The translations under genes were made by a program, and so were the position numbers. The notes under the pieces are model-generated. The model did no database searches. It saw only the letters and a list, made by a program, of their open reading frames with translations, and was not told where the DNA came from. A DNA stretch of 64,000 nucleotides, taken from Trichothermofontia sichuanensis B231. GTDB lineage: Bacteria; Cyanobacteriota; Cyanobacteriia; B231. This document shows positions 1-64,000 of this stretch, in pieces; the stretch's first letter is position 1, and each line of letters begins with the position of its first letter. The stretch is from the NCBI RefSeq assembly GCF_026240635.1, contig NZ_CP110848.1:4049741-4113740 (forward strand), in the 5' to 3' direction.

Positions 1-366
1 ATGGCCTGTGGCACACCCGTCGTTGCCTCGGATGTGGGGGGTCTCAAATTTACCGTTATGCCGGGGGAAACCGGATTACTGGTTCCCTCCCAGGATGTTA
101 GCGCCTTTGCCCGCGGCATTGAACGGGTATTGGCAGATGCCGATTGGGCCAATCAGTTGAAGCAACAAGCGGCCCATCGGGTGCGACAAACCTTTAGCTG
201 GGCAAGTGTTGCGGGTCAACTTAGTGATTTGTACCGCCGTTTATTAGCCCAGTCCATTACCCAGGAACAACTATGGGTCGATGGCCCCGCTGTGCCTTGG
301 CCTTGCCAACCGTCAACGCCCACGGTGGAACCCCTGTCTCCCTTCTCCGGGGTACAAGCCTCCTAG
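1..366 (+). CDS. Glycosyltransferase family 4, C-terminal part (cut by window edge)
   Basis: This is the last 121 residues of a GT-B retaining glycosyltransferase (family 4/group 1) that transfers a sugar from an activated donor. The visible stretch opens with MACGTPVVASDVGG and continues to GETGLLVP, the nucleotide-sugar-binding signature of the family's C-terminal Rossmann lobe. The first base of the window happens to start an ATG codon, but this Met lies inside the conserved motif, so the real start is upstream of the window. The tail after the last helix is Pro-rich. The substrate cannot be told from this fragment. Confidence 0.85.
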   Translation: MACGTPVVASDVGGLKFTVMPGETGLLVPSQDVSAFARGIERVLADADWANQLKQQAAHRVRQTFSWASVAGQLSDLYRRLLAQSITQEQLWVDGPAVPWPCQPSTPTVEPLSPFSGVQAS

Positions 367-404
367 GAGTTTCAGGCCGTCGTCGGTGCAGGCGTTCCCT
401 GCTC

Positions 405-1682
405 CTAACTGCGGAAAGGTGAGATCCAGCCCCGCAAGAAGTAGAAGATCGAAGTTAGGTATTCGCTGAGTGCTCTCGTGGTCTGGGCGAGGGCCGTGGC
501 ACTGGGGATAAAGGCATCGATCGTGGGCTTGGGCCAAGTAGGCGCTGGGGCAGCCGCTGGCTCTGGAACACAGAGCGGTTGTTCGGGGGATGTTGCGCGG
601 GGGGCGGTCGGCGTTGGGGGGATGCTACCCGTGTCTCCAGACTGGGCAAAGCTCCCATCCCCCCGTTTTCCCCGCCAGCGGCTGGGGGTGCTGGCAGTGC
701 ACTCTTGCTTCGTCGGATCAGTCCGGGGGGGGTCAGGAGCCGTAAACGTATAGAAGTTAGTGGGACGGGCGATCGGTTCGAGACCCAGGTGCTCAAAGGT
801 CAACACAGCCCGTGCCATTTCCAGGGCCGAGCCCACCAGCACTAGGCGATTGGGGGGTTGATTGCCCTTGAGCAACTCCTTTACCCGTTCACCGATTTGG
901 TGGAGATTAGCCCCGGCACAGAAGGGTTGGCGTTCGACCTCATGGCTGCTGCCGTCAGGGGGCACGAGTTGCGTGCGGGTGATAGCATCTTTCCGTACTG
1001 ATAAAATTGCCGTTTCGGCAATACCGGGGCGATGACTGCGCAGGGCGATCGCCGTATCTTCAGCCATTTGCACTTCGGGTTCCCAATTGCCATCATTATT
1101 CGTTGGGACACAGACTATGAGGGGAAAGTCTTTTTTCGTGAGGCTTTGATAGAGTTCTGCTGTGTAGGGAACCCGGTCATCCATAACCTGCACGCGGTTC
1201 GGGAGTTCAGCAAAGCTGGCAAAGTTAGCCCGACGGGTGGCATCCGCCGCTAATAAGACGAGGGGACCAGCGACATCCGGTAGGGGTTTGATTTCATGGA
1301 GGGCTTCCATCTCCAACTCGCGGGTGAGAAGCGTTGCTACGAAGGGCAGACTGGCCAAGAACAGCAGCGGTAAGGCAATGCGGGCCATGAGCATCGGGAG
1401 GCCCCCCTTGCGGATACCCCCCACGGTGAAGATCAGTAACAGAATGACGATGCCCAGCGGGGTGAACAGCCACGGTAGGATCAGATCCCCCAAGTGACCG
1501 ATCGTGCCACTGCCCGCACTGCGAAACATGAGGGTGAGCAGGAGAAAGAGCACCAACCCACCCAGGAGTGTCAACCAAAAGGGGGGGATCAGCCGCAGAA
1601 ACACATACCACAATAGCGATCCCACCACAGCCCAAAGGAACAGTTGGGTGATCAGGGAGAAAATATCAACCACCAGGAGCAT
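405..1682 (-). CDS. YdcF/ElyC-like DUF218 membrane protein
   Basis: The 425-residue protein starts with about four hydrophobic helices (residues ~5-110), followed by a soluble DUF218 domain (~135-330) that includes a conserved LVGSALEMARA stretch. This matches the cyanobacterial YdcF/SanA/ElyC group, envelope proteins of unclear biochemical role. Between the domain and a closing hydrophobic helix (SATALAQTTRALSEYLTSI) lies a Pro/Ser/Thr-rich insert of about 60 residues that looks unstructured. It converges on the glycosyltransferase upstream and is divergent from the DUF2470 gene. Domain assignment is good; function is unknown. Confidence 0.75.
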   Translation of the reverse strand: MLLVVDIFSLITQLFLWAVVGSLLWYVFLRLIPPFWLTLLGGLVLFLLLTLMFRSAGSGTIGHLGDLILPWLFTPLGIVILLLIFTVGGIRKGGLPMLMARIALPLLFLASLPFVATLLTRELEMEALHEIKPLPDVAGPLVLLAADATRRANFASFAELPNRVQVMDDRVPYTAELYQSLTKKDFPLIVCVPTNNDGNWEPEVQMAEDTAIALRSHRPGIAETAILSVRKDAITRTQLVPPDGSSHEVERQPFCAGANLHQIGERVKELLKGNQPPNRLVLVGSALEMARAVLTFEHLGLEPIARPTNFYTFTAPDPPRTDPTKQECTASTPSRWRGKRGDGSFAQSGDTGSIPPTPTAPRATSPEQPLCVPEPAAAPAPTWPKPTIDAFIPSATALAQTTRALSEYLTSIFYFLRGWISPFRS

Positions 1683-1869
1683 GGGGTGCTCTCCTCACAA
1701 CCAGCGTCATTCAACCTGCCCAGATTATGACCTGATTTCGTCAAATCGCCCGTTGATCGGAGCGATCTGCTTGCGGCCCAGGTACCTGGCTTGATTTAAT
1801 GGGCAACGGGGACAGCCGCCGCTTGGAGGTGGTTTGCCTGGTGATATCTTGGTGTTAAGGGGAGGCAGT

Positions 1870-2169
1870 ATGGCAGATGCACTGACACCAGCGGTCAGCG
1901 ATCGCATTTGTAAACACATGAATGAGGACCATGCCGAGGCGGTAGCCCTCTATGCCCGCGTTTTTGGTCAACTGCCAGCGGTGACAGCGGCCCAAATGCA
2001 GGCGATCGATCCCGAAGGGATGGATCTCCTAGCCGAGGTAGAGGGACGTATACAAGCGGTGCGTATTCGATTTGACCATTGCCTTAAGGACTCAGAAGAT
2101 GCCCACCAAACCCTGATCGCAATGGTGCGACAGGCTCGCAGTCAGAGCCAAGTAAATTCTGCTGATTGA
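1870..2169 (+). CDS. DUF2470 domain protein
   Basis: A 99-residue protein with the DUF2470 fold: ICKHMNEDHAEA near residue 15 and a central GMDLLAEVEG segment. This domain forms the C-terminal part of HugZ-like haem oxygenases and also occurs alone in cyanobacteria, where it may bind haem or a cofactor. The His and Glu residues of HMNEDH are kept. I chose the ATG at 1870 because AGGGGAGG lies a few bases upstream; a start 12 codons earlier is possible but lacks a ribosome site. It is divergent from the DUF218 gene, across about 190 bases. Confidence 0.75.
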   Translation: MADALTPAVSDRICKHMNEDHAEAVALYARVFGQLPAVTAAQMQAIDPEGMDLLAEVEGRIQAVRIRFDHCLKDSEDAHQTLIAMVRQARSQSQVNSAD

Positions 2170-2240
2170 ACTGCTGTTCATTGAACACGACCGTCGGGAG
2201 GACGAGACCACACCAGTACAGATTCCAGTACAGATTCAGG

Positions 2241-3149
2241 TTAGTCACTACCGCCAGCACTGAGAGCGGCAACGACAGCCTGTTGACTGGTGGTCTGGTA
2301 GAGGGTTCGTAAATACTGCATGGCAACCTGACTCGAAAGGGCGCTGGTAGCGGCTGTGCCCAGGGTGTTGGCAGCGAAGGGAATCGGTCCCAATGTATCG
2401 AGGATGGTTTCGCTGCTAGGGGGAGGAGAAATGACGACGAGGGAGGGTTCCAGGGACTGGGTATAGTGCCAGAAGTGGGTGATTTCCGCCTGAAAAGGCT
2501 GTGCGATCGGGGTAGCAGGTACGGCAGGGGGTGGAACCGCTCCTTCTCCTTGGGGAGACGGCCCAACGGCAGCAGCAGTCGTTGCACCAGCGTCGGTTTT
2601 GTCCTGGCTTCGGAGTTGGCGCAAGGCGGCGAGAATTTGCTCACGGGTGCGTCCCCGTAATTGAAAGAGCACAAAGGGATCTTCACTAAAGCGATCCGCC
2701 AGGAGATAGTAAATCGCACCAATGTGTTTGCAGGGATTGGCCTTGTCGGGACAGGAGCAGCGGCTGTGAATTTCCGAGAGGGTGAAAGGGAACAGGGAGA
2801 GGCCATTCTGGGTGAAGACTTCTTCAATGTTGGCAGGCATTTCGCCAGCGAGAAGCTTAGCAGCAAAGATCGCCCGTTTGGACATAGTTTCAATCACATA
2901 GCCCCATTCCTCGTGGCTGAAAGGCGTCAGGGATAAGGAGACCTTGTAGGGATCGGGTTCGGTTCCCTGGACATCCGCGAGTACCTTGGGACCAACAAAC
3001 TCGATGCGTAGCACATGACCTTCACGGGCATAGTTGCGGGCACGTTCTAGGCGTTTTTTGAACCGATAGGAATTGAGCAAATCTACCCACTGCTGTACCC
3101 ACCAAGGCTGATCGGGGGCAGTATCTGCAGAGGGAGGGTTGGTGACCAT
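2241..3149 (-). CDS. SWIM zinc-finger protein
   Basis: The 302-residue protein carries a SWIM zinc finger at about residues 130-150 (CSCPDKANPCKHIGA, the CxCx(n)CxH pattern). In bacteria such proteins usually accompany SNF2-type helicases and are thought to bind DNA or protein. The N-terminal part contains the family region around WWVQQWVDLLNSYRFKKRL. The last 100 residues are Ala/Pro-rich and weakly conserved in appearance. No helicase gene is adjacent. A 12-bp direct repeat (2213-2236) lies just past the stop. Confidence 0.8.
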   Translation of the reverse strand: MVTNPPSADTAPDQPWWVQQWVDLLNSYRFKKRLERARNYAREGHVLRIEFVGPKVLADVQGTEPDPYKVSLSLTPFSHEEWGYVIETMSKRAIFAAKLLAGEMPANIEEVFTQNGLSLFPFTLSEIHSRCSCPDKANPCKHIGAIYYLLADRFSEDPFVLFQLRGRTREQILAALRQLRSQDKTDAGATTAAAVGPSPQGEGAVPPPAVPATPIAQPFQAEITHFWHYTQSLEPSLVVISPPPSSETILDTLGPIPFAANTLGTAATSALSSQVAMQYLRTLYQTTSQQAVVAALSAGGSD

Positions 3150-3331
3150 GCTGAATCGTTTTGATGCGGATGTGTAGGGATTAACGGTGGGTATTTGCTT
3201 ATTTTAAGCGGATTGGGGGGTGTGAAGTCTCACCAAAACCATCGATCTAGAAGATGACCATTGCCTGATTGCCCAGGTTTGCGCGATCGCCGTCCAACTT
3301 CCATCAATAATTTCCGCCAATTGCTCCGTAA

Positions 3332-3599
3332 TACAGTTCTTACCTCAATCATAAAGTACAGCAAGTACAGCTTTACCTGGATAGGATGGGGATATCCCTT
3401 TGGTGCGCCCCTGACCCTAAATCCTTCTCCCAGAGCGGGGGAGGGACTTATAAAGTATAAAGTCCCGCTCCCCTTCGCCCCATCCTCCCGCAAACGGGAG
3501 GTTAGGGGGGCTGGCACAAGGGGTTGGGGGATGAGGGCTGCTGGTCGGAGCGAGATCCAAACCTTAACTGTGTACTGAGTAAATTAGGTAAAGGCTGTA
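3332..3599. mobile_element. Family A MITE-like element, copy 1
   Basis: Inverted-repeat element with ends TACAGTTCTTACCT at the left and AGGTAAAGGCTGTA at the right, the second matching other copies exactly. At 268 bp it is longer than the usual 223-224 bp because of an extra internal stretch. The interior carries the hairpin-forming CTCCC...GGGAG segments shared by all copies. It sits in the gap between the SWIM gene and the gene at 3929, 30 bases from a family B copy. Confidence 0.6.
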
Positions 3600-3629
3600 T
3601 CTCTCCTCACCATTCATTTAGGATTGCCA

Positions 3630-3734
3630 TAGCTATTTCAATTTAGGATGAAACATTACCCTCACCCCTCAGTCCCTCTCCCAGAGCGGGAGAGTCGAGT
3701 GAAAAATGTATCGTTCTTATTTGTATTGACTATA
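3630..3734. mobile_element. Family B MITE-like element, copy 1
   Basis: A 105-bp copy in the orientation opposite to the copies at 36825, 41041 and 46949. Its right end reads ATTGACTATA on the + strand, the complement of TATAGTCAAT, and its left end is TAGCTATTTCAATTTAGG. The interior holds a CCTCTCCC...GGGAG hairpin. With the family A copy next door it fills most of the 780-base gap 3150-3928, in which no other gene or signal was seen. Confidence 0.6.
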
Positions 3735-3928
3735 TATTGGAATCCCAAGTCATTTGAACCTCATCCTGAGTTCTGCTAAGGGTGACAAAACACCGACCTA
3801 GGGATATTCCACACACTGCGTCCGGGTATTTTCCGGATCACCCGCCCTATGGCCTGAGATCAAGGAATAGGCTTGACTCACAAGCTCAGACACACTCAGA
3901 GCCAATCGCTCAGTGCAGTGGGGGTAAG

Positions 3929-4228
3929 ATGGCTGAGATTCAGAAGCACGTTGAGAAACTGATTCAGGTGGCCCAGTCAGGTGATGAGGTTTCCCTCATA
4001 CACTCCGTTACCTGGCTCCACGATCGCCGGTTTAATGCTGAGGATGCCGTCGGAATCGTCGTTGAAGCCAGTGTTGCACTTCTCCATCACGGCCAAAAGG
4101 CCCAAGCCCGTCAACTGCTGGAACGCTTTCTCGCAGATGCCGCTCCTGAACTGGTTGCCAAGACCAAGACCCGCCTACAACAACTCATTCTGCAACAGGA
4201 AGCCGCCACCCAAGCTAGAGCTAGCTAG
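3929..4228 (+). CDS. Conserved hypothetical alpha-helical protein
   Basis: A 99-residue soluble, probably all-helical protein (MAEIQKHVEKLIQVAQ... to the C-terminal QQLILQQE). The middle (VALLHHGQKAQARQLLERFL) resembles a single TPR-like hairpin, but no family could be named. I chose the ATG at 3929, preceded by a G-rich stretch (GGGGGTAAG). The frame stays open 49 codons upstream, but that part does not look like protein. Confidence is moderate because no homologue is recognised. Confidence 0.5.
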   Translation: MAEIQKHVEKLIQVAQSGDEVSLIHSVTWLHDRRFNAEDAVGIVVEASVALLHHGQKAQARQLLERFLADAAPELVAKTKTRLQQLILQQEAATQARAS

Positions 4229-4352
4229 TTGCCCATTAGGTGTACCCTCATGCAGCGATCCTTTGCGGCTAGCGGATGAAGGCGTGGTTAGAGTGTTGGG
4301 GAACAGTTCTGTCTCTTGAGCACAATGTGCAGGTCAACACTTCGGTCAACGC

Positions 4353-5057
4353 CTAACGCATGGCGGCCAGAGGCTGGGCCTGTAACAAGCCTTGGAAGAG
4401 AACCAGCCCATCAGTTCCCCCTAGCTGAGCATCAGCAGCCCGTTCCGGATGGGGCATCATGCCTAGGACATTGCCTGGGCGATTGCAAATCCCAGCAATA
4501 TTATGACAAGACCCATTGGGGTTACTTTCAGCCGTGATGTCACCTGTCACAGTGCAATAGCGAAACAAAATTTGTTGATGATCTTCAAGAGCCTGGAGTT
4601 CATCATCGGTAGCGTAGTAATTACCCTCGCCGTGGGCAATCGGTAGGGTAATGACCGCGTGGTGCTCATAGCCCTGAGTCCAAACGCGATCGCTGCTTTC
4701 TACCCGCAGGTAAACCCGATCGCAGATAAAATGTAGATCCCGATTCCGGGTCAAGGCACCGGGCAACAGACCCACCTCGGTCAAAATCTGAAAACCATTA
4801 CAGATGCCTAACACCCAGCCCCCCCGCTGGGCAAATTCAATAACTGAACGCATCACGGGCGAAAAACGGGCGATCGCACCACAGCGCAGATAATCCCCGT
4901 AGCTAAACCCCCCAGGAATCACCACCACATCTAACCCGCTCAGGTCCGTCTCTTGATGCCAGATCAGACGGGTCGGCTGCTGCAATAGCCCTTGCGTAAC
5001 CCAGGTGACATCGCGATCACAATTGGAACCCGGAAAGACCAATACCCCAAAGTTCAT
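4353..5057 (-). CDS. purQ: Phosphoribosylformylglycinamidine synthase glutaminase subunit PurQ
   Basis: PurQ supplies ammonia from glutamine to the PurL/PurS complex, which converts FGAR to FGAM in purine synthesis. The 234-residue protein shows the class I glutaminase features: the oxyanion strand [14 protein letters not shown], the nucleophile elbow GICNGFQIL with Cys86, and the His/Glu pair in MMPHPER near the C terminus. Length is normal. It starts 3 bases after the purS stop, so the two are translated as a pair. purL is not in this window. Confidence 0.96.
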
Positions 5058-5060
5058 GGC

Positions 5061-5369
5061 TCATACTCCCCCGGCGGTGCCTACCGGTTGGCCGCTGTGT
5101 AGCTCAAACCGATAGTTTTCAATCACAGGGTTGGCCAGGAGTTGATCGCACATGCGATCAAGATCCTGTTGTGCCTGCTCCAGGCTCTCAGCCTCCAGGG
5201 TCAGCTCAATATATTTACCAATGCGTACCCCCGTAACACCGGTATAGCCCAGATGATGTAGACCCGACTGCACCGCTGTTCCCGCCGGATCAAGGACGGA
5301 CGGACGTAGGGTGACATAGATTTGGGCCTGATAGGTTTGGGCGCTCACAAGTTTCCCCCTCAGCGGCAA
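5061..5369 (-). CDS. purS: Phosphoribosylformylglycinamidine synthase subunit PurS
   Basis: PurS is the small structural subunit that docks PurQ on PurL. The protein shows the compact alpha/beta fold signatures: IYVTLRPSVLDPAGTAVQSGL, then GVRIGKYIELTLE and the helix LEQAQQDLDRMCDQLLANPVIENY. From the first ATG it is 102 residues; a GTG seven codons in (5348) gives a more typical N terminus (VSAQTYQAQIYV), and either start is possible. It is directly upstream of purQ in the same operon. Confidence 0.93.
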   Translation of the reverse strand: MPLRGKLVSAQTYQAQIYVTLRPSVLDPAGTAVQSGLHHLGYTGVTGVRIGKYIELTLEAESLEQAQQDLDRMCDQLLANPVIENYRFELHSGQPVGTAGGV

Positions 5370-5424
5370 TGCTTCCCTATTCTAGGACGCCGACAGGGTT
5401 CTCGGACACAGGGGACTCACCTGA

Positions 5425-5536
5425 TTGACTGACAAAACTCACAATACCCTGACCCCCACCCCTCTTCCAGAGCAGGCGAGGTACTCATCGAGCCAGGTTT
5501 TGCAGTTCAAGTCCCTTCGCCCCTTGTGGCTCGATG
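5425..5536. repeat. Family C dispersed repeat, copy 1
   Basis: It begins TTGACTGACAAAAC and shares with the copy at 24632-24778 the succession of a CCCCTCTTCCAGAG segment, a GGCGAGGTACTCATCGA segment and a CCCTTCGCCCC segment. The right end is degraded compared with copy 2. It lies between the purS start and the next stop codon on the minus strand (gap 5370-5545). Confidence 0.5.
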
Positions 5537-5545
5537 GGAGACTTC

Positions 5546-6328
5546 CTAGGAGGCCGTCTGCCGCAGGGCACTCAGGATCACCCCAACTGAATTGAGGTGG
5601 GGGAAGCTTTCTAGTTGGGCGGGGTCCTGTAGGGCCATGACGCCGATTAATTGGTTGTAGGCGGTGATACCCTGATTGACCTCCGCGATCGTCACCCGCC
5701 GCTCCGGAGCGACTAGGCCAGTTACCGCTGTTGTGAGTTGGTCCGCCGCCGCAATCACCGTTTCCCGGTCCTCCCAAGTCGGTTGAGGGGTGGGCGCATT
5801 GGCAAGGGCCACGGGGGTGACCAGTTGTTGGGCAAAGTTAGTCGGGACGGTACCCGTAAACAGGGCCGCAACTTCTGGCGTAATCATCGGCACGGACGAT
5901 CGGGCCGCCTGCCGCACTAAGCCATTCACCACATCCTGGGCCGTGACCACATTACCAGACGAAGCACTACCCGTCCGAAATCCCTCAGTAGGGGTCTGAC
6001 CAAAGCTCTGGACCTGACCATTGGGATCCACGCGTTGAGGACCTGCCGAACCAAAGAAAACCGTGCGACCAAAGGGAGCACGATTGGGTTGGAGCAGATT
6101 ATTGATATTCTCGTTCATCCCCTGCTGACGTGGGGTAGGCGAAGGACCAAAGCCGGGAGCGTTGTTGAGGATGCCGCCCCGGTTGATGATATTAGAAATG
6201 CCGATACCAGCAGAGTCGATCGGCACTTTGGCTGATCCCGCCTGGGCCGGGGCTGCTAGACTCGCGATCGCGGCACCACCTAGCAGAGCCATCCCTAAAC
6301 GATAACCAAGCTGTGTTTGCCATTTCAT
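5546..6328 (-). CDS. Secreted protein of unknown function
   Basis: A 260-residue protein with a clear signal peptide (MKWQTQLGYRLG, hydrophobic core LLGGAAIASLAA, cleavage after APAQA). The mature part is Asn/Gly/Pro-rich early (IINRGGILNNAPGFGPSP) and helical later. It has no cysteine, no lipobox and no recognised domain. It is the last of three minus-strand exported or surface genes (5546, 6422, 7384) spaced about 90 bases apart, so they may be co-transcribed. Function is unknown. Confidence 0.6.
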   Translation of the reverse strand: MKWQTQLGYRLGMALLGGAAIASLAAPAQAGSAKVPIDSAGIGISNIINRGGILNNAPGFGPSPTPRQQGMNENINNLLQPNRAPFGRTVFFGSAGPQRVDPNGQVQSFGQTPTEGFRTGSASSGNVVTAQDVVNGLVRQAARSSVPMITPEVAALFTGTVPTNFAQQLVTPVALANAPTPQPTWEDRETVIAAADQLTTAVTGLVAPERRVTIAEVNQGITAYNQLIGVMALQDPAQLESFPHLNSVGVILSALRQTAS

Positions 6329-6421
6329 GATCCTGCTCTCCCTCGTGATTGGATAGACTGGCTAGACTAACTGTCGCTGCCCACAAGCAATTCAAACCGT
6401 GTTCACTTAAACTGTATTCAC

Positions 6422-7291
6422 TTAAACCGTGAAGGTTAGTGTCCCCCCGCTTAGATTACCCGTATTCTGATTCACCACGCCCCCGTTGACAAACACATCA
6501 TTGCTACCGGGGGCGATCAGACTGGCCAGGGTGGCATCTTCTACCACAATTGTATTCGTTACCGACCCTTGAATCGTAATCACCACACCCGTACCGGGAG
6601 TATCAGTTAAGCGGACAACATCCCCCGCCTGTAGGCTGTTCAAACGAATAGTATCTCCGGCATTGGGACCGGCAGCGAATCCCCGAATCACATCCTCGCC
6701 CCCATAGCCTCCCTCGGTGACCCAGCGGCCTGCGACTTGCTTCCGGACGGCAGCTTGGAATAGATAGGTGTCATCCCCAGTGCCGCCAATCATCAGTTGG
6801 TTGCCAAAGCCCCCAACCAAGGTATCATTGCCATCGTTTACATTGGGAGTTGTGGCTCCACCGCCACCCGATAAGGTACTTTGGCCTTCTGAGTAGATCA
6901 CGTCGTCACCCAAATCCCCAAACATGAACTCACCGGATAGGGGATCGGGAACGCCATATAGGGTATCATTGCCCTTGCCACCAAACATCAGGGTACCGCC
7001 AAAACGGGAGCCAATTAGGATGTCGTCATCCCGATCGCCATAGAGGAAATCCAACCCGGCGTCATCACTGGCAATCAGGGTGTCATTCCCCTTCCCCCCA
7101 TACAGGCTGTCATTCCCGCTGCCCCGAATTAAATCATTATCCAGTCCGCCCAGCAGGCGATCGCGACCGGGACCTCCCTGCAAGGTATCATTGCCTGTCA
7201 AGCCGAAAGCATCATTACCAGAACCATCCACAGGATTAAAACGGGCTGCTTGCAGGCTGTCCGGGCCGGCAGTGCCAAAAATCCGCTCCAT
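6422..7291 (-). CDS. RTX-type calcium-binding repeat protein
   Basis: A 289-residue protein whose first ~170 residues hold nonapeptide-like RTX repeats (GNDTLQGGPGRDRLLGG, GKGNDTLIA, GDRDDDILIGS), the Ca2+-binding parallel beta-roll of hemolysin-type proteins. The C-terminal part (DDTYLFQ, GEDVIRGF, GDTIRLNSL) is the usual beta-rich ending of type I secretion substrates. There is no N-terminal signal peptide, as expected for that route, but no ABC/HlyD/TolC genes are in the window. A structural or surface role is likely; an enzymatic domain is not visible. Confidence 0.8.
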   Translation of the reverse strand: MERIFGTAGPDSLQAARFNPVDGSGNDAFGLTGNDTLQGGPGRDRLLGGLDNDLIRGSGNDSLYGGKGNDTLIASDDAGLDFLYGDRDDDILIGSRFGGTLMFGGKGNDTLYGVPDPLSGEFMFGDLGDDVIYSEGQSTLSGGGGATTPNVNDGNDTLVGGFGNQLMIGGTGDDTYLFQAAVRKQVAGRWVTEGGYGGEDVIRGFAAGPNAGDTIRLNSLQAGDVVRLTDTPGTGVVITIQGSVTNTIVVEDATLASLIAPGSNDVFVNGGVVNQNTGNLSGGTLTFTV

Positions 7292-7383
7292 TGCTTCACT
7301 CCATCACCTAAGGTTTACACACTGTCTACAACACGTTGACAAAATGCTTGTGAGGTTTCGCATGGGGTACGACATCCCCTCAA

Positions 7384-8703
7384 TTAGCGAAAGTTAAACC
7401 CCAAACTGCCGCTGACGGCATAACGGGTACCAAATCCGGTGCTGTTAGCCACATCGATCGCGGTTCCAGAGAGGAAGAAGGGAAGACTGCGGAAGGGCAC
7501 ATAGGAAACCCCGAGATTAAGGCTGGAGCCAGACCATTCCGTAATGACCGAGGCATTGGGTGCCACCTGGAGGCCCACACTGCCAAAAACACCCACACTG
7601 TCCTTGCCTTCAATTTGATCCTCAATAGTCCGGAAGCGGCCACCCCCCACTCCGGCGGACAGCCCCAGCAACATGGGGTTACTGGGATGGTTGGGTTGGA
7701 GGGGAATGACTGTACTGAGCACACCGTAGACGGAGGAGTCGGTTCCCCCAGCCTCTGGGCCGTAGTTAATCGCGTTTTCCCACCCTACGGCGATCGACGT
7801 TTGTTTACCCAGACGGCGGTGTACCTTGAAGTCGAAACTGCCATTGCTAGCAAATCGGGAAGGGGTGAGGGAAATGATGTTATAGGTGGTCTCCAGCCCC
7901 AGGAATTTACCCGAATCGCCCAGGCCAAAGCCGATCGCCGCGGACCCTCCCGTTTTACCACTGTCCGATCGCACCACGGCTCCTGGCCCCAAAACCGACA
8001 GCCCCACCTCCCGGTTGACGATCGAAGCGCCCATGAATACATCGCCCTGATTGGCCCCAAACCCCGATGGGGTGAGGGCGTTAAAGCTGGGGTAGTACCG
8101 GGGACGACGCTGCTGCGGGGTCTGCGCTGGGATCGGGTCGATATAGAGGGGTGCCCATTGGGCTTGGGCTTGCAGGGCTTCATCCAGGGGGGTCGGTTCC
8201 CCCCGCCGTTGAATCCGTACCTGCGGACCCGAAGTCCGGGCGGTGGTCAGGTCCGGGGCAGCGGTAAGGGCATCGGGGTTAACGGGGCGATCAAACCAGG
8301 GTTGTCGGGTATCTGACAGGTCGATCGGCGGCGTCGATCGAGGCGGGGCTGAACTCGACGGGGTAGGCGTCAGGGTGGGCGTCAGGGTGACCGGGGCTGG
8401 ACGCGGTATCTCCGTACGGGGCAACACATCGGGGACCGGAGCCGGAGCCATTGCCAACGAGGATCTTGCCAAGGAACGGGGGGTCGATCGCGGCGACGGG
8501 CGTGAGGGTAGGGTAGCTGGTTGACTGGGCACGAGGCTCAACCTTGGGTCTAACTGGCGTGGACTGGGCGTTTGCTGCTGCGCCGCAGACTGGGCCGTTT
8601 GGCGAATCTGGACTTCCTGATAGAGTAATTGGCGGGCCGCGATGACGGCTAACAGGGTTGCTGTGATCGCCGCCACATAGCCGATCGGCTCAAAACGCTT
8701 CAT
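7384..8703 (-). CDS. Putative outer-membrane beta-barrel protein with Pro-rich neck
   Basis: The protein has about 439 residues. One N-terminal hydrophobic helix (YVAAITATLLAVIAA) is followed by a Pro/Ser/Thr/Gln-rich stretch (~40-180) and a C-terminal ~230 residues of alternating beta strands rich in Gly and aromatic residues, ending in LGFNFR, which resembles barrel-forming outer-membrane proteins. I chose the ATG at 8703, with GAGAGG ten bases upstream; a GTG six codons earlier is an alternative. It lies upstream of the RTX gene on the same strand. The barrel call is inferred from pattern only. Confidence 0.55.
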   Translation of the reverse strand: MKRFEPIGYVAAITATLLAVIAARQLLYQEVQIRQTAQSAAQQQTPSPRQLDPRLSLVPSQPATLPSRPSPRSTPRSLARSSLAMAPAPVPDVLPRTEIPRPAPVTLTPTLTPTPSSSAPPRSTPPIDLSDTRQPWFDRPVNPDALTAAPDLTTARTSGPQVRIQRRGEPTPLDEALQAQAQWAPLYIDPIPAQTPQQRRPRYYPSFNALTPSGFGANQGDVFMGASIVNREVGLSVLGPGAVVRSDSGKTGGSAAIGFGLGDSGKFLGLETTYNIISLTPSRFASNGSFDFKVHRRLGKQTSIAVGWENAINYGPEAGGTDSSVYGVLSTVIPLQPNHPSNPMLLGLSAGVGGGRFRTIEDQIEGKDSVGVFGSVGLQVAPNASVITEWSGSSLNLGVSYVPFRSLPFFLSGTAIDVANSTGFGTRYAVSGSLGFNFR

Positions 8704-9044
8704 TGCACCATAGCCTCTCACATCACCGTAGGATTGTCATCGTGCCAGTGGGTTGGGTTACGGAACTGTAGTGCAACCGGCGGTTAACCCAAATCCCTGG
8801 TAGTTGGCCCCTGCTACCATCCTAACAGATTACTCAGCAGGTGCGTTCCCTTCCGAAAAGATTATTTAGGGTTCTTGCTATTAACTGGCATTCGGCCACC
8901 GCGTCTTAGTGACTCAAGCATTTGCGTTGTGTCTTCACCGAAGCATCGCCAGAGAGTGCCCTCAAATTGCTCCCAAGGTGGCGCTGAGGGCACCCCAGTC
9001 TTGACACCTGGGTAGGCCCTCATCCGAGGCGCTATACTGAATAC
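8704..9044. other. Intergenic region, no gene seen
   Basis: This is the start of the divergent spacer between the barrel-like gene and the small gene at 9069. No conserved RNA or ORF is evident. TTGACA at 9001 is 26 bases from TATACT at 9033, too far apart for one promoter. The TATACT box alone fits a -10 element for the rightward gene. Confidence 0.4.
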
Positions 9045-9058
9045 AGTACTCTAGTACT
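9033..9058 (+). promoter_or_regulatory. -10 element plus LexA-type (SOS) box
   Basis: TATACT (9033-9038) is followed by AGTACTCTAGTACT (9045-9058), the core of the 16-bp perfect inverted repeat CAGTACTCTAGTACTG (9044-9059). The sequence fits the cyanobacterial/Gram-positive-like LexA consensus RGTACNNNDGTWCB at every position. It would overlap the transcription start and lies 10 bases before the ATG at 9069, an ideal place for repression. Binding is inferred from the motif alone. Confidence 0.55.
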
Positions 9059-9068
9059 GATTTAGGAT

Positions 9069-9347
9069 ATGGCACTGGCAATTGGCGATCGGGTCATGAT
9101 CCATTGTCCCGGCAGTCAGCGCCACGGCAAAACGGGGATTGTCCAAAAGTTCAAGATCCTCCGTAGTTCCGATGGGCAAACCTTACCCCTGGCGGATGTG
9201 CAGGTGGTGGGTGAGATCGGTCTGTTCGAGGCGCAACTGGGTTGGTTGCACCGGCTTCCTGCGGGGTCAGGCTCAGACGATGCTCCGGCGCAGACGTTAG
9301 GTAATTGCCGCCTTCAGGCGTTGGCAAAAGTCGGCGATCGCGCTTAG
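9069..9347 (+). CDS. Small KOW-like protein, possibly SOS-controlled
   Basis: A 92-residue basic protein. Its first 30 residues ([20 protein letters not shown]) resemble a KOW/SH3-like beta barrel, as found in some ribosome- and RNA-polymerase-associated proteins. The rest is unrecognised. The 3' end overlaps the 3' end of trpA by 51 bases in convergent orientation, so the last ~17 codons may not be conserved. The upstream LexA-type box suggests damage-inducible expression. The function is not known. Confidence 0.55.
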
Positions 9348-10091
9348 TCCCTCTGCGGGGGTCCCCGTCGCCAACCGTTGGACAAAGGCACTGCCCACAA
9401 TGACTGCATCCGCCCCCCAATCGCGGACCTGTTGGGCGTGCTCCGGTTGGGAAATGCCGAAACCGACGCCGATCGGTTTGTCGGTGGTTTGGCGGAGGGT
9501 TTGGATTAAATCCTTGACGTGGGTTTGCAGACCCGATCGCATCCCCGTAACCCCGGTCACACTGACCAAGTAGATAAAGCCGTGGGATTTAGCCGCAATC
9601 ATTTGAATCCGGCGGAGGGGACTGGTGGGGGCAACCAGCAGAACAATTTCCAAGCCTAAGGCTTCGGCGACTTGCAATAAGGGTTCTGCCTCTTCCACAG
9701 GCAGGTCAGGAATCACGAGACCTGCGACCCCTGCTTGGGCTGCCTGGGTCAAAAAGGTCTCAATGCCTCGGTGCAGGATGGGGTTGTAGTAGGTAAAGAG
9801 CACGATCGGTGCGGTCAGGGTTGGCTGGAGCGATCGCACCATCGCGAGAACTCGATCAAGGCGTGTTCCCCGCTGTAGGGCACGCGTCGCCGCTGCTTGG
9901 ATAACCGGCCCGTCAGCCAACGGGTCCGAGTAGGGGACGCCCAGTTCAATGATATCGGCCCCGTGGCGATCGAGCAGTTGGAGGGCTTGGGCGGTGGTGT
10001 CAAGATCCGGGTCCCCAGCGGTAATGAAGGGGATAAGGGCACACTGGTGTTGCTGCCGTAAGGTGGCAAACCGTTGGGAAATAGCGCTCAT
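9297..10091 (-). CDS. trpA: Tryptophan synthase alpha subunit
   Basis: TrpA cleaves indole-3-glycerol phosphate to indole and glyceraldehyde 3-phosphate, passing indole to TrpB. The TIM-barrel protein (264 residues, normal length) has both catalytic acids: Glu49 in [12 protein letters not shown] and Asp60 in LADGP. The phosphate-binding loops ([12 protein letters not shown] and VIVGSAFV) are intact. It is downstream of ndhL and the DUF3007 gene on the same strand, a gene order common in cyanobacteria. Confidence 0.97.
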
Positions 10092-10164
10092 GGTGCGGTG
10101 CGATCGGGAGGCTGGTTTGGATTTTAGATTTTAGATGAGCGTTTAGAGTTGGCAACAAAGGCAG

Positions 10165-10485
10165 TTAGGAGGTTTCTTCGGCTGGTTCTTCAGCTTGCAA
10201 TTGAGCCTCTAAGGCTGCTAGCTCTTCGGGAGTCAGTTCTTCTAGGCGCTTTTGCAGAACAGCCGTTTCGTAATCTTTGAGCTGCTGATTATAGGTCATT
10301 TGCTGGGTGAATACCCGAAAGAGATAGGTGGCTAACCAGCCCAATAGACCCATCACGAGGGCCGCTTGGGTCCATATCCCAGCCTGGATGCTGTCGAAAC
10401 CCACCGCTTGCAGGAGCAGGTAGAGGATACCACCGCTCACAAAAATCCCGAAGGCAATCCCGATCGCGTCAATTCGTCGCATCAA
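10165..10485 (-). CDS. DUF3007 membrane protein
   Basis: A 106-residue protein with two hydrophobic helices (~8-30 and ~38-60) and an acidic C-terminal tail (LTPEELAALEAQLQAEEPAEE). This family is found in cyanobacteria and plastids and is encoded next to ndhL; a link to the photosynthetic NDH-1 complex or thylakoid membrane is suggested by that pairing but not shown here. It begins about 20 bases after ndhL. Confidence 0.85.
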   Translation of the reverse strand: MMRRIDAIGIAFGIFVSGGILYLLLQAVGFDSIQAGIWTQAALVMGLLGWLATYLFRVFTQQMTYNQQLKDYETAVLQKRLEELTPEELAALEAQLQAEEPAEETS

Positions 10486-10506
10486 TTCGTCCCAGAGGTG
10501 GTTAGA

Positions 10507-10731
10507 CTAAGTGCCAATTTCCCGGCGGGCAGGGCGCAGGTTGACAAAGGGACTCAGCAGGAGCAACCCTGGGAAGCAGAGAAACACCAGGAAGTACATC
10601 AAAACCCGCTCGATCGAACCGGCGACATACCAGCGCCCCTTCAGGTAGATCATGGTCAGGGCTGGCAGAACAATCAGATAGAAACCGCCGATCGCGGCGT
10701 AGAGGATGAGGGCGATGATCGCTTCACTCAT
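10507..10731 (-). CDS. ndhL: NAD(P)H-quinone oxidoreductase subunit L
   Basis: NdhL is a small membrane subunit specific to the cyanobacterial/chloroplast NDH-1 complex, involved in cyclic electron flow and inorganic carbon uptake. The 74-residue protein shows two transmembrane helices, the conserved link [22 protein letters not shown] (quoted here as [10 protein letters not shown] then ERVLMY) and a basic C terminus. It is the first gene of the ndhL-DUF3007-trpA run and is divergent from cobA-hemD. Confidence 0.93.
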
Positions 10732-10757
10732 AGCATCCCAAGGAGTTACATCTCTCG

Positions 10758-10773
10758 TATTCTACCGAGAATA
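10758..10773. promoter_or_regulatory. Inverted repeat upstream of ndhL
   Basis: TATTCT-ACCG-AGAATA is a perfect 6-4-6 inverted repeat 27 bases before the ndhL ATG, in the divergent spacer to cobA-hemD. Its position suits an operator for ndhL, but no regulator with this motif is recognised. Confidence 0.25.
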
Positions 10774-10906
10774 GATGACGGGTTGACAGCCATCCCCAGA
10801 ATTCCTGAAGATAGAAAACTTATTCATCGGTACCTGAGCCGCTTAAACAGCAAACGGTGCGATCGCTCCTCCCTGACGCAGCAACCGCTCACCCCTGATC
10901 ACCCCA

Positions 10907-12589
10907 ATGACTACACACACCACCGGGCAGGTATTGATTGTTGGGGCTGGCCCCGGCAGTCTGGATTATTTGACCTTGCAAGCGTACCACTGCCTCCAGC
11001 AGGCTGAGGTCCTGATCTACGATGCCCTGAGTGATCCCCGTTTGCTGGACTGGGTGCCAACAAACTGTGAGGCCATTGCGGTGGGTAAGCGGGGGGGCCA
11101 ACCGTCGATGGCCCAATCTGAAATCAATCAATTGCTGGTGACCCACTGCCAACGCGGTAAAACCGTGGTGCGGTTAAAGGGAGGCGATCCGTTTATCTTT
11201 GGGCGCGGTCGGGAAGAAATGCAAGCGTTGCAGGAGGCCGGTTGCCCGTTTGCAGTGGTACCCGGTCTCTCCTCGGCTCTAGTTGCCCCTCTGCTGGCAG
11301 GCATCCCCCTGACGGATGCGGTCCTGAGTCAAAGTTTTGCGGTGGCAACGGCCCATGATCTCAGCCGTTTGAACTGGTCCGCCCTAGCGGCGATCGAAAC
11401 CCTGGTCTTGCTGATGGGAGGTCGACATCTCGCGGCGATCGTCGCCGCACTCCAACACCAGGGGCGATCGCCGACAACCCCGATCGCTTTAATCCGCTGG
11501 GCTGGACGACCAGAGCAACAGGTTTGGGTGGGCACGCTAGCCGATATTGTCGACCAAACCCAAGGTCAGGCCCTCGCGCCCGTGGTGATCGTAATCGGCG
11601 AGGTGGTCCGCTGGCATGATTATTTCGCGTCTGCCTCAATTGCACCTGTCTCAGTTTCCCCAACTGCGATCGCCCCTATGGTCAGCCCCGTGGCAAGATG
11701 GGACAAGCCGGTTCCTCACTTTTCCCGGTTCTCTTCTGAAGACGCGACACGAACGGCAAGGCTAGCTGCGGTGACCCAATCTCCTCTCCCCCTGAGCAAT
11801 ACCACGATCCTGGTGACGCGATCGGCGAATCAGTCCCGTGACTTTACCGATCTCTTGCAAGCCGCGGGAGCAACGGTTTTGGAAATGCCGACGCTGGTGA
11901 TTAAACCGCCGTCAAGTTGGGCGGCGCTGGATGCGGCGATCGCCCAGTTGAACACGTTTGATTGGTTAATTTTGACCTCGGCTAATGGCGTGGAGGCTTT
12001 TTTTGAACGGTTAGCGGTGGCCCAGCGGGATGCCCGTGCCCTGGCGGGGATAAAACTGGCGGTGGTGGGTCAGAAAACCGCCCGTACCCTGCAAGGCTAT
12101 GGTCTGCAACCTGACTTTGTGCCACCGGAATTTGTGGCCGACACCTTGGTGAGCCATTTCCCGGAACCGGTTACGGGGCAGCGGCTACTTTTCCCCAGGG
12201 TGGAAAGTGGCGGTCGGGATGTGTTGGTCAAGGAACTGACCCAGGCGGGGGCGATCGTGACGGAGGTGGCTGCCTACGAATCGGGTTGCCCCGATCAAGT
12301 AGACCCTGCCATCCTGGCAGCCCTCAATAGGGGTGGCATTGACGTGATTACCTTTGCCAGTTCTAAAACCGTCAAGCATTTTGCCCAATTAGTTGGCCTG
12401 GAGCGTACCCCACCGGCGGTCACGCCAGACACTTGGTTAGCTCAGGTGGCGATCGCCTCGATTGGTCCCCAAACGTCCCACACCTGTGAACAGGTGCTGG
12501 GTCGGGTGGACATTGAAGCCCGTGAATATACCCTGGAGGGTCTCGTGCAGGCGATTCTCCAGTGGAAGCGCAACATTAATGGGAATTGA
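10907..12589 (+). CDS. cobA-hemD: Fused uroporphyrinogen-III C-methyltransferase / uroporphyrinogen-III synthase
   Basis: A 560-residue fusion. Residues 1-~250 are the SAM-dependent methyltransferase (SUMT) making precorrin-2 for siroheme and cobalamin: GAGPGSLDYLTLQA, VVRLKGGDPFIFGRGREE and the C-terminal PVVIVIGEVV. A ~45-residue linker leads to HemD (~300-555), which closes hydroxymethylbilane to uroporphyrinogen III: ILVTRSANQSRDF, LTSANGVEAFF, TFASSKTVKHF. The fusion couples production and first methylation of the macrocycle. It is a single gene, divergent from ndhL. Confidence 0.95.
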   Translation: MTTHTTGQVLIVGAGPGSLDYLTLQAYHCLQQAEVLIYDALSDPRLLDWVPTNCEAIAVGKRGGQPSMAQSEINQLLVTHCQRGKTVVRLKGGDPFIFGRGREEMQALQEAGCPFAVVPGLSSALVAPLLAGIPLTDAVLSQSFAVATAHDLSRLNWSALAAIETLVLLMGGRHLAAIVAALQHQGRSPTTPIALIRWAGRPEQQVWVGTLADIVDQTQGQALAPVVIVIGEVVRWHDYFASASIAPVSVSPTAIAPMVSPVARWDKPVPHFSRFSSEDATRTARLAAVTQSPLPLSNTTILVTRSANQSRDFTDLLQAAGATVLEMPTLVIKPPSSWAALDAAIAQLNTFDWLILTSANGVEAFFERLAVAQRDARALAGIKLAVVGQKTARTLQGYGLQPDFVPPEFVADTLVSHFPEPVTGQRLLFPRVESGGRDVLVKELTQAGAIVTEVAAYESGCPDQVDPAILAALNRGGIDVITFASSKTVKHFAQLVGLERTPPAVTPDTWLAQVAIASIGPQTSHTCEQVLGRVDIEAREYTLEGLVQAILQWKRNINGN

Positions 12590-12613
12590 CCCAAAGCTGG
12601 CGCATGGCTTTAG

Positions 12614-13087
12614 CTAATGGACTTGGAACTCAATTACGTTTCTCTTGAGGGTGATTTGATACTGGTTGAGGAAATCTTGTCCCAACAAGCCCATATCCTC
12701 GTCCGAGGCCACGATCGCAACCGTGAGATTTTTCATCACCCGCCCATTGACGGCGATCGTAGGCACCTGCCCCATCGGTAACTCCACTAACTCACCACTG
12801 GCTACGCGGAAGGTTGCTGCCCCTGTTGGTTCGACCTGGAGCGCTTCGGCCATTGCCTGAGTAATGGTAGTGATACTGGCTCCCGTATCCACCAGCATCT
12901 CAAACGTTTGACGGTGGTTGAAGGTCACGTCAATTACGGGGCTTTGGCCCTGACGGCGCTTAATGGGTGCCCGAAAAAAACGCGGTTGGGTGGTCGCTGC
13001 GGCCCCCTGCCAACCTAACAAGAGACCACTCAACGCCAGCACAATTTCCAAAATCCCCAAGCTGACCTCCTGCACCAAGTTGACCAA
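12614..13087 (-). CDS. Retropepsin-like aspartic protease
   Basis: A 157-residue protein with an N-terminal hydrophobic helix and a clan AA aspartic-protease domain: active-site LVDTGASITTI, the flap-like GQVPTIAV region and the closing LGQDFLNQYQIT strand. Such half-pepsins work as homodimers; substrates in cyanobacteria are unknown. The gene follows the ComFB gene on the same strand, 9 bases after its stop codon, so the two are probably co-transcribed. Confidence 0.85.
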   Translation of the reverse strand: MVNLVQEVSLGILEIVLALSGLLLGWQGAAATTQPRFFRAPIKRRQGQSPVIDVTFNHRQTFEMLVDTGASITTITQAMAEALQVEPTGAATFRVASGELVELPMGQVPTIAVNGRVMKNLTVAIVASDEDMGLLGQDFLNQYQITLKRNVIEFQVH

Positions 13088-13096
13088 CGCGGCCCA

Positions 13097-13654
13097 TCAC
13101 TCTGGACGCGGTGCATCCGGATCAAACTTGCTAGCATGTTCCCGTAGCAAGATACTCAACTGTCCCGCTACCGCTTTCGTCCCGTCAACTTCTTTCAGCT
13201 TGGAAGGACCACCCGGTGCTTCCGGTTTTTGTAGATAAGCCGCGATCGCTTCCCGTACCTGTTCGGTAATGAGGGGTTGCAGGTCTTCCTGTGCCCGTTG
13301 GCGCTGATAGGTAGCTCCGCCTTCGGTTGTGGCATAGAGGGGTGGCAGGCGATTCAGGGCATAGGCCGCAATATCCGCCAGATCGAGGGTCTGCTCCGTT
13401 GTGGACTCGACTTCCGCTACCCGTGAAATCGCCTCCGCCAGCACCAACTCTTCCATGACGTTGATAAACTGTTTGCGGGGGACTGCGACCACTTCCCCCG
13501 TCAGTAGGGCACCCATCAGACGATCGAGGGCCATGTATTCTTCGATCGATAACTCGGCGGCTGTATCACAAATGCGCCCGACCTCAGCTTCCATTGTTGG
13601 GGTTAGGTATCCATCACGCAGGGCCTGCTCTACAATTTTCTCAATGCTACTCAT
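13097..13654 (-). CDS. ComFB family protein
   Basis: A 185-residue protein from the ATG at 13654 (MSSIEKIVEQALRDG). The central segment LADIAAYALNRLPPLYATT is the ComFB signature; in Bacillus ComFB belongs to the late-competence operon, and in cyanobacteria related proteins bind cyclic nucleotides and act in signalling. The first 80 residues form a helical region (MALDRLMGALLTGEVVAVP) common in cyanobacterial members. An upstream in-frame extension of 20 codons (Arg-rich) is unlikely to be translated. Probable operon with the downstream retropepsin-like gene. Confidence 0.8.
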   Translation of the reverse strand: MSSIEKIVEQALRDGYLTPTMEAEVGRICDTAAELSIEEYMALDRLMGALLTGEVVAVPRKQFINVMEELVLAEAISRVAEVESTTEQTLDLADIAAYALNRLPPLYATTEGGATYQRQRAQEDLQPLITEQVREAIAAYLQKPEAPGGPSKLKEVDGTKAVAGQLSILLREHASKFDPDAPRPE

Positions 13655-13762
13655 ATCCCGCTGTATTCTCCCTATGGGTATCCCGTGTCGATGCCGTCGT
13701 CTGCGGTATCCCAACTGTTTTCCAGTCTTACTGACGACAGTCCATCTGCCAAGGGTTGCTAA

Positions 13763-14758
13763 CTATTCCATTCCCTGATAACGCCACGGAACCGGATCGA
13801 CGGCCTCTCCATGAACATACAACCCCCAGTGTAAATGGGCACCCGTAGCAACACCGGTTGATCCCACTGTCCCAATGACTTGCCCCGCCTGCACCCTGTC
13901 ACCTTCACGGACATGGATGCTGTTCAAATGGATAAGAATGCTAGTGACACCCTGGCCATGATCAATGCCCACGGTATTACCATGAATCACAAATCCCTGG
14001 GATTCCCGCCCCACTAAGGCGACCCGCCCAGCTGCTGGGGCAACCACTGGCGATCCCATCGCGGCTCCATAGTCTACCCCCCGATGGTAGTAATCCTGGG
14101 CAAATTCGCCATTGTAATAGCGGCGCACACCGTAAACAGTCGTCACCTCCCCGTTACTAGGCCGGAGGAAGGGACCCGACCACAATTTTTCGGGACTGAC
14201 GATTTGCTTGAAGGCGTCCACCCGATCGAACTCGTAATCTGTCCCTTCGAGGTCATCCTTGCCGGGGGGCAGCCAGATCCGTTGAGTCGGAAAATCCCGG
14301 TGGGCAAGGGCCACACTCACCGTTTGTGACTGACCCTCCACAGACACCACTAGGGACAGGGGACCCGGTCGACTGAGGGGTGTGGTGGGCACGAAGGCAC
14401 GGTAGCGATTGGGCGCGATCGCGAAGGCAGGATATCGCTTATTCCCAACTTGAACCGTCGGCTGCGTACTGGCTGGCACTGGCGTCTGAATCAAGACTGA
14501 TAGGGTATCCCCTAGGGAGGGGGTGTTGGGGGTAACTTGCACCTGCAGGGCCTGCACGGCTGAGCTAGGGGTAATCAGAACAGCCGCTACCGTCACCCCG
14601 ATGAGGGAAGGCAGCAGGGGCAGGGGAGCTAGGGTCGCGATCACACTCAACAGGCTCGCTAGGCCCGATCGCCAGGGGGAACAGGGTGTGGGAGATGACA
14701 CGGGATGGGAGCCAGGGGAGGAAACCGTCATGGGTGTCATGGGCAATGGGAGCGGCAA
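13763..14758 (-). CDS. M23 (LytM) family metallopeptidase
   Basis: A 331-residue exported protein: a hydrophobic N-terminal segment (~30-60, LASLLSVIATLAPLPLLPSLI), an Ig-like region, then a C-terminal M23 endopeptidase domain with zinc ligands in YHRGVDYGA and GAHLHWGLYVHG. M23 enzymes cut peptidoglycan cross-bridges or act as amidase activators during division and remodelling. All expected metal-binding residues are present, so it is probably active. Start is uncertain; ATGs also lie 6 and 9 codons downstream. Confidence 0.87.
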   Translation of the reverse strand: MPLPLPMTPMTVSSPGSHPVSSPTPCSPWRSGLASLLSVIATLAPLPLLPSLIGVTVAAVLITPSSAVQALQVQVTPNTPSLGDTLSVLIQTPVPASTQPTVQVGNKRYPAFAIAPNRYRAFVPTTPLSRPGPLSLVVSVEGQSQTVSVALAHRDFPTQRIWLPPGKDDLEGTDYEFDRVDAFKQIVSPEKLWSGPFLRPSNGEVTTVYGVRRYYNGEFAQDYYHRGVDYGAAMGSPVVAPAAGRVALVGRESQGFVIHGNTVGIDHGQGVTSILIHLNSIHVREGDRVQAGQVIGTVGSTGVATGAHLHWGLYVHGEAVDPVPWRYQGME

Positions 14759-15022
14759 TGTTTGGGGGACTGGGCAGCCAGACTGCTCCCTATTCTATCG
14801 GTTTCCTGGAGACCGTCATCTGTGGCCCGTTGCTGCCACCCAGCCGATGGTGCCCTCCTGGGAACACGGATCGCGCCATCCCCACACCGGCCCCTAAGTT
14901 TGCTACCATACCGCCCACTGGCTTGGCCCATCACTGACCGTCTGACGTGCCTAAGCGTAGGCCCTAACCCCAGCTAACCCCAAATCAACTTTCAGATCAA
15001 CCTCAATGACAGGAGAATCGTC

Positions 15023-15883
15023 ATGCAGTCTTCTTGCCATCCCCCTCGTCGGAAATCTGCCCTGCAGCCAGTGATGAGACGGATTGTGACCACAAGCCTG
15101 GCCATTGTCGCCTTTGCAGCTAGTGCGGGACTAGGGGCCGCCCAATTGGCCAAGACGCCCGGTCAGGCTGTCCTCTCTGAGGATCCCCTCCGTCCGCCCC
15201 ACCATACCTTACGCATGGGAACGGCGACTAATTATCCCCCTTTTGAGTACCGAGATGAGCGGATTGGGACAGATGAAATTATTGGCTTTGATATTGCGAT
15301 CGCTCGCTATATTGCCCAAAAGCTTGGCTACACGCTGACCCTGAAAGATATGGCCTTTAATGAACTGATCCCAGCTTTGCAGGCGCGGCAATTAGATTTT
15401 GCCATGGCAGCAATTACCCCTACCCCAGAGCGGCTACAAAAAGTGGCGTTTTCTGATGTGTACTTCGAGTCACAGAACACCATTGTCAGCCGCCAGACTC
15501 AGCCTCTGAGTCAGGTTAGTGAACTGGCTGCTAAGCGAGTTGGCGTCCAATTAGGCTCAATTCAGGCAAAGTACGCCCAGACTTTAACGGCCACTCTGCC
15601 TGGAATGACCCTGATAAGTTACCCCCGTGTCCTTGATCTCTTGCAAGCTCTGCAACGGGCCGATATCGATGCCACGATCGTCGAAGATAAAATTGCCGAA
15701 GTCTATCTGGAAGATGATGCAACGTTGGTCGCCAGTATTATTCCCAACGTGGAACTGATGGGCAGCGCGATCGCCTTCCCCAAGGATTCGGAGTTAGTGG
15801 ATGAGTTCAATCGCATCTTGCAGGAAATGCGAGAGAATGGCGAACTCGATCGGCTGATTCGGCAGTGGTTTTCACTTCAGTAA
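15023..15883 (+). CDS. Amino-acid ABC transporter substrate-binding protein (family 3)
   Basis: A 286-residue periplasmic binding protein. The N terminus has a hydrophobic export signal (IVTTSLAIVAFAASAGLGA) without a lipobox cysteine. The mature part has the family 3 hallmarks: YPPFEYRD, GFDIAIARYIAQKLG, DFAMAAITPTPERLQKVAFS and the C-terminal EMRENGELDRLIRQW. It would deliver a polar amino acid to a membrane permease; no permease or ATPase is adjacent, so the transporter is encoded elsewhere. Good ribosome site (GGAG) upstream of 15023. Confidence 0.9.
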   Translation: MQSSCHPPRRKSALQPVMRRIVTTSLAIVAFAASAGLGAAQLAKTPGQAVLSEDPLRPPHHTLRMGTATNYPPFEYRDERIGTDEIIGFDIAIARYIAQKLGYTLTLKDMAFNELIPALQARQLDFAMAAITPTPERLQKVAFSDVYFESQNTIVSRQTQPLSQVSELAAKRVGVQLGSIQAKYAQTLTATLPGMTLISYPRVLDLLQALQRADIDATIVEDKIAEVYLEDDATLVASIIPNVELMGSAIAFPKDSELVDEFNRILQEMRENGELDRLIRQWFSLQ

Positions 15884-15924
15884 GCCAAAATACTTGGGCA
15901 ACAACCAATTGATAACAGCCAAAT

Positions 15925-16147
15925 TACAGCCTTTACCTTAATCATAAAGTATAGTTTTACAGGAGTAGGATGGGTGTACCCCGCTGGTGCGGCCCTCACC
16001 CTAAATCTCTCTCCGGCTCTGGGAGAGGGATTTAGGGTGAGGGTTAGCTTCTCCCCACTTGGGAGAAGGGGGTGGGGGATGAGGACTGCCAGTCGGATTG
16101 AGATCCAAGCCTTAACTGTGTACTGAGTAAATTAGGTAAAGGCTGTA
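15925..16147. mobile_element. Family A MITE-like element, copy 2
   Basis: A 223-bp element with perfect 14-bp terminal inverted repeats TACAGCCTTTACCT...AGGTAAAGGCTGTA, the outer TA probably being the target dinucleotide. Inside are two hairpin-forming segments built on CTCTCC...GGGAGAGG and TTCTCCC...GGGAGAAGG. It fills most of the 303-base gap between the binding-protein gene and the NicO gene; no transposase is encoded. Confidence 0.7.
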
Positions 16148-16186
16148 AATGTCAACCTAAAATCTCAACCCAAAATCATAAAACTC

Positions 16187-17161
16187 ATGTTCAACCAACC
16201 CCAATATTGCCGCTGGCGCATCTTCATACTCCTTGCCCTGGCGACAGCCCTGTGCGTGAACGGGCAACCTGCGATCGCGCATCCAGGACATGGCACGTTT
16301 ACCCAAACCCTGGTGCACCAAACCCTCACCCCCCAATTGCGGCTCATTGGGTTAGGGATTGCCTTTGGCTTGGGTATGGTCCACGCCATGAGTCCGGGGC
16401 ACGGCAAAACTATGGTGGCTGCCTATCTGGTGGGAACGCGGGGCACCCCCCAACAGGCTCTGGTTCTGGGGGTAATTACTACCCTGACCCATACCTTGGG
16501 AATTTTCCTGTTGGGTTTGGCTGTCCTGCTGGCGGCTAACTATATCCTGCCAGAGCAGTTATATCCCGTCCTGAGTGGCCTCAGTGGCTTGATGGTGTTC
16601 GGGGTAGGATTTTGGCTTCTGGACCAGCGCTTGCAGGCGATGCAAACGACCTCCACCCATCGGCATGATCACGCCCATACCCACAGTCACGCCCACAGTC
16701 ACGCCCACAGCTATACCCATGTCCATCCTCGTGGTCATGCCCACCTGCATACCCACTCTCAGGCTGATGACCAGCCTCTCCATGATTCCCACGGTGCTGG
16801 CATTGCTGATATGGCCACCCCAGCCGTGACTTGGCGATCGCTCCTCACCTTGGGCATTGCCGGCGGCATGGTTCCTTGTCCGTCTGCCCTTGTCTTGTTG
16901 CTATCGGCGATCGCCCTCCAGCAAACGGCCTATGGCATGGTTTTGGTCAGTATGTTTAGTCTTGGCTTAGCAGTGGTCTTGACTGGCTTGGGACTTCTGG
17001 TGATCTATGCCCATCAATGGTTCGAGCGCGTCACCGTTCCCCTGGGGAATCACTGGCCGATCAGTTCGCATCTCGCTGCAATCCAACGGGCGCTCCCCCT
17101 CGCCAGCGCGATCGGGGTCATTGTCGTGGGGGCAGGTTTAACCCTGAGCAGTGTGCTGTGA
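16187..17161 (+). CDS. NicO/RcnA-type nickel/cobalt exporter
   Basis: A 324-residue membrane protein with a signal-like N terminus, about six transmembrane helices and a cytoplasmic-loop His cluster (HAHTHSHAHSHAHSYTHVH) at ~155-195. The helix II motif GLGMVHAMSPGHGKTMV is typical of the NicO family that exports Ni2+/Co2+. GGMVPCPSALVLLLSAI is the second signature. The His run probably buffers metal. It is a lone gene just after a family A element, with no RcnR-type regulator nearby. Confidence 0.9.
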   Translation: MFNQPQYCRWRIFILLALATALCVNGQPAIAHPGHGTFTQTLVHQTLTPQLRLIGLGIAFGLGMVHAMSPGHGKTMVAAYLVGTRGTPQQALVLGVITTLTHTLGIFLLGLAVLLAANYILPEQLYPVLSGLSGLMVFGVGFWLLDQRLQAMQTTSTHRHDHAHTHSHAHSHAHSYTHVHPRGHAHLHTHSQADDQPLHDSHGAGIADMATPAVTWRSLLTLGIAGGMVPCPSALVLLLSAIALQQTAYGMVLVSMFSLGLAVVLTGLGLLVIYAHQWFERVTVPLGNHWPISSHLAAIQRALPLASAIGVIVVGAGLTLSSVL

Positions 17162-17303
17162 AGTGGGGACGGGGGGTCCGTATGGGCAGCAACTGTGTCA
17201 GTTTCTAAAGTTGCACGGAACCTCGACCGCGATCAACCGTCCAGACTTTAGGCTAGGGGATAGGATCACGATCAGCCCTGGACTGGAAGTTGAGTATAGT
17301 GCC

Positions 17304-18365
17304 ATGAAGCTAAAGCATTCTCTGTTGTGTTTAACTTCCCTGTTACTCGTCAATACCACCTACGGGGTGATGGCGACTCCCCCCGGTTTGGCGGCTACGT
17401 TCCGGGCCGATGAGCAAGTTAATATCAATGTCTACCGGAATGCGAGTCCAGCCGTGGTGACCATTATCGGGGGGAATAATACCGGATCAGGCAGCATCAT
17501 TAGCCCGGACGGTTTGGTCCTGACGAATGAGCATGTGGTCCGTATGGCCCGTGGGGGGATGGTGAGTGTGCAAACCAGTAATGGCCAACGCTACAACGGC
17601 CAGGTCCTCGCGACGGATGCAGCCAATGATCTGGCACTGATTCAACTGCGCACGCATGAGCGGCTCCCCTACCTCCGCCTAGCGGCCAGCGAGGGTATTC
17701 AAGTTGGGCAACAGGTGTTTGCGATCGGTAGCCCCTTTGGGTTATCGGGCACGCTCACAACGGGAATTCTCAGCCGGATTGCTAACAATGGCGATCTCCA
17801 AACCGATGCGGTCCTGAATCCCGGTAACTCCGGTGGCCCCTTACTCAACTCCCAGGGCGAATTGATTGGGGTGAACAAAGCGATCCTGGCGAACCAGGGC
17901 GGCAATACGGGGATTGGCTTTGCTACCAGTGCGACCGTGGCCCGTCAGTTTGTAGCGCAAGTTCAGCAAGGTCGCATTGCTAACCCGGCGATCGCTACCG
18001 CCCCGCCCATGACAACTGCGCCGCGATCGGTCGGTCCCCAAATCCAACCCGCGATCCCGCGTCCCCCCGTGGCCATCGCCCCAATCCCCCGTGTGCCCAA
18101 CTATCCAGGGGGATACGGAGCAGCGACGAGTCCCCCTCGTTTAGGCGTCGTCCTCAATGCCGCAACAATGGTCATCGAACAAGTGCGGCAAGGGTCGATC
18201 GCCGCCACGATCGGTCTGCGCCCAGGAGATCAACTGGTGGCTCTCAATGGCCGTCCCCTGCGCAGTTTTGCTGATCTCGAACAACACCTCAACCGCTATC
18301 CCAGTTCCGTTATTCTGACCGTAGGCCGGAATCAGCGCCTTGCCCATGTTCGTGTTGATTTTTAA
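17304..18365 (+). CDS. HtrA-like serine protease with PDZ domain
   Basis: A 353-residue exported protease (signal peptide MKLKHSLLCLTSLLLVNT...). The trypsin-like catalytic triad is complete: His77 (LTNEHVV), Asp109 (NDLALIQL) and Ser176 (NPGNSGGPLL). A Pro-rich linker (~250-285) leads to one PDZ domain (LGVVLNAATMVIEQVR...GLRPGDQLVALNGRPL). It belongs to the HhoA/HhoB/HtrA group of periplasmic quality-control proteases, though somewhat divergent, with a single PDZ. I used the ATG at 17304; the frame is open 51 codons earlier but overlaps the NicO gene. Confidence 0.9.
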   Translation: MKLKHSLLCLTSLLLVNTTYGVMATPPGLAATFRADEQVNINVYRNASPAVVTIIGGNNTGSGSIISPDGLVLTNEHVVRMARGGMVSVQTSNGQRYNGQVLATDAANDLALIQLRTHERLPYLRLAASEGIQVGQQVFAIGSPFGLSGTLTTGILSRIANNGDLQTDAVLNPGNSGGPLLNSQGELIGVNKAILANQGGNTGIGFATSATVARQFVAQVQQGRIANPAIATAPPMTTAPRSVGPQIQPAIPRPPVAIAPIPRVPNYPGGYGAATSPPRLGVVLNAATMVIEQVRQGSIAATIGLRPGDQLVALNGRPLRSFADLEQHLNRYPSSVILTVGRNQRLAHVRVDF

Positions 18366-18437
18366 GTTGCCCGGAACGGCGGGAACCGATCGCGTTTAAT
18401 ATCGTCAAGCAGCCTGCGTGCGGGGAGAGGGATCGAT

Positions 18438-18869
18438 ATGAAACGTGGACAATCATCGGCAAGTTTATTCACATTACCCTTGGCCGTCCTCATAGGGTGG
18501 GGCCTGATCAGTGCGCGGGTGGATGCCCGCACGGTGGAAATTTCGGCTAACTCACCCGACCCCGTGACCCTCAGTGGCACAGCCGGGGGTCAACAACAGA
18601 GCGACTGTGGCTTTATCCCTAACGCTCCCAGTGAAACCTTGCGTCTGACGCAGGCATTCCCCTTCCTCCGGTTGCAGGTAGAGGGGCCACGGTCTGTTAC
18701 CCTCCTGGTAGATGGTCCTGGCGGTCGTTTTTGCCTACTCCGTGACCAGATGTCTAATGGTCAGCTAGAAATGTCGGGCTATTGGGGGCCAGGTAACTAC
18801 AATATCTATATTGGCGATACCGCGAATAGCCAAGGTAATTACGTCTTGAGCATCTCCCGCCGGAACTAA
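18438..18869 (+). CDS. Small secreted protein
   Basis: A 143-residue protein with a signal peptide (LPLAVLIGWGLISARVDA) and a beta-rich mature part with two conserved-looking cysteines (QQQSDCGFIP and GGRFCLLRDQ) that could form a disulfide, and a C-terminal NYNIYIGD...NYVLSIS like a pre-peptidase or jelly-roll domain. No named family was recognised. It follows the HtrA-like gene by about 70 bases on the same strand and may be co-expressed. Confidence 0.6.
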   Translation: MKRGQSSASLFTLPLAVLIGWGLISARVDARTVEISANSPDPVTLSGTAGGQQQSDCGFIPNAPSETLRLTQAFPFLRLQVEGPRSVTLLVDGPGGRFCLLRDQMSNGQLEMSGYWGPGNYNIYIGDTANSQGNYVLSISRRN

Positions 18870-18938
18870 GCCAATCTATCCTCGGTCTATCCCCGCCAGC
18901 AATGGCGATAGCCCATCGGCAGTCTTGCTCCCAGAGTA

Positions 18939-19673
18939 ATGCTCTCCACCATTGACTTATCCTACTGGCTCAAAACTACGCCGCTCTTTTGCGGGTTAAG
19001 CCCAGCACAACTGAGAGCGATCGCCGCAATTGCACAACTACAGACGTTCCCAAAGGGCGACCATATCTTTCATCAGGGCAGCGCGGCCACTGGCTTTTTT
19101 GTGGTAAAAATAGGTCGGATCAAGATTTTTAAGTTATCAACCCAAGGCAAGGAGCAAATACTTCACTTTTGCGGTCCGGGGGATCATTTCGCCGAAGTTC
19201 CCGCCTTGGATGGTCAGGATTTTCCAGCATCGGCAGCCACACTTGAACCATCGGAGGTAATTTTTTTGCCCCGGATTGCGTTTATTGAGTTGCTCCATCA
19301 GTATCCTGATATCGCGATCACCATGCTCATTAGTCTGTCTCAACATGCACGTCGTCTAAGTCAGTTGGTTGAAGATCTCTCATTTAAAGAAGTACCCCAA
19401 CGTCTGGCAACCTATTTGTTGAATCTGAGCGATCGCACGCTAGCGGCTGCACCTAATCACGCCCACACGCCCAATGTCATCGAGTTAGATTTGAGTAAAA
19501 GTCAACTGGCTGCTGTTCTAGGCACGATCCCAGCCACCCTCTCCAGGGCTTTTGATCGGCTCAGCCGTGAAGGCATGATTGTTATTGATGGAACACGCAT
19601 TGAGTTACGCGATCGCGATCGCCTGCAAGAGTTAAGTCAATCACTGGAGAGGCGTAATAGCTCTTCGGCCTAG
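18939..19673 (+). CDS. Crp/Fnr-family regulator, probable NO/redox sensor (DNR-like)
   Basis: A 244-residue transcription factor: N-terminal cyclic-nucleotide-type barrel (residues ~10-130, GDHIFHQGSAATGFFVV), long dimerisation helix and a C-terminal winged helix (LDLSKSQLAAVLGTIPATLSRAFDRLSREGMI). The N-terminal 4Fe-4S cysteine cluster of FNR is absent (the isolated Cys residues are at FCGLS and FCGPG), so a haem-type or other sensor as in DNR is more likely. It converges on the norB-ric-copD-ywiC operon, whose promoter carries TTGACTTAAGTCAA, a site fitting this family. The link is inferred. Confidence 0.85.
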   Translation: MLSTIDLSYWLKTTPLFCGLSPAQLRAIAAIAQLQTFPKGDHIFHQGSAATGFFVVKIGRIKIFKLSTQGKEQILHFCGPGDHFAEVPALDGQDFPASAATLEPSEVIFLPRIAFIELLHQYPDIAITMLISLSQHARRLSQLVEDLSFKEVPQRLATYLLNLSDRTLAAAPNHAHTPNVIELDLSKSQLAAVLGTIPATLSRAFDRLSREGMIVIDGTRIELRDRDRLQELSQSLERRNSSSA

Positions 19674-19794
19674 ATCACGCTGGCTTAAACCCTGATCCAA
19701 GGAGTGTGGCATAGCGTTACCCGGCACTCGTGGCCAACCCCTCGCCGATGCAACTAAATCATTGCTGTTATGGGGTCGAGGTGCGCGGAAGTTC

Positions 19795-20649
19795 CTATGC
19801 CGCAGTGACAGGGTGATTGGGTAATAAAGAAATTGCAGTCAACAGGAAGAATACCATTGCTGAGAGGGTTTCCAGTATGGCTACCTGGTGAATGGCTGTT
19901 GTTTTGTACCACTCTAATTGCCAGAGGATCAACCCAAACTTAATCAGGGCAATACCAAAAGCGATCGCTGCCAACGTTGTCAGCCCGCCACCATACCACA
20001 ACCCGCAGACAATCAGCGTTGCAACGCTATGATAAACTAGCCCCGGCATCAGTGCTTGCGTCTTGGGTTTGCGCAGTTTAACCGTAAAAATAGCACTGCT
20101 AAAAAACAAGGTATTCAAAAGCCATAGGCCCCAAAAGGCAAAGGTGATCGTTTTCGTGGTGGCGATCGCGGCAAAGGGGGCTGCCAGGCAAACAGCGGCA
20201 AAGGTTAGGAGTTCATTGCCAATGGATCTCTGCTGTCGATAGAAGACTGAGATGGCATCGATGAGCAAAGCAGCGATCGCGCCTAGGTAAAGCCATATCA
20301 GGACTGGCACTTGGAGGTACAAATAAAGGGCAAGGCCCAGGGCGAGTCCCCCGTAAAGACTACCCCACAAAAGCAATCGGGGTTTCCAAGTCCGTCGCTG
20401 TTTGATTTGCAGCACCAGCGGATGTTCGGCTTGAAACCCAGCCAAGGCACAAATGCCTGCCAAAGTGGTGGCTAGTGTCCACTGTTGAGCCGCCGCTGCG
20501 CCGCTCAGAAACGACACTAACAGGACGATATAAACACCATGTTCCGGCGAAACCGTTGGGTGATACCAGGCGGGGGCACGGTAAGCACGACGGTCTGAAG
20601 GGAGCACATCCCCATTTTGCACAGGTGGGTTTGCATCAGAAAGTGCCAT
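19795..20649 (-). CDS. YwiC-like membrane protein
   Basis: A 284-residue protein with about eight hydrophobic segments and the PTVSPEHGVYIVLLVSFLSG start of the YwiC-like family. In Bacillus subtilis ywiC lies next to fnr and the nar nitrate-respiration genes; the biochemical role is unknown. Here it is the last gene of the NO-reductase operon (norB-ric-copD-ywiC), which strengthens the association with nitrogen-oxide respiration or detoxification. It is separated from copD by 81 bases. Confidence 0.75.
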   Translation of the reverse strand: MALSDANPPVQNGDVLPSDRRAYRAPAWYHPTVSPEHGVYIVLLVSFLSGAAAAQQWTLATTLAGICALAGFQAEHPLVLQIKQRRTWKPRLLLWGSLYGGLALGLALYLYLQVPVLIWLYLGAIAALLIDAISVFYRQQRSIGNELLTFAAVCLAAPFAAIATTKTITFAFWGLWLLNTLFFSSAIFTVKLRKPKTQALMPGLVYHSVATLIVCGLWYGGGLTTLAAIAFGIALIKFGLILWQLEWYKTTAIHQVAILETLSAMVFFLLTAISLLPNHPVTAA

Positions 20650-20730
20650 TACTCAGTCCTCTCATCTCAAATCAATCTCAAATTGATCCCAGGTGCGATT
20701 TGTGGGATAAACCGGCAATACCCTGATAAG

Positions 20731-21177
20731 TTAGCTGAGTCCACCCAAGCGAATTCCCGCGCCGATTATGACAAACCCAACAGCCAGAATGGTGACGCCC
20801 ACAATGTGCCAAGCGAGGCTGTTGAGAGTCTCTTTGGTAAGATTAGGGATGATAAAAAAACGGGCGTGAATGGCTAATGCCAGGGTAGCCAGCAACAACA
20901 ATAGCTTGAGGCCAATATAGGTAGATAGGTAGGAGTCAAAGGCCCAGAAGTTTTCTAGTCTGGGAAAGTAAATCCAGGTGAGCCACAACCCCGTCAAGAC
21001 CTGAAGTAGGAGTGCCAACAAGCCCAACCCCTCGAAGTGGGATTCAAATTGATGGATGCGATCGGGATCGCGGTGTTGCCATGCCTGGGGGAGTACGGTG
21101 ACGGCCAGCACCAGATGGCCACCTGTCCAGATGGTGGTACCAAGGGTATGCAGAACTACCAGAATTTTGAATAGCAT
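20731..21177 (-). CDS. CopD-like membrane protein
   Basis: A 148-residue integral membrane protein with four hydrophobic helices and histidines in helix 1 (VLHTLGTTIWTGGHL) and later segments, a pattern of the CopD/cytochrome b-like family, which may bind haem or copper. Its ATG overlaps the ric stop by one base (TGATG), so the two are translationally coupled. Proteins of this kind occur in some NO-reductase operons. The exact function is unknown. Confidence 0.7.
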   Translation of the reverse strand: MLFKILVVLHTLGTTIWTGGHLVLAVTVLPQAWQHRDPDRIHQFESHFEGLGLLALLLQVLTGLWLTWIYFPRLENFWAFDSYLSTYIGLKLLLLLATLALAIHARFFIIPNLTKETLNSLAWHIVGVTILAVGFVIIGAGIRLGGLS

Positions 21178-21896
21178 CAGCCTTGTCCCTTAGTTTGCTC
21201 TAGCGCGATCGCTTGGGGAAATAGCAAATTATTTTCCTTGTGAACGTGTTGGTGCATATCCTGTTCAAAGGTGTGTAGGGCATCAAGCATGGCTCGATAG
21301 GTATTGCAGGCCCAGTCTGGTGGGGTGAAATGATCACTCAGTTGGCGCAGTTGGGCGAGGGCAACACCCGCTGCCTCATGTTCAAGTTCCATCTGCTGAA
21401 TGGGATTAGCTAATGTCCCACCGTGAAATATGGGTACAGAGTCGCTAGCGTCTAATCGTCGAATCATCGGGAATAAAATCTGTTCTTCCTTCATCAAGTG
21501 GGTGGTGAGTTCGGCTGATAGGGCTAGAAAAATCTCCTGAATTTGACGCAAACGGGGTTCTTTCTCGCCGTGAACGGTCGCTACCTTGGTGACCAGTTTT
21601 TCTAAACGGGGTAATTCACGATGCAAGTAGGCATGGTGAATTTGCTCAATGTGATTAGCCAGCTCCGTTAAGGACAGGTCGCCAAGATTGCTTTCTGGCG
21701 CGGGTGTGGCTGCACTATAGGCTTCTAACTCAGCCAGAAAACTCTGGGGATCGATGCCGCGCTGGGCACAAACTTCTGCCAGGGTCTTTTGGCCGCCACA
21801 ACAATAATCGACCTGGGCTTGCTCAAATAAGTGGGCGAGAGAGGGGTGATCACGAACAATTGCGCCGACAGTATCGTTGATTTGCACAGTAGCCAT
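21177..21896 (-). CDS. ric: Iron-sulfur cluster repair di-iron protein (RIC/ScdA/YtfE)
   Basis: RIC repairs Fe-S clusters damaged by NO or oxidants. The protein (239 residues from the ATG at 21896, with AGGAG upstream) has the N-terminal ScdA domain with the Cys-Cys pair in DYCCGGQ and a hemerythrin-like domain with the di-iron ligands (His residues in HIEQIHHAYLHRELPRL, HLMKEEQILFP and HVHKENNLLFP). A longer start 21 codons upstream is not supported. It is downstream of norB and coupled to copD, which fits a nitrosative-stress operon. Confidence 0.93.
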   Translation of the reverse strand: MATVQINDTVGAIVRDHPSLAHLFEQAQVDYCCGGQKTLAEVCAQRGIDPQSFLAELEAYSAATPAPESNLGDLSLTELANHIEQIHHAYLHRELPRLEKLVTKVATVHGEKEPRLRQIQEIFLALSAELTTHLMKEEQILFPMIRRLDASDSVPIFHGGTLANPIQQMELEHEAAGVALAQLRQLSDHFTPPDWACNTYRAMLDALHTFEQDMHQHVHKENNLLFPQAIALEQTKGQG

Positions 21897-22212
21897 AGGG
21901 GTCTCCTGGATAGTGACAAGATGGAGCATTCGACTTTTACCGGTACCCCCCTCTCCCAACCTTTTCTCCCCGGATGGGAGAGGGGGAGCCGGATTCCAAG
22001 TCTCTACTTTGGGAGAGCAATTTAGGGGCAGGGTAGGGCGGTAGGTTTACAGCCACGCTGCCGAAACGCCCCTTGCCTGAACCGGAGGTATCAAAGCTTC
22101 AGCAGTATCAAACTATTTGTGGGTTAACCCTTACTCAGACACCAGGACTGGCTAGGCTTGCTGCTAAAGTTGCCATTCCTTGCCGTGCCGTCCTTGTGTC
22201 AGTTGGGGGGAG
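21897..22212. other. Gap between norB and ric, with repeat remnant
   Basis: These 316 bases separate the norB stop from the ric start. About 21950-22040 is a degenerate copy of the CTCTCCCAAC/GGATGGGAGAGG hairpin repeats seen elsewhere. No ORF or second regulator site was identified. The genes may still be one transcript, but an internal promoter is possible. Confidence 0.4.
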
Positions 22213-24522
22213 TCAGGGGGTAGTGGTTTTAACTGCGAGAAATTCGGATGGTTGTGCCTGGGTTGGTTGCTGAAAAATACCGACGAGCGATCGTCCAACG
22301 CAATACACCAGCATCATGGCTCCGACGGAAAAGACGATATCGCCGGGAATCCGCAGCCACACGGTCCACTGCATCCAGGGAGAACTAATCACCTCGGCGC
22401 TGCGGGCGTACCAGGTGCCGTAGTTGACTGATTGCACTAATTGATAGAAGCCATTAGGAATCAAACCCGTGACCATCATCAGCACCAAGCCACCGTTAAG
22501 CCACCAGAACGCAAAGTTCAGGTTCCTTTCATCCCAGGCCCGATCCGGGGTGATTTCTCTCAGGGCAAAGAGCATGAGCGCGATCGCGAGCGAACCGTAG
22601 ACGCCGTACAGTGCCGAGTGAGCATGAATGGGCGTGGTGTTTAATCCCTGGGAGTAGTAGAGGACGATCGGCGGATTGATCAGGAAGCCAAACACACCCG
22701 CACCCACCAGATTCCAGAAGCAGGTGGCAATAAAGAACTTGAGTGGCATCCGATAAAATCCCTGCGCCTCCTGGGACAGTTTGAGGGATTTGACAACTTC
22801 AAAACCAATCAATGTCAGGGGAACGACCTCCAGCGCTGAGGCCACCGACCCCATTGCGGTGATAAACACAGGTGTGCCCGCAAAATACAGGTGATGCAGC
22901 GTGCCAATGACCCCGCTACCCAGGTAGAGAATAGTGGTCAGATAGGTAGCGCGTAGGGCAGAGGAGCGCTTGAGAAAACCCAGTTCGCTACAGAGGTAGG
23001 CGATCGCCACGGTGGCAAACACCTCAAAGAACCCTTCCACCCACAGATGCACCACCCACCAACGCCAGTACTCTGCTACGCTCAGCGGCGTATGGTTGGT
23101 GTACATCAATCCTGAGGCATAGAACAGGGGAATCGTGATCGCGCTGTAGAGGAAGAAGTGATTTAGCCCGGTTTTGCTGCCTTCCGCCTTGAGCGCAGGC
23201 TTGAGGGCACGGAACATCAGCCAGAGCCAAAACACCATGCCGCCAATCAGCAACAGTTGCCAGAGGCGACCCAGTTCCACATACTCATAGCCCTGGTGCC
23301 CAAACCAAAAGCTGTGGTTGCCTAACCAGCCCTGCACACCAGCCCAGGCACCGACTAGCGAACCCACGACCACCACGGTCAAGGCGACCAATAAGCCACC
23401 ATTCCCCCAAGCTTGCCCCTTGGGTTCGTGCTGACCAAAGCGTGGGCCAAAGTACAGACCTGCTGCTAACCAACAGGTGGCAATCCAAAAGACCGCCAAT
23501 TGCAAATGCCAGGTGCGGGAAGCCGCATAGGGCAGGTAGCTCTGAATCGGGACGCCATAGAAGCCATCGCCTTCTACGGCATAGTGGGCCGTGACCATGC
23601 CCATGAGGATCTGTACCAAAAACAAGGTCATGGCCACGCCAAAAAAGAGGGTCGTCACCTTTTGGCTGGGCGTCGCCAGACGGATGGCCGGACGGGCAGC
23701 GACGCTCTGGATATCTTCGGCGTCTTCCTGGGTGAGATAGACGAACAGGAAAAAGGCGATCGCGGCAATCAGCACAATCACTGACACGATCGACCAGATC
23801 AGGAACTGCGCCGGCGCTTGATTGCCAATCAGGTCATCGTGGGGCCAATTGGCGGTATAGGAAAAGGGCGCATTGGGTCGGTTAGCGGCAGCAGCCCAGG
23901 CAGTCCAGCTAAAAAATGCCGTGACATCGCGGATTTGTCCGGGGTCGGTAAACCAGCCACTGGGGATAGAATGCACCGCTGAACCTTGGGACAGCAAGGT
24001 TTGATAGTCCGCAAAGACCTGGCGTAACCCCTGGGTTTGGGCAGCAGTCAGGGTCAGCCTGCCGGTGTCCGGGTCATAGCGATTGGTCTTAAATTCGTCC
24101 CGCAGTTTTACCTGCAACAGGGCGCGATCGCTGGCCGACAAGGCTTCCCAATCCGTCTGATCAAAGTCCGCCTTGCCGTTGTACAACACCCCCGCCGTTG
24201 CCAAACCCCAGCGATGTAAAACATCAGCCGTCCAATCGGGAGCGAGGTAGCTACCATGCCCCCAAATACTGCCAATGTGTTGCCCCCCCCGTGCTAGATA
24301 GATTTTCTGACCCGATTGAATCGTCTCCTGGGTTAAAATGACCTCCTGACGGGGTGAGACGATCGTTACAGGAATCGGGGGTGCATTTTTATAAATTGCG
24401 GCTCCCGCCGAAAGCAAGACTGTAAAAGTGATAACGCAGATCAAAACTAGCCAAGTCGGTAAGCTTAACTGCCTACCTGGCTTACGGATTGGCACAGCAA
24501 TATCAAAAGTTGGATTTGCCAT
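22213..24522 (-). CDS. norB: Quinol-dependent nitric oxide reductase (qNOR)
   Basis: NorB of the single-subunit type reduces 2 NO to N2O using quinol. The 769-residue protein has an N-terminal helix and ~200-residue periplasmic extension (SIWGHGSYLAPDWTADVLHRWG), then about 12 helices with the haem and FeB ligands: MVTAHYAVEG, WWVVHLWVEGFFE, GTLHHLYFAG and HAHSALYGVYG. Length is usual for qNOR. It is the first gene of the run norB-ric-copD-ywiC and is preceded by a Crp/Fnr-type operator and a ~275-base leader that holds a dispersed repeat. In a cyanobacterium the role is NO detoxification. Confidence 0.97.
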   Translation of the reverse strand: MANPTFDIAVPIRKPGRQLSLPTWLVLICVITFTVLLSAGAAIYKNAPPIPVTIVSPRQEVILTQETIQSGQKIYLARGGQHIGSIWGHGSYLAPDWTADVLHRWGLATAGVLYNGKADFDQTDWEALSASDRALLQVKLRDEFKTNRYDPDTGRLTLTAAQTQGLRQVFADYQTLLSQGSAVHSIPSGWFTDPGQIRDVTAFFSWTAWAAAANRPNAPFSYTANWPHDDLIGNQAPAQFLIWSIVSVIVLIAAIAFFLFVYLTQEDAEDIQSVAARPAIRLATPSQKVTTLFFGVAMTLFLVQILMGMVTAHYAVEGDGFYGVPIQSYLPYAASRTWHLQLAVFWIATCWLAAGLYFGPRFGQHEPKGQAWGNGGLLVALTVVVVGSLVGAWAGVQGWLGNHSFWFGHQGYEYVELGRLWQLLLIGGMVFWLWLMFRALKPALKAEGSKTGLNHFFLYSAITIPLFYASGLMYTNHTPLSVAEYWRWWVVHLWVEGFFEVFATVAIAYLCSELGFLKRSSALRATYLTTILYLGSGVIGTLHHLYFAGTPVFITAMGSVASALEVVPLTLIGFEVVKSLKLSQEAQGFYRMPLKFFIATCFWNLVGAGVFGFLINPPIVLYYSQGLNTTPIHAHSALYGVYGSLAIALMLFALREITPDRAWDERNLNFAFWWLNGGLVLMMVTGLIPNGFYQLVQSVNYGTWYARSAEVISSPWMQWTVWLRIPGDIVFSVGAMMLVYCVGRSLVGIFQQPTQAQPSEFLAVKTTTP

Positions 24523-24631
24523 AATGATTCATTACAAGATCTAGTCATCCAAGCACAGAACCTGAACTAGCAACAACTGGGAAAGAGATTACCCCTTGCT
24601 CAGGTTATCCAGTTCAAGGTTGTGATCCTGA

Positions 24632-24778
24632 TTGATTGACAAAACTCGAACTGCCCTCGCCCCAATCCCTCTCCCAGAACAGGCGAGGTGCTCATCGAAC
24701 CAGGGCTTTGGGTTAAAGTCCCTTCGCCCCTTCTGGAAGAAGGGATTTAGGAATGAGGGGACAAGATTTGTCTGTCAA
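24632..24778. repeat. Family C dispersed repeat, copy 2, in the norB leader
   Basis: A 147-bp repeat whose ends TTGATTGACAAAACTC and GATTTGTCTGTCAA are imperfect inverted repeats. It shares its internal order of segments with the copies at 5425 and 45965. It lies between the predicted norB promoter (24803-24846) and the norB start, so it would be transcribed as part of the leader. Confidence 0.6.
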
Positions 24779-24802
24779 CGAGGGTTGTGATCCCTGTGAT
24801 TC

Positions 24803-24846
24803 AGCATAGGCTTGATCTTGCCAAGGATGCTTTGACTTAAGTCAAA
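24803..24846 (-). promoter_or_regulatory. norB promoter with Crp/Fnr-type operator
   Basis: A perfect 16-bp palindrome TTTGACTTAAGTCAAA (24831-24846) matches the TTGAC-N4-GTCAA form of Crp/Fnr-type sites. On the minus strand it is followed 22 bases later by TATGCT (24803-24808), a good -10 element. If this hexamer is at -12 to -7, the palindrome is centred near -42, the classic class II activator position. No -35 is needed or seen. The neighbouring DNR-like regulator is the obvious candidate. Everything beyond the sequence match is inference. Confidence 0.65.
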
Positions 24847-24982
24847 ACCAGCCTTAAAAAAGTTTGAAGATTACCACAGAATCGGTTCATCAGTCTGTCT
24901 CCGGGCGTGTGTCATCCGGAGCAGCTGGTCAAAGATCTCTCATCGGAGAAAGTCGCGCACTAGTTCTCAAAACGAGGCTCTT

Positions 24983-25027
24983 CTGAGTTTATGGTGGGGG
25001 CGCTACGCGCCCCCACCATAAACTCAG
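24983..25027. repeat. 45-bp perfect palindrome downstream of ctaE
   Basis: Two 21-base arms, CTGAGTTTATGGTGGGGGCG plus C and its exact complement, are separated by the 3-base loop TAC. The hairpin has no mismatch and no U-run. It lies about 70 bases beyond the ctaE stop codon, so it could end or stabilise the cta transcript, or be a dispersed palindrome or insertion scar. The rest of the 577-base gap 24523-25099 holds the family C repeat and the norB promoter. Confidence 0.6.
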
Positions 25028-25099
25028 CATTTGCGATCGTTTATTTGTAGCTGCTGATACTGCTTACCCCAAAATCCCAGAAGAACCCAAAACGATCCC

Positions 25100-25726
25100 T
25101 TAAAACAGGGTCAAAATGTACAGGAGGCCAAACAAAATAATCCAGATAATATCGACAAAGTGCCAATAAATTTCGGCCATTTCTGCTCCCGTATGCTTAT
25201 TGGCATTGTAATGACCGGGACACCGCGATCGCCAAACCACACCTAGGATCAACAAAATCCCTACCAACACGTGTAAGCCGTGAAACCCGGTCATCACATA
25301 GAAACAATTGGCAAAAATGTTGCTACTCAGGCCGTAGCCTAGGGTCAAATATTCATAGGCTTGGCCCGCCAGGAAGATAGCCCCCATTGCAGCCGTGAGT
25401 AAAAACCAGAGACGTAACCCCCCCACATTACCCTTTTTAATCGCAGCATCGCCCTGGTGAATCACAAAGCTACTGGAAACCAGAATAATCGTGTTGATAG
25501 CAGGTACCAGTAATTCAACTTCTACTCCCTCCGGTGGCCAAGTCAAGGCATCACTGCGCAGGATTAGATAGGTTGCAAATAACCCCCCAAACATCAGGGA
25601 TTCCGAAACCAGAAAAATCAGTAATCCCAATCGCCGATAGTCGGGATGTTCATCCGCATGGACACGGTGACCGATCGCCGTAGCTGCCGCGATCGTTGTG
25701 TTGGTATCAACTGTTGAGCCTTGCAT
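25100..25726 (-). CDS. ctaE: Cytochrome c oxidase subunit III
   Basis: A 208-residue, five- to six-helix subunit III of the aa3-type oxidase, with conserved EHPDYRRLGLLIFLVSE, FGGLFATYLILR, TGFHGLHVLVG and YWHFVDIIWIILF. It stabilises the oxidase core and proton uptake. It lies downstream of ctaD on the same strand, but 462 bases separate the two and a family A element is inserted there; the three genes are otherwise in the standard ctaC-ctaD-ctaE order. Confidence 0.96.
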   Translation of the reverse strand: MQGSTVDTNTTIAAATAIGHRVHADEHPDYRRLGLLIFLVSESLMFGGLFATYLILRSDALTWPPEGVEVELLVPAINTIILVSSSFVIHQGDAAIKKGNVGGLRLWFLLTAAMGAIFLAGQAYEYLTLGYGLSSNIFANCFYVMTGFHGLHVLVGILLILGVVWRSRCPGHYNANKHTGAEMAEIYWHFVDIIWIILFGLLYILTLF

Positions 25727-25767
25727 AGTATCGATTTCCTTCCCTGTTGTCTCGATCGAGAACGTTT

Positions 25768-25991
25768 TACAGCCTTTACCTAATTTACCCAGTACACCAT
25801 TAAAGTTTGGATCTGGATCCTAGCGGCGGTCCTCATCCCCCAACCCCTTCTCCCCACTTGGGACAAGGGGAGCCCGATTTTCAAGCCCCTCTCCCGCTCT
25901 GGGACAGGGATTTAGGGTGAGGGCCACACCCGCCGGCTGCACCCATTCTACCCCTGTAAAACTGTACTTTATGATTAAGGTAAAGACTGTA
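25768..25991. mobile_element. Family A MITE-like element, copy 3, between ctaD and ctaE
   Basis: A 224-bp element with ends TACAGCCTTTACCT and AGGTAAAGACTGTA, in the opposite orientation to the copy at 15925. It occupies half of the 462-base spacer between ctaD and ctaE. The remaining spacer (25992-26188) contains imperfect short direct repeats (AATCYGTAAAT) and no ORF. Confidence 0.7.
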
Positions 25992-26188
25992 CAATGAATC
26001 CGTAAATTCTATGAATCTGTAAATCCATGCATCTATGGGATAGGTGGTTCACTTACTAGATTGAGGGAGAGCCTACGGGTGGAGATAGGAAAATTCTGCT
26101 TATCCCTTAAGCAACCGATTTAGAGATTCACTCCACCCGCAATTCTGAATCCCTCAGGCAAGCCGGAGACCCATCCCACCTACAATGA

Positions 26189-27835
26189 CTAGGCAGTTGC
26201 CTTTTGGTCGTAGCCCATGCCGTAGTCATAGGGACCGTGAGTAACCGTAGGCAGCACTTCCCAATTCTCCACCAAGGGCGGTGAGGCCGTCGTCCACTCC
26301 AGAGTCAGCCCCGCCCAGGGATTACCGTCCGCCTTGGGGCCATAGAACCAACTCCAGGCCATATTAAAGAAAAAAGGCAGCACCGAAATGCCCAGAATAA
26401 AGGCGCCGATCGTAGAAATAACATTCAAATCTGTAAACTGCGGATCATACATAGCCACACGGCGAGGCATTCCCTGCAATCCTAATTCGTGCATGGGCAA
26501 AAAGGTCAAATTGGTCCCAATCAAGGTCAAGACAAAATGCACCCGACCCCAGGCTTCGCTATACAACCGTCCGGTAATTTTAGGAAACCAGTGATAAATG
26601 CCAGCATAAAGACCAAAGACAGACCCGCCAAACAGAACATAGTGGAAGTGGGCTACCACAAAGTAGGTATCATGCACATGCACGTCAAAGGGCGCATTGC
26701 CGAGCATAACGCCACTGAGACCTCCCATAACGAACATTGCCAGCAGACCCACCGCAAACAGCATCGGACTGGTGAGCCGAATTTTGCCCCCCCAAAGCGT
26801 GGCCACCCAGCTAAAGACCTTCACGCCGGTTGGAACCGCCACAATCAGGGTTGAAATAGTGAAAAACATCCGCATCCAGGCCGGTGTGCCACTGGTGAAC
26901 ATGTGGTGCACCCACACAAACAAACCCACGATACAAATCGCCAAACTGGAATAGGCGATCGCTTTATAACCAAAAATCGGCTTGCGGGCATGGACCGGGA
27001 TCACCTCTGACATAATGCCGAAGATGGGCAGTATCATCAGATACACCGCTGGATGGGAATAAAACCAGAAGAGATGCTGGTAAATGACCACATCTCCTCC
27101 CGCATTTGGCTTGAAGAAGGAAGTTCCGAAGTTAATATCAAACAATAATAGAATCAGCCCGATCGCTAAGACAGGCGTTGAAAACAGTGCCAGCGTTGAG
27201 GTGGCCAACATTGCCCAACAGAAGAGGGGCAGGCGATCCCAACTCATGCTGGGAACTCGTAATTTCCAGATGGTGACAATGAAATTTAAGGCTCCCAAAA
27301 TTGAGGAAGTCCCCACCAGGACAATGCTGAGAATCCACATTGACTGGGCTGTATTATTGGTAATCAAACTGAGGGGTGGATAGGCAGTCCAACCGGTTTG
27401 AGATCCCCCAAAGAAAAAGCTGCCCAGCAGTAACAACCCCGCCGGAGGGTTTAACCAAAAAGCGATCGCATTGAGCTTAGGAAACGCCATATCCCTCGCC
27501 CCGATCATCAGGGGAATCAGGAAATTACCAAATCCCCCGATCGCCGCAGGCACAATCCAAAAAAAGATCATAATTGTGCCATGATTCGTCATGAGGGCAT
27601 TATAGAAACCCGGATCGACAAAATCAGGGTCAGGCGTAGACAATTCCGTACGCATAGCCATCGCCATGAGACCCCCGACCAGATAGAAGAAAAAGCTTAA
27701 GACTAGGTACTGAATTCCAATCACCTTGTGGTCGGTATTAAAGGTGAAATAGTCGTACCACTTCCAGGCGTGGGGGGGATGATGACCGGCGGGCATAGAT
27801 GCCGTAACCGACATGGACACATCAGACTGAGTCAT
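26189..27835 (-). CDS. ctaD: Cytochrome c oxidase subunit I (A2-type motif)
   Basis: Catalytic subunit with haem a, haem a3 and CuB: 548 residues and 12 helices. Metal ligands are visible in ALMTNHGTIMIFFW, HLFWFYSHPAVYLMILP, WVHHMFTSG and HDTYFVVAHFHYV. The helix VI sequence YSHPAVY replaces the Glu of GHPEVY, which is the A2-type arrangement where Tyr and Ser stand in for that residue in proton transfer. Between ctaC and ctaD there are 277 bases. Confidence 0.97.
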   Translation of the reverse strand: MTQSDVSMSVTASMPAGHHPPHAWKWYDYFTFNTDHKVIGIQYLVLSFFFYLVGGLMAMAMRTELSTPDPDFVDPGFYNALMTNHGTIMIFFWIVPAAIGGFGNFLIPLMIGARDMAFPKLNAIAFWLNPPAGLLLLGSFFFGGSQTGWTAYPPLSLITNNTAQSMWILSIVLVGTSSILGALNFIVTIWKLRVPSMSWDRLPLFCWAMLATSTLALFSTPVLAIGLILLLFDINFGTSFFKPNAGGDVVIYQHLFWFYSHPAVYLMILPIFGIMSEVIPVHARKPIFGYKAIAYSSLAICIVGLFVWVHHMFTSGTPAWMRMFFTISTLIVAVPTGVKVFSWVATLWGGKIRLTSPMLFAVGLLAMFVMGGLSGVMLGNAPFDVHVHDTYFVVAHFHYVLFGGSVFGLYAGIYHWFPKITGRLYSEAWGRVHFVLTLIGTNLTFLPMHELGLQGMPRRVAMYDPQFTDLNVISTIGAFILGISVLPFFFNMAWSWFYGPKADGNPWAGLTLEWTTASPPLVENWEVLPTVTHGPYDYGMGYDQKATA

Positions 27836-28112
27836 AGGTCAAGATCAATAGTTACAGATCACAAGATGAATCATTACAAATCGCTAGTCCCAAAGGTAAC
27901 GCGAAAAACACAAAACTTCCGCGCATAACTCCCCATAACCCAACTCGGCTAACACTGGGTGCAGTTGCACGGCTCCACTTCTACCGACCGACTTCTGACG
28001 ATAGCAAAGTGCCCTTAAGCAGCCTTCCTTAAGCAGCCTTAAGGTAAACCTGCGAGAACCAATGGGGTAGGTATCCTCAAACTGCGCCACCAACCTCTAA
28101 CCCAACCACCCC

Positions 28113-29186
28113 CTAATGCGGCAATTGGTTTAACACTGCCGGTGTTACGCCTAAATCTTGGGCATAGGCGGCCAACAAATCGGTATCACGGGTCGCTGTT
28201 GCGCTTAAGGCAACTGTTGGAGTCGCTTCTGCCCGTTGGGCTATCTGCGACTGTAACCAGGTGTCAAACTCGTCCTCACTGTGGACAATCACCCGCGATC
28301 GCATAGACCCGTGATAAGCCCCACACAACTCCGCACAGACGATCGGATAATCCCCTAACTGCGTCGCCACAAACTGAAGTTGGGAAGGTTGGCCAGGGAG
28401 GGCATCCTGCTTTAAACGAAACTGAGGCACCCAGAAAGAATGAATCACATCCTGGGCGTTAATGCGCAGCTGCACCGACCGACCGATCGGAATATGCAAC
28501 TCGCCACTGACAACACCACTGTCGGGATAGGTAAAAATCCAGGCATATTGCAAACCCAGCACGTCCACAACCAGATCTGCCGGTTTACCCATTGCATCCG
28601 GTGCAGCCCCAAAACCATACTTTGGGTTCGGTACGTCTGGTTGCACATTGCCCTTATCCACCAGCAGGGGGTCAGCCGCCGACTCTAGATCCGGCGCCGT
28701 CATCGCTAAGGGAGCCGCGATCGCACTGCCCATCAAAGCCGATGGCTGATCCGCCGACCGGATGGCATGGGTGGGGTGGCCACTATGGGACATCATCATG
28801 CCCCCACCCGAATTTTCAAAGCCACCCATCTCACCATAGACTTCGACACTATAGAGGCCCAACCCAATCACAATCACCGCCGGGATCGCGGTCCAGAACA
28901 CTTCAAGGGGCAGGTTCCCATGAATGGGGGGGGCATCGGTCTCATCCCCTGGCTTGCGGCGGAAGCGAATCACAGCAAAGAGGATCGCCCCTTCCACCAC
29001 CAGAAAGAGGGCCGTCGCGATCGTCATCATCAAGTTAAAAAAACGATCGACTAGAGGAGCCTGCTCAGAGACCGCCTCTGGCATCAGACCATGATTCTGG
29101 CCAAACCAAAGACTAAACAGGGTGACAACAACCCCCAACGTTAGGGTCAGCAAGGAGGTTGGAACCGTTTCTTTCGGAGTTTGCAT
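28113..29186 (-). CDS. ctaC: Cytochrome c oxidase subunit II with Met/His-rich insert
   Basis: A 357-residue subunit II: two N-terminal helices, then a periplasmic cupredoxin domain with the CuA site CAELCGAYHGSM and upstream His in DVIHSFWVPQF. It accepts electrons from cytochrome c or plastocyanin. Between helix 2 and the CuA domain (~130-205) is a long insert with a Met/His cluster (GGGMMMSHSGHPTHAIR) that could bind copper. First gene of the ctaC-D-E run, divergent from ctaA. Confidence 0.95.
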   Translation of the reverse strand: MQTPKETVPTSLLTLTLGVVVTLFSLWFGQNHGLMPEAVSEQAPLVDRFFNLMMTIATALFLVVEGAILFAVIRFRRKPGDETDAPPIHGNLPLEVFWTAIPAVIVIGLGLYSVEVYGEMGGFENSGGGMMMSHSGHPTHAIRSADQPSALMGSAIAAPLAMTAPDLESAADPLLVDKGNVQPDVPNPKYGFGAAPDAMGKPADLVVDVLGLQYAWIFTYPDSGVVSGELHIPIGRSVQLRINAQDVIHSFWVPQFRLKQDALPGQPSQLQFVATQLGDYPIVCAELCGAYHGSMRSRVIVHSEDEFDTWLQSQIAQRAEATPTVALSATATRDTDLLAAYAQDLGVTPAVLNQLPH

Positions 29187-30015
29187 GATTGGGTAGCACA
29201 GTCTAGATGGACGATTGAATTGAGAATAATATTGATCATCAGTGGACGTGACTGAATGCGCTTGACTGAGAATGCGCTTGACTTAACGCGATGAACTGAG
29301 CGCCTCTGGTTCAGGGCACGGGCGACGAGGATAGATTGGGCCTCCGAGAATTGCCCCGACCTTCTCAATGAGTGTATCCATCTGCCCTCGGAAAATTGGC
29401 TAAAATCCTGCGAGTTTTTTAGCTTTTGTTGTTCCTGGGGGATCAGGGCTACGAGCCTAACTCGCAGTCTAGCGATCGCGGGTTCCCCCGACGAGGACTT
29501 GCCCACCCCTACGACCACCACGCACCTAGAGCGTTATCGATTTTTCATAGATAGATTTCACTTAAGGTCAAAAAGTGTGGCCGTGTCTGTATCCCAGGTG
29601 CCCCCTAGCCCAGTCAAGCCAGGGTTTCTTGACATATACCTTAATACACACATTGTTAACCGATATCTAATAATACACACCTGTCCCAGACCCTGCCAAT
29701 TGGTAGCATGGGCAACTTTCAGTTCCAAATTTGTATGGTTTCTTCAAGAACAGCAAACATATATTACTAGAGAGGAAACCTTAAGAAAACCTAAAGAACT
29801 GTCCAGACAATCCCAAAAAAATTCCGAAATTAGGTCCGGCATCCAAGGGATTGATTACAGTGTTAAGCAATAGATTAGTTACGCTATGTCAAGAGGTATG
29901 TCAAGAGGTGCTTGGCTGAAACGATTGTCGGCAAGCACTTGCATTCTTATTGCACACCTATTGCACACCTATTACGCATTGTTTTAGATTGTTGCCATTT
30001 TTTAAGATTCGAGAG
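29187..30015. promoter_or_regulatory. Divergent control region between ctaC and ctaA
   Basis: About 830 bases without a convincing gene. It is AT-rich in its right half and holds two perfect tandem duplications (unit TATGTCAAGAGG at 29885-29908, unit TATTGCACACC at 29948-29969) and an imperfect one (TGAATGCGCTTGACT, 29253-29283). TTGACATATA at 29629 could be a -35 region for ctaA, but no convincing -10 follows at the right distance. The promoters are assumed to be here. Confidence 0.4.
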
Positions 30016-31029
30016 ATGCCGATGCTTCATGCTGTGTTTCCACAGGCCCCTGCCCCCTCAACCAAGCGACCAACGCCGCGATCGCGGATTTACCAATTGG
30101 TCCAGCAGATGGTAATTGCCACCTTATTGCTGATGGCGATCGGCAGTGCTACACGGGTAATGAACGCGGGCCTCGCTTGCCCGGATTGGCCCCTGTGTTA
30201 CGGTCAGTGGGTACCTGCCCGACAGATGAACTTACAGGTTTTTCTAGAGTGGTTTCATCGTCTGGATGCAGCGTTGCTAGGGGTACTGACGATCGTCCTA
30301 GCCGCCAGTAGCTGGGGGTATCGCCGGGATCTACCGCGTTGGGCACCGTGGCTGGCGAGTTTAGCACTGGGTCTGATTGTTGTTCAGGGGGCGCTGGGCG
30401 GGTTAACCGTCACAGAATTACTACGGTTTGATATCGTCACTGCCCACTTGGGCACGGCATTACTCTTCTTTGTCACCCTCCTGATCCTGGCGACCGTCTT
30501 GATGCCCTATCAAGCGGTGGGGACGGCAACTAAACTGCCTTGGTTGGGCTTGACCGCTACCATTTTGGTCTATCTGCAATGCTTATTGGGGGGACTCGTG
30601 GCCTCCCGTTGGGCGGCACACCAGTGTTTTGCCGGATTTCAGCTGTGTGAGGTTATGAATAGCCATCTCCTGGGGGTTTTCCCCCCCACGATCGCGACCT
30701 TAGTCAGTGTTGTCGCGGCTTGGCGTACCCCTGCCCTGCATCCTACCCTGCGGCAGGCCGCTAATCTGGCGCTCGTGTTCTTGCTTTTACAAATTGGTAT
30801 AGGGATTGCCACCTTCCGACTCCATCTGCAAGTCGAACTGCTTACCGTGACCCATCAAGCGATCGGCGCGCTCCTATTGGGCAGTCTGACCGTGTTGACT
30901 GCCCTAGCTTGGCGGGATGTCCAGTCCCAGGTTGGGAGTGTAGTCCCGATGACACCCAACCCCGTCATCCCCAGGGGAATCGCAACCGATCCTGCCTTGG
31001 ACTCCCTGGAATCCAGCCCAGTTCCCTAA
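30016..31029 (+). CDS. ctaA: Heme A synthase
   Basis: CtaA/Cox15 oxidises haem O to haem A for the oxidase. The protein (337 residues from the ATG at 30016, 22 codons after a possible upstream ATG) has eight helices with paired haem-ligand histidines and the family motifs SATRVMNAGLACPDWPLCYGQW (quoted here as RVMNAGLACPDWPLCYGQW), HRLDAALLG and HLGTALLFF. It is divergent from ctaC and followed by ctaB, as in many cyanobacteria. Confidence 0.93.
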   Translation: MPMLHAVFPQAPAPSTKRPTPRSRIYQLVQQMVIATLLLMAIGSATRVMNAGLACPDWPLCYGQWVPARQMNLQVFLEWFHRLDAALLGVLTIVLAASSWGYRRDLPRWAPWLASLALGLIVVQGALGGLTVTELLRFDIVTAHLGTALLFFVTLLILATVLMPYQAVGTATKLPWLGLTATILVYLQCLLGGLVASRWAAHQCFAGFQLCEVMNSHLLGVFPPTIATLVSVVAAWRTPALHPTLRQAANLALVFLLLQIGIGIATFRLHLQVELLTVTHQAIGALLLGSLTVLTALAWRDVQSQVGSVVPMTPNPVIPRGIATDPALDSLESSPVP

Positions 31030-31214
31030 AGCAATGGGTCTGCGGGCTGCGCCTGGGTGTACCTAGCCGGAGATAACCCCTTAGCCCTTAGGGGCTGACC
31101 TTGGGCAACCGGGCTGGGCGATCTATTTGCACCTATTTGCACGCCTGGTTCTCTCAGCATTGTTCCTCCTCCCCTACTCACTGTTTGGCCTTCACTGTTC
31201 AGGCGTTAATTGCC

Positions 31215-32189
31215 ATGCCAGAAATTCTGACTGCTCCCCTTCCCCATCACCGCAACTTCTTTCAGATCTTGCGGAGCTATTACCAACTCACCAAGCCCCG
31301 GATTATCTTGCTGTTGTTGATCACAACGGCAGCGAGTATGTGGGTGGCTGCCCACGGCGAGGTTGATCCCTTGCGCCTCCTGGTCACTCTGCTGGGGGGG
31401 GCACTGGCAGCGGCGGCAGCCAATACGATCAACTGCTTTTACGATCGCGACATTGACGCAATCATGGAACGCACTGCCCATCGGCCCCTGCCGTCGGGAC
31501 GCATTCAACCCCGTGATGCCCTGCTATTTGCAGGCTTGCTAGCAGCGATTTCCTTTAGTCTGCTGAGCCTCTTTGCCAACCTGCTGAGCGCCCTGTTGGC
31601 CATGTCGGGCATTGTCTTCTATGTCGCGATCTATACCCATCTGCTCAAACGCCATCATGTGCAAAATATTGTCATTGGGGGGGCTGCGGGAGCCATTCCG
31701 CCGCTCGTGGGTTGGGCCGCCGTCACCGGGGAACTGAGTTGGGCCGCTTGGCTGTTCTTTGTGATTATTTTCCTGTGGACGCCTCCCCACTTTTGGGCCT
31801 TAGCCCTGATGATTCGGGAAGAATATGCCAAGGTGGAAGTGCCCATGCTCCCCGTTGTGGTGGGGGAAACTGAAACCAGTCGCCAGATTTTTCTCTATAC
31901 CTTAATCCTGATTCCGATCAGTTTGGGCTTGGCCTATCCCCTCCAGGTCAGTGGAACAGTCTATGCCGCGATCGCCTTGATCCTGGGGGGCCTCTTTATC
32001 AAAAAGGCTTGGGCCTTGCTCCAAGCACCGGCTGACTTGCAACTGGCACGATCGCTCTTTAAATACTCCATCTTTTACCTAATGCTCCTCTGTGCTGGGA
32101 TGACGATCGATAGCTTGCCGATCACCCATCACGTCACTACCCTCCTTGCCAGTCAGCTTGAGCACCTGGTAAGTCTTGCCCAGCTTTAG
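31215..32189 (+). CDS. ctaB: Protoheme IX farnesyltransferase (heme O synthase)
   Basis: CtaB/Cox10 adds the farnesyl group to haem b, giving haem O for ctaA. The 324-residue protein has nine helices and the prenyl-transferase aspartate motifs [21 protein letters not shown] and the second, milder one in helices 6-7. I used the ATG at 31215 ([14 protein letters not shown]); an earlier ATG at 31101 gives a non-conserved leader containing the tandem duplication of CTATTTGCAC (31123-31142). It lies 185 bases after ctaA on the same strand. Confidence 0.95.
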
Positions 32190-32251
32190 ACGGGTTCGGC
32201 TTGACCCAACCGTTGGCTTCACGCCGCCCTTAATCACCCTGCAAGGGACCC

Positions 32252-32280
32252 AAACCTCATGATAAACCTCATGATATAAT
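32252..32280 (+). promoter_or_regulatory. Probable metK promoter (-10) with tandem duplication
   Basis: TATAAT (32275-32280) is an exact -10 hexamer 72 bases before the metK start. It shares its first base with a perfect 12-bp tandem duplication (unit AAACCTCATGAT, 32252-32275). The -35 region would fall within the duplication. Confidence 0.45.
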
Positions 32281-32352
32281 TGTCGGGCTAACTGGGTAAC
32301 CTGGTGTCACTAACCCTAACTGCCGTTGTTTGTTCAATCAGAGGATACGCCC

Positions 32353-33627
32353 TTGCCTCGTCGTTACTTCTTCACCTCAGAATCGGTCACCGAAGGTCAT
32401 CCTGATAAAATTTGTGATCAAATTTCCGACACAATCCTGGATAGCCTCTTGACCCAAGACCCCACCAGTCGGGTGGCGGCTGAGGTTGTCGTCAATACTG
32501 GCTTGGTCCTGATTACGGGGGAAGTGTCGACCAAGGCTCACGTTAACTACATCCAGATTGCTCGTCAAAAGATCGCTGAAATTGGCTATACGGGGACCGA
32601 TAGTGCCGAAGTGAGTGGGTTTGCGGCCAATAGCTGCGCTGTCATTGTCGCCCTAGATGAGCAATCACCCGATATCGCCCAGGGGGTAGATGTGGCCCAG
32701 GAGCAGCGTGAAGCCGGCAGTGATGAGTACTTCGATCGCATTGGGGCGGGGGATCAGGGCCTGATGTTTGGCTATGCCTGCAACGAAACCCCCGAATTGA
32801 TGCCATTACCGATCAGTTTGGCCCATCGCATTGCCCGTCGCCTGACGGCTGTCCGCAAAACCGGCGAATTGCCCTACCTGCGCCCCGATGGGAAAACCCA
32901 GGTGACGGTCACCTACGAAGACGGTCGCCCGGTGGCGATCGACACAATCTTAATTTCCACCCAACATACCGCGACGATCGGCGACATTACCGACGATGCT
33001 GGGGTTCAGGCCAAAATCAAGGCGGATTTGTGGGACGCGGTGGTCCAACCCGTTTTTGTGGATATCCACGTCAAACCGGATGCCAGCACCCGGTTCCTGG
33101 TGAATCCGACAGGGAAGTTTGTGATTGGGGGTCCCCAAGGTGACTCTGGGTTGACGGGTCGCAAGATTATTGTCGATACCTATGGTGGCTACTCCCGGCA
33201 CGGGGGCGGTGCCTTTTCCGGTAAAGATCCCACTAAGGTCGATCGCAGTGCCGCCTATGCCTGTCGTTATGTGGCCAAAAACATTGTAGCGGCTGGCTTG
33301 GCTGAAAAATGCGAAGTCCAGTTAAGTTATGCGATTGGCGTCGCGCGTCCGGTCAGCATCATGGTGGAGACCTTCGGTACCGGCAAACTGCCAGAGGATG
33401 ATCTATTGGCGCTGGTGAAACAGCATTTTGAACTGCGGCCAGCGGGCATTATTCGGACCTTTAACCTGGATAAACTCCCCGCCGAACGGGGCGGGCGTTT
33501 CTACCAGGATGTTGCAGCCTACGGTCACTTTGGCCGCACTGATCTGGATCTTCCCTGGGAGCAAACTGATAAGGCGGATATCCTGAAGGCAGCCCTGAAC
33601 CAACCCCTATCGGCAGTGGCGAATTAG
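32353..33627 (+). CDS. metK: S-adenosylmethionine synthetase
   Basis: MetK makes AdoMet from methionine and ATP. The protein (424 residues) shows [53 protein letters not shown] and [19 protein letters not shown], all typical. No ATG precedes the conserved start; I chose TTG at 32353 (PRRYFFTSE follows), with AGAGGA eight bases upstream. A second TTG nine codons earlier is possible. Standalone gene after ctaB, with a -10 box at 32275. Confidence 0.96.
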
Positions 33628-33701
33628 CCCTACTGCTGGGCCGCTGGCGGAACCGTGGGCCTGTGCGAATCGGCTACAATGGCGATTACCTGGCAGAGCG
33701 G

Positions 33702-34562
33702 ATGTCCATGTCTTTACTTGTCCGTCACCCGATCGGAAAGACTATTGGCACGATCGTTTTGATGCTTCTGTGCGGCGGGGCGATCGCGGCCCTCCAATTG
33801 CCGCTGCTGGCGCAACTACGCCAACGCGGGCAAACCCTTTCACTTGAAACGTTGCAACGCCAGGATGCGATCGAAAAGCAGCGATTACAGGTCCTGAAAC
33901 ACCTGCCCGCCTTTGGCTTTGATAACCTCATAGCCGACTGGGTCTTCCTCAGCTTTCTGCAATACTTTGGGGACGATGAGGCCCGTGCCAAAACTGGCTA
34001 TGACCTCAGCCCTGAATATTTTGAAGTCATTGTGCGCCGTGATCCGCGCTTTGTGCGTGGCTACTTGTTCCTCTCCCAAAGTACCTCCCTCTTTGCCGCG
34101 ATGCCCCAACGGACGATCGCCCTTATGGACCGGGGGCTAGCCACCCTTACCCCGCAAGTTCCCCCGGATTCTTATTACGTCTGGCGCTATCGGGGCATTG
34201 ACGAAATCCTGTTTCTAGGGGATGCCCAAGCAGCCAAGCGTTCCTTTAGCCAAGCGGCGGCGTGGGCCAGCCAACATCCTGATCCCGAAAGTCAGCAAGT
34301 AGCCCAGTTATCCCGTAACATGGTGGGCTTCCTGGCGGAGAACCCCCGCAGCCAAAGTGCCCTCGTCGGTGCTTGGTCGATGGTGCTACAGAGTGCCGTC
34401 GATGATCGTACCCGCCAACGGGCAATCGCCCAAATCAAAGCCCTGGGCGGTACCTTTGAAACTGATGACCAGGGACGGACAATCATTCGCTTTCCCCCAG
34501 AACCGTCATCCACATCAAAAACCACGCCCACACCCCGTCCAACCCCCACCCCTGACTCATGA
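33702..34562 (+). CDS. Conserved hypothetical membrane-anchored helical protein
   Basis: A 286-residue protein with one N-terminal transmembrane helix (IGTIVLMLLCGGAIAAL) and a soluble part with TPR-like helices (FVRGYLFLSQSTSLFAAMPQRT, AKRSFSQAAAWASQHPDPESQQ). The C terminus is Ser/Thr/Pro-rich. I recognise this as a conserved cyanobacterial hypothetical with no assigned role. Starts at 33702 and 33708 are equally plausible. It is followed by a terminator-like hairpin, then ftsH. Confidence 0.65.
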   Translation: MSMSLLVRHPIGKTIGTIVLMLLCGGAIAALQLPLLAQLRQRGQTLSLETLQRQDAIEKQRLQVLKHLPAFGFDNLIADWVFLSFLQYFGDDEARAKTGYDLSPEYFEVIVRRDPRFVRGYLFLSQSTSLFAAMPQRTIALMDRGLATLTPQVPPDSYYVWRYRGIDEILFLGDAQAAKRSFSQAAAWASQHPDPESQQVAQLSRNMVGFLAENPRSQSALVGAWSMVLQSAVDDRTRQRAIAQIKALGGTFETDDQGRTIIRFPPEPSSTSKTTPTPRPTPTPDS

Positions 34563-34655
34563 GCCAGCAGTCGAAAATGTCAAGATTAAGTTAATATTAG
34601 TTAACATCAAAATTAATCTCGTTCTGGATCTTGAAATTTAGTCATCAAGCCAACT

Positions 34656-34675
34656 GGACGCTGGGCGTCCCTTTT
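34656..34675 (+). terminator. Rho-independent terminator candidate
   Basis: GGACGC-TGG-GCGTCC followed by CTTTT: a 6-bp GC-rich stem, 3-base loop and short U-run. It lies between the gene ending at 34562 and ftsH, fitting an end to the upstream transcript. Confidence 0.55.
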
Positions 34676-34766
34676 GCGATTCTAGGGTGGGCGATGCCAA
34701 CCTATCTGGACCGTCAGTGTCCTTTATCAGACCTAATCACAGAGACTAACCAGGAGGATCCTACTG

Positions 34767-36617
34767 GTGAATAAGCGGTGGAGAAATGCAGGGCTATACG
34801 CACTGTTGGCGATCGTGGTCATCGCCTTGGCGACAGCCTTTTTTGACAATAATCAGGCCCAACCGAGTAAAACTTGGACCTACAGCGAATTTATCCATGC
34901 GGTGGAGCGGGGGCAGTTGGAAGGGACGGTCAGTATCAGTGCTGATCGCTCCCAGGCCAATTTTACGGCCCCCGATGGCAGTGGCAAGGTGCTGGTCAAT
35001 CTGCCGAATGACCCCGACTTGATTAACATCCTGACCCAAAACAACCTGGACGTCAGGGTGTTGCGGCCTACGGATGACGGTGACTGGCTGATCCGGGGTC
35101 TGAGTACCTTGTTCTTCCCGATTTTGCTATTGGTGGGGCTGTTCTTCCTGCTCCGGCGTGCCCAGAATGGTCCCGGTAGTCAGGCGATGAACTTCGGCAA
35201 ATCGAAGGCGCGGGTCCAGATGGAGCCGCAAACCCAGGTAACTTTTAACGATGTTGCTGGGATTGATCAGGCCAAGCTGGAACTGGCCGAAGTGGTCGAT
35301 TTCTTAAAGAACGCCGATCGCTTCACCGCGGTGGGGGCCAAAATTCCCAAGGGGGTGCTGTTGGTTGGTCCGCCGGGGACCGGGAAAACGCTGTTGGCCC
35401 GTGCCGTGGCTGGGGAAGCGGGGGTACCCTTTTTCTCTATTTCCGGCTCGGAATTTGTGGAAATGTTCGTTGGCGTAGGGGCCTCGCGGGTGCGCGACCT
35501 GTTTGAGCAGGCCAAGTCGAATGCGCCCTGTATCGTGTTTATCGATGAAATTGATGCCGTGGGTCGTCAGCGGGGAGCGGGCCTCGGTGGGGGCAATGAT
35601 GAACGGGAACAAACCCTGAACCAGTTGCTCACGGAAATGGATGGTTTCGAGGGCAATACTGGCATTATTATTATTGCCGCTACTAATCGTCCCGACGTGC
35701 TAGATGCGGCCCTGTTGCGCCCTGGTCGTTTTGATCGCCAGGTAGTTGTCGATCGCCCCGATTATGCTGGACGCTTGGAGATTCTGCGTGTTCATGCCCG
35801 TGGCAAGACCCTGGGTAAGGATGTGGATCTGGAGAAAATTGCCCGTCGGACCCCTGGTTTTACCGGTGCCGATTTGTCTAACCTGTTGAACGAAGCCGCC
35901 ATTCTGGCTGCCCGTCGCAACCTGACCGAAATTTCGATGGATGAGGTCAACGACGCCATCGATCGCGTCCTCGCGGGTCCCGAAAAGAAGGATCGGGTGA
36001 TGAGCGAGAAGCGCAAGCAGTTGGTGGCTTACCACGAAGCGGGTCATGCCCTAGTGGGTGCCCTGATGCCCGACTACGACCCTGTGCAAAAGATCAGCAT
36101 CATTCCCCGTGGGCGGGCAGGTGGTTTGACCTGGTTCATGCCCAGTGAAGATCGGGTGGATACGGGCCTTTACTCCCGTGCCTATCTGCAAAACCAGATG
36201 GCGGTTGCCCTAGGGGGACGCGTGGCGGAAGAAATCGTCTTCGGCGAGGAAGAAGTCACGACTGGTGCCTCCAATGATCTGCAACAGGTAGCGCGGGTGG
36301 CTCGTCAGATGGTGACGCGGTTTGGGATGAGCGATCGTCTAGGTCCGGTGGCCCTCGGTCGTCAGCAGGGGAATATGTTCCTAGGTCGGGATATTGCTGC
36401 GGAACGGGATTTTTCCGAGGAAACAGCGGCGGCAATCGATGACGAAGTGCGCAATCTGGTGGATCAAGCCTATCGTCGCTGTAAATCGGTACTCATGCAA
36501 AACCGTAAAGTCCTGGATCAATTGGCCGAAATGCTGATGGAGAAAGAAACCGTGGATGCAGAGGAATTGCAAGCCCTGCTGGCTAACAATGAAGTCCAGA
36601 TGGCCGCGATCGCCTAG
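34767..36617 (+). CDS. ftsH: ATP-dependent zinc metalloprotease FtsH
   Basis: A membrane-bound AAA+ protease that degrades damaged membrane proteins; in cyanobacteria FtsH2-like forms remove photodamaged D1. The 616-residue protein has two N-terminal helices around a lumenal domain, the AAA module with Walker A GPPGTGKT (~200-207), Walker B and SRH ([19 protein letters not shown]), and the zinc site HEAGH (423-427). It starts at GTG 34767 with AGGAGG upstream. Length and motifs match the thylakoid FtsH group. Confidence 0.97.
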
Positions 36618-36704
36618 CTTGTCTATTCAACGATGGCTGCGTCGATCAGTCCTTAGTCAATCAGTCTCTGGTTGACGGACCAATCTTTTCCCCTTTCACG
36701 AGGA

Positions 36705-36799
36705 GAGAGAACAGGGAACAGAGAACAGGGAACAGAGAATAGAGACAGTCACTCAGTTGCCCTCACTGCTCACTGCTCTATCCTCACTCCTAAGTCCCT
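36705..36799. repeat. Tandem duplication and short dispersed repeat
   Basis: A perfect 14-bp tandem duplication (GAGAACAGGGAACA, 36707-36734) is followed by a CAGTTGCCCTCACTGCTCAC segment that recurs at 45911-45955 and, in shorter form, at about 41000-41043. With the family B copy at 36825 it fills the gap 36618-36933. Confidence 0.5.
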
Positions 36800-36824
36800 T
36801 CTCCCACCAGAGGCGAAGGGACTT

Positions 36825-36929
36825 TATGGTCAATCCAAATAAGAACGGTGCAGTTTTTCACTCCCCTCTCCCGCTCTGGGAGAGGGGCTGGGGGTGAGGG
36901 TACTGTTTCAGCCTAAATTGCAATGACTA
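36825..36929. mobile_element. Family B MITE-like element, copy 2
   Basis: A 105-bp element from TATGGTCAATCCAAATAAG to CAATTTAGG-complement end (GCAATGACTAT on the + strand). Its ends are imperfect inverted repeats, and the interior is a CCTCTCCCGC/GGGAGAGG hairpin. It has no coding capacity. Confidence 0.65.
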
Positions 36930-36933
36930 TGTA

Positions 36934-38556
36934 TCAGCGATGTTGATGAATAGGAATTTCGATGACAAACTCAGTGCCTTGATCAAGCGTTGAAGCGCAA
37001 GTGAGTCTCCCGCCGTGCTTTTCAACAATGATTTGATAACTAATTGACAAACCTATCCCAGTGCCTTTACCAACTTCTTTAGTCGTAAAAAAGGGGTTAA
37101 AAATCTGCTCCTCGACGCTTTCTGGAATACCAGGACCGTTATCGGCGATCGTAATTTTTACCCAGTGATTATCAACAATGGCAGTGCGAATGATGATCTG
37201 GTTATGGCGATTTTGATTTTCCGATAACATTCGCTCATTAGCGACTTCTAATGCATCAATAGCATTTGCCAGAATATTCATGATCACCTGATTCAATTGT
37301 CCGGGGTAACAATCTACTAGTGGCAAATCGGCATAGTCACGAATCACCTCAATTTCTGATTGACCCGGACGTTTCTTGAGACGATGTTCGAGAAGCATTA
37401 ACGTGCTATCGATCCCTTCGTGGATATCAACCGACTTAAATTCAGACTCATCTGTCCGGGAAAAATTGCGTAATGACAGAACAATTTGGCGAATGCGATC
37501 GGTACCGACACTAATCGAAGTCAGGATTTTAACTAAATCTTCTTGTAAAAATGCTAAATCAATTTCATCAATTTTATGCCTGATTTCTGGAACTGGTTCT
37601 GGATAACAATCCTGATAGAGTTTAACAAGTGCCAGTAGGTCATGAGCATAATCCTGAAGGTAGCCTACATTACCATATATAAAGTTTATGGGGTTATTAA
37701 TTTCATGGGCCACTCCTGCTACGAGCTGGCCAAGACTAGACATTTTTTCACTCTGAATTAACTGTATATGGGAAGCCTGCAAATCCTGAAGGGCTTGTTC
37801 TAGGGCATTCGCCTTTTGGGTTAGTTCAATCTGGGATTGAGCTAGATGATGATTGCTGCGTTCAAGTTCCTGCTTAGCGAGTTGGAGGTGCTGTTCTGCC
37901 TGTTGCCGTTGGCGTATGTATTGACCCACTAAGCCCAGAATTGTCAGCCAAGCTGCTGTTAGAACAATAAAGCTAACAACACTAAAAAAACTTGCATGAG
38001 AAAGGGCTGCTCCGTAGGTTGCTAAGCTCGCATAAGCCCGCTCATTCAAAGCTGTAATAATCTGGTTATTCCCCTCAGCGTAAATTTTTTTCTGGATCGC
38101 ATACTCAGGGCTAAATAGTAGGGCAAGCGCTGCTTCTGGCTTTCCTTGGCGAATGAGGGCAAAGGCTCGATTCTCCATTGCCACTAGTTTAATATTAGCA
38201 ATATCTATCTGGACAGCATAACGTTCATAAATATCCGGGGCTAATTCGATCGCTTGTTTGATGGTTTTATCCAGGATCGGCTCGTGTTGGCGATATCGAG
38301 TCTCCCAATCTAAATTGCCGGTGGCCGCAGCCATGCGAGCCGACATCGTTAGAACCTCGTCTAGATATGTGATTTCACCACTTAAATGCTGTAACTTAAA
38401 TGCATCCGTAATTTCATCTTGAAAATTGTGTGAAATTTGCCAAATATTTGAACTTCCCCAGGCAATTAATAGCAGACTTAAAAATATAGCGGTTGCTACA
38501 ATCTTCATCAAGCTTTGATGAAGTAGGCGATATAGCTTCTGATAAATTTGTCGCAT
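36934..38556 (-). CDS. Membrane sensor histidine kinase
   Basis: A 540-residue kinase: transmembrane helix 1 (~17-40), a ~145-residue periplasmic sensor region, helix 2 (~187-211), a coiled coil (~213-275), the HisKA-type dimerisation helix with phospho-acceptor His284 ([10 protein letters not shown]) and the ATP-binding domain ([21 protein letters not shown]). No receiver is fused, and no response regulator is next to it, so it is an orphan kinase. The gene is more AT-rich than its neighbours. The signal is unknown; the periplasmic part has no named domain. Confidence 0.88.
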
Positions 38557-38665
38557 AAGCTACCAAAAAAATATACATTGAGGAGCGGCAGACATGATGA
38601 TATAAAAATGAGCGTCTTCCTCTGCTCGTCATCATACCTGCTCTTTCTCAAGAAGAGAATGTCGC

Positions 38666-39376
38666 TCAGGATGATCGTCGGCTAAAACAGCGAAAGTAGA
38701 GAGATTGACTCAGTTCTTTGATCGGAAAAGTGAGATAGGTAATGGGGTTAATTGTCACAATAATATTGTGTACATTCCACTGGGCTAGGGTCACGATCGC
38801 CCGTGCAACCCATGTAGCTGACATGATTCCGTAGGGGTTTAACGGACTCTTAAATGGACCCAGAATTAATTTGCGAATCACACAGGGGGAATCCAGGCGT
38901 TGTAAGGTAATTAAATCCCCAAGGGTCCGCTTGGAGAGTTCATAAAGGGGACTAAAAGCCGGACTCACTTCTGCTTCTGAGGTATTGATCCAAAGTTCCT
39001 TGGGTGAACAATCGGTAGCGGCACGATCGCCATCAGCCCTGACCAATTCTAAAAATAAATTCCCCAATCGCAATGCCGAAAACGTATTGACCTCATAGGA
39101 TTTCTGGATCGCAGCCACCGAGCGATCGCCATAGACATTGACCCCGTGATTAATGATTAAAATGTCTACCTTTTGCAAATGGGTACGCAGGGCATGTTCC
39201 TGCCCCACCTCCCAAGTGACCACCTCAGTCCCAGGGAGAAACTCAGCGTCGGCATGGGTTGTTAAGGCAATGATCTTTGCACCTGCTTGGGCAAGGACCG
39301 CGCTCAAAGCTTGTCCTAGGGTGCCAGAGGCTCCCGTAATTGCAATAACCTTATTTTGGAATGATGATTTAATCAC
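38666..39376 (-). CDS. Short-chain dehydrogenase/reductase family protein
   Basis: A 236-residue SDR. The Rossmann nucleotide motif is GASGTLGQAL near residue 15, followed by INHGV, and the active-site pattern is Ser in INTSEAEVSP and YELSK (YxxxK). NADP or NAD preference and substrate are not evident. The C terminus (YLTFPIKELSQSLYFRCF) is aromatic and resembles membrane-associated members found in cyanobacterial sterol-desaturase/SDR proteins. It lies 110 bases upstream of the kinase gene on the same strand. Confidence 0.8.
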   Translation of the reverse strand: MIKSSFQNKVIAITGASGTLGQALSAVLAQAGAKIIALTTHADAEFLPGTEVVTWEVGQEHALRTHLQKVDILIINHGVNVYGDRSVAAIQKSYEVNTFSALRLGNLFLELVRADGDRAATDCSPKELWINTSEAEVSPAFSPLYELSKRTLGDLITLQRLDSPCVIRKLILGPFKSPLNPYGIMSATWVARAIVTLAQWNVHNIIVTINPITYLTFPIKELSQSLYFRCFSRRSS

Positions 39377-39484
39377 AGGGGTTCATCTATAAAAAGTAAA
39401 TCTTAAAAAAGTGAATCTTAGTGCTCTTCGTGTCTTGGTGGTTCATCACCAAGCCTATCCCGCTAACTAACATCCCGTCCAGCA

Positions 39485-40057
39485 CTAATTAAAGACCTGT
39501 CCTAACTTATGCAAATCTCGCTGAACTTCGATCGCGAGCGACCGATTATGGGGATCAACCCGCAACGCCTTTTGTAGATAGACCCTAGCCTTATCAAACT
39601 GGTGTTCCTTAATTAAATAGCGCCCCCAGCGTTGATAGACGATCGCCTGCCATTGGCGCACCTCTATATCCTGGGAAAGCCGCTGTGCCAACCCCTCCAC
39701 CAGTGCAATCGCCCGTGGAAAGCGTTGTTGCTTGAGTAACACCTGAAGTTGTTGATAGGCAGACTGTTTTAATTGTTGTTCCACCGCACTCAAGGGTTGT
39801 CCCCCGCCAACCGTTACCGTCATCCCTGCCGTTTGTCGCAGCGAACTGAGCGACCCATCCCCCTGAGCCACCGGCATGGCTTTCATCAGCACCTTATAGG
39901 CTTCCGTAATCCGTAAAAACATTTCATGGGCCTGCTGATCGCCAGGGTTGGCATCGGGGTGATATTGCCGTGCCAACCGCCGATAGGACGCCTTCACCTC
40001 CGCCGCTGCCGCGCCCGATCGTAACCCTAATACCCGGTAGCAATCAGCAAGATTCAT
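39485..40057 (-). CDS. J-domain protein with TPR-like tail
   Basis: A 190-residue co-chaperone: residues 1-~65 are a DnaJ domain with the HPD triad in RQYHPDANPGD, which stimulates DnaK ATPase. The rest (~90-190) has TPR-like helices (AIALVEGLAQRLSQDIEV, YLIKEHQFDKARVYLQKAL), probably binding a partner protein. No zinc finger or substrate domain of true DnaJ is present. It is a single gene. Confidence 0.88.
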   Translation of the reverse strand: MNLADCYRVLGLRSGAAAAEVKASYRRLARQYHPDANPGDQQAHEMFLRITEAYKVLMKAMPVAQGDGSLSSLRQTAGMTVTVGGGQPLSAVEQQLKQSAYQQLQVLLKQQRFPRAIALVEGLAQRLSQDIEVRQWQAIVYQRWGRYLIKEHQFDKARVYLQKALRVDPHNRSLAIEVQRDLHKLGQVFN

Positions 40058-40294
40058 GACTATTTGTAGGGGAGATGTACGGAAATTAACTCAAAGATCC
40101 GTCATTATCCCAGTGCGTTGCCAGGACTGTCAGTACAGCGTAACATTTACCCGACCACATGCCTGTCTACATTGACACCCTCGAACCTACCCCCAACTAT
40201 GGGGACAAATTGCGCTAGCGTCAACCCATACAGAAATCGCACCAGCCAATCGCCTGTGCCCTTGGGCCGGATACTACCCGCCATAGTTTTCGAG

Positions 40295-40885
40295 CTATGC
40301 CGTTTCAATGACACGATCAATCAGGCCATACTCCTTGGCTTCCTCCGCTGACATAAAGAAATCTCGATCCATATCCCGCTCGATCTTTTCCAGAGGTTGG
40401 CCGGTGTTCTCTGCGTAGATCTCATTTAATTGTCGGCGAATGCGCAGGATTTCCCGTGCTTCAATTTCGATATCCGTAGCTTGCCCACGGGTACCTCCCG
40501 ACGGCTGGTGGATCATAATCCGCGAGTGGGGTAGGGCCAGGCGTTTGCCCTTCGTCCCGCCCGCCAGCAGGAAAGACCCCATCGACGCTGCCAACCCCAC
40601 ACAAATAGTCACCACCTCAGACTTAATGTGCTGCATGGTGTCATAAATGGCCATCCCCGCCGTTACCGAACCACCGGGGGAATTGATATAGAGGTAAATG
40701 GGCTTGCTTTGATCGTCAGAGTCGAGATAGAGCAGGTAAGCCACGATCGCATTGGCAATCCCGTCATCCACCTCTTCGGAGAGGAAAATAATCCGCTCGC
40801 GGAAGAGACGCTCGTAAATGTTAATCCATTGTTCATAGGCACTACCGGGCAGACGGTAGGGAACACTGGGAATACCGATCGGCAT
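40295..40885 (-). CDS. clpP: ATP-dependent Clp protease proteolytic subunit
   Basis: A 196-residue ClpP with the full catalytic triad: Ser101 (GLAASMGSF), His126 ([10 protein letters not shown]) and Asp175 (RDFFMS). It would form the proteolytic ring used with ClpC or ClpX. The N terminus [20 protein letters not shown] is typical of one cyanobacterial ClpP paralogue group with an active Ser; the catalytically dead ClpR lacks it. It is a single gene, with no partner chaperone nearby. Confidence 0.96.
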
Positions 40886-40954
40886 GGGAATACTCCTAGG
40901 AACTCAGATAATTTTAACGTGCGCTCAACCGGGTTAGCGATGACCGGCGTTTAT

Positions 40955-40997
40955 CCAGACCTTACCTGTGTACTGAGTAAATTAGGTAAAGGCTGTA
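40955..40997. repeat. Family A solo end
   Basis: Only the A-end is present: a stretch with TGTGTACTGAGTAAATTAGG followed by TAAAGGCTGTA, identical to the outer ~33 bases of full family A copies. The rest of the element is missing, which suggests deletion or decay. It is in the gap 40886-41275, close to the family B copy at 41041. Confidence 0.6.
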
Positions 40998-41040
40998 CTC
41001 GCTCAGTTTCCCTCACTTCTCACTTCTCTACCCTCACTCC

Positions 41041-41145
41041 TATGCTTAATCCAAATAAGAACGATACAGTTTTTCACTCGCCTCTCCCGCTCTGGGAGAG
41101 AGGTTGGGGGTGAGGGTGCTGTTTCAGCCTAAATTGCAATGGCTA
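41041..41145. mobile_element. Family B MITE-like element, copy 3
   Basis: A 105-bp copy from TATGCTTAATCC to CAATGGCTA, the same length as the copies at 3630, 36825 and 46949. It lies in the clpP/PIN-PhoH spacer. Just right of it, at about 41156-41201, is a family C remnant ending GTGTCAGTCAATC. Confidence 0.65.
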
Positions 41146-41275
41146 TAAATCTGGAAAAAGAGTTGGGGTGGGGGTGGTGCGAGCTGTGTCAGTCAATCGG
41201 CCAGACAACCGGCTATGTGCCCAGACAGTGGCAAACTCCCAGCACGCAATGCCAAACTGGTACGAGCTTCAAGGC

Positions 41276-42601
41276 TTAAAGCAACACTGAAGCCCGCTCC
41301 GCTAGCGGCGATCGCTCCCCCTTAATCAGGGTAATATGCCCCGCAAGAGCATCCTGCTTAAACCGTTCGACGACGTAGGACAACCCATTACTAGCGGCAT
41401 CGACATAGGGGTTGTCAATTTGATCCACATCGCCTGTAAGGACCACCTTGGTGCCTTCTCCGGCACGGGTCAGGATAGTTTTCACCTCATGGGGCGTCAA
41501 ATTCTGAGCCTCATCAACAATGAGGAATTGCTTGGGTAAACTGCGCCCGCGAATATAAGTCAGGGGTTCAATTTGCAATAAGCCCCGTTGAATCAGCTCC
41601 TCATGTCCTCGCTGCCAAGGTCCCATCTTGCCAGAGGATTCATGCACCCCAAAAATCAGATCAAAATTGTCATATAACGGCTGCATCCAAGGGGTCAGTT
41701 TTTCTGACACATCCCCTGGTAAATAGCCCAAATCCCGGCCCATCGGCACGATCGGACGCGAAATCAATAGGCGGCTATAGACAGTTTCATCCGCAACTTT
41801 TTGCAACCCCGCCGCGATCGCCAGCAACGTCTTCCCAGTCCCGGCCTTGCCCACCAGGGTAACCAACTGCACCGAGTCGCGCAATAACAGTTCGAGCGCA
41901 AATTTCTGCTCCCGGTTGCGGGCATGAATTCGGGACACTCCTGTATGGGGCAATTTGAGCAATGCGGTAATCTCCCCCTGACTGCCCACTATCCCCAACG
42001 CCGTATGGGAAGGATTGGTTTCATCCACCAAGGTAATGGCCTCATTGGGCAGCAATTCCATATCCAGCGTCAGACTACCCTGCTGATAAAACTGATCAAT
42101 CAGGGCTGGCGCGACCCAGACTTCTGCTGCCCCTGTATAAAGCTCCTCAACATCTACTTTGTCGGTTTCATAGTCCTCAGCCCGGAGATCCAGGGCATCC
42201 GCCTTAATCCGCAGGTTCGTGTCCTTGCTGATCAGCACCACCGGACATTGGCATTGGCGCTTCAGTTCCAAGGCCACAGCCAGGATGGCATTATCCCCTT
42301 GATCGCCCTCCAGTTCCGCCGGTAATTCTTGCAGCGTCTTCCGGTGACATAGGGCCACCCGCAACACCCCGCTCCCGCCATTCAGAGGAATCCCTTCGGT
42401 CAAGTGCCCCTTTTGGCGCAAGCGATCGAGGTTGCGAGACACTTGGCGGGCATTGCGCCCCGTCATCTCGGGTAGCTTTTTAAAGCGATCGAGTTCTTCA
42501 ATAATCGTCATCGGCAACACCACATCATTATCCTGAAACCGCAGCATGGCATTGGGATCATGCAGGAGCACATTGGTATCCAGGACAAAGATTTTTTTCA
42601 T
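41276..42601 (-). CDS. PIN domain-PhoH ATPase fusion
   Basis: A 441-residue protein from the ATG at 42601: an N-terminal PIN nuclease domain (VLDTNVLLHDP, and acidic residues downstream) joined to a PhoH-type P-loop ATPase ([18 protein letters not shown], then QFLIVDEAQNLTP). PIN-PhoH proteins act on RNA as helicase/ribonucleases. The same fusion is common in cyanobacteria. An upstream in-frame extension of 17 codons starts in non-conserved sequence. Confidence 0.92.
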   Translation of the reverse strand: MKKIFVLDTNVLLHDPNAMLRFQDNDVVLPMTIIEELDRFKKLPEMTGRNARQVSRNLDRLRQKGHLTEGIPLNGGSGVLRVALCHRKTLQELPAELEGDQGDNAILAVALELKRQCQCPVVLISKDTNLRIKADALDLRAEDYETDKVDVEELYTGAAEVWVAPALIDQFYQQGSLTLDMELLPNEAITLVDETNPSHTALGIVGSQGEITALLKLPHTGVSRIHARNREQKFALELLLRDSVQLVTLVGKAGTGKTLLAIAAGLQKVADETVYSRLLISRPIVPMGRDLGYLPGDVSEKLTPWMQPLYDNFDLIFGVHESSGKMGPWQRGHEELIQRGLLQIEPLTYIRGRSLPKQFLIVDEAQNLTPHEVKTILTRAGEGTKVVLTGDVDQIDNPYVDAASNGLSYVVERFKQDALAGHITLIKGERSPLAERASVLL

Positions 42602-42667
42602 GTTTCCCGTCGTTACAGTAAGCGTTGCCGTAGCTGCATCGTAGCAGCCCAATGGTCCCCCGTCACA

Positions 42668-42697
42668 GGTATATTCCTGATCGGTATATTCCTGATC
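42668..42697. repeat. Perfect 15-bp tandem duplication
   Basis: Two head-to-tail units of GGTATATTCCTGATC in the spacer upstream of the PIN-PhoH gene. Confidence 0.85.
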
Positions 42698-42795
42698 GGG
42701 GGGCGATCGCCGTTGTTATAATGCCGTTCCCCCTGCTTCCAGCCCCTGAGTACAGAAGCCGGAAAACAACCTGTCTGGGTATTTCCTCTGCCGAT

Positions 42796-42906
42796 TCAGG
42801 CAACCGCAGTTGCCAGGAGCAGTAACCAGAACAGGAACGTCAGTCCCACTAAGCCGACCGTATGAAGGCGGTGGGGATGTTTGTGGGTGGGTGTGTCTGG
42901 ATCCAT
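42796..42906 (-). CDS. 36-residue membrane peptide
   Basis: A short ORF: a hydrophilic, His-rich start MDPDTPTHKHPHRLHTVG followed by one hydrophobic stretch GLVGLTFLFWLLLLATAVA that could span a membrane, then a stop. The ATG at 42906 is preceded by AGGAGGGAGG with 4 bases of spacing, an unusually strong ribosome-binding site for this region. Size and topology resemble small thylakoid or plasma-membrane subunits, but it matches none I can name. It lies alone in the 425-base gap between the LOG gene and PIN-PhoH, on the same strand as both. Confidence 0.55.
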   Translation of the reverse strand: MDPDTPTHKHPHRLHTVGLVGLTFLFWLLLLATAVA

Positions 42907-43026
42907 CGGCCTCCCTCCTGCCAGTGCTCCAACCTGGACCATTACAGCACCGCATGGCCCTGTTCCTATTGTCTTTAGTTAGGGGGAAAAGTGATCCTTA
43001 TTCGCACAGAAATTCGCAAAGAAGCG

Positions 43027-43863
43027 TTATGGCAAATCCGTCGTCAGGCCATTGGCCTGACGCCAGCGGTGATGATCCACCTGGAGCAAAGCGATCGCCG
43101 CCTCAAAGCTATCGACACATTTGGGGATCGAAAGATCGGCAGGATCGGCCATAGCCGGCGTCGTGGCTAACATGTAGTGCTTGGCCCAGGTTGTCAGATC
43201 AGCCCACATCTGGCCAATCATAATGAAGGGCGTATCCCGGAGTTGCCGCACTTGGAGCAACTGCCAGATCATTAGGGCCTCCAGGGTCGTACCAATGCCA
43301 CCGGGAACGACCACAAAGGCATCAGAAATCAGCACAAAGTGATGTAGCCGGGAGAAAAAGGTTTGATGGCAGTAGACCTGCTCGACAAAGGGATTGGTAG
43401 CCTGTTCAAAATCCAGATCCACCCGAATCCCGATCGATTGCGTTAAATCCTGTGGGTCCGCCAGCACACTCCCCTCATTCGCTGCCTGCATCAGGCCGGG
43501 ACCGCCCCCCGTGACAATATCGCAGCCCATCCGGGTCAGTTCACTCGCTAGGTGACGCACACCTTTGTAGAGGGGAGCGTGGGGATGCATCCGGGCTGAG
43601 CCAAAAATAGTCACGCGATACCGCTCCTGTTTTGGAGGGCGAATTCGGGTTAAATTATTCACCACTTCCCAGAGACTCAAAACCGCCTCCTGGACGATCG
43701 CGAAGGCCGCATCCCCTTCCCCGATCGGGACCGCATGAGAACGCATAACAGGACAGGTAGGAGTTGGGTCAACCGACGGAGAAGGCGGTGGATTCACGGG
43801 CAACAGGCTAGGTATAGAGACAACAAACTGTTTGTTTGGTTTTTTTAAAGGTTTTTTAGTCAA
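43027..43863 (-). CDS. LOG family protein (cytokinin riboside phosphoribohydrolase-like)
   Basis: A 278-residue member of the LOG/TIGR00730 family (also called lysine decarboxylase-like). The hallmark PGGIGTTLEAL (GGxGTxxE) and the phosphate-binding TGGGPGLMQAANEGS are present. Family members release the base from nucleoside 5'-monophosphates. The first ~60 residues are a Pro-rich extension not needed for the fold, so the actual start could be later. Confidence 0.88.
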   Translation of the reverse strand: MTKKPLKKPNKQFVVSIPSLLPVNPPPSPSVDPTPTCPVMRSHAVPIGEGDAAFAIVQEAVLSLWEVVNNLTRIRPPKQERYRVTIFGSARMHPHAPLYKGVRHLASELTRMGCDIVTGGGPGLMQAANEGSVLADPQDLTQSIGIRVDLDFEQATNPFVEQVYCHQTFFSRLHHFVLISDAFVVVPGGIGTTLEALMIWQLLQVRQLRDTPFIMIGQMWADLTTWAKHYMLATTPAMADPADLSIPKCVDSFEAAIALLQVDHHRWRQANGLTTDLP

Positions 43864-44165
43864 AAACCGGCATCATCCGGCCAATTTTGGGCGGAAGTGG
43901 GCACAAACACTCGCCACCAGTTCAGGTGGCAGGAGAAACAAAGGCAATTACACTGAATCGCCAGCGTCAAAATCCAAACTAATTTTAGCCGAGTTGATCG
44001 CCAGTATTGGTGTCTGTCCGAGTCACTCGTCGTGGGGGCAATTTCCCCCCCACAACAACCGGTAGCTGGACAAGCCTACCGTTGGTGCCCCTACTGTTGG
44101 TGCCTAATCCTGTCCTAGGGGGTGTATTTCAGGCGTATGCTGAATCTTGAACCCCTACCGAATCT
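43864..44165. other. Divergent spacer with hairpins
   Basis: About 300 bases between the LOG gene and the DUF1824 gene. Two inverted repeats are visible: GCCACC-AGTTCA-GGTGGC near 43914-43931 and GTGGGGG...CCCCCAC near 44033-44053. There is no ORF with coding character and no recognisable operator. Confidence 0.4.
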
Positions 44166-44591
44166 ATGCCCCCTATGAGTACCCTGAACCGGGATCAAGC
44201 CCATACCCTGCTCAAGCAGTACGACTGTCTCAATCCCTCCACTGCCGCGGTTGACCGGGATCAGGTACGGGCAGCCCTCCTGCAAGTCGTCGCCGAGTCC
44301 GATCAGCAGATTTTGGGGATCTGTGCCGATAGCGTTGAGCAGGGAATGGTCACCCTCAAAGCCTACGCCCAAGCCCTAGGATATGCCCGCATTCCTAACC
44401 CTACGATCGCGCAGCAGGCGATCGCCGAACCGGTATACATCAAGTTCAATCCCAACGCCGACGTGTTTTATATCAACCCCTATCCCGGCCACTATCGGGG
44501 AGTGTTAGTTTCCTGTCAATCTGCCGACAGGGAAGGGATCAATGAGCTGTACGGCCATCTCCCCTTAGACTTATTTGGCGATGCTAACTAG
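44166..44591 (+). CDS. DUF1824 protein
   Basis: A 141-residue soluble protein of the cyanobacterial DUF1824 family (ALLQVVAESDQQILGICAD, FNPNADVFYINPYPGHYRGVL, EGINELYGHLPLDLF). The family is conserved in cyanobacteria with no known activity. ATGs 3 codons apart (44166 and 44175) are both possible. Confidence 0.82.
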   Translation: MPPMSTLNRDQAHTLLKQYDCLNPSTAAVDRDQVRAALLQVVAESDQQILGICADSVEQGMVTLKAYAQALGYARIPNPTIAQQAIAEPVYIKFNPNADVFYINPYPGHYRGVLVSCQSADREGINELYGHLPLDLFGDAN

Positions 44592-44655
44592 GTTCCACCC
44601 CGCTGCCTTGGCATCGCCAAACACGCCGTTGGCGTCAAGCTGGCAAGACCAGTTC

Positions 44656-45048
44656 CTAATCCCGTGCATCAGCGTCATGGGGGGGGTAACCCAGGGGATT
44701 AGACCTCAACCGCTCCCAAGGGGTGGCAAAGGCCACGTCCCCCGTAATATGAACATCCAGTTCCATGCGCTGTTCCATTTGGCGCAGAAAATAGCCCGTC
44801 ATCATGGCCGAGGCCAACAGACCGGCGAGGTTCTCGCGATCGGTGGTAATTTGCACATTAAACCCTTCCGCTGGCAGCATCCCGACCATGCCCTGCACAT
44901 TCTGGGAAATAATTTCCTTGATTTCAGGGCTAACTGACTTCACAACCCGTGCCAAGACCTCCGGCGGTTGGTGTTGGAGATATTGCAACAACAGATTGGT
45001 CTGGTTGTCTTCCACGTCCGTATTCAGAAAGTCAGGGTCAAATACCAT
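44656..45048 (-). CDS. DUF760 protein
   Basis: A 130-residue protein with the DUF760 signature (LLLQYLQHQPPEVLARVVKS, IISQNVQGMVGMLP, MTGYFLRQMEQRMELD). DUF760 is a cyanobacterial/plastid family; the plant members take part in chloroplast turnover processes, but the bacterial function is not settled. It is upstream of nothing else on the same strand except scpB, 143 bases away. Confidence 0.85.
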   Translation of the reverse strand: MVFDPDFLNTDVEDNQTNLLLQYLQHQPPEVLARVVKSVSPEIKEIISQNVQGMVGMLPAEGFNVQITTDRENLAGLLASAMMTGYFLRQMEQRMELDVHITGDVAFATPWERLRSNPLGYPPHDADARD

Positions 45049-45191
45049 GAGTGCTCAAGATCGACATTGGTTATTTACTAATCTAAACGCTCCTGTTAAC
45101 TTTCACCTCCCCAAATTTGCGTGAATTCTCCCTTTAACTCCGGCCCATTAGCGGTGCAAGGGGCAACAGACCGTTGCCTAATTCAGTAAAT

Positions 45192-45782
45192 TTACGGGGA
45201 CGAGGCAGCGGCATCGACGGCGGGATTGACTTGAGGGTCCGCGATCGCGGTCGTTTCTGGTGCTTGATGCGCGGGACTCTCAGTCACTGCATCTGGCGGC
45301 GAGCTGAGGGCTGGAATTTGGGGCAGCGATTCGGTTTGGAAATATCGAAAAAACTTATCAGTCAGTAACAACCGCACGGACCGGCTATCCGCGACCCGAC
45401 GTTTGCGCACAAATCCTTTCTCGACCAACTCCTGGACATGCTGGTAGGCTCCCGATCCTCGCAACTCTACTAATTCCGTTTGCAAAATGGATCCCTTGAG
45501 GGCGATCGCTGCTAGGGTCCGCAAGGTACCGACTCCTAAATCGAGTGGAATCAGTTGTTCGACTAACCCCTGGAATGCCGTGCGCAATTGTAGGCTGTAG
45601 CCGTCCGCCGTTTCAATCACTTCCAGAGCACTGTCCCGGTGGTTGTAGTCGTCCATCAGTTCCAGCAGGGCTTCTTCAACCGCTTCGCGATCGCAGCCAG
45701 CATATTCAGCGATCTGGGCAATGGTGAGGGCCTGTCCTTTCAGGTAAAGAATGGCTTCAACCTTGGCACTTAAGGCGGACAT
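45192..45782 (-). CDS. scpB: Segregation and condensation protein B
   Basis: ScpB binds ScpA in the SMC-ScpAB condensin that organises chromosomes. The 196-residue protein has two winged-helix units (KVEAILYLKGQALTIAQIAE and ALKGSILQTELVELRG...VRKRRVADSRSVRLLLTDKFF). The last 40 residues (Pro/Ala-rich) are poorly conserved. scpA and smc are not in the window. Confidence 0.94.
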   Translation of the reverse strand: MSALSAKVEAILYLKGQALTIAQIAEYAGCDREAVEEALLELMDDYNHRDSALEVIETADGYSLQLRTAFQGLVEQLIPLDLGVGTLRTLAAIALKGSILQTELVELRGSGAYQHVQELVEKGFVRKRRVADSRSVRLLLTDKFFRYFQTESLPQIPALSSPPDAVTESPAHQAPETTAIADPQVNPAVDAAASSP

Positions 45783-45964
45783 GGGAAATCACTCGATCGA
45801 GATTTAGCGAGATTTAGGATGGGGCTTGCCCAAGTGGGGGACACCTTATTGTGGACAATCCTGATAGTATCGGCGCACCTCAATAAATGAGGGAAAAGCG
45901 AACAGAGATAGTCACTCAATTGCCCTCACTGCTCACTGCTCTATCCTCACTCCTAAAGGTATTC

Positions 45965-46064
45965 TCCCACCAGCGGCGAAGGGACTTTAAGCCAAATCCC
46001 TGGCTCGCTCGCCCGCCCTGGAAGAGGGGTTGGGGTGAGGGCCGTCCGCGTTTTGTCAGTCAAT
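45965..46064. repeat. Family C dispersed repeat, copy 3
   Basis: Inverted relative to copy 1: it runs from GGCGAAGGGACTT through CTGGAAGAGGGG to TTTTGTCAGTCAA. With the CACTGCTCACTGCTCTATCC segment at 45911-45955 it fills the gap 45783-46102. Confidence 0.5.
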
Positions 46065-46102
46065 TAGGCGCCGGTATCTATGATGTTGCGCAAACTGGCT
46101 GC

Positions 46103-46651
46103 TTAAGCTTGCCGCTGCTGCCACTGCTGGCGAATCGTTTCAATCCGCTTACGGTTAACGCCCAGATCCGATTGCCCTAACCGGGACGCCGATCGCACCT
46201 GGATTAAACCATTGGCCTCATCCAGCCAGAACTCCACATCATCGACAAACCCGATAATCGGCGTTGCAAATTCAGCATATAGGTAGGTGTCGGTTGCGTC
46301 GACAATCCGGGTGCGTTGCTGCTGGGCCACTAATTGCTGCAATTGAGAAAAAGCCATTTTACCATCGCCAGTATAGGTTAGCGGCTCGATGTGGTGTGAG
46401 GGATCCTGACTTTGACTCGATACGCAGTTAGGGGAACGGGGACAGGGAGCCAGTTTACCTGCCTTAACACCTAGGTTGGTTGGGGGCGTTCCAGGAAACG
46501 ATAGGATACTGCCCACTATCGCACGAGTTGTCATCGCTTCCACGATCGGCTGAGCCGGCCAGCGATCGCTGACAGGTTGACTCGGAAATGGGACTAATAC
46601 CCAGTTTTGCCAGCAGACCATCCCCACGAGGATTATTGCCAAAAACTTCAT
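46103..46651 (-). CDS. DUF1499 protein
   Basis: A 182-residue exported or membrane-anchored protein (N-terminal helix FLAIILVGMVCWQNW) with the DUF1499 motif CPRSPNCVSSQSQDPSHHIEP and GFVDDVEFWLDE. The family is widespread with unknown function. A single gene, with repeats on both sides. Confidence 0.85.
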   Translation of the reverse strand: MKFLAIILVGMVCWQNWVLVPFPSQPVSDRWPAQPIVEAMTTRAIVGSILSFPGTPPTNLGVKAGKLAPCPRSPNCVSSQSQDPSHHIEPLTYTGDGKMAFSQLQQLVAQQQRTRIVDATDTYLYAEFATPIIGFVDDVEFWLDEANGLIQVRSASRLGQSDLGVNRKRIETIRQQWQQRQA

Positions 46652-46756
46652 CTCGACGACTTTATCTCTACTGCTTTATCCCTTTAAGGCGCCGTTCGTA
46701 CTCTGTTCATGAGTAGCTCATGAGTGATCCTTGCGCAGGATCCTGTTTGTGATGTT

Positions 46757-46950
46757 TACAGCTTTTACCTAATTTACTCAGTACATAATTTTGGGATTTT
46801 ATAGTTATTTTATAGTTATTTCAGATTAGAAAGCGATGTCTAAGCCCCTCTCCCCCTGTGGGAGACGGGTTTAGGGTGAGGGCCACACCCGTGGATTGTA
46901 TCCAGTCTACCCAGGTAAAACTCTACTTTATGATTGAGGTAAAGGCTGTA
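46757..46950. mobile_element. Family A MITE-like element, copy 5 (variant)
   Basis: Ends TACAGCTTTTACCT and AGGTAAAGGCTGTA enclose 194 bp; part of the interior is replaced by an 11-bp tandem duplication (TTTTATAGTTA, 46797-46818) and a segment also found reversed at about 60030-60056. Its last TA (46949-46950) is also the first TA of a family B copy. Confidence 0.6.
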
Positions 46951-47053
46951 TGGTTAATCCAAATAAGAACGATACAGTCCTTCGCTCCCTCCTCCCGCTC
47001 TGGGAGAGGCGCTGGGGGTGAGGGTGTTGTTTCAGCCTAAATTGCAATGACTA
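46949..47053. mobile_element. Family B MITE-like element, copy 4
   Basis: A 105-bp copy joined to the family A element by a shared TA. Left end TATGGTTAATCC, right end GCAATGACTA followed by TA. It is followed at 47072-47109 by a perfect 19-bp tandem duplication (AAAAGTAAAGACTCTTTAA). Confidence 0.65.
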
Positions 47054-47071
47054 TACTTTATAAAGAATCTT

Positions 47072-47310
47072 AAAAGTAAAGACTCTTTAAAAAAGTAAAG
47101 ACTCTTTAAAAATGACTATCCGCTCTTGCCAGACGCAAACCCTCCTAGGGAGGCTTTACAGGGCAAGAGCGGTCTAGCGGGTCTTCAGGTCAGTACCAAG
47201 CTGCCGGGAGGAACTAGAAGTTCTACCCTTGAGCAAAGTCTGGGACTTTCGAGCATGGGCACCGAACTTAGAGAACAGCCCCGGCGCACAGCCGGACTAC
47301 ACTAACCTGA
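47072..47310. other. Structured region, possible mobile-element remnant
   Basis: After a 19-bp duplication come a stem CCGCTCTTGCC...GGCAAGAGCGG (47120-47174) and the smaller hairpins AAAGTC-TGG-GACTTT and CCGGC-GCACA-GCCGG. An open frame across the same bases ends in SLGLSSMGTELREQPRRTAG then LH and stop (near 47304), which has the flavour of an IS200/IS605 TnpB C-terminus, but I cannot confirm this. It may instead be an RNA gene. The rest of the 985-base gap 46652-47636 is repeat. Confidence 0.3.
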
Positions 47311-47406
47311 TGACCCATACATTTACTACTATCCTGCATGGGCATCACCTCCTTTTTGCCTTAGTGGCTTGTTATCTCAAGCGTGGATTAGTCCTGAGTG
47401 TATCAC

Positions 47407-47534
47407 ACTCAAGGGTGAGGGTTTCCTTCGCCCCGTTTGGGAGAAGGGATTGGGGGATGAGGACTGCCGGTCGGATCGAGATCCAAACCTTAACTGTGTA
47501 CTGAGTAAATTAGGTAAAAGCTGTAAAGGCTGTA
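47407..47534. repeat. Family A partial copy
   Basis: The A-half is recognisable (GGGGGATGAGGACTGCC, TTAACTGTGTACTGAGTAAA, AGGTAAAAGCTGTA); the other end is lost. The terminus is duplicated once (AAAAGCTGT then AAAGGCTGT). It lies about 100 bases before the binding-lipoprotein gene. Confidence 0.55.
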
Positions 47535-47636
47535 TCTCTAGTTTTCAACTCGCTACTGAGGGAGTATGTTAGGATTCACAGTTCTGGAGAGTGCAGACCC
47601 CTTACCTAGGCGACGGATGACAAGCGAGGAAGATGG

Positions 47637-49337
47637 ATGAAGTGGGCATGGATGTTACTCAATTGGCCCGGTGTCGCGGCCAGTATCACCCGTATGCAAC
47701 GATCGCCTCTGCGATGGTTGGGCTGGCTGGTGGCCTGTTGTTGGCTCGTGATTGCCTGTCAAAGTCCGTCGCCCCCGACGGGTGAAGGTCCTGGTTCGTC
47801 CCCTTCCCCCCCGCCGGGACCGGGGCGTTTAGTGCTGGGGACGACGGCCCGCCTCCGGACGCTTGATCCGGCAGATGCCTACGAAATCCTCTCCAATAAT
47901 TTGCTCTATAACTTGGGCGATCGCCTCTATGTCTATACCAGCAGCGGTCCTGATGCCCCGCCAACCCTGACCCCCCAACTGGCGACCGCACTCCCCCAGG
48001 TCAGCGCGGATGGGTTGACCTATGTGATTCCCCTGCGCCAGGGGGTCAAATTTCACGATGGAACGCCTTTCAATGCGGAGGCAATGGCCTTTTCCCTGCG
48101 GCGCTTTATCGAGAACGGGGGGACGCCTTCGTTTTTGCTGGCAGATACGATCGCAACCGTTGAAGCAACGGGGGAATTGGAGCTAACGATTCGTCTGAAG
48201 ACCCCCTTTGTTGCGTTCCCCTCGCTGCTCACCATTCCGGGGACCGCCGCAGTTTCCCCCCAAGCCTATGAACGGGGGGTGGGTAAATTCAACCCCAGTA
48301 CCTTTGTGGGGACGGGTCCCTACCAACTGACGGAGTATAGGAGCGATCGTCTGCGTCTGGATGCCTTTGCGGACTATTGGGGGGAACCGCCCGCTAATCC
48401 GGGCCTGGATATCCAGATCTTCTCCAGTCCGGCCAACCTCTACAACAGTTTCCGCACCGGGGCGATCGATGTGGCCTACCAGAACCTCGACCCTGACCAA
48501 ATCAATCGCCTGAAGCAGGAAGCTGGGACCGGGGGATGGCAAGTGATTGAGGGGGCGGGTAATGGCATTCATTATTTGACTTTGAATGTGAAGTCTCCAC
48601 CCTTTGACCAAGTGGCCGTGCGTCAAGCCTTAGCTGCCAGTATCGATCGTCCCCTGTTGCAGTCGCGGGTTTTCCAGGGGCTAGTAGAACCCCTCTACAG
48701 CCTGATTCCCAATACCCTGGCAGACAGTGTGCCCGTTTTTAAGGACGCTTTTGGGGATGGCAATGCGGCCCAAGCCTTGCAGGTGCTTGCCCAGGCTGGC
48801 TACTCTGCTGAGAAGCCGTTAGAAGCGCAACTGTGGTATCGCTCTAACTTGACGAGCAATAGTCTGGCCGCCAATTTACTCAAAGCCTGGGTGGATGAAA
48901 ACCTCAAAGGTGTGATGCGACTCGATCTGCAAAGTGTGGAGTCGGCGACGGCCTACCAGAATTTGGACAAGGGCATTTATCCCAGCTTTATGCTGGACTG
49001 GACCCCGGATTTCCTCGACGCCGACAGTTACATTCATCCCTTTCTGGCCTGTGCCCAAGGCAGCCCGGAAACGGGTTGCCAGGAGGGATCATCTAAGGCG
49101 CAAGGTTCGTTCTATTACAGCGCTGCCGCCAATCAGTTGATCGATCGCTCTCGCCAGGAAACTGATCCCCAAAAACGACAGCAAATTTTTAAGGAACTCC
49201 AGGCGATCGTCGCCCAGGATGTCCCCTTTATTCCCCTCTGGCAAAATAAGGAGTTTCTGTTTGTGCAAAAACAGGTTAGCGGTGCAGCCTTAACGCCCAT
49301 TCAGACAGTAGCGTTTGCCAAGTTGAGTAAAGGGTAG
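47637..49337 (+). CDS. Dipeptide/oligopeptide-type ABC transporter binding lipoprotein (family 5)
   Basis: A 566-residue extracytoplasmic solute-binding protein. A signal peptide ends in a lipobox (WLVIAC, Cys at ~41), so it is probably a lipoprotein. The body has the family 5 features: LDPADAYEILSNNLLYN, GLTYVIPLRQGVKFHDGTPF, GTGPYQLTEY, NPG..IQIFSSPANLYNSF and a C-terminal VPFIPLWQNKEF. Likely ligands are peptides, but the family also binds nickel or sugars. A start 19 codons later (Met20) would give a neater signal peptide. No permease genes are adjacent. Confidence 0.9.
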   Translation: MKWAWMLLNWPGVAASITRMQRSPLRWLGWLVACCWLVIACQSPSPPTGEGPGSSPSPPPGPGRLVLGTTARLRTLDPADAYEILSNNLLYNLGDRLYVYTSSGPDAPPTLTPQLATALPQVSADGLTYVIPLRQGVKFHDGTPFNAEAMAFSLRRFIENGGTPSFLLADTIATVEATGELELTIRLKTPFVAFPSLLTIPGTAAVSPQAYERGVGKFNPSTFVGTGPYQLTEYRSDRLRLDAFADYWGEPPANPGLDIQIFSSPANLYNSFRTGAIDVAYQNLDPDQINRLKQEAGTGGWQVIEGAGNGIHYLTLNVKSPPFDQVAVRQALAASIDRPLLQSRVFQGLVEPLYSLIPNTLADSVPVFKDAFGDGNAAQALQVLAQAGYSAEKPLEAQLWYRSNLTSNSLAANLLKAWVDENLKGVMRLDLQSVESATAYQNLDKGIYPSFMLDWTPDFLDADSYIHPFLACAQGSPETGCQEGSSKAQGSFYYSAAANQLIDRSRQETDPQKRQQIFKELQAIVAQDVPFIPLWQNKEFLFVQKQVSGAALTPIQTVAFAKLSKG

Positions 49338-49513
49338 GGGATCGCGGGGGCGGTCACGGGTTGAGCGGTCGGTGCAATGGGGACCGACGGGCAGGTTGCG
49401 GGAATCCTCGACTGTTAGGGATTCTAAAAATGTGTCACAGTGAAATTGTGGCTTCTTAACCTTCCCTTATGGCAATTAATCCCTGTGCTTAAGCAGGCTT
49501 GGATAGTGTCCCT

Positions 49514-50452
49514 ATGCCCTCCATCTCGCCCGTACAACCTGAACCAGCGGCGGTCTCCCCAGCCCTGACCCCATCGGCCAAGTTTGTCATGCCCTGGTCT
49601 CGCATCGTTAGTGGCCTAGTGGCGATCGTGTTGGCGATCGCGATGACCGTGGCTGGGAGTTGGTACTTCACGCTGTGCTTCTGTTTAATCGTATTTTTGG
49701 GGCAGCGGGAGTATTTCCAACTGGTGCGTGCGACGGGGATTGCCCCGGCAGCCAAGACTACGATGGTGGTCAGTCAGATCTTGCTGATTCTCGCCACCGT
49801 CTCCCCGACCCTAGCGGATGCGGTTTTGCCTGTGGCCGGAACCTTTATTTGCTTCTACCTGTTGTTTCAACCGAAGTTAGCGACGATCGCTGATATTGCC
49901 ACCTCGATTCTGGGTCTGTTTTACGGGGGCTATTTACCCAGTTATTGGGTGCGGCTGCGGGCAATCGACAGTGCCACGGCAAGCACCCTGCCCTTAGGGG
50001 GCTACTGGCCTAGCGATTGGTCCGATTTACTGACGGCTCCAACGGGGTTGAAGGTCACTCTGCTGGCCTTTATGTGTATTTGGGCTGCGGATATTGGCGC
50101 GTACCTGATGGGTAAGCTGGTGGGGCGCACACGACTGTCCCACATTAGTCCGAAAAAAACGGTGGAAGGCTCGGTGTGGGGTGTGTTGGGTTGCATTGGC
50201 GTGGCGATCACGGGGGCGTGGTATCTCCATTGGCCCCAGTGGGCACTGGCGGGGATGGCCCTAGGCACGATGATCGGTATTGCCAGTTTGCTGGGGGACC
50301 TTACGGAATCGATGATGAAGCGAGATGCGGGGGTGAAGGATTCGGGGCAACTGATTCCGGGGCACGGGGGCATCCTCGATCGGGCCGATAGCTATGTGTT
50401 CACGGCCCCTCTTGTTTACTATTTTGTTACCTTATTCCTGCCGCTGTTGTAA
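49514..50452 (+). CDS. cdsA: Phosphatidate cytidylyltransferase
   Basis: CdsA makes CDP-diacylglycerol for phospholipid synthesis. The 312-residue protein has eight or so helices and the C-terminal signature SLLGDLTESMMKRDAGVKDSG...PGHGGILDRADSYVF, with the GHGG and DR residues that bind the substrate and metal. I chose the ATG at 49514; an in-frame TTG lies five codons upstream. It is 15 bases before the CDF gene; they may be co-transcribed. Confidence 0.95.
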   Translation: MPSISPVQPEPAAVSPALTPSAKFVMPWSRIVSGLVAIVLAIAMTVAGSWYFTLCFCLIVFLGQREYFQLVRATGIAPAAKTTMVVSQILLILATVSPTLADAVLPVAGTFICFYLLFQPKLATIADIATSILGLFYGGYLPSYWVRLRAIDSATASTLPLGGYWPSDWSDLLTAPTGLKVTLLAFMCIWAADIGAYLMGKLVGRTRLSHISPKKTVEGSVWGVLGCIGVAITGAWYLHWPQWALAGMALGTMIGIASLLGDLTESMMKRDAGVKDSGQLIPGHGGILDRADSYVFTAPLVYYFVTLFLPLL

Positions 50453-50466
50453 GGGAACCCAACCCA

Positions 50467-51444
50467 ATGGCCGCTCATTCCCATGCCCATTCTGCCCATG
50501 CCCATGCCCATGATTTTCAGCAGGACCATTCTGCCCACCACCATCATCATCACCATCATCCCCCTCCGGACAATTACCGTCGCGCCTTTCTGATTGGGAC
50601 GTTACTCAATGTCAGTTTTGTGGTGATTGAGGCGGGGGCTAGTTTTCTGACGGGGTCGCTGGCGTTGCTGGCGGATGCGGGGCATAATCTCAGCGATGTG
50701 TTGGGGTTACTCATTGCCTGGGGGGCGAATTACCTGTCCCGTTTGCCCCCGACGCAACGGTATACCTACGGGTTTCGGCGTTCCTCGATCCTGGCAGCGT
50801 TGCTCAATGCCCTGTTGTTGATGTTGGCGATGGGGGGGATTACCTGGGAGGCCGTGAATCGGTTGGCGGCACCGAGTCCGATCGCGGGGGGAATCTTAAT
50901 TGCGGTTGCAGGCGTAGGTGTGGTGATCAACACGCTAACCGCTTTGCTCTTTCAGGCCGGGCGCGATCGCGATCTCAACATTCGGGGGGCCTTTTTGCAC
51001 ATGGCGGCGGATGCGTTGGTGTCGTTGGGGGTGGTGCTGGCGGGGATCGCGATTTTGCTCACGGGGTGGTACTGGTTTGACCCGGTCATCAGTCTAATTA
51101 TTGTGGCGGTGGTCGTTTGGGGAACGTGGGATCTGCTCAAAGATGCTTTAAAGCTGGCTCTGGATGCTGTCCCGACGCACATTGAACCCCTGGCGGTGCG
51201 ATCGTTTCTGGCAGAGCTACCCCAGGTTGAGCGGGTGCATGATCTCCACATTTGGGCGATGAGTACAACACAGACGGCTTTGACTGTGCATCTGGTGATG
51301 CCAACGGGACATCCAGGCGATCGTTTTTTGGCCGACACTAGCCAGGCGCTACGGCAACACTTTGGTATTGAGCATGTCACGATTCAGGTAGAAACGGGGG
51401 ATCCCGATCATCCCTGTCATCTAGAGCCAGATCACCAGGTTTAG
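50467..51444 (+). CDS. Cation diffusion facilitator (CzcD/ZitB-like)
   Basis: A 325-residue metal exporter: His-rich cytoplasmic N terminus (HSHAHSAHAHAHDFQQDH and a run of eight His), six transmembrane helices with the metal-site motifs LADAGHNLSDV in helix II and HMAADALVS in helix V, and a C-terminal cytoplasmic dimerisation domain (VRSFLAELPQVERVHDLHIW). It exports Zn2+ and perhaps Co2+ or other divalent ions. It lies 14 bases after cdsA, and is convergent with cobN. Confidence 0.93.
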   Translation: MAAHSHAHSAHAHAHDFQQDHSAHHHHHHHHPPPDNYRRAFLIGTLLNVSFVVIEAGASFLTGSLALLADAGHNLSDVLGLLIAWGANYLSRLPPTQRYTYGFRRSSILAALLNALLLMLAMGGITWEAVNRLAAPSPIAGGILIAVAGVGVVINTLTALLFQAGRDRDLNIRGAFLHMAADALVSLGVVLAGIAILLTGWYWFDPVISLIIVAVVVWGTWDLLKDALKLALDAVPTHIEPLAVRSFLAELPQVERVHDLHIWAMSTTQTALTVHLVMPTGHPGDRFLADTSQALRQHFGIEHVTIQVETGDPDHPCHLEPDHQV

Positions 51445-51478
51445 GTACACCGTCGCTCTTGCTGCCATTGAGGCTTAA

Positions 51479-54400
51479 CTAACCGCGCAGGCTGGTGCCT
51501 TCGATCGCAGCTTCGGCTTGATGGACGATCGCCCGGAGTTGGTCCAACATGGTCGCCGGGGCGTCGGTCCACAGCCCCCGTTGGTTGGCTTCCAACAGCC
51601 GTTCCGCCATATCCCGCAGGGCATGGGGATTTTTCGCTTCGACAAAGGCTTGCACGGTGGGGTCTAAGACATAGGCTTCGGCGACGCCCTGGTACATAAA
51701 GGGTTCAACACAACGGGTGGTGGCGTCGTAGGCAAACAGATAGTCAACGGTTGCCGCCATCTCAAAGGCGCCCTTGTAGCCGTGGCGCATGGCTCCGGCG
51801 ATCCATTTCGGGTTAATGACGCGCGATCGATAGACCCGCAGTAATTCCTCGCGTAAGGACCGCACTTTGGGAGTTGCGGGACGGGCGTGGTCGCCGAAGT
51901 AGGCTTGGACGGTCGGGGTAAGGCGTGAGGAGGATTGTTGTTGGGTGACGCGGGCGGCTACGGTGAGGCCGCCTTGGAATTGGTAATAGTCATCGGAGTC
52001 GAGTAAATCGTGTTCGCGGTTGTCCTGGTTGTGGAGCACGATTTGTAGTTGGCTCAGGCGTTGGGTGAAGGCTTCGGGGGCGGCAATGCCATCGCGGGTG
52101 CTGGGGGTGCTGCCATAGGCGTAGCTGCTCCAGTTGATATAGGCCCGTGCGAGGTCTGACTCATCGGTCCAATTTTGAGCCTCGATGAGGCCCTGGAGTC
52201 CGGCTCCGTAGGCCCCCGGTTTGGAGCCGAAGATGCGGTAGCTGGCCCGTGTTTGGGCTTGCTGCGGGGAGAGGCCGATCGCTTGCCAGGCTTGGGTTTC
52301 CTGTTTGACTTGGGCGGCAAGGGGATTTTGATCGGGCGGCTCATCGAGGGTGGCAACGGCCTGGACGGCGCGATCGAACAAATCAATTAGGTTGGGAAAG
52401 GCATCGCGGAAAAATCCGGAAATCCGCAACGTCACATCAACACGGGGACGCCCTAAAACGGTCAGGGGCAAAATTTCAAAATCCACCACCCGCCGTGACG
52501 GCCCTTCCCATACCGGACGCACGCCCAGCAGGGCCAACGCTTCGGCTATGTCATCGCCGCCTGTGCGCATGGTCGAGGTTCCCCAGATCGACAGGCCCAG
52601 GGTTTTCGGGTATTCGCCATTGTCCTGGGTATAGCGCTCAATCAACGCCTCAGCCGCCTTGCGGCCTACGGACCAGGCCGTTTCCGTCGGCAACCCGCGC
52701 AGATCGACTGAATAGAAATTCCGACCGGTGGGCAGCACATCCGATCGCCCCCGTGTCGGTGCCCCGGATGGCCCACTGGGGACAAATTGACCATTCAAAC
52801 CAGCGAGGAGGTTGGTTAACTCGCGATCGGTTTGTTGCAACGCTGGCAGTAGGCAAGTGGCGATCCAATCCAGTTCCTTCGCAATGGGTTCACCTGAGCC
52901 AGCCTGATGGGCGAGACACCCATCCCCCAAGCTAGGGGGGGCTTGCTGGATGTCTTCCTTCGTACCTTGGTGTCTTGGTAGTTCCCCGACACCTCCTAAC
53001 TCACCCGCCAATAATGCATCCAGCCACGCCGCCGCCACCGCTTCCAAGACCGCGATCGCATCCCCCACCGTGCGACACTCACCATAGCCCTGCTGCCCCA
53101 GAATCATCCGATCCGCCCCCGTCAATTGGGCTGCCATCTCCCCTGTCAACGGATCGAGCGTTAGCCCCCACGCCTGGGCGATCGCCCGCGTTAGCCCCAC
53201 CCGACCTGCCGACGGCTGCCGCGCAATGGCAATCATCAAATCCCGTAGCTGCCGCCCCTGGGGACACTGGCCTAAAATGTGCAATCCATCGCGAATTTGG
53301 GCCTCCTTGAGTTCGCAAAGATAGCCATCGATCCGATCAAACCAGGCATTCTCTGCTTCCCCGACGGACTGCCCCCCCAGATCGCGATCGAGCTTCTCCT
53401 GCTGCACCAATTCAATAATGCGATCGCGAATCACTGGCAACCGCGACGGGTCCAGGTTTTGCGCCTCGTAATACTCATCAATCAGCCCCTCCAGTTTTTG
53501 CAACGGCCCGTAGAGTTCCGCCCGCGTCATCGGTGGTGTTAAGTGATCGATAATCACTGCCTGCGATCGGCGCTTCGCCTGGGCACCCTCCCCCGGATCA
53601 TTGACAATAAACGGATACAAATGGGGCACCGGTCCCAGCGCCACCTCTGGATAACAATGCGCCGACAGTGCTACTCCCTTCCCCGGCAACCATTCCAGAT
53701 TGCCATGCTTCCCCACATGGACGATCGCCTGCGCCCCAAACACCGCCCGCACCCAAAGATAAAAAGCCAAATACTCCGGCGTGGGTTCCAAATCCGGCGC
53801 GTGATAGTTCAGACTGGGGTCGCGATCGTAGCCCCGGGCGGGTTGAATGCCAATAAAGAGGTTGCCGAGTTGGATGCCAGGAATGGGTGAGGCGTGAGGC
53901 GTGAGGGCAGAATTTTGAGTTTTTCCCCAGCGATTCATTACCCCTTGTTGCACGACGGGGGGTAATTGGGCAAAGTAGGCTGCAAAGGTTTCAGGGTCGA
54001 GGGCTTGGGCGATCGCTCGCACCCCCTGCCCTTCGGGGTCGTTGGTTACCCCGGCGGTTAGGCGTTGGATCAGGTCATCGCCGGTTTCTGGCAAGTCCGC
54101 TGGCAGGGTATACCCAGCTTGTTTTAAGGCATGGAGAATGGCTACGCAACTGGCGGGGGTGTCCAACCCGACGCCGTTGGCGAGACGAGCATCGCGGGTT
54201 GGATAGTTGGCCAAAATCAGGGCAATACGACGATCACCGACGGGGGTTTGCCGTAGCCGTACCCAGTTTGCTGCCAGATCGGCGACCCATTGCACGCGAT
54301 CGGGGACCGGTTCATAAACCACCACCTCCGTTTCCAGAGCCTCATGCCGGGATTGCACCGCCTTAAACGAAATCGCCCGACTGATAATTCGCCCATCCAC

Positions 54401-55420
54401 CTCCGGCAACGCCACATTCATCGCGAGGTCACGGGGGCTGAGGCCGCGTTGCTGGGTTTCCCATTGTTCGCGGGTGCCACCGCCGAGAATCACTTGGATG
54501 ACGGGCACATCTAGAGCGGGAAGCAGGGAGCGGGAAGCAGGGAGGGTGGGAGATCCGATCGCAGCCAAGGGGGTACTGGCAAAACTGGTCGCATTTAAGA
54601 GTACCTGAATCCCCTCCCCGACCTGGGGTTGGAAATAGGCCAATACCTCAGCCTGGACATCGGGTTCCCGTAGCGACGGCACAAATACCGGGATCGGGTC
54701 CAGGTGCCGCTCTGCCAATGCCTCACACAAGGCCACGATCGGAGCCGTATTCCCCGCTAAATAGTGCGATCGATAAAAGAGAACCCCGACCTTGGGCAGG
54801 AGAGCGTTGCTGGGTGTCCCTTGGTGCCTTTGTGTCTTGGTGGTTCCCAATGCTGGCGTTTGTCCATCCCGCCAATCCAACACCCCCACCCGTGGAACCC
54901 GTTGGGCCAACGGTGGCTCCTCACCATATCCCAGCCCGATCCAGGCCAAAAACCGCAGCGCAGACTCTAAATTCGTCACCCCGCCTTCGTTGAAATAGCG
55001 CCAGAGACGATCGCACGCCGCTAACCCCACCGTCGAGTGGCTGATCAAATCCGGGTCCGGCTGATCATCCCCCGGCAGGACAAATAACATCGCCCCCGTC
55101 GTCGCCACAACCTCCCGCACGACCTCCAGCCCATAGGCCCAGTAGGCCCGTCCCCCCAACAACCGCAGCACAATGACCTGAGCTTGGGCCAACACCCTTT
55201 CCGCATAGGTATCGATCGTTAATTGTTGTTGCAGTTGCAGCAAATTTGCCACCCGTAAGGCCGGAAAATCTGCCGGTAATTGAGTAGTTACCTGCGCCAA
55301 GGTCTGAATCTCTGTATCCGCCGCCGTTAGCAGGACGATCGGGGCCGGGGTTTGTTCAACCAAAATCACTCCTTCCGTCTCTGGTGTCCATCCTCCCGGT
55401 AGCGTGGCTAAGCGATGCAT
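51479..55420 (-). CDS. cobN: Cobaltochelatase subunit CobN (or ChlH-like paralogue)
   Basis: A ~1313-residue chelatase large subunit; CobN inserts cobalt into hydrogenobyrinate a,c-diamide in the aerobic cobalamin route. The start MHRLATLPGGW and the segments LFYRSHYLAGN, VHVGKHGNLEWLPGKGVAL, DLRGLPTETAW and GAMRHGYKGAFEMAATVDYL support CobN, rather than ChlH of magnesium chelatase. Four short low-complexity inserts (around residues 192-215, 290-303, 500-515 and 810-840) are made of intergenic-type repeat. The ATG at 55420 is preferred because family homology starts there; an earlier one is 17 codons upstream. Confidence 0.92.
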   Translation of the reverse strand: MHRLATLPGGWTPETEGVILVEQTPAPIVLLTAADTEIQTLAQVTTQLPADFPALRVANLLQLQQQLTIDTYAERVLAQAQVIVLRLLGGRAYWAYGLEVVREVVATTGAMLFVLPGDDQPDPDLISHSTVGLAACDRLWRYFNEGGVTNLESALRFLAWIGLGYGEEPPLAQRVPRVGVLDWRDGQTPALGTTKTQRHQGTPSNALLPKVGVLFYRSHYLAGNTAPIVALCEALAERHLDPIPVFVPSLREPDVQAEVLAYFQPQVGEGIQVLLNATSFASTPLAAIGSPTLPASRSLLPALDVPVIQVILGGGTREQWETQQRGLSPRDLAMNVALPEVDGRIISRAISFKAVQSRHEALETEVVVYEPVPDRVQWVADLAANWVRLRQTPVGDRRIALILANYPTRDARLANGVGLDTPASCVAILHALKQAGYTLPADLPETGDDLIQRLTAGVTNDPEGQGVRAIAQALDPETFAAYFAQLPPVVQQGVMNRWGKTQNSALTPHASPIPGIQLGNLFIGIQPARGYDRDPSLNYHAPDLEPTPEYLAFYLWVRAVFGAQAIVHVGKHGNLEWLPGKGVALSAHCYPEVALGPVPHLYPFIVNDPGEGAQAKRRSQAVIIDHLTPPMTRAELYGPLQKLEGLIDEYYEAQNLDPSRLPVIRDRIIELVQQEKLDRDLGGQSVGEAENAWFDRIDGYLCELKEAQIRDGLHILGQCPQGRQLRDLMIAIARQPSAGRVGLTRAIAQAWGLTLDPLTGEMAAQLTGADRMILGQQGYGECRTVGDAIAVLEAVAAAWLDALLAGELGGVGELPRHQGTKEDIQQAPPSLGDGCLAHQAGSGEPIAKELDWIATCLLPALQQTDRELTNLLAGLNGQFVPSGPSGAPTRGRSDVLPTGRNFYSVDLRGLPTETAWSVGRKAAEALIERYTQDNGEYPKTLGLSIWGTSTMRTGGDDIAEALALLGVRPVWEGPSRRVVDFEILPLTVLGRPRVDVTLRISGFFRDAFPNLIDLFDRAVQAVATLDEPPDQNPLAAQVKQETQAWQAIGLSPQQAQTRASYRIFGSKPGAYGAGLQGLIEAQNWTDESDLARAYINWSSYAYGSTPSTRDGIAAPEAFTQRLSQLQIVLHNQDNREHDLLDSDDYYQFQGGLTVAARVTQQQSSSRLTPTVQAYFGDHARPATPKVRSLREELLRVYRSRVINPKWIAGAMRHGYKGAFEMAATVDYLFAYDATTRCVEPFMYQGVAEAYVLDPTVQAFVEAKNPHALRDMAERLLEANQRGLWTDAPATMLDQLRAIVHQAEAAIEGTSLRG

Positions 55421-55823
55421 GGGTCTTTTGCTGTAAGGGGCGTATTCATCGAATTTATCTATTTCATCCATCGAGTGTATCGGATCGTAAACCCGCCATC
55501 GGGACTCATTGGGTTTCTCAATCGCAGAACTTCATACCGTGCACCCATCGCTAATGGTGCAAAATAACTCTAAAAATAAAATTAAATAATTAAGATTTAC
55601 TAAGAACATCCTTAGTGCCAAATATAAAATCTTACTAATAGAAATGGGATAATAGTGTTTTGTACTGGTTAGCCTGATAACAGGCAGGACAGCCGCAAGT
55701 TTCCAGAGGTTTCCAGAGTCAAATCAGGATCAATACCTGAATAATAACAATTAAATAAATAACAATTAAATAAATAAATAATTATATAAAATTGTTTCTA
55801 CCATTTCTACCATATTAGATATT
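55421..55823. promoter_or_regulatory. AT-rich divergent spacer between cobN and the hybrid kinase
   Basis: About 400 bases, markedly AT-rich in the right two-thirds. It holds perfect tandem duplications of 10 bp (GTTTCCAGAG, 55699-55718), 15 bp (AATAACAATTAAATA, 55743-55772) and 9 bp (TTTCTACCA, about 55795-55812). No cobalamin riboswitch motif was seen upstream of cobN. Promoters for both genes are assumed here. Confidence 0.4.
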
Positions 55824-58190
55824 ATGGCTCTTCAGATTCCGATATTACACCCACAGTACACCTTGTCGCTAGCTGTCTTCTTACAATTGCGCACCCTACT
55901 TCGGCAGATTTCCCTGGCTCAAAAGGATGAAACTCTATATCTAACAGAAGCAACTTTGAGTACCCGATCGCTGATCGCTCCGTTTACGATCGTGGTTGCC
56001 CGATCTTGGGTAATCCTACTGACAGGAATTCCTACTGTTTGTGCTAATCCAACTGGAGGACTTCATGTTGGTCAATTACAGGTTTCCTTAGTATTTGATA
56101 TCGCGATCGCTTGTGAGTTTATCCAGGCAATCGAGCAACAGTGGCGGCGATCCCGCCAACTGCGTAGGGTTAAGGATAGCCTACAGAGACTTCAGCAGGT
56201 ACTCCCTGACCAAGACAGAGAAGCTGGTTTACAGGTTTTTCAGCAATTTTCCGATGGCTTAATTTCCCTACTCTCAGCCAATGATCAAGCCAGTGAAATA
56301 ACCTGTCAGCTTCAGGCCGAGAAAGAACACTTATTTCATCAGGTAATTACTCAAATTCGGAACAGTCTAGAACTACCCCAAATTCTCAAGAGCGTTGCAG
56401 AACAAGGACGCAACTTTCTACAAGTAGATGCGCTGTCAATTTATTGTTTGGTTCGTAAGACTCATGCTGCTTCATCTCCAGAGGTCAACAGCCCGGAGCA
56501 AGCATGGGTCTCTCCGGCCTGTTGTGGGAGTATAGATTCTCCCTGTCCCCAGTTAAAAGATTTGCCACCACCGCATGTCGGAAACGGCCAAGCGTATACC
56601 TTGCAGATACTCGATCCTGCAACAACCTCCATGAATGAGGATATGTTGGCTTGTCAGATATTGTTAGATCATGGCAACTACTTCGGTGACTGTCAGGGCA
56701 AAACAACGATCCTGACAGATATCCAGAATCTCGATGATTTACCATCTTGCCTGCAAGGCTTGTTTCTGACTCATTGCCCACGTGCCCTGCTGGCGACCCC
56801 CATTGCCCTGCGGCAAGGATTGTGGGGGCTGCTAGTGGCCCAAGACTACAAGCACCCCCGCTGCTGGTCAGAGCGTGATATCAACTTCCTGAAGCGAATG
56901 GCGGAACATGTCGCGATCGCCATTCACCAATCGCAACTATATGCCCAACTTCGGATACAGGCTCAAACTCTGGAACAGCGGGTTGAGGAAAAAACCCAGG
57001 ACCTGCGAGACGCCCTACTGGCAGCCCAGGCCGCCGATCGGGCTAAGAGTGAATTTTTAGCCACCATGAGTCACGAGCTACGTACTCCCCTTGCCTGCAT
57101 CATTGGCATGTCTTCTGCGCTTTTAAGTTGGACCACTGCTCCCTTAAATGACAAACAACGTGAATATCTTGAAATTGTGCATAGCAGTGGTCAGCAGCTG
57201 CTGGAATTGATCAATGATATTTTAGAACTGGCACGATTAGAAGCAGGCAAGACAGTCCTAAACGTTAGTAATTTTTCTGTTATTGAATTAGTCAAGCAGG
57301 TTATTGAACTTTTTCAAGATAAGGCTAATAGTAAAAATATCAACTTGCGCATGGAATTAATGTTCGCTTCAGAAGACGTGAACCTAGCTGCCGATCGGCG
57401 CCAAGTACAGCGTATTCTGAGCAATTTATTGAGTAATGCGATTAAGTTCACGCCAGACGGAGGCGAGGTTGTTCTACGTATCTGGCCAGAGGATCGAGCT
57501 GTCAGTTTTCAGGTGGAAGATACGGGCATTGGCATTGCTGAGGAGCAACAATCTTTACTTTTTAAAAAATTTCAGCAGCTGGATATGAGTTACCGGCGCC
57601 AGTATGGGGGAACCGGGTTAGGACTAGCTCTAACCAAGCAATTGGTTGAATTACATAAGGGGAGAATCAGCGTAGACTCGATCGTGGGTTCAGGGTCAAC
57701 CTTTACCGTGCATATTCCTGACCAGCCTTTACCCCAAAATCCGAATAGTATGGAACCCAGATCACCGCGCGAGCATGGGGGGCGTGAGGGAAGTAGCCGG
57801 GTTAGCAGCGCTTGTATCCTGCTGATTGAGGAAGATGAGGGCACTGCAGAACAGATCTGTGATGTCCTCACGGCAGCAGATTATCAGGTTGTCTGGATGG
57901 TGTCTGGCGAGACGGCAGTGCATCAAGTCGATCTACTCCAGCCGATTGTAGTTGTTTTGGCTCTGTCTAACCAGGCTGAAATGGATTTACGACTCATCCA
58001 CCAGTTACGGCATTTGCCGCTGATGTCAGAATTTAAAATCCTGCTATTGGCCACCGTTAATGATGAAGCCTATCTAGAGCAATGCCTAGTGGCCGGTGCT
58101 AATGATTATCTGATCAAGCCGTTTGTGATCGAAGTCCTGCCAAACCGGTTACAGAACTTAATCCATTCCAACTGCAATCCCTTGCCCTAG
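55824..58190 (+). CDS. Hybrid histidine kinase with GAF domain and degenerate receiver
   Basis: A 788-residue soluble kinase: unrecognised N-terminal sensor region (~1-110), helical linker, GAF domain (~170-360, ending VAIAIHQSQLYAQL), coiled coil, HisKA with His417 (MSHELRTPL), HATPase (DTGIGI, GGTGLGLALTKQL) and a C-terminal receiver-like domain (~660-785). In the receiver the acidic pair (EEDEG, 669-672) and Lys765 are kept, but the phospho-acceptor Asp is Ala713 (VVVLALSN). It is 127 bases upstream of the ATP-grasp gene on the same strand. Confidence 0.88.
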   Translation: MALQIPILHPQYTLSLAVFLQLRTLLRQISLAQKDETLYLTEATLSTRSLIAPFTIVVARSWVILLTGIPTVCANPTGGLHVGQLQVSLVFDIAIACEFIQAIEQQWRRSRQLRRVKDSLQRLQQVLPDQDREAGLQVFQQFSDGLISLLSANDQASEITCQLQAEKEHLFHQVITQIRNSLELPQILKSVAEQGRNFLQVDALSIYCLVRKTHAASSPEVNSPEQAWVSPACCGSIDSPCPQLKDLPPPHVGNGQAYTLQILDPATTSMNEDMLACQILLDHGNYFGDCQGKTTILTDIQNLDDLPSCLQGLFLTHCPRALLATPIALRQGLWGLLVAQDYKHPRCWSERDINFLKRMAEHVAIAIHQSQLYAQLRIQAQTLEQRVEEKTQDLRDALLAAQAADRAKSEFLATMSHELRTPLACIIGMSSALLSWTTAPLNDKQREYLEIVHSSGQQLLELINDILELARLEAGKTVLNVSNFSVIELVKQVIELFQDKANSKNINLRMELMFASEDVNLAADRRQVQRILSNLLSNAIKFTPDGGEVVLRIWPEDRAVSFQVEDTGIGIAEEQQSLLFKKFQQLDMSYRRQYGGTGLGLALTKQLVELHKGRISVDSIVGSGSTFTVHIPDQPLPQNPNSMEPRSPREHGGREGSSRVSSACILLIEEDEGTAEQICDVLTAADYQVVWMVSGETAVHQVDLLQPIVVVLALSNQAEMDLRLIHQLRHLPLMSEFKILLLATVNDEAYLEQCLVAGANDYLIKPFVIEVLPNRLQNLIHSNCNPLP

Positions 58191-58317
58191 GTCCCCGTAA
58201 TCACTGTAGGATCTAGATAGAAGCCAGACATAGACCCGAAGGGATGAAGCAATCTCAATCGAGGCGGCAGTGCTCACCCTCCTGGTTTCTTGCTGATTGA
58301 TTGCACTGACAATAATC

Positions 58318-59946
58318 ATGATCCCCCCCAATACAATCGCCACTCATCAGGCAGAAGCCTTTCGGCGACTACAAGCTCAGTTGCGTCAGCAGGCGCTTGT
58401 GCCGGAAATGAATCCCTGGCACAGTGTAACATTACCGGATGATAGTGATTTTGATAGTGATTTTGATATTTTTGTGGTTCCTTCCCTAAGCCTAGATCAG
58501 CGAGAATTGCTGAAAATTGAGGGAGTATTGCACTACGAAGAACGTCTATTATTTTCCCTAATCCGGTTACGCAATCCCCGCACCCGAGTCGTGTATATTA
58601 CCTCACAGCCTTTGCCGCCGATCGTGATTGATTATTACCTCCAGTTATTGCCGGGGATTCCCTTCTCCCATGCCCGCGATCGTCTACTGTTGCTATCTAC
58701 CTATGACAGTTCGCCCCAACCTCTTTCCAAGAAAATTCTAGAACGGCCTCGGCTAGTAGAACGAATTCGTCAGGCTTTACGTCCCGAGCGGGCTTATATG
58801 ACCTGCTTTAATGCTTCATACTATGAGCGGGAACTATCGGTTCGGTTGGGAATTCCTTTACTAGGATGTGATCCGGATTTATTGCAATGGGGGACAAAGG
58901 ATGGCAGTCGGCGTATTTTTGCTGAATGTGGAGTGGCTTTTCCCGATGGCAGTGATTTGGTTCACCACGAAACCGATCTGGCCACGGTGGCAGCGGAACT
59001 GTGGGAACGTCACCCGGATCTGCAACGGATGGTGATTAAGCTCAATGAAGGCTTTTCGGGCGAAGGGAATGCTATCTTAGACCTGCGTCCGCTGCAAGCA
59101 GTCGCACCGGGACACGCTACCCACCTAGAGCGTACCCAAGTCCTCACCCAAGCCTTGCCAAACCTACGATTCCAGGCCGCCGGCGAAACTTGGGAATCCT
59201 ACCGCAGTCGCATTCCAGAACTGGGTGCGATCGCGGAGACCTTTATTGAAGGGGAAATTAAGCGGTCGCCCAGTGCCCAAGGGTATGTCACGCCCAGCGG
59301 GCAGGTGGAGGTGCTGTCTACCCATGACCAGATCTTGGGTGGTCCTGATGGCCAGATTTATCTGGGGTGTTCCTTCCCCGCCCACAAAATCTATCGTCTA
59401 CAATTGCAGGATGCCTGTTGGCGGATTGGCCGTTGTCTCGCTGAAAAAGGGGCCTTAGAACGCTATGGTGTGGATTTTGTCACCGTGCAAGGCACGGATG
59501 GGCAATGGCAGATTTACGCAATTGAAATTAATCTGCGCAAAGGGGGAACGACCCATCCCTTTATGACCCTAAAATATCTGACAGGAGGACGCTATGACAG
59601 TGCAACTGGACTATTCTATAGTCAGCAGGGTGATCCTAAATATTATGTAGCCACAGATAACTTACAAAAACCGCGTTATCGTGGCTTATTACCAACCGAT
59701 TTAATGGATATTATTGCCCATCATCGTCTGCATTTTGACAGTAGCAGTAAAACTGGCACGGTCTTTCACCTGATGGGCTGTCTTTCCGAATATGGCAAGG
59801 TGGGACTGATTAGCATTGGCAACTCTCGCCAGCAGGCTGAGGATATCTATAACCAAGTTATCCGTGTTCTAGATGATGAAACCCGCTCGACGAGTAGTCA
59901 TCTCTCCCAGGGAATCCCCCCCATGCTCTGGAGTGGACGCACTTAA
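58318..59946 (+). CDS. PGM1-like ATP-grasp peptide ligase
   Basis: A 542-residue ATP-grasp enzyme. The N-terminal ~200 residues form a pre-ATP-grasp region, followed by the ATP-binding part (VIKLNEGFSGEGNAIL) and the metal/catalytic stretch AIEINLRKGGTTHPFM. This resembles the peptide ligase PGM1 family, which joins a peptide to an amino acid or nonproteinogenic group through an acyl phosphate. Cyanobacteria carry homologues of unknown product. A 12-bp in-frame duplication (58441-58464) encodes DSDFDSDF. I chose the ATG at 58318; an alternative is seven codons earlier. Confidence 0.75.
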   Translation: MIPPNTIATHQAEAFRRLQAQLRQQALVPEMNPWHSVTLPDDSDFDSDFDIFVVPSLSLDQRELLKIEGVLHYEERLLFSLIRLRNPRTRVVYITSQPLPPIVIDYYLQLLPGIPFSHARDRLLLLSTYDSSPQPLSKKILERPRLVERIRQALRPERAYMTCFNASYYERELSVRLGIPLLGCDPDLLQWGTKDGSRRIFAECGVAFPDGSDLVHHETDLATVAAELWERHPDLQRMVIKLNEGFSGEGNAILDLRPLQAVAPGHATHLERTQVLTQALPNLRFQAAGETWESYRSRIPELGAIAETFIEGEIKRSPSAQGYVTPSGQVEVLSTHDQILGGPDGQIYLGCSFPAHKIYRLQLQDACWRIGRCLAEKGALERYGVDFVTVQGTDGQWQIYAIEINLRKGGTTHPFMTLKYLTGGRYDSATGLFYSQQGDPKYYVATDNLQKPRYRGLLPTDLMDIIAHHRLHFDSSSKTGTVFHLMGCLSEYGKVGLISIGNSRQQAEDIYNQVIRVLDDETRSTSSHLSQGIPPMLWSGRT

Positions 59947-59963
59947 TCAGACTCCTTTGCAAC

Positions 59964-60058
59964 TATAGTCATTGCAATTTAGGCTGAAGCAGCACCCTCA
60001 CTCCTAACTCTTCTCCCGCTCTGGGAGAGGGGCTGAGACATCTCTTGCTAATCTGAAA
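59964..60058. mobile_element. Family B element, copy 5 (right end decayed)
   Basis: It begins TATAGTCATTGCAATTTAGG, the mirror of the other copies' right end, but the far end is replaced by GACATCTCTTGCTAATCTG, sequence shared (in reverse) with the element at 46757. The next base pair starts a family A copy at 60059. Confidence 0.5.
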
Positions 60059-60282
60059 TACAGCCTTTACCTAATTTACTCAGTACGCAGTTAAGGTTAA
60101 GATCTCGCTCCGACCGGCAGCCCTCATCCCCCACCCCTTTCTCCCAAGTAGGGAGAAGGGGAGCAGGATTTTCAAGTCCCTCTCCCGCTCTGGGAGAGGG
60201 ATTTAGGGTGAGGGTCACACCCGCGGGCTGCCCCCATCTTACCCCTGTAAAACTATACTTTATGATTGAGGTAAAGGCTGTA
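60059..60282. mobile_element. Family A MITE-like element, copy 7
   Basis: A 224-bp element with perfect ends TACAGCCTTTACCT...AGGTAAAGGCTGTA, abutting the family B copy. From 60283 to 60546 there is another degenerate repeat segment and a perfect 13-bp tandem duplication (AGTGCACCCTACT, 60343-60368); no gene. Confidence 0.7.
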
Positions 60283-60546
60283 ACTATAATTAGGCTCCTT
60301 TACGACTAAAGTTTTAAGCCGTCAGAGCCATTGTTAGTAGAGAGTGCACCCTACTAGTGCACCCTACTGTTTGTCAGCCTTACTCTGAATCCCTCTCTCA
60401 GAACCAAACAGAGGCTTGCAAGTTCGACTTCCCTTCTCCCCGAAGGGACCAAGGGGTTGGGCAATAAGGACTACCTATCGCCTAACGGGTGTTGCCGAAC
60501 TGGGATGCTCCCAGAGTAGGCATGTTTTCCCCGACTGGCTAGAGCA

Positions 60547-61674
60547 TCAGGTTTGAAATGCGGTTTCGATAATCTGGCGGATGCGGACAGCGGCTTGGCC
60601 ATCGCCAAACGGGTTCGTCGCGATCGCCATTGCTTCGTAGGTTGCCGGATTGCTGAGGAGTTCCCCCGCGGTTGCCGCGATCGTGTCCGCCGCCGTTCCC
60701 ACCAATTTGGCTGTCCCTGCCGCGATCGCTTCGGGACGCTCCGTGGTTTCCCGCAGAACCAGCACCGGTTTCCCCAGGCTAGGGGCCTCCTCCTGAAGGC
60801 CACCCGAGTCGGTCAGGAGCAAATAACAGCGCTGGATCGCCCCCACCAGTTCGGCATAGTCCAGCGGCTCCGTCAGAAATACCCGTGGATGATTGCCTAA
60901 TAACGCCTGCAAAGGTTCTCGGACCGTGGGGTTACGGTGCAGAGGCAGCAGCAGGGCCGTATCGGGAAAAGTATCCAGAATTTTTAAGAACCCCTGGGCG
61001 ATTGTCTGGAGGGGTGCTCCCCAATTTTCCCGTCGATGCACCGTGGCCAGCAGGACGCGATACCGGGACCAATCCAGCCCTGGAACTGGACAGGCCGGTT
61101 GACGGGCCGCCACCGTCAGCAGAGCATCAATCACCGTATTCCCCGTTTGGTGGATTTGCCCCACCACGCCCGATCGCTGGAGGTTTGCCACCGCCATCGG
61201 GGTGGGTGCAAAGTGGAACTGGGCCAATTGGGAAATCAGCCGCCGATTCGCCTCCTCCGGGTAGGGATTGAACAAATCATCCGTGCGCAACCCCGCCTCC
61301 ACATGGCCGACCGGAATTTTCTGATAGAACGCCGCCAGGGCAGCCGCAAAGGCCGTCGTAGTGTCCCCCTGCACAATAACCACTTGGGGTTGGCTTTCCT
61401 GAAAGAGGCGTTCCAAACCCTGGAGGCTACGGCAGGTAATATCCGTCAAACTTTGTTGTGCTTGCATAATAGCTAGGTCGCGATCGGCCTCCAGGTTAAA
61501 CAGGGCCATCACCTGATCGACCATTTCCCGATGCTGGCCCGTCAGGACGACCTGGGTCTGGCAATAGGGAGATTGCTGAAACGCCTGGATCACAGGCGCC
61601 AGCTTAATCGCTTCGGGACGGGTACCCAGGGTAATGCAAACGCGAATAGGCAAGGGACAGACTCGGAAAATCAA
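60547..61674 (-). CDS. wecB: UDP-N-acetylglucosamine 2-epimerase (non-hydrolysing)
   Basis: WecB makes UDP-ManNAc for polysaccharide or cell-wall glycans. The 375-residue GT-B-fold enzyme has ITLGTRPEAIKLAPVIQAF, VEAGLRTDDLF, HRRENWG and TDSGGLQEEAPSLGKPVLVL, all characteristic. The first ATG is at 61674, but a TTG seven codons later (61653, PIRVCITLG follows) may be the actual start. No other polysaccharide genes adjoin. Homologues in the family are also annotated as bifunctional; hydrolysing motifs are absent. Confidence 0.94.
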   Translation of the reverse strand: MIFRVCPLPIRVCITLGTRPEAIKLAPVIQAFQQSPYCQTQVVLTGQHREMVDQVMALFNLEADRDLAIMQAQQSLTDITCRSLQGLERLFQESQPQVVIVQGDTTTAFAAALAAFYQKIPVGHVEAGLRTDDLFNPYPEEANRRLISQLAQFHFAPTPMAVANLQRSGVVGQIHQTGNTVIDALLTVAARQPACPVPGLDWSRYRVLLATVHRRENWGAPLQTIAQGFLKILDTFPDTALLLPLHRNPTVREPLQALLGNHPRVFLTEPLDYAELVGAIQRCYLLLTDSGGLQEEAPSLGKPVLVLRETTERPEAIAAGTAKLVGTAADTIAATAGELLSNPATYEAMAIATNPFGDGQAAVRIRQIIETAFQT

Positions 61675-62057
61675 CCTAACCCTAATGTAAGGCTGGCCCG
61701 TATCCAGGTAGCCAGTAGCCTGAACAAGAATTAATACAACAGGTGATCAATTCCGGCAAAATTTCGGGATACTTTAGGGATCAGGGTCGCGGTCGCCAAA
61801 GGCCCTGCCAACAATCGTTAAACTAGGCATGGGACCCAGCCAGCGAACACCCAGCGATCGGGTCTTCATCAGCCGGTGCGCCCGTTGCCCCTCCCCCGAT
61901 CGCAGGCCAACCGTTCTCGCCTGGGTTAGCCGACCAGCCCCGCCCGCATTAGCATCCCCTCGCCAGGGCGTTGGTGCAACATCTCCCCAAGCGAGGTCGT
62001 GGGTGGGTGGGGATCTTCGCAGCTATTCTATCGTCAGCATCTCACAGGGAGAGCACT
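61675..62057. other. Intergenic region upstream of pilT-like gene
   Basis: About 380 bases with no ORF I trust and no clear repeat. GGGAGAGCACTATG just before 62058 is a good ribosome site. No promoter is evident. Confidence 0.35.
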
Positions 62058-63506
62058 ATGACCGAATCCAGACGCCCCCCGATTCCGCCCCCGCCCCCGC
62101 CGCGTCGTCCCCCGGCTCCGCCCCCACGATCGCCTTTGACCACTGGGGGTGCCCAGCCCACGGAAACCATCCCCATGCCGCCACCCGCGGGAATGCCCAC
62201 GGAGGCGATCGCGATGCCGGCTCCTCGGCCAGCAGCACCCGCCGCAGCACCCGCAATGGAGTCGCCCCCGACCCAGATTAGTGCCCCGCCTACCCCCGCT
62301 AGTGCCGCCCCCAGCGCCCCACCGCGTCCGACTGCCCCGCCCCCACCGCCGCGTCCAGTCGCGCCGCCCCCCCCACCCGGTCGCCGGGGTGCGATTGGGA
62401 CACCACCCCCGCCGCCTGGTATCCTGCGGCCTCAGGTAGCCAGTGGGTCACCTACCCTGGCACACCTGGTACGGGAAGCATTTGACAAGGGATATTCCGA
62501 CATTCACCTGGGGGTCGGTGAGGTACCGCGCTTCCGCAATCGGGGGGAAATTGAAGCAACCAATTATCCGGTGACGGATGATGCCACCTTCTTTGGGTGG
62601 CTTCAGGAAATTTTGACCGATGAGGAGATTCAACGTTTCCGCGAACGGCTCGACTTTGACGGGGCTTCTCAGTACGACTTTGCCCGGGTGCGGATTAATA
62701 TCTTCGATTCCCTGCGGGGGCCTTCGATGGTGTTACGGTTGATTCCACTCAAAATCCTGACGATCGATCAACTGGGCCTGCCCCCCGTGTTCCGGGATAT
62801 CTGTCACTACCACAAGGGTTTGATCCTGGTCACAGGGCCAACGGGTTCCGGGAAATCCACCACGATGGCCGCAATGGTGGACTACATCAATAATGAGATG
62901 GCTAAGAACATCATCAGTATTGAGGACCCGATCGAATTCGTCCACACCAGCCGCAAATCCCTGATCAAACAACGGGAAGTGGGAATTCACACCCTCAAAT
63001 TTGAAAATGCCCTGAAAGCTTCCCTGCGGGAAGACCCAGATATCATCCTGGTGGGGGAAATGCGGGATATTGAAACCGTCAGTACAGCCCTCAAAGCGGC
63101 CCAAACTGGTCACTTGGTGATGGGAACGCTGCACACCAACAGTGCGGTGAAGACGATCGAACGGATTCTGCAACTGTATGAGCCGGATCAGCAGGAGCCG
63201 ATGCGGGTGTCGATCGCCGAATCACTGGTCGCAGTGATTGCTCAGGGCCTCTGTCGGACGACGGACGGTAAACGGGCTGCCTTCCATGACATCATGATTA
63301 ACACTGACGCAATTAAGGACTACATTCGTCGGGGTGAGATGGAGGAAATCGAGCAGATCATCCCCCGCTGTACCTTTGACGGCATGTGTACGATGAACCA
63401 GTCGCTTTATAAACTCTATGAAGCGGGCCGAATCACGGAGGAAACGGCACTGGAAATGTCGCCGAAACCGAATGAAATGGCCCAAATCCTGCGCGGTCGG
63501 GTCTAA
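62058..63506 (+). CDS. pilT: Type IV pilus retraction ATPase PilT, Pro-rich N terminus
   Basis: PilT hexamers power pilus retraction, as in twitching and phototaxis. The 482-residue protein starts with ~130 residues of Pro/Ala-rich low complexity (from the ATG at 62058, after GGGAGAG). The core follows: Walker A GPTGSGKST (~259-268), ISIEDPIEFVH, Walker B region DPDIILVGEMRD (~326-337) and His box HLVMGTLHTNS (~352). The C-terminal AIRNLIREGK-like helix is replaced by AIKDYIRRGEMEEIEQ. Such a variant resembles the cyanobacterial PilT2 type. An earlier in-frame ATG at 61971 has no support. Confidence 0.9.
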   Translation: MTESRRPPIPPPPPPRRPPAPPPRSPLTTGGAQPTETIPMPPPAGMPTEAIAMPAPRPAAPAAAPAMESPPTQISAPPTPASAAPSAPPRPTAPPPPPRPVAPPPPPGRRGAIGTPPPPPGILRPQVASGSPTLAHLVREAFDKGYSDIHLGVGEVPRFRNRGEIEATNYPVTDDATFFGWLQEILTDEEIQRFRERLDFDGASQYDFARVRINIFDSLRGPSMVLRLIPLKILTIDQLGLPPVFRDICHYHKGLILVTGPTGSGKSTTMAAMVDYINNEMAKNIISIEDPIEFVHTSRKSLIKQREVGIHTLKFENALKASLREDPDIILVGEMRDIETVSTALKAAQTGHLVMGTLHTNSAVKTIERILQLYEPDQQEPMRVSIAESLVAVIAQGLCRTTDGKRAAFHDIMINTDAIKDYIRRGEMEEIEQIIPRCTFDGMCTMNQSLYKLYEAGRITEETALEMSPKPNEMAQILRGRV

Positions 63507-63562
63507 GCCAATGCCTAGCCTTGGTAGGCACCCATTGAACGTAGAATCGTTGTCTCGATGAT

Positions 63563-63600
63563 TTGTGGGGTAGGCATTCGACCTATCCCACAACATTTTT
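63563..63600 (+). terminator. Rho-independent terminator after pilT
   Basis: A 12-bp stem (TTGTGGGGTAGG with CCTATCCCACAA, one G-U wobble), a 7-base loop and the tail CATTTTT. It lies 57 bases after the pilT stop. A second, weaker hairpin (TGCCTA...TAGGCA, 63512-63530) precedes it. Confidence 0.65.
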
Positions 63601-63795
63601 GGGCCGGCCTAGTGAGGGGAGTGCCTTTACTCCCCCTTGTCCCGCTTTAACACAAGGGGCTGGAGACAAGAGGTTCGATCTCAAGGTTTTTGAAAATGCT
63701 CAGTTTGGCCCGATCGCTCCCCTCTTTTGTTAGCAGGATGAGTTTCTAGAACTGAGTCATTCATCTCCTAGTTGGTTAACTTTGGTTAAAATCGC

Positions 63796-63824
63796 TTGAG
63801 TCTTCGGGATTGTCCCTTTATAGT
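63796..63824 (+). promoter_or_regulatory. Sigma-70-type promoter for a gene beyond the window
   Basis: TTGAGT (63796-63801), a 17-base spacer and TATAGT (63819-63824). Direct repeats TGGTTAA (about 63773-63788) lie just upstream. The leader continues at least to the window end with a small hairpin (GAAGC-GAAGA-GCTTC) at ~63833-63847 and no start codon seen. The gap 63601-63795 shows nothing else. Confidence 0.5.
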
Positions 63825-64000
63825 AGGAATTGAAGCGAAGAGCTTCCCTGGCAGATAAACCTCTAGTAAAGGAGAAAGGTCAATTTCAGTTCTATCTGTC
63901 TCGTCTGGCAACACCTCTTCCGAAAACTAATAGATCCTCGATTAGACCCATAGGGAGCGAACTTAACAGGTTGATTTATCGCCTAGTAAGCCTCCGAGTA

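What the first reader, a model, noticed from the sequence alone, without database searches (positions are those of the whole stretch)
24803..24846. Perfect Crp/Fnr-type palindrome at class II position for norB
TTTGACTTAAGTCAAA on the minus strand is followed by 22 bases and TATGCT. If TATGCT is the -10, the palindrome centre is near -42. A site this well placed, with a candidate regulator 5 kb away that lacks FNR cysteines, predicts NO activation through a DNR-type protein.
Basis: partly seen in the sequence, partly recalled or inferred. Interest (0 to 1): 0.6.

Follow-up and report, generated by a model that had tools for sequence, protein, structure and literature searches.

The report
Conserved nitric-oxide gene switch in cyanobacteria
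A short mirror-image DNA word in front of a cyanobacterial nitric-oxide-removing enzyme gene is a real, strongly conserved docking site for a regulator of a kind first predicted in 2005 (HcpR), so the find is sound but mostly a new example of a known switch, with one new puzzle in how two sister regulators share the same word.

Summary
In detail: TTTGACTTAAGTCAAA lies at 24831-24846, 22 nt before TATGCT, upstream of norB. It is the only copy of that 16-mer within two mismatches in the 4.44-Mb genome. The exact 14-mer core TTGACTTAAGTCAA, spacer included, precedes norB in many other cyanobacteria. It also precedes hcp or the globin gene glbN where the neighbouring Crp/Fnr regulator is an ortholog of 18939-19673. 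In 55 of 57 such sites a TAnnnT -10 box starts exactly 22 or 23 nt after the 14-mer (background about 5%), so a class II activator geometry is conserved. The window regulator lies 5 kb away, but in relatives it is divergent from norB across the site. In four other genomes where it is also distant, the site still sits at norB or hcp. The protein fits the HcpR1 group better than DNR (TTGAC, not TTGAT, half-sites); Rodionov et al. 2005 already predicted this for Synechocystis norB. New here: every regulator paired with norB/glbN has Ala or Ser where DNR and the hcp-paired ones have the recognition-helix Glu, yet the operator is the same. A further element at about -73 to -56 marks norB promoters but not hcp promoters. 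NO sensing and activation remain untested.

The parts
24831..24846 (-). Operator TTTGACTTAAGTCAAA (core 14-mer 24832-24845), predicted centre about -42 relative to the norB start
24803..24808 (-). -10 box TATGCT, first base 23 nt after the 14-mer; no TTGACA-like -35 at 16-18 bp
   Evidence: TAnnnT at offset 22 or 23 in 55 of 57 homologous sites
24796..24796 (-). Predicted transcription start of norB (inferred, not mapped)
   Evidence: spacing from the -10
24852..24869 (-). Conserved upstream element CTTCAAA-CTTT-TTTAAGG (period-11 repeat of TTAAG-like words), about -73 to -56
   Evidence: column information; present in 22 of 27 norB, 4 of 10 glbN, 0 of 19 hcp sites
22213..24522 (-). norB, quinol-type single-subunit nitric oxide reductase (769 aa)
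   Evidence: PF22085 and PF00115
21177..21959 (-). RIC/YtfE/ScdA di-iron repair protein (likely start the internal ATG near 21896)
   Evidence: TIGR03652 above cut-off
20731..21177 (-). CopD-domain membrane protein, kept beside RIC in relatives
19795..20649 (-). YwiC-like membrane protein, kept in the cluster in relatives
18939..19673 (+). Crp/Fnr-family regulator, HcpR1-like, recognition helix GTIPATLSR; divergent from norB in relatives, at the far end of the cluster here
24618..24793 (.). Dispersed repeat (at least 40 copies in the genome) inserted in the norB leader just downstream of the predicted start, flanked by the 11-bp direct repeat GGATCACAACC; empty site in L008, L009, L010

Best explanation
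The palindrome is the operator of a class II, activator-dependent norB promoter. The dimeric Crp/Fnr regulator of 18939-19673, of the HcpR1 kind, binds TTGACTTAAGTCAA centred near -42, next to RNA polymerase at a promoter with a -10 but no -35 box. It switches on norB, and probably the RIC, CopD-like and YwiC genes behind it, when nitrosative stress (most likely NO bound to heme in the sensor domain) puts it in its DNA-binding form. Shown by comparison here: the site, its strict spacing to the -10, and its linkage to this regulator and to NO genes. Inferred: direct binding, activation rather than repression, NO as signal, heme as sensor, and co-transcription of the downstream genes.
For: Uniqueness in window and genome. 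Exact 14-mer upstream of norB in about 14 diverse cyanobacteria, while norB loci without it lack the regulator. Of 57 sites tied to norB, glbN or hcp, 55 have TAnnnT at offset 22 or 23 (44 representatives with flanks under 60% identical: 42), against 2 of 52 for unlinked sites. Where the regulator lies away from the site (G438, G496, G529, G388) the exact site with its -10 is still found at norB (Ala class) or hcp (Glu class). Targets are NO reductase, hybrid cluster protein, globin and RIC only. DNR is the best PDB sequence match; DNR and HcpR are among the fold matches. Independent 2005 prediction of the same pairing for Synechocystis slr0449-norB with TTGACnnnnGTCAA (PMC1274295).
Against: No expression, footprint or binding data. 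The regulator is not adjacent in this genome, and a truncated second copy of the same kind exists at C1:360173-360694, as do unrelated Crp-family paralogs. The recognition-helix Glu thought to read this half-site is Ala here. A repeat of about 154 bp sits in the leader and could affect expression.
Confidence: 0.85

Rival explanations
1. The same regulator binds the site but acts mainly as a repressor that leaves under NO, or as both activator and repressor, since the operator also overlaps the polymerase footprint.
For: The site abuts the core promoter. PMC1274295 reports that predicted HcpR targets in Desulfovibrio (aprAB, sat) go down when hcp goes up under nitrite.
Against: No usable -35 lies 16-18 bp upstream of the -10, so the promoter should be weak without an activator. 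The fixed 22-23 nt spacing at norB, glbN and hcp is the class II activator signature.
Confidence: 0.08
2. Another protein uses the site: the truncated second HcpR copy, or one of the other Crp-family proteins in the genome.
For: The truncated copy has the same GTIPATLSR helix.
Against: The copy lacks its N-terminal part and sits among unrelated genes. The other full-length paralogs have quite different helices, such as RETVTR and RVTVTR. Across the phylum it is orthologs of 18939-19673 that accompany the site.
Confidence: 0.05
3. Chance palindrome or an unrelated structural element such as a hairpin.
For: TTGACnnnnGTCAA as a class is at chance frequency in the genome (7 against 6 control).
Against: Exact 14-mer at orthologous promoters across the phylum with fixed -10 spacing.
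Confidence: 0.01

Closest known systems
HcpR1 (Rodionov et al. 2005, PMC1274295): slr0449-norB in Synechocystis and Avar17201-hcp in Anabaena variabilis
   Same: Crp/Fnr regulator without FNR cysteines, TTGACnnnnGTCAA site, divergent from norB or hcp in most relatives, no other sites in the genome
   Different: Here the regulator is not divergent from norB but lies 5 kb away at the far end of the cluster; the 2005 text does not describe the invariant TTAA spacer, the fixed -10 spacing, the upstream element, glbN as a cyanobacterial target, or the Ala/Glu split
DNR of Pseudomonas aeruginosa
   Same: Best PDB sequence match (31% identity in the fold match); NO-responsive Crp/Fnr activator of nor genes
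   Different: DNR motif is TTGATnnnnATCAA and it has PETFSR; here TTGAC half-sites and PATLSR
HcpR2, e.g. Porphyromonas gingivalis HcpR
   Same: Nitrosative-stress Crp-family regulator; fold match 9day (20% identity)
   Different: Usual motif GTAACnnnnGTTAC, Pro/Ser/Gln at the position of CRP Glu181, heme ligand Met68; about 20% identity
FNR
   Same: Similar half-site family and fold
   Different: No conserved cysteines, so no Fe-S cluster expected

Membership tests
HcpR1 | Crp/Fnr two-domain architecture | tested here: met
   PF00027 and PF13545; CRP/DNR/HcpR fold matches to a model of pLDDT 82, pTM 0.53
HcpR1 | No FNR-type cysteine cluster | tested here: met
   two cysteines only, neither conserved in 64 orthologs
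HcpR1 | Operator TTGACnnnnGTCAA before hcp or norB | tested here: met
HcpR1 | Falls in the HcpR1 branch of a Crp/Fnr tree | not tested
HcpR1 | Binds heme and responds to NO | not testable with these tools
   His136 is conserved (94% and 89%) and is a candidate ligand only
DNR | Operator TTGATnnnnATCAA | tested here: not met
   TTGAC/GTCAA in 24 of 27 norB sites exactly; a TTGAT half-site in only one of the rest
DNR | Recognition-helix Glu (CRP Glu181) | tested here: not met
   Ala199 in the window protein; Ala or Ser in 36 of 36 orthologs of its class
Class II Crp/Fnr-dependent promoter | Activator site centred near -41.5, fixed to the -10, weak -35 | tested here: met
   55 of 57 sites, offset 22 or 23 nt; start not mapped

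The most novel reading that the evidence does not exclude
Two sister HcpR1 lineages in cyanobacteria keep the same 14-bp operator although the norB/glbN lineage has replaced the recognition-helix Glu, thought to set half-site specificity, by Ala or Ser. Target choice would then come not from the operator but from a composite promoter: the extra element at -73 to -56, found at norB and some glbN but not hcp promoters, contacted by RNA polymerase alpha or by an unknown partner. One genome (G454) carries both regulators with identical operators at norB and hcp, which makes the question testable.
Probability: 0.3. Interest if true: 0.6.

Novelty: new member of a known kind. Interest (0 to 1): 0.42.

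Why it matters
It extends a 2005 two-genome prediction to a phylum-wide, spacing-resolved promoter model for nitric oxide defence in oxygenic phototrophs and adds a globin gene as a target. The shared operator with a changed contact residue is an exception to the published residue-base correlation for this family, and it can be tested with two proteins and two promoters.

Tried and rejected
Chance origin: rejected. A wider NO regulon in this genome: the other six TTGACnnnnGTCAA sites are at chance number and mostly inside or beside unrelated genes; glbN was not found and hcp is only a remnant of about 44 codons. FNR-like oxygen sensing by Fe-S: no conserved cysteines. Strict DNR: operator and helix differ. 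Autoregulation in this genome: no good site before 18939. Some exact 14-mers elsewhere in the phylum (L087, L088, L091, L093, L098, L100, L101) are at unrelated genes, mostly inside them, lack the -10, and were set aside. Synechocystis salina (L019) has neither the site nor the regulator beside norB. The paper on norB of Synechocystis (Busch 2002) is not held. A structure model was made but its domain arrangement is uncertain (pTM 0.53).

Full report
What is there. The minus strand reads TTTGACTTAAGTCAAA (24846-24831), 22 bases, TATGCT (24808-24803), then 280 bases to the norB ATG at 24522. The 16-mer has no other match with up to 3 mismatches in the window. In the 4.44-Mb genome there is no other match within 2 mismatches; the 3-mismatch matches equal the control. 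The looser motif TTGACnnnnGTCAA occurs 7 times against 6 for the reversed control, so the loose motif alone is weak evidence and the exact word must be judged by comparison.

Neighbours. norB is a quinol-type NO reductase; behind it lie RIC/YtfE, a CopD-domain protein and a YwiC-like protein, and then, convergent, the Crp/Fnr regulator. The best PDB sequence match of the regulator is DNR.

Comparison. Of the norB loci found in genome contigs, about 14 cyanobacteria carry TTGACTTAAGTCAA, or a near copy, upstream of norB, exact down to the TTAA spacer in nearly all, at 72 to 390 bases from the ATG. In these loci an ortholog of the window regulator (56-83% identity) is divergent from norB across the site, with three exceptions: two short contigs (L010, L018), and L051, which has a two-mismatch site and no regulator within 8 kb. 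norB loci without the site lack the regulator. A scan of 390 genomes of the class with the regulator itself gave 61 genomes. Reading the DNA around most of those matches, and around extra site-bearing loci, showed the site next to norB, next to glbN (truncated globin), or next to hcp.

Promoter geometry. Sites were chosen by palindrome and neighbouring gene, not by any -10. Of 57, 55 have TAnnnT starting 22 or 23 nt after the 14-mer. The background for two adjacent offsets is 4.7%; 52 unlinked site orientations gave 2; of 44 representatives with flanks under 60% identical, 42 have it. This fixes the operator at about -42, the class II position, in three different target genes. The binomial probability printed ignores relatedness and should not be quoted; the representative count is the fair figure.

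Regulator away from its site. In the window the regulator lies 5 kb off. Among 13 regulator-bearing genomes with no good site or no target beside the regulator, four (G438, G496, G529, G388) have an exact site with correct -10 elsewhere, at norB, ywiC-norB, hcp and hcp. The G496 site has the same sequence as locus L038, so it overlaps with the 57. The class of regulator matched the target in all four.

Two classes. Regulators beside norB or glbN read P/S-A-T-L/I-S-R (one PSTLSR); those beside hcp read PETLSR: 36 against 28 proteins, without exception where a target is seen. With that column left out, the tree still puts each class on one side of a branch, but support is low (SH-aLRT 67 and 38), so single origin is likely, not shown. 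The operator is the same in both classes (24 of 27 norB sites, 8 of 10 glbN, 12 of 19 hcp exact). Rodionov et al. (PMC1274295) correlate the Glu at this position (CRP Glu181) with a base of the half-site; the Ala class is an exception. That position 199 corresponds to CRP 181 rests on the alignment to DNR and family knowledge. In G454, a metagenome-assembled genome, both classes occur with identical operators at norB and hcp (L148, L170); assembly mixing cannot be excluded.

Upstream element. In norB promoters a period-11 repeat of TTAAG-like words ends 6 nt before the 14-mer (24852-24869 here, about -73 to -56). By a simple score it is present in 22 of 27 norB, 4 of 10 glbN and 0 of 19 hcp sites, against 1-3% in shuffled sequence. 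The pattern was noticed in these same sequences, so the score is descriptive. It lies where RNA polymerase alpha docks at class II promoters, or it could bind a second regulator; neither is shown.

Leader insertion. A dispersed repeat with at least 40 copies in the genome sits between 24629 and 24782, flanked by the 11-bp direct repeat GGATCACAACC, and is absent at the matching point in L008, L009 and L010. It begins just downstream of the predicted start, so the promoter is intact but the leader is long.

Sensor. No cysteine is conserved; His136, just before the long dimer helix, is conserved in both classes and is a candidate heme ligand. The model has pLDDT 82 but pTM 0.53; CRP, DNR and P. 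gingivalis HcpR are among its fold matches. Heme and NO sensing are inference from DNR and HcpR (PMC12750200).

Literature. The pairing of this kind of regulator with norB and TTGACnnnnGTCAA in Synechocystis, and with hcp in Anabaena, was predicted in 2005 as HcpR, not DNR. Later work calls slr0449 'dnr' and reports AbrB2 effects on it and on norB (PMC5318462, PMC4264147). No test of binding or NO response of the cyanobacterial protein was found in the library searched, which holds open-licence papers only.

Verdict. The family label should be HcpR1-like, and the genome-wide regulon is a single promoter. Interest comes mainly from the operator/residue mismatch and the composite promoter.

Noticed in passing
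window 24618-24793: Dispersed repeat of about 154 bp with an 11-bp direct repeat at its ends, inserted in the norB leader; at least 40 copies in the genome.
   Followed up: partly
G000 C1:360173-360694 (L141:8162-8650): Second, N-terminally truncated copy of the same regulator class (57% identical), among unrelated genes.
   Followed up: partly
G000 C1:733805-733933 (L200): Short remnant (about 44 codons) of hcp; no intact hcp or glbN found in this genome.
   Followed up: partly
L008:10347-10715, L009, L012, L014, L020 and others: glbN (truncated globin) sits between norB and RIC in relatives but is missing from the 253-bp norB-RIC gap of the window.
   Followed up: partly
L217 (G529): Extra site TTGACCTAAGTCAA with a -10 at 22 nt directly upstream of a RIC-CopD pair, suggesting RIC as a further direct target.
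   Followed up: no
L052, L054, L059, L065, L072 upstream of norB: Pseudoxanthomonas/Luteimonas norB genes have TTGACCTGCGTCAT-like sites and a distant Crp/Fnr gene nearby (27-30% identity to the window regulator).
   Followed up: no
window 24983-25027: Long near-perfect inverted repeat after the cox operon (ctgagtttatggtgggggcgc...gcgcccccaccataaactcag), probably a terminator separating coxBAC from the norB promoter.
   Followed up: no
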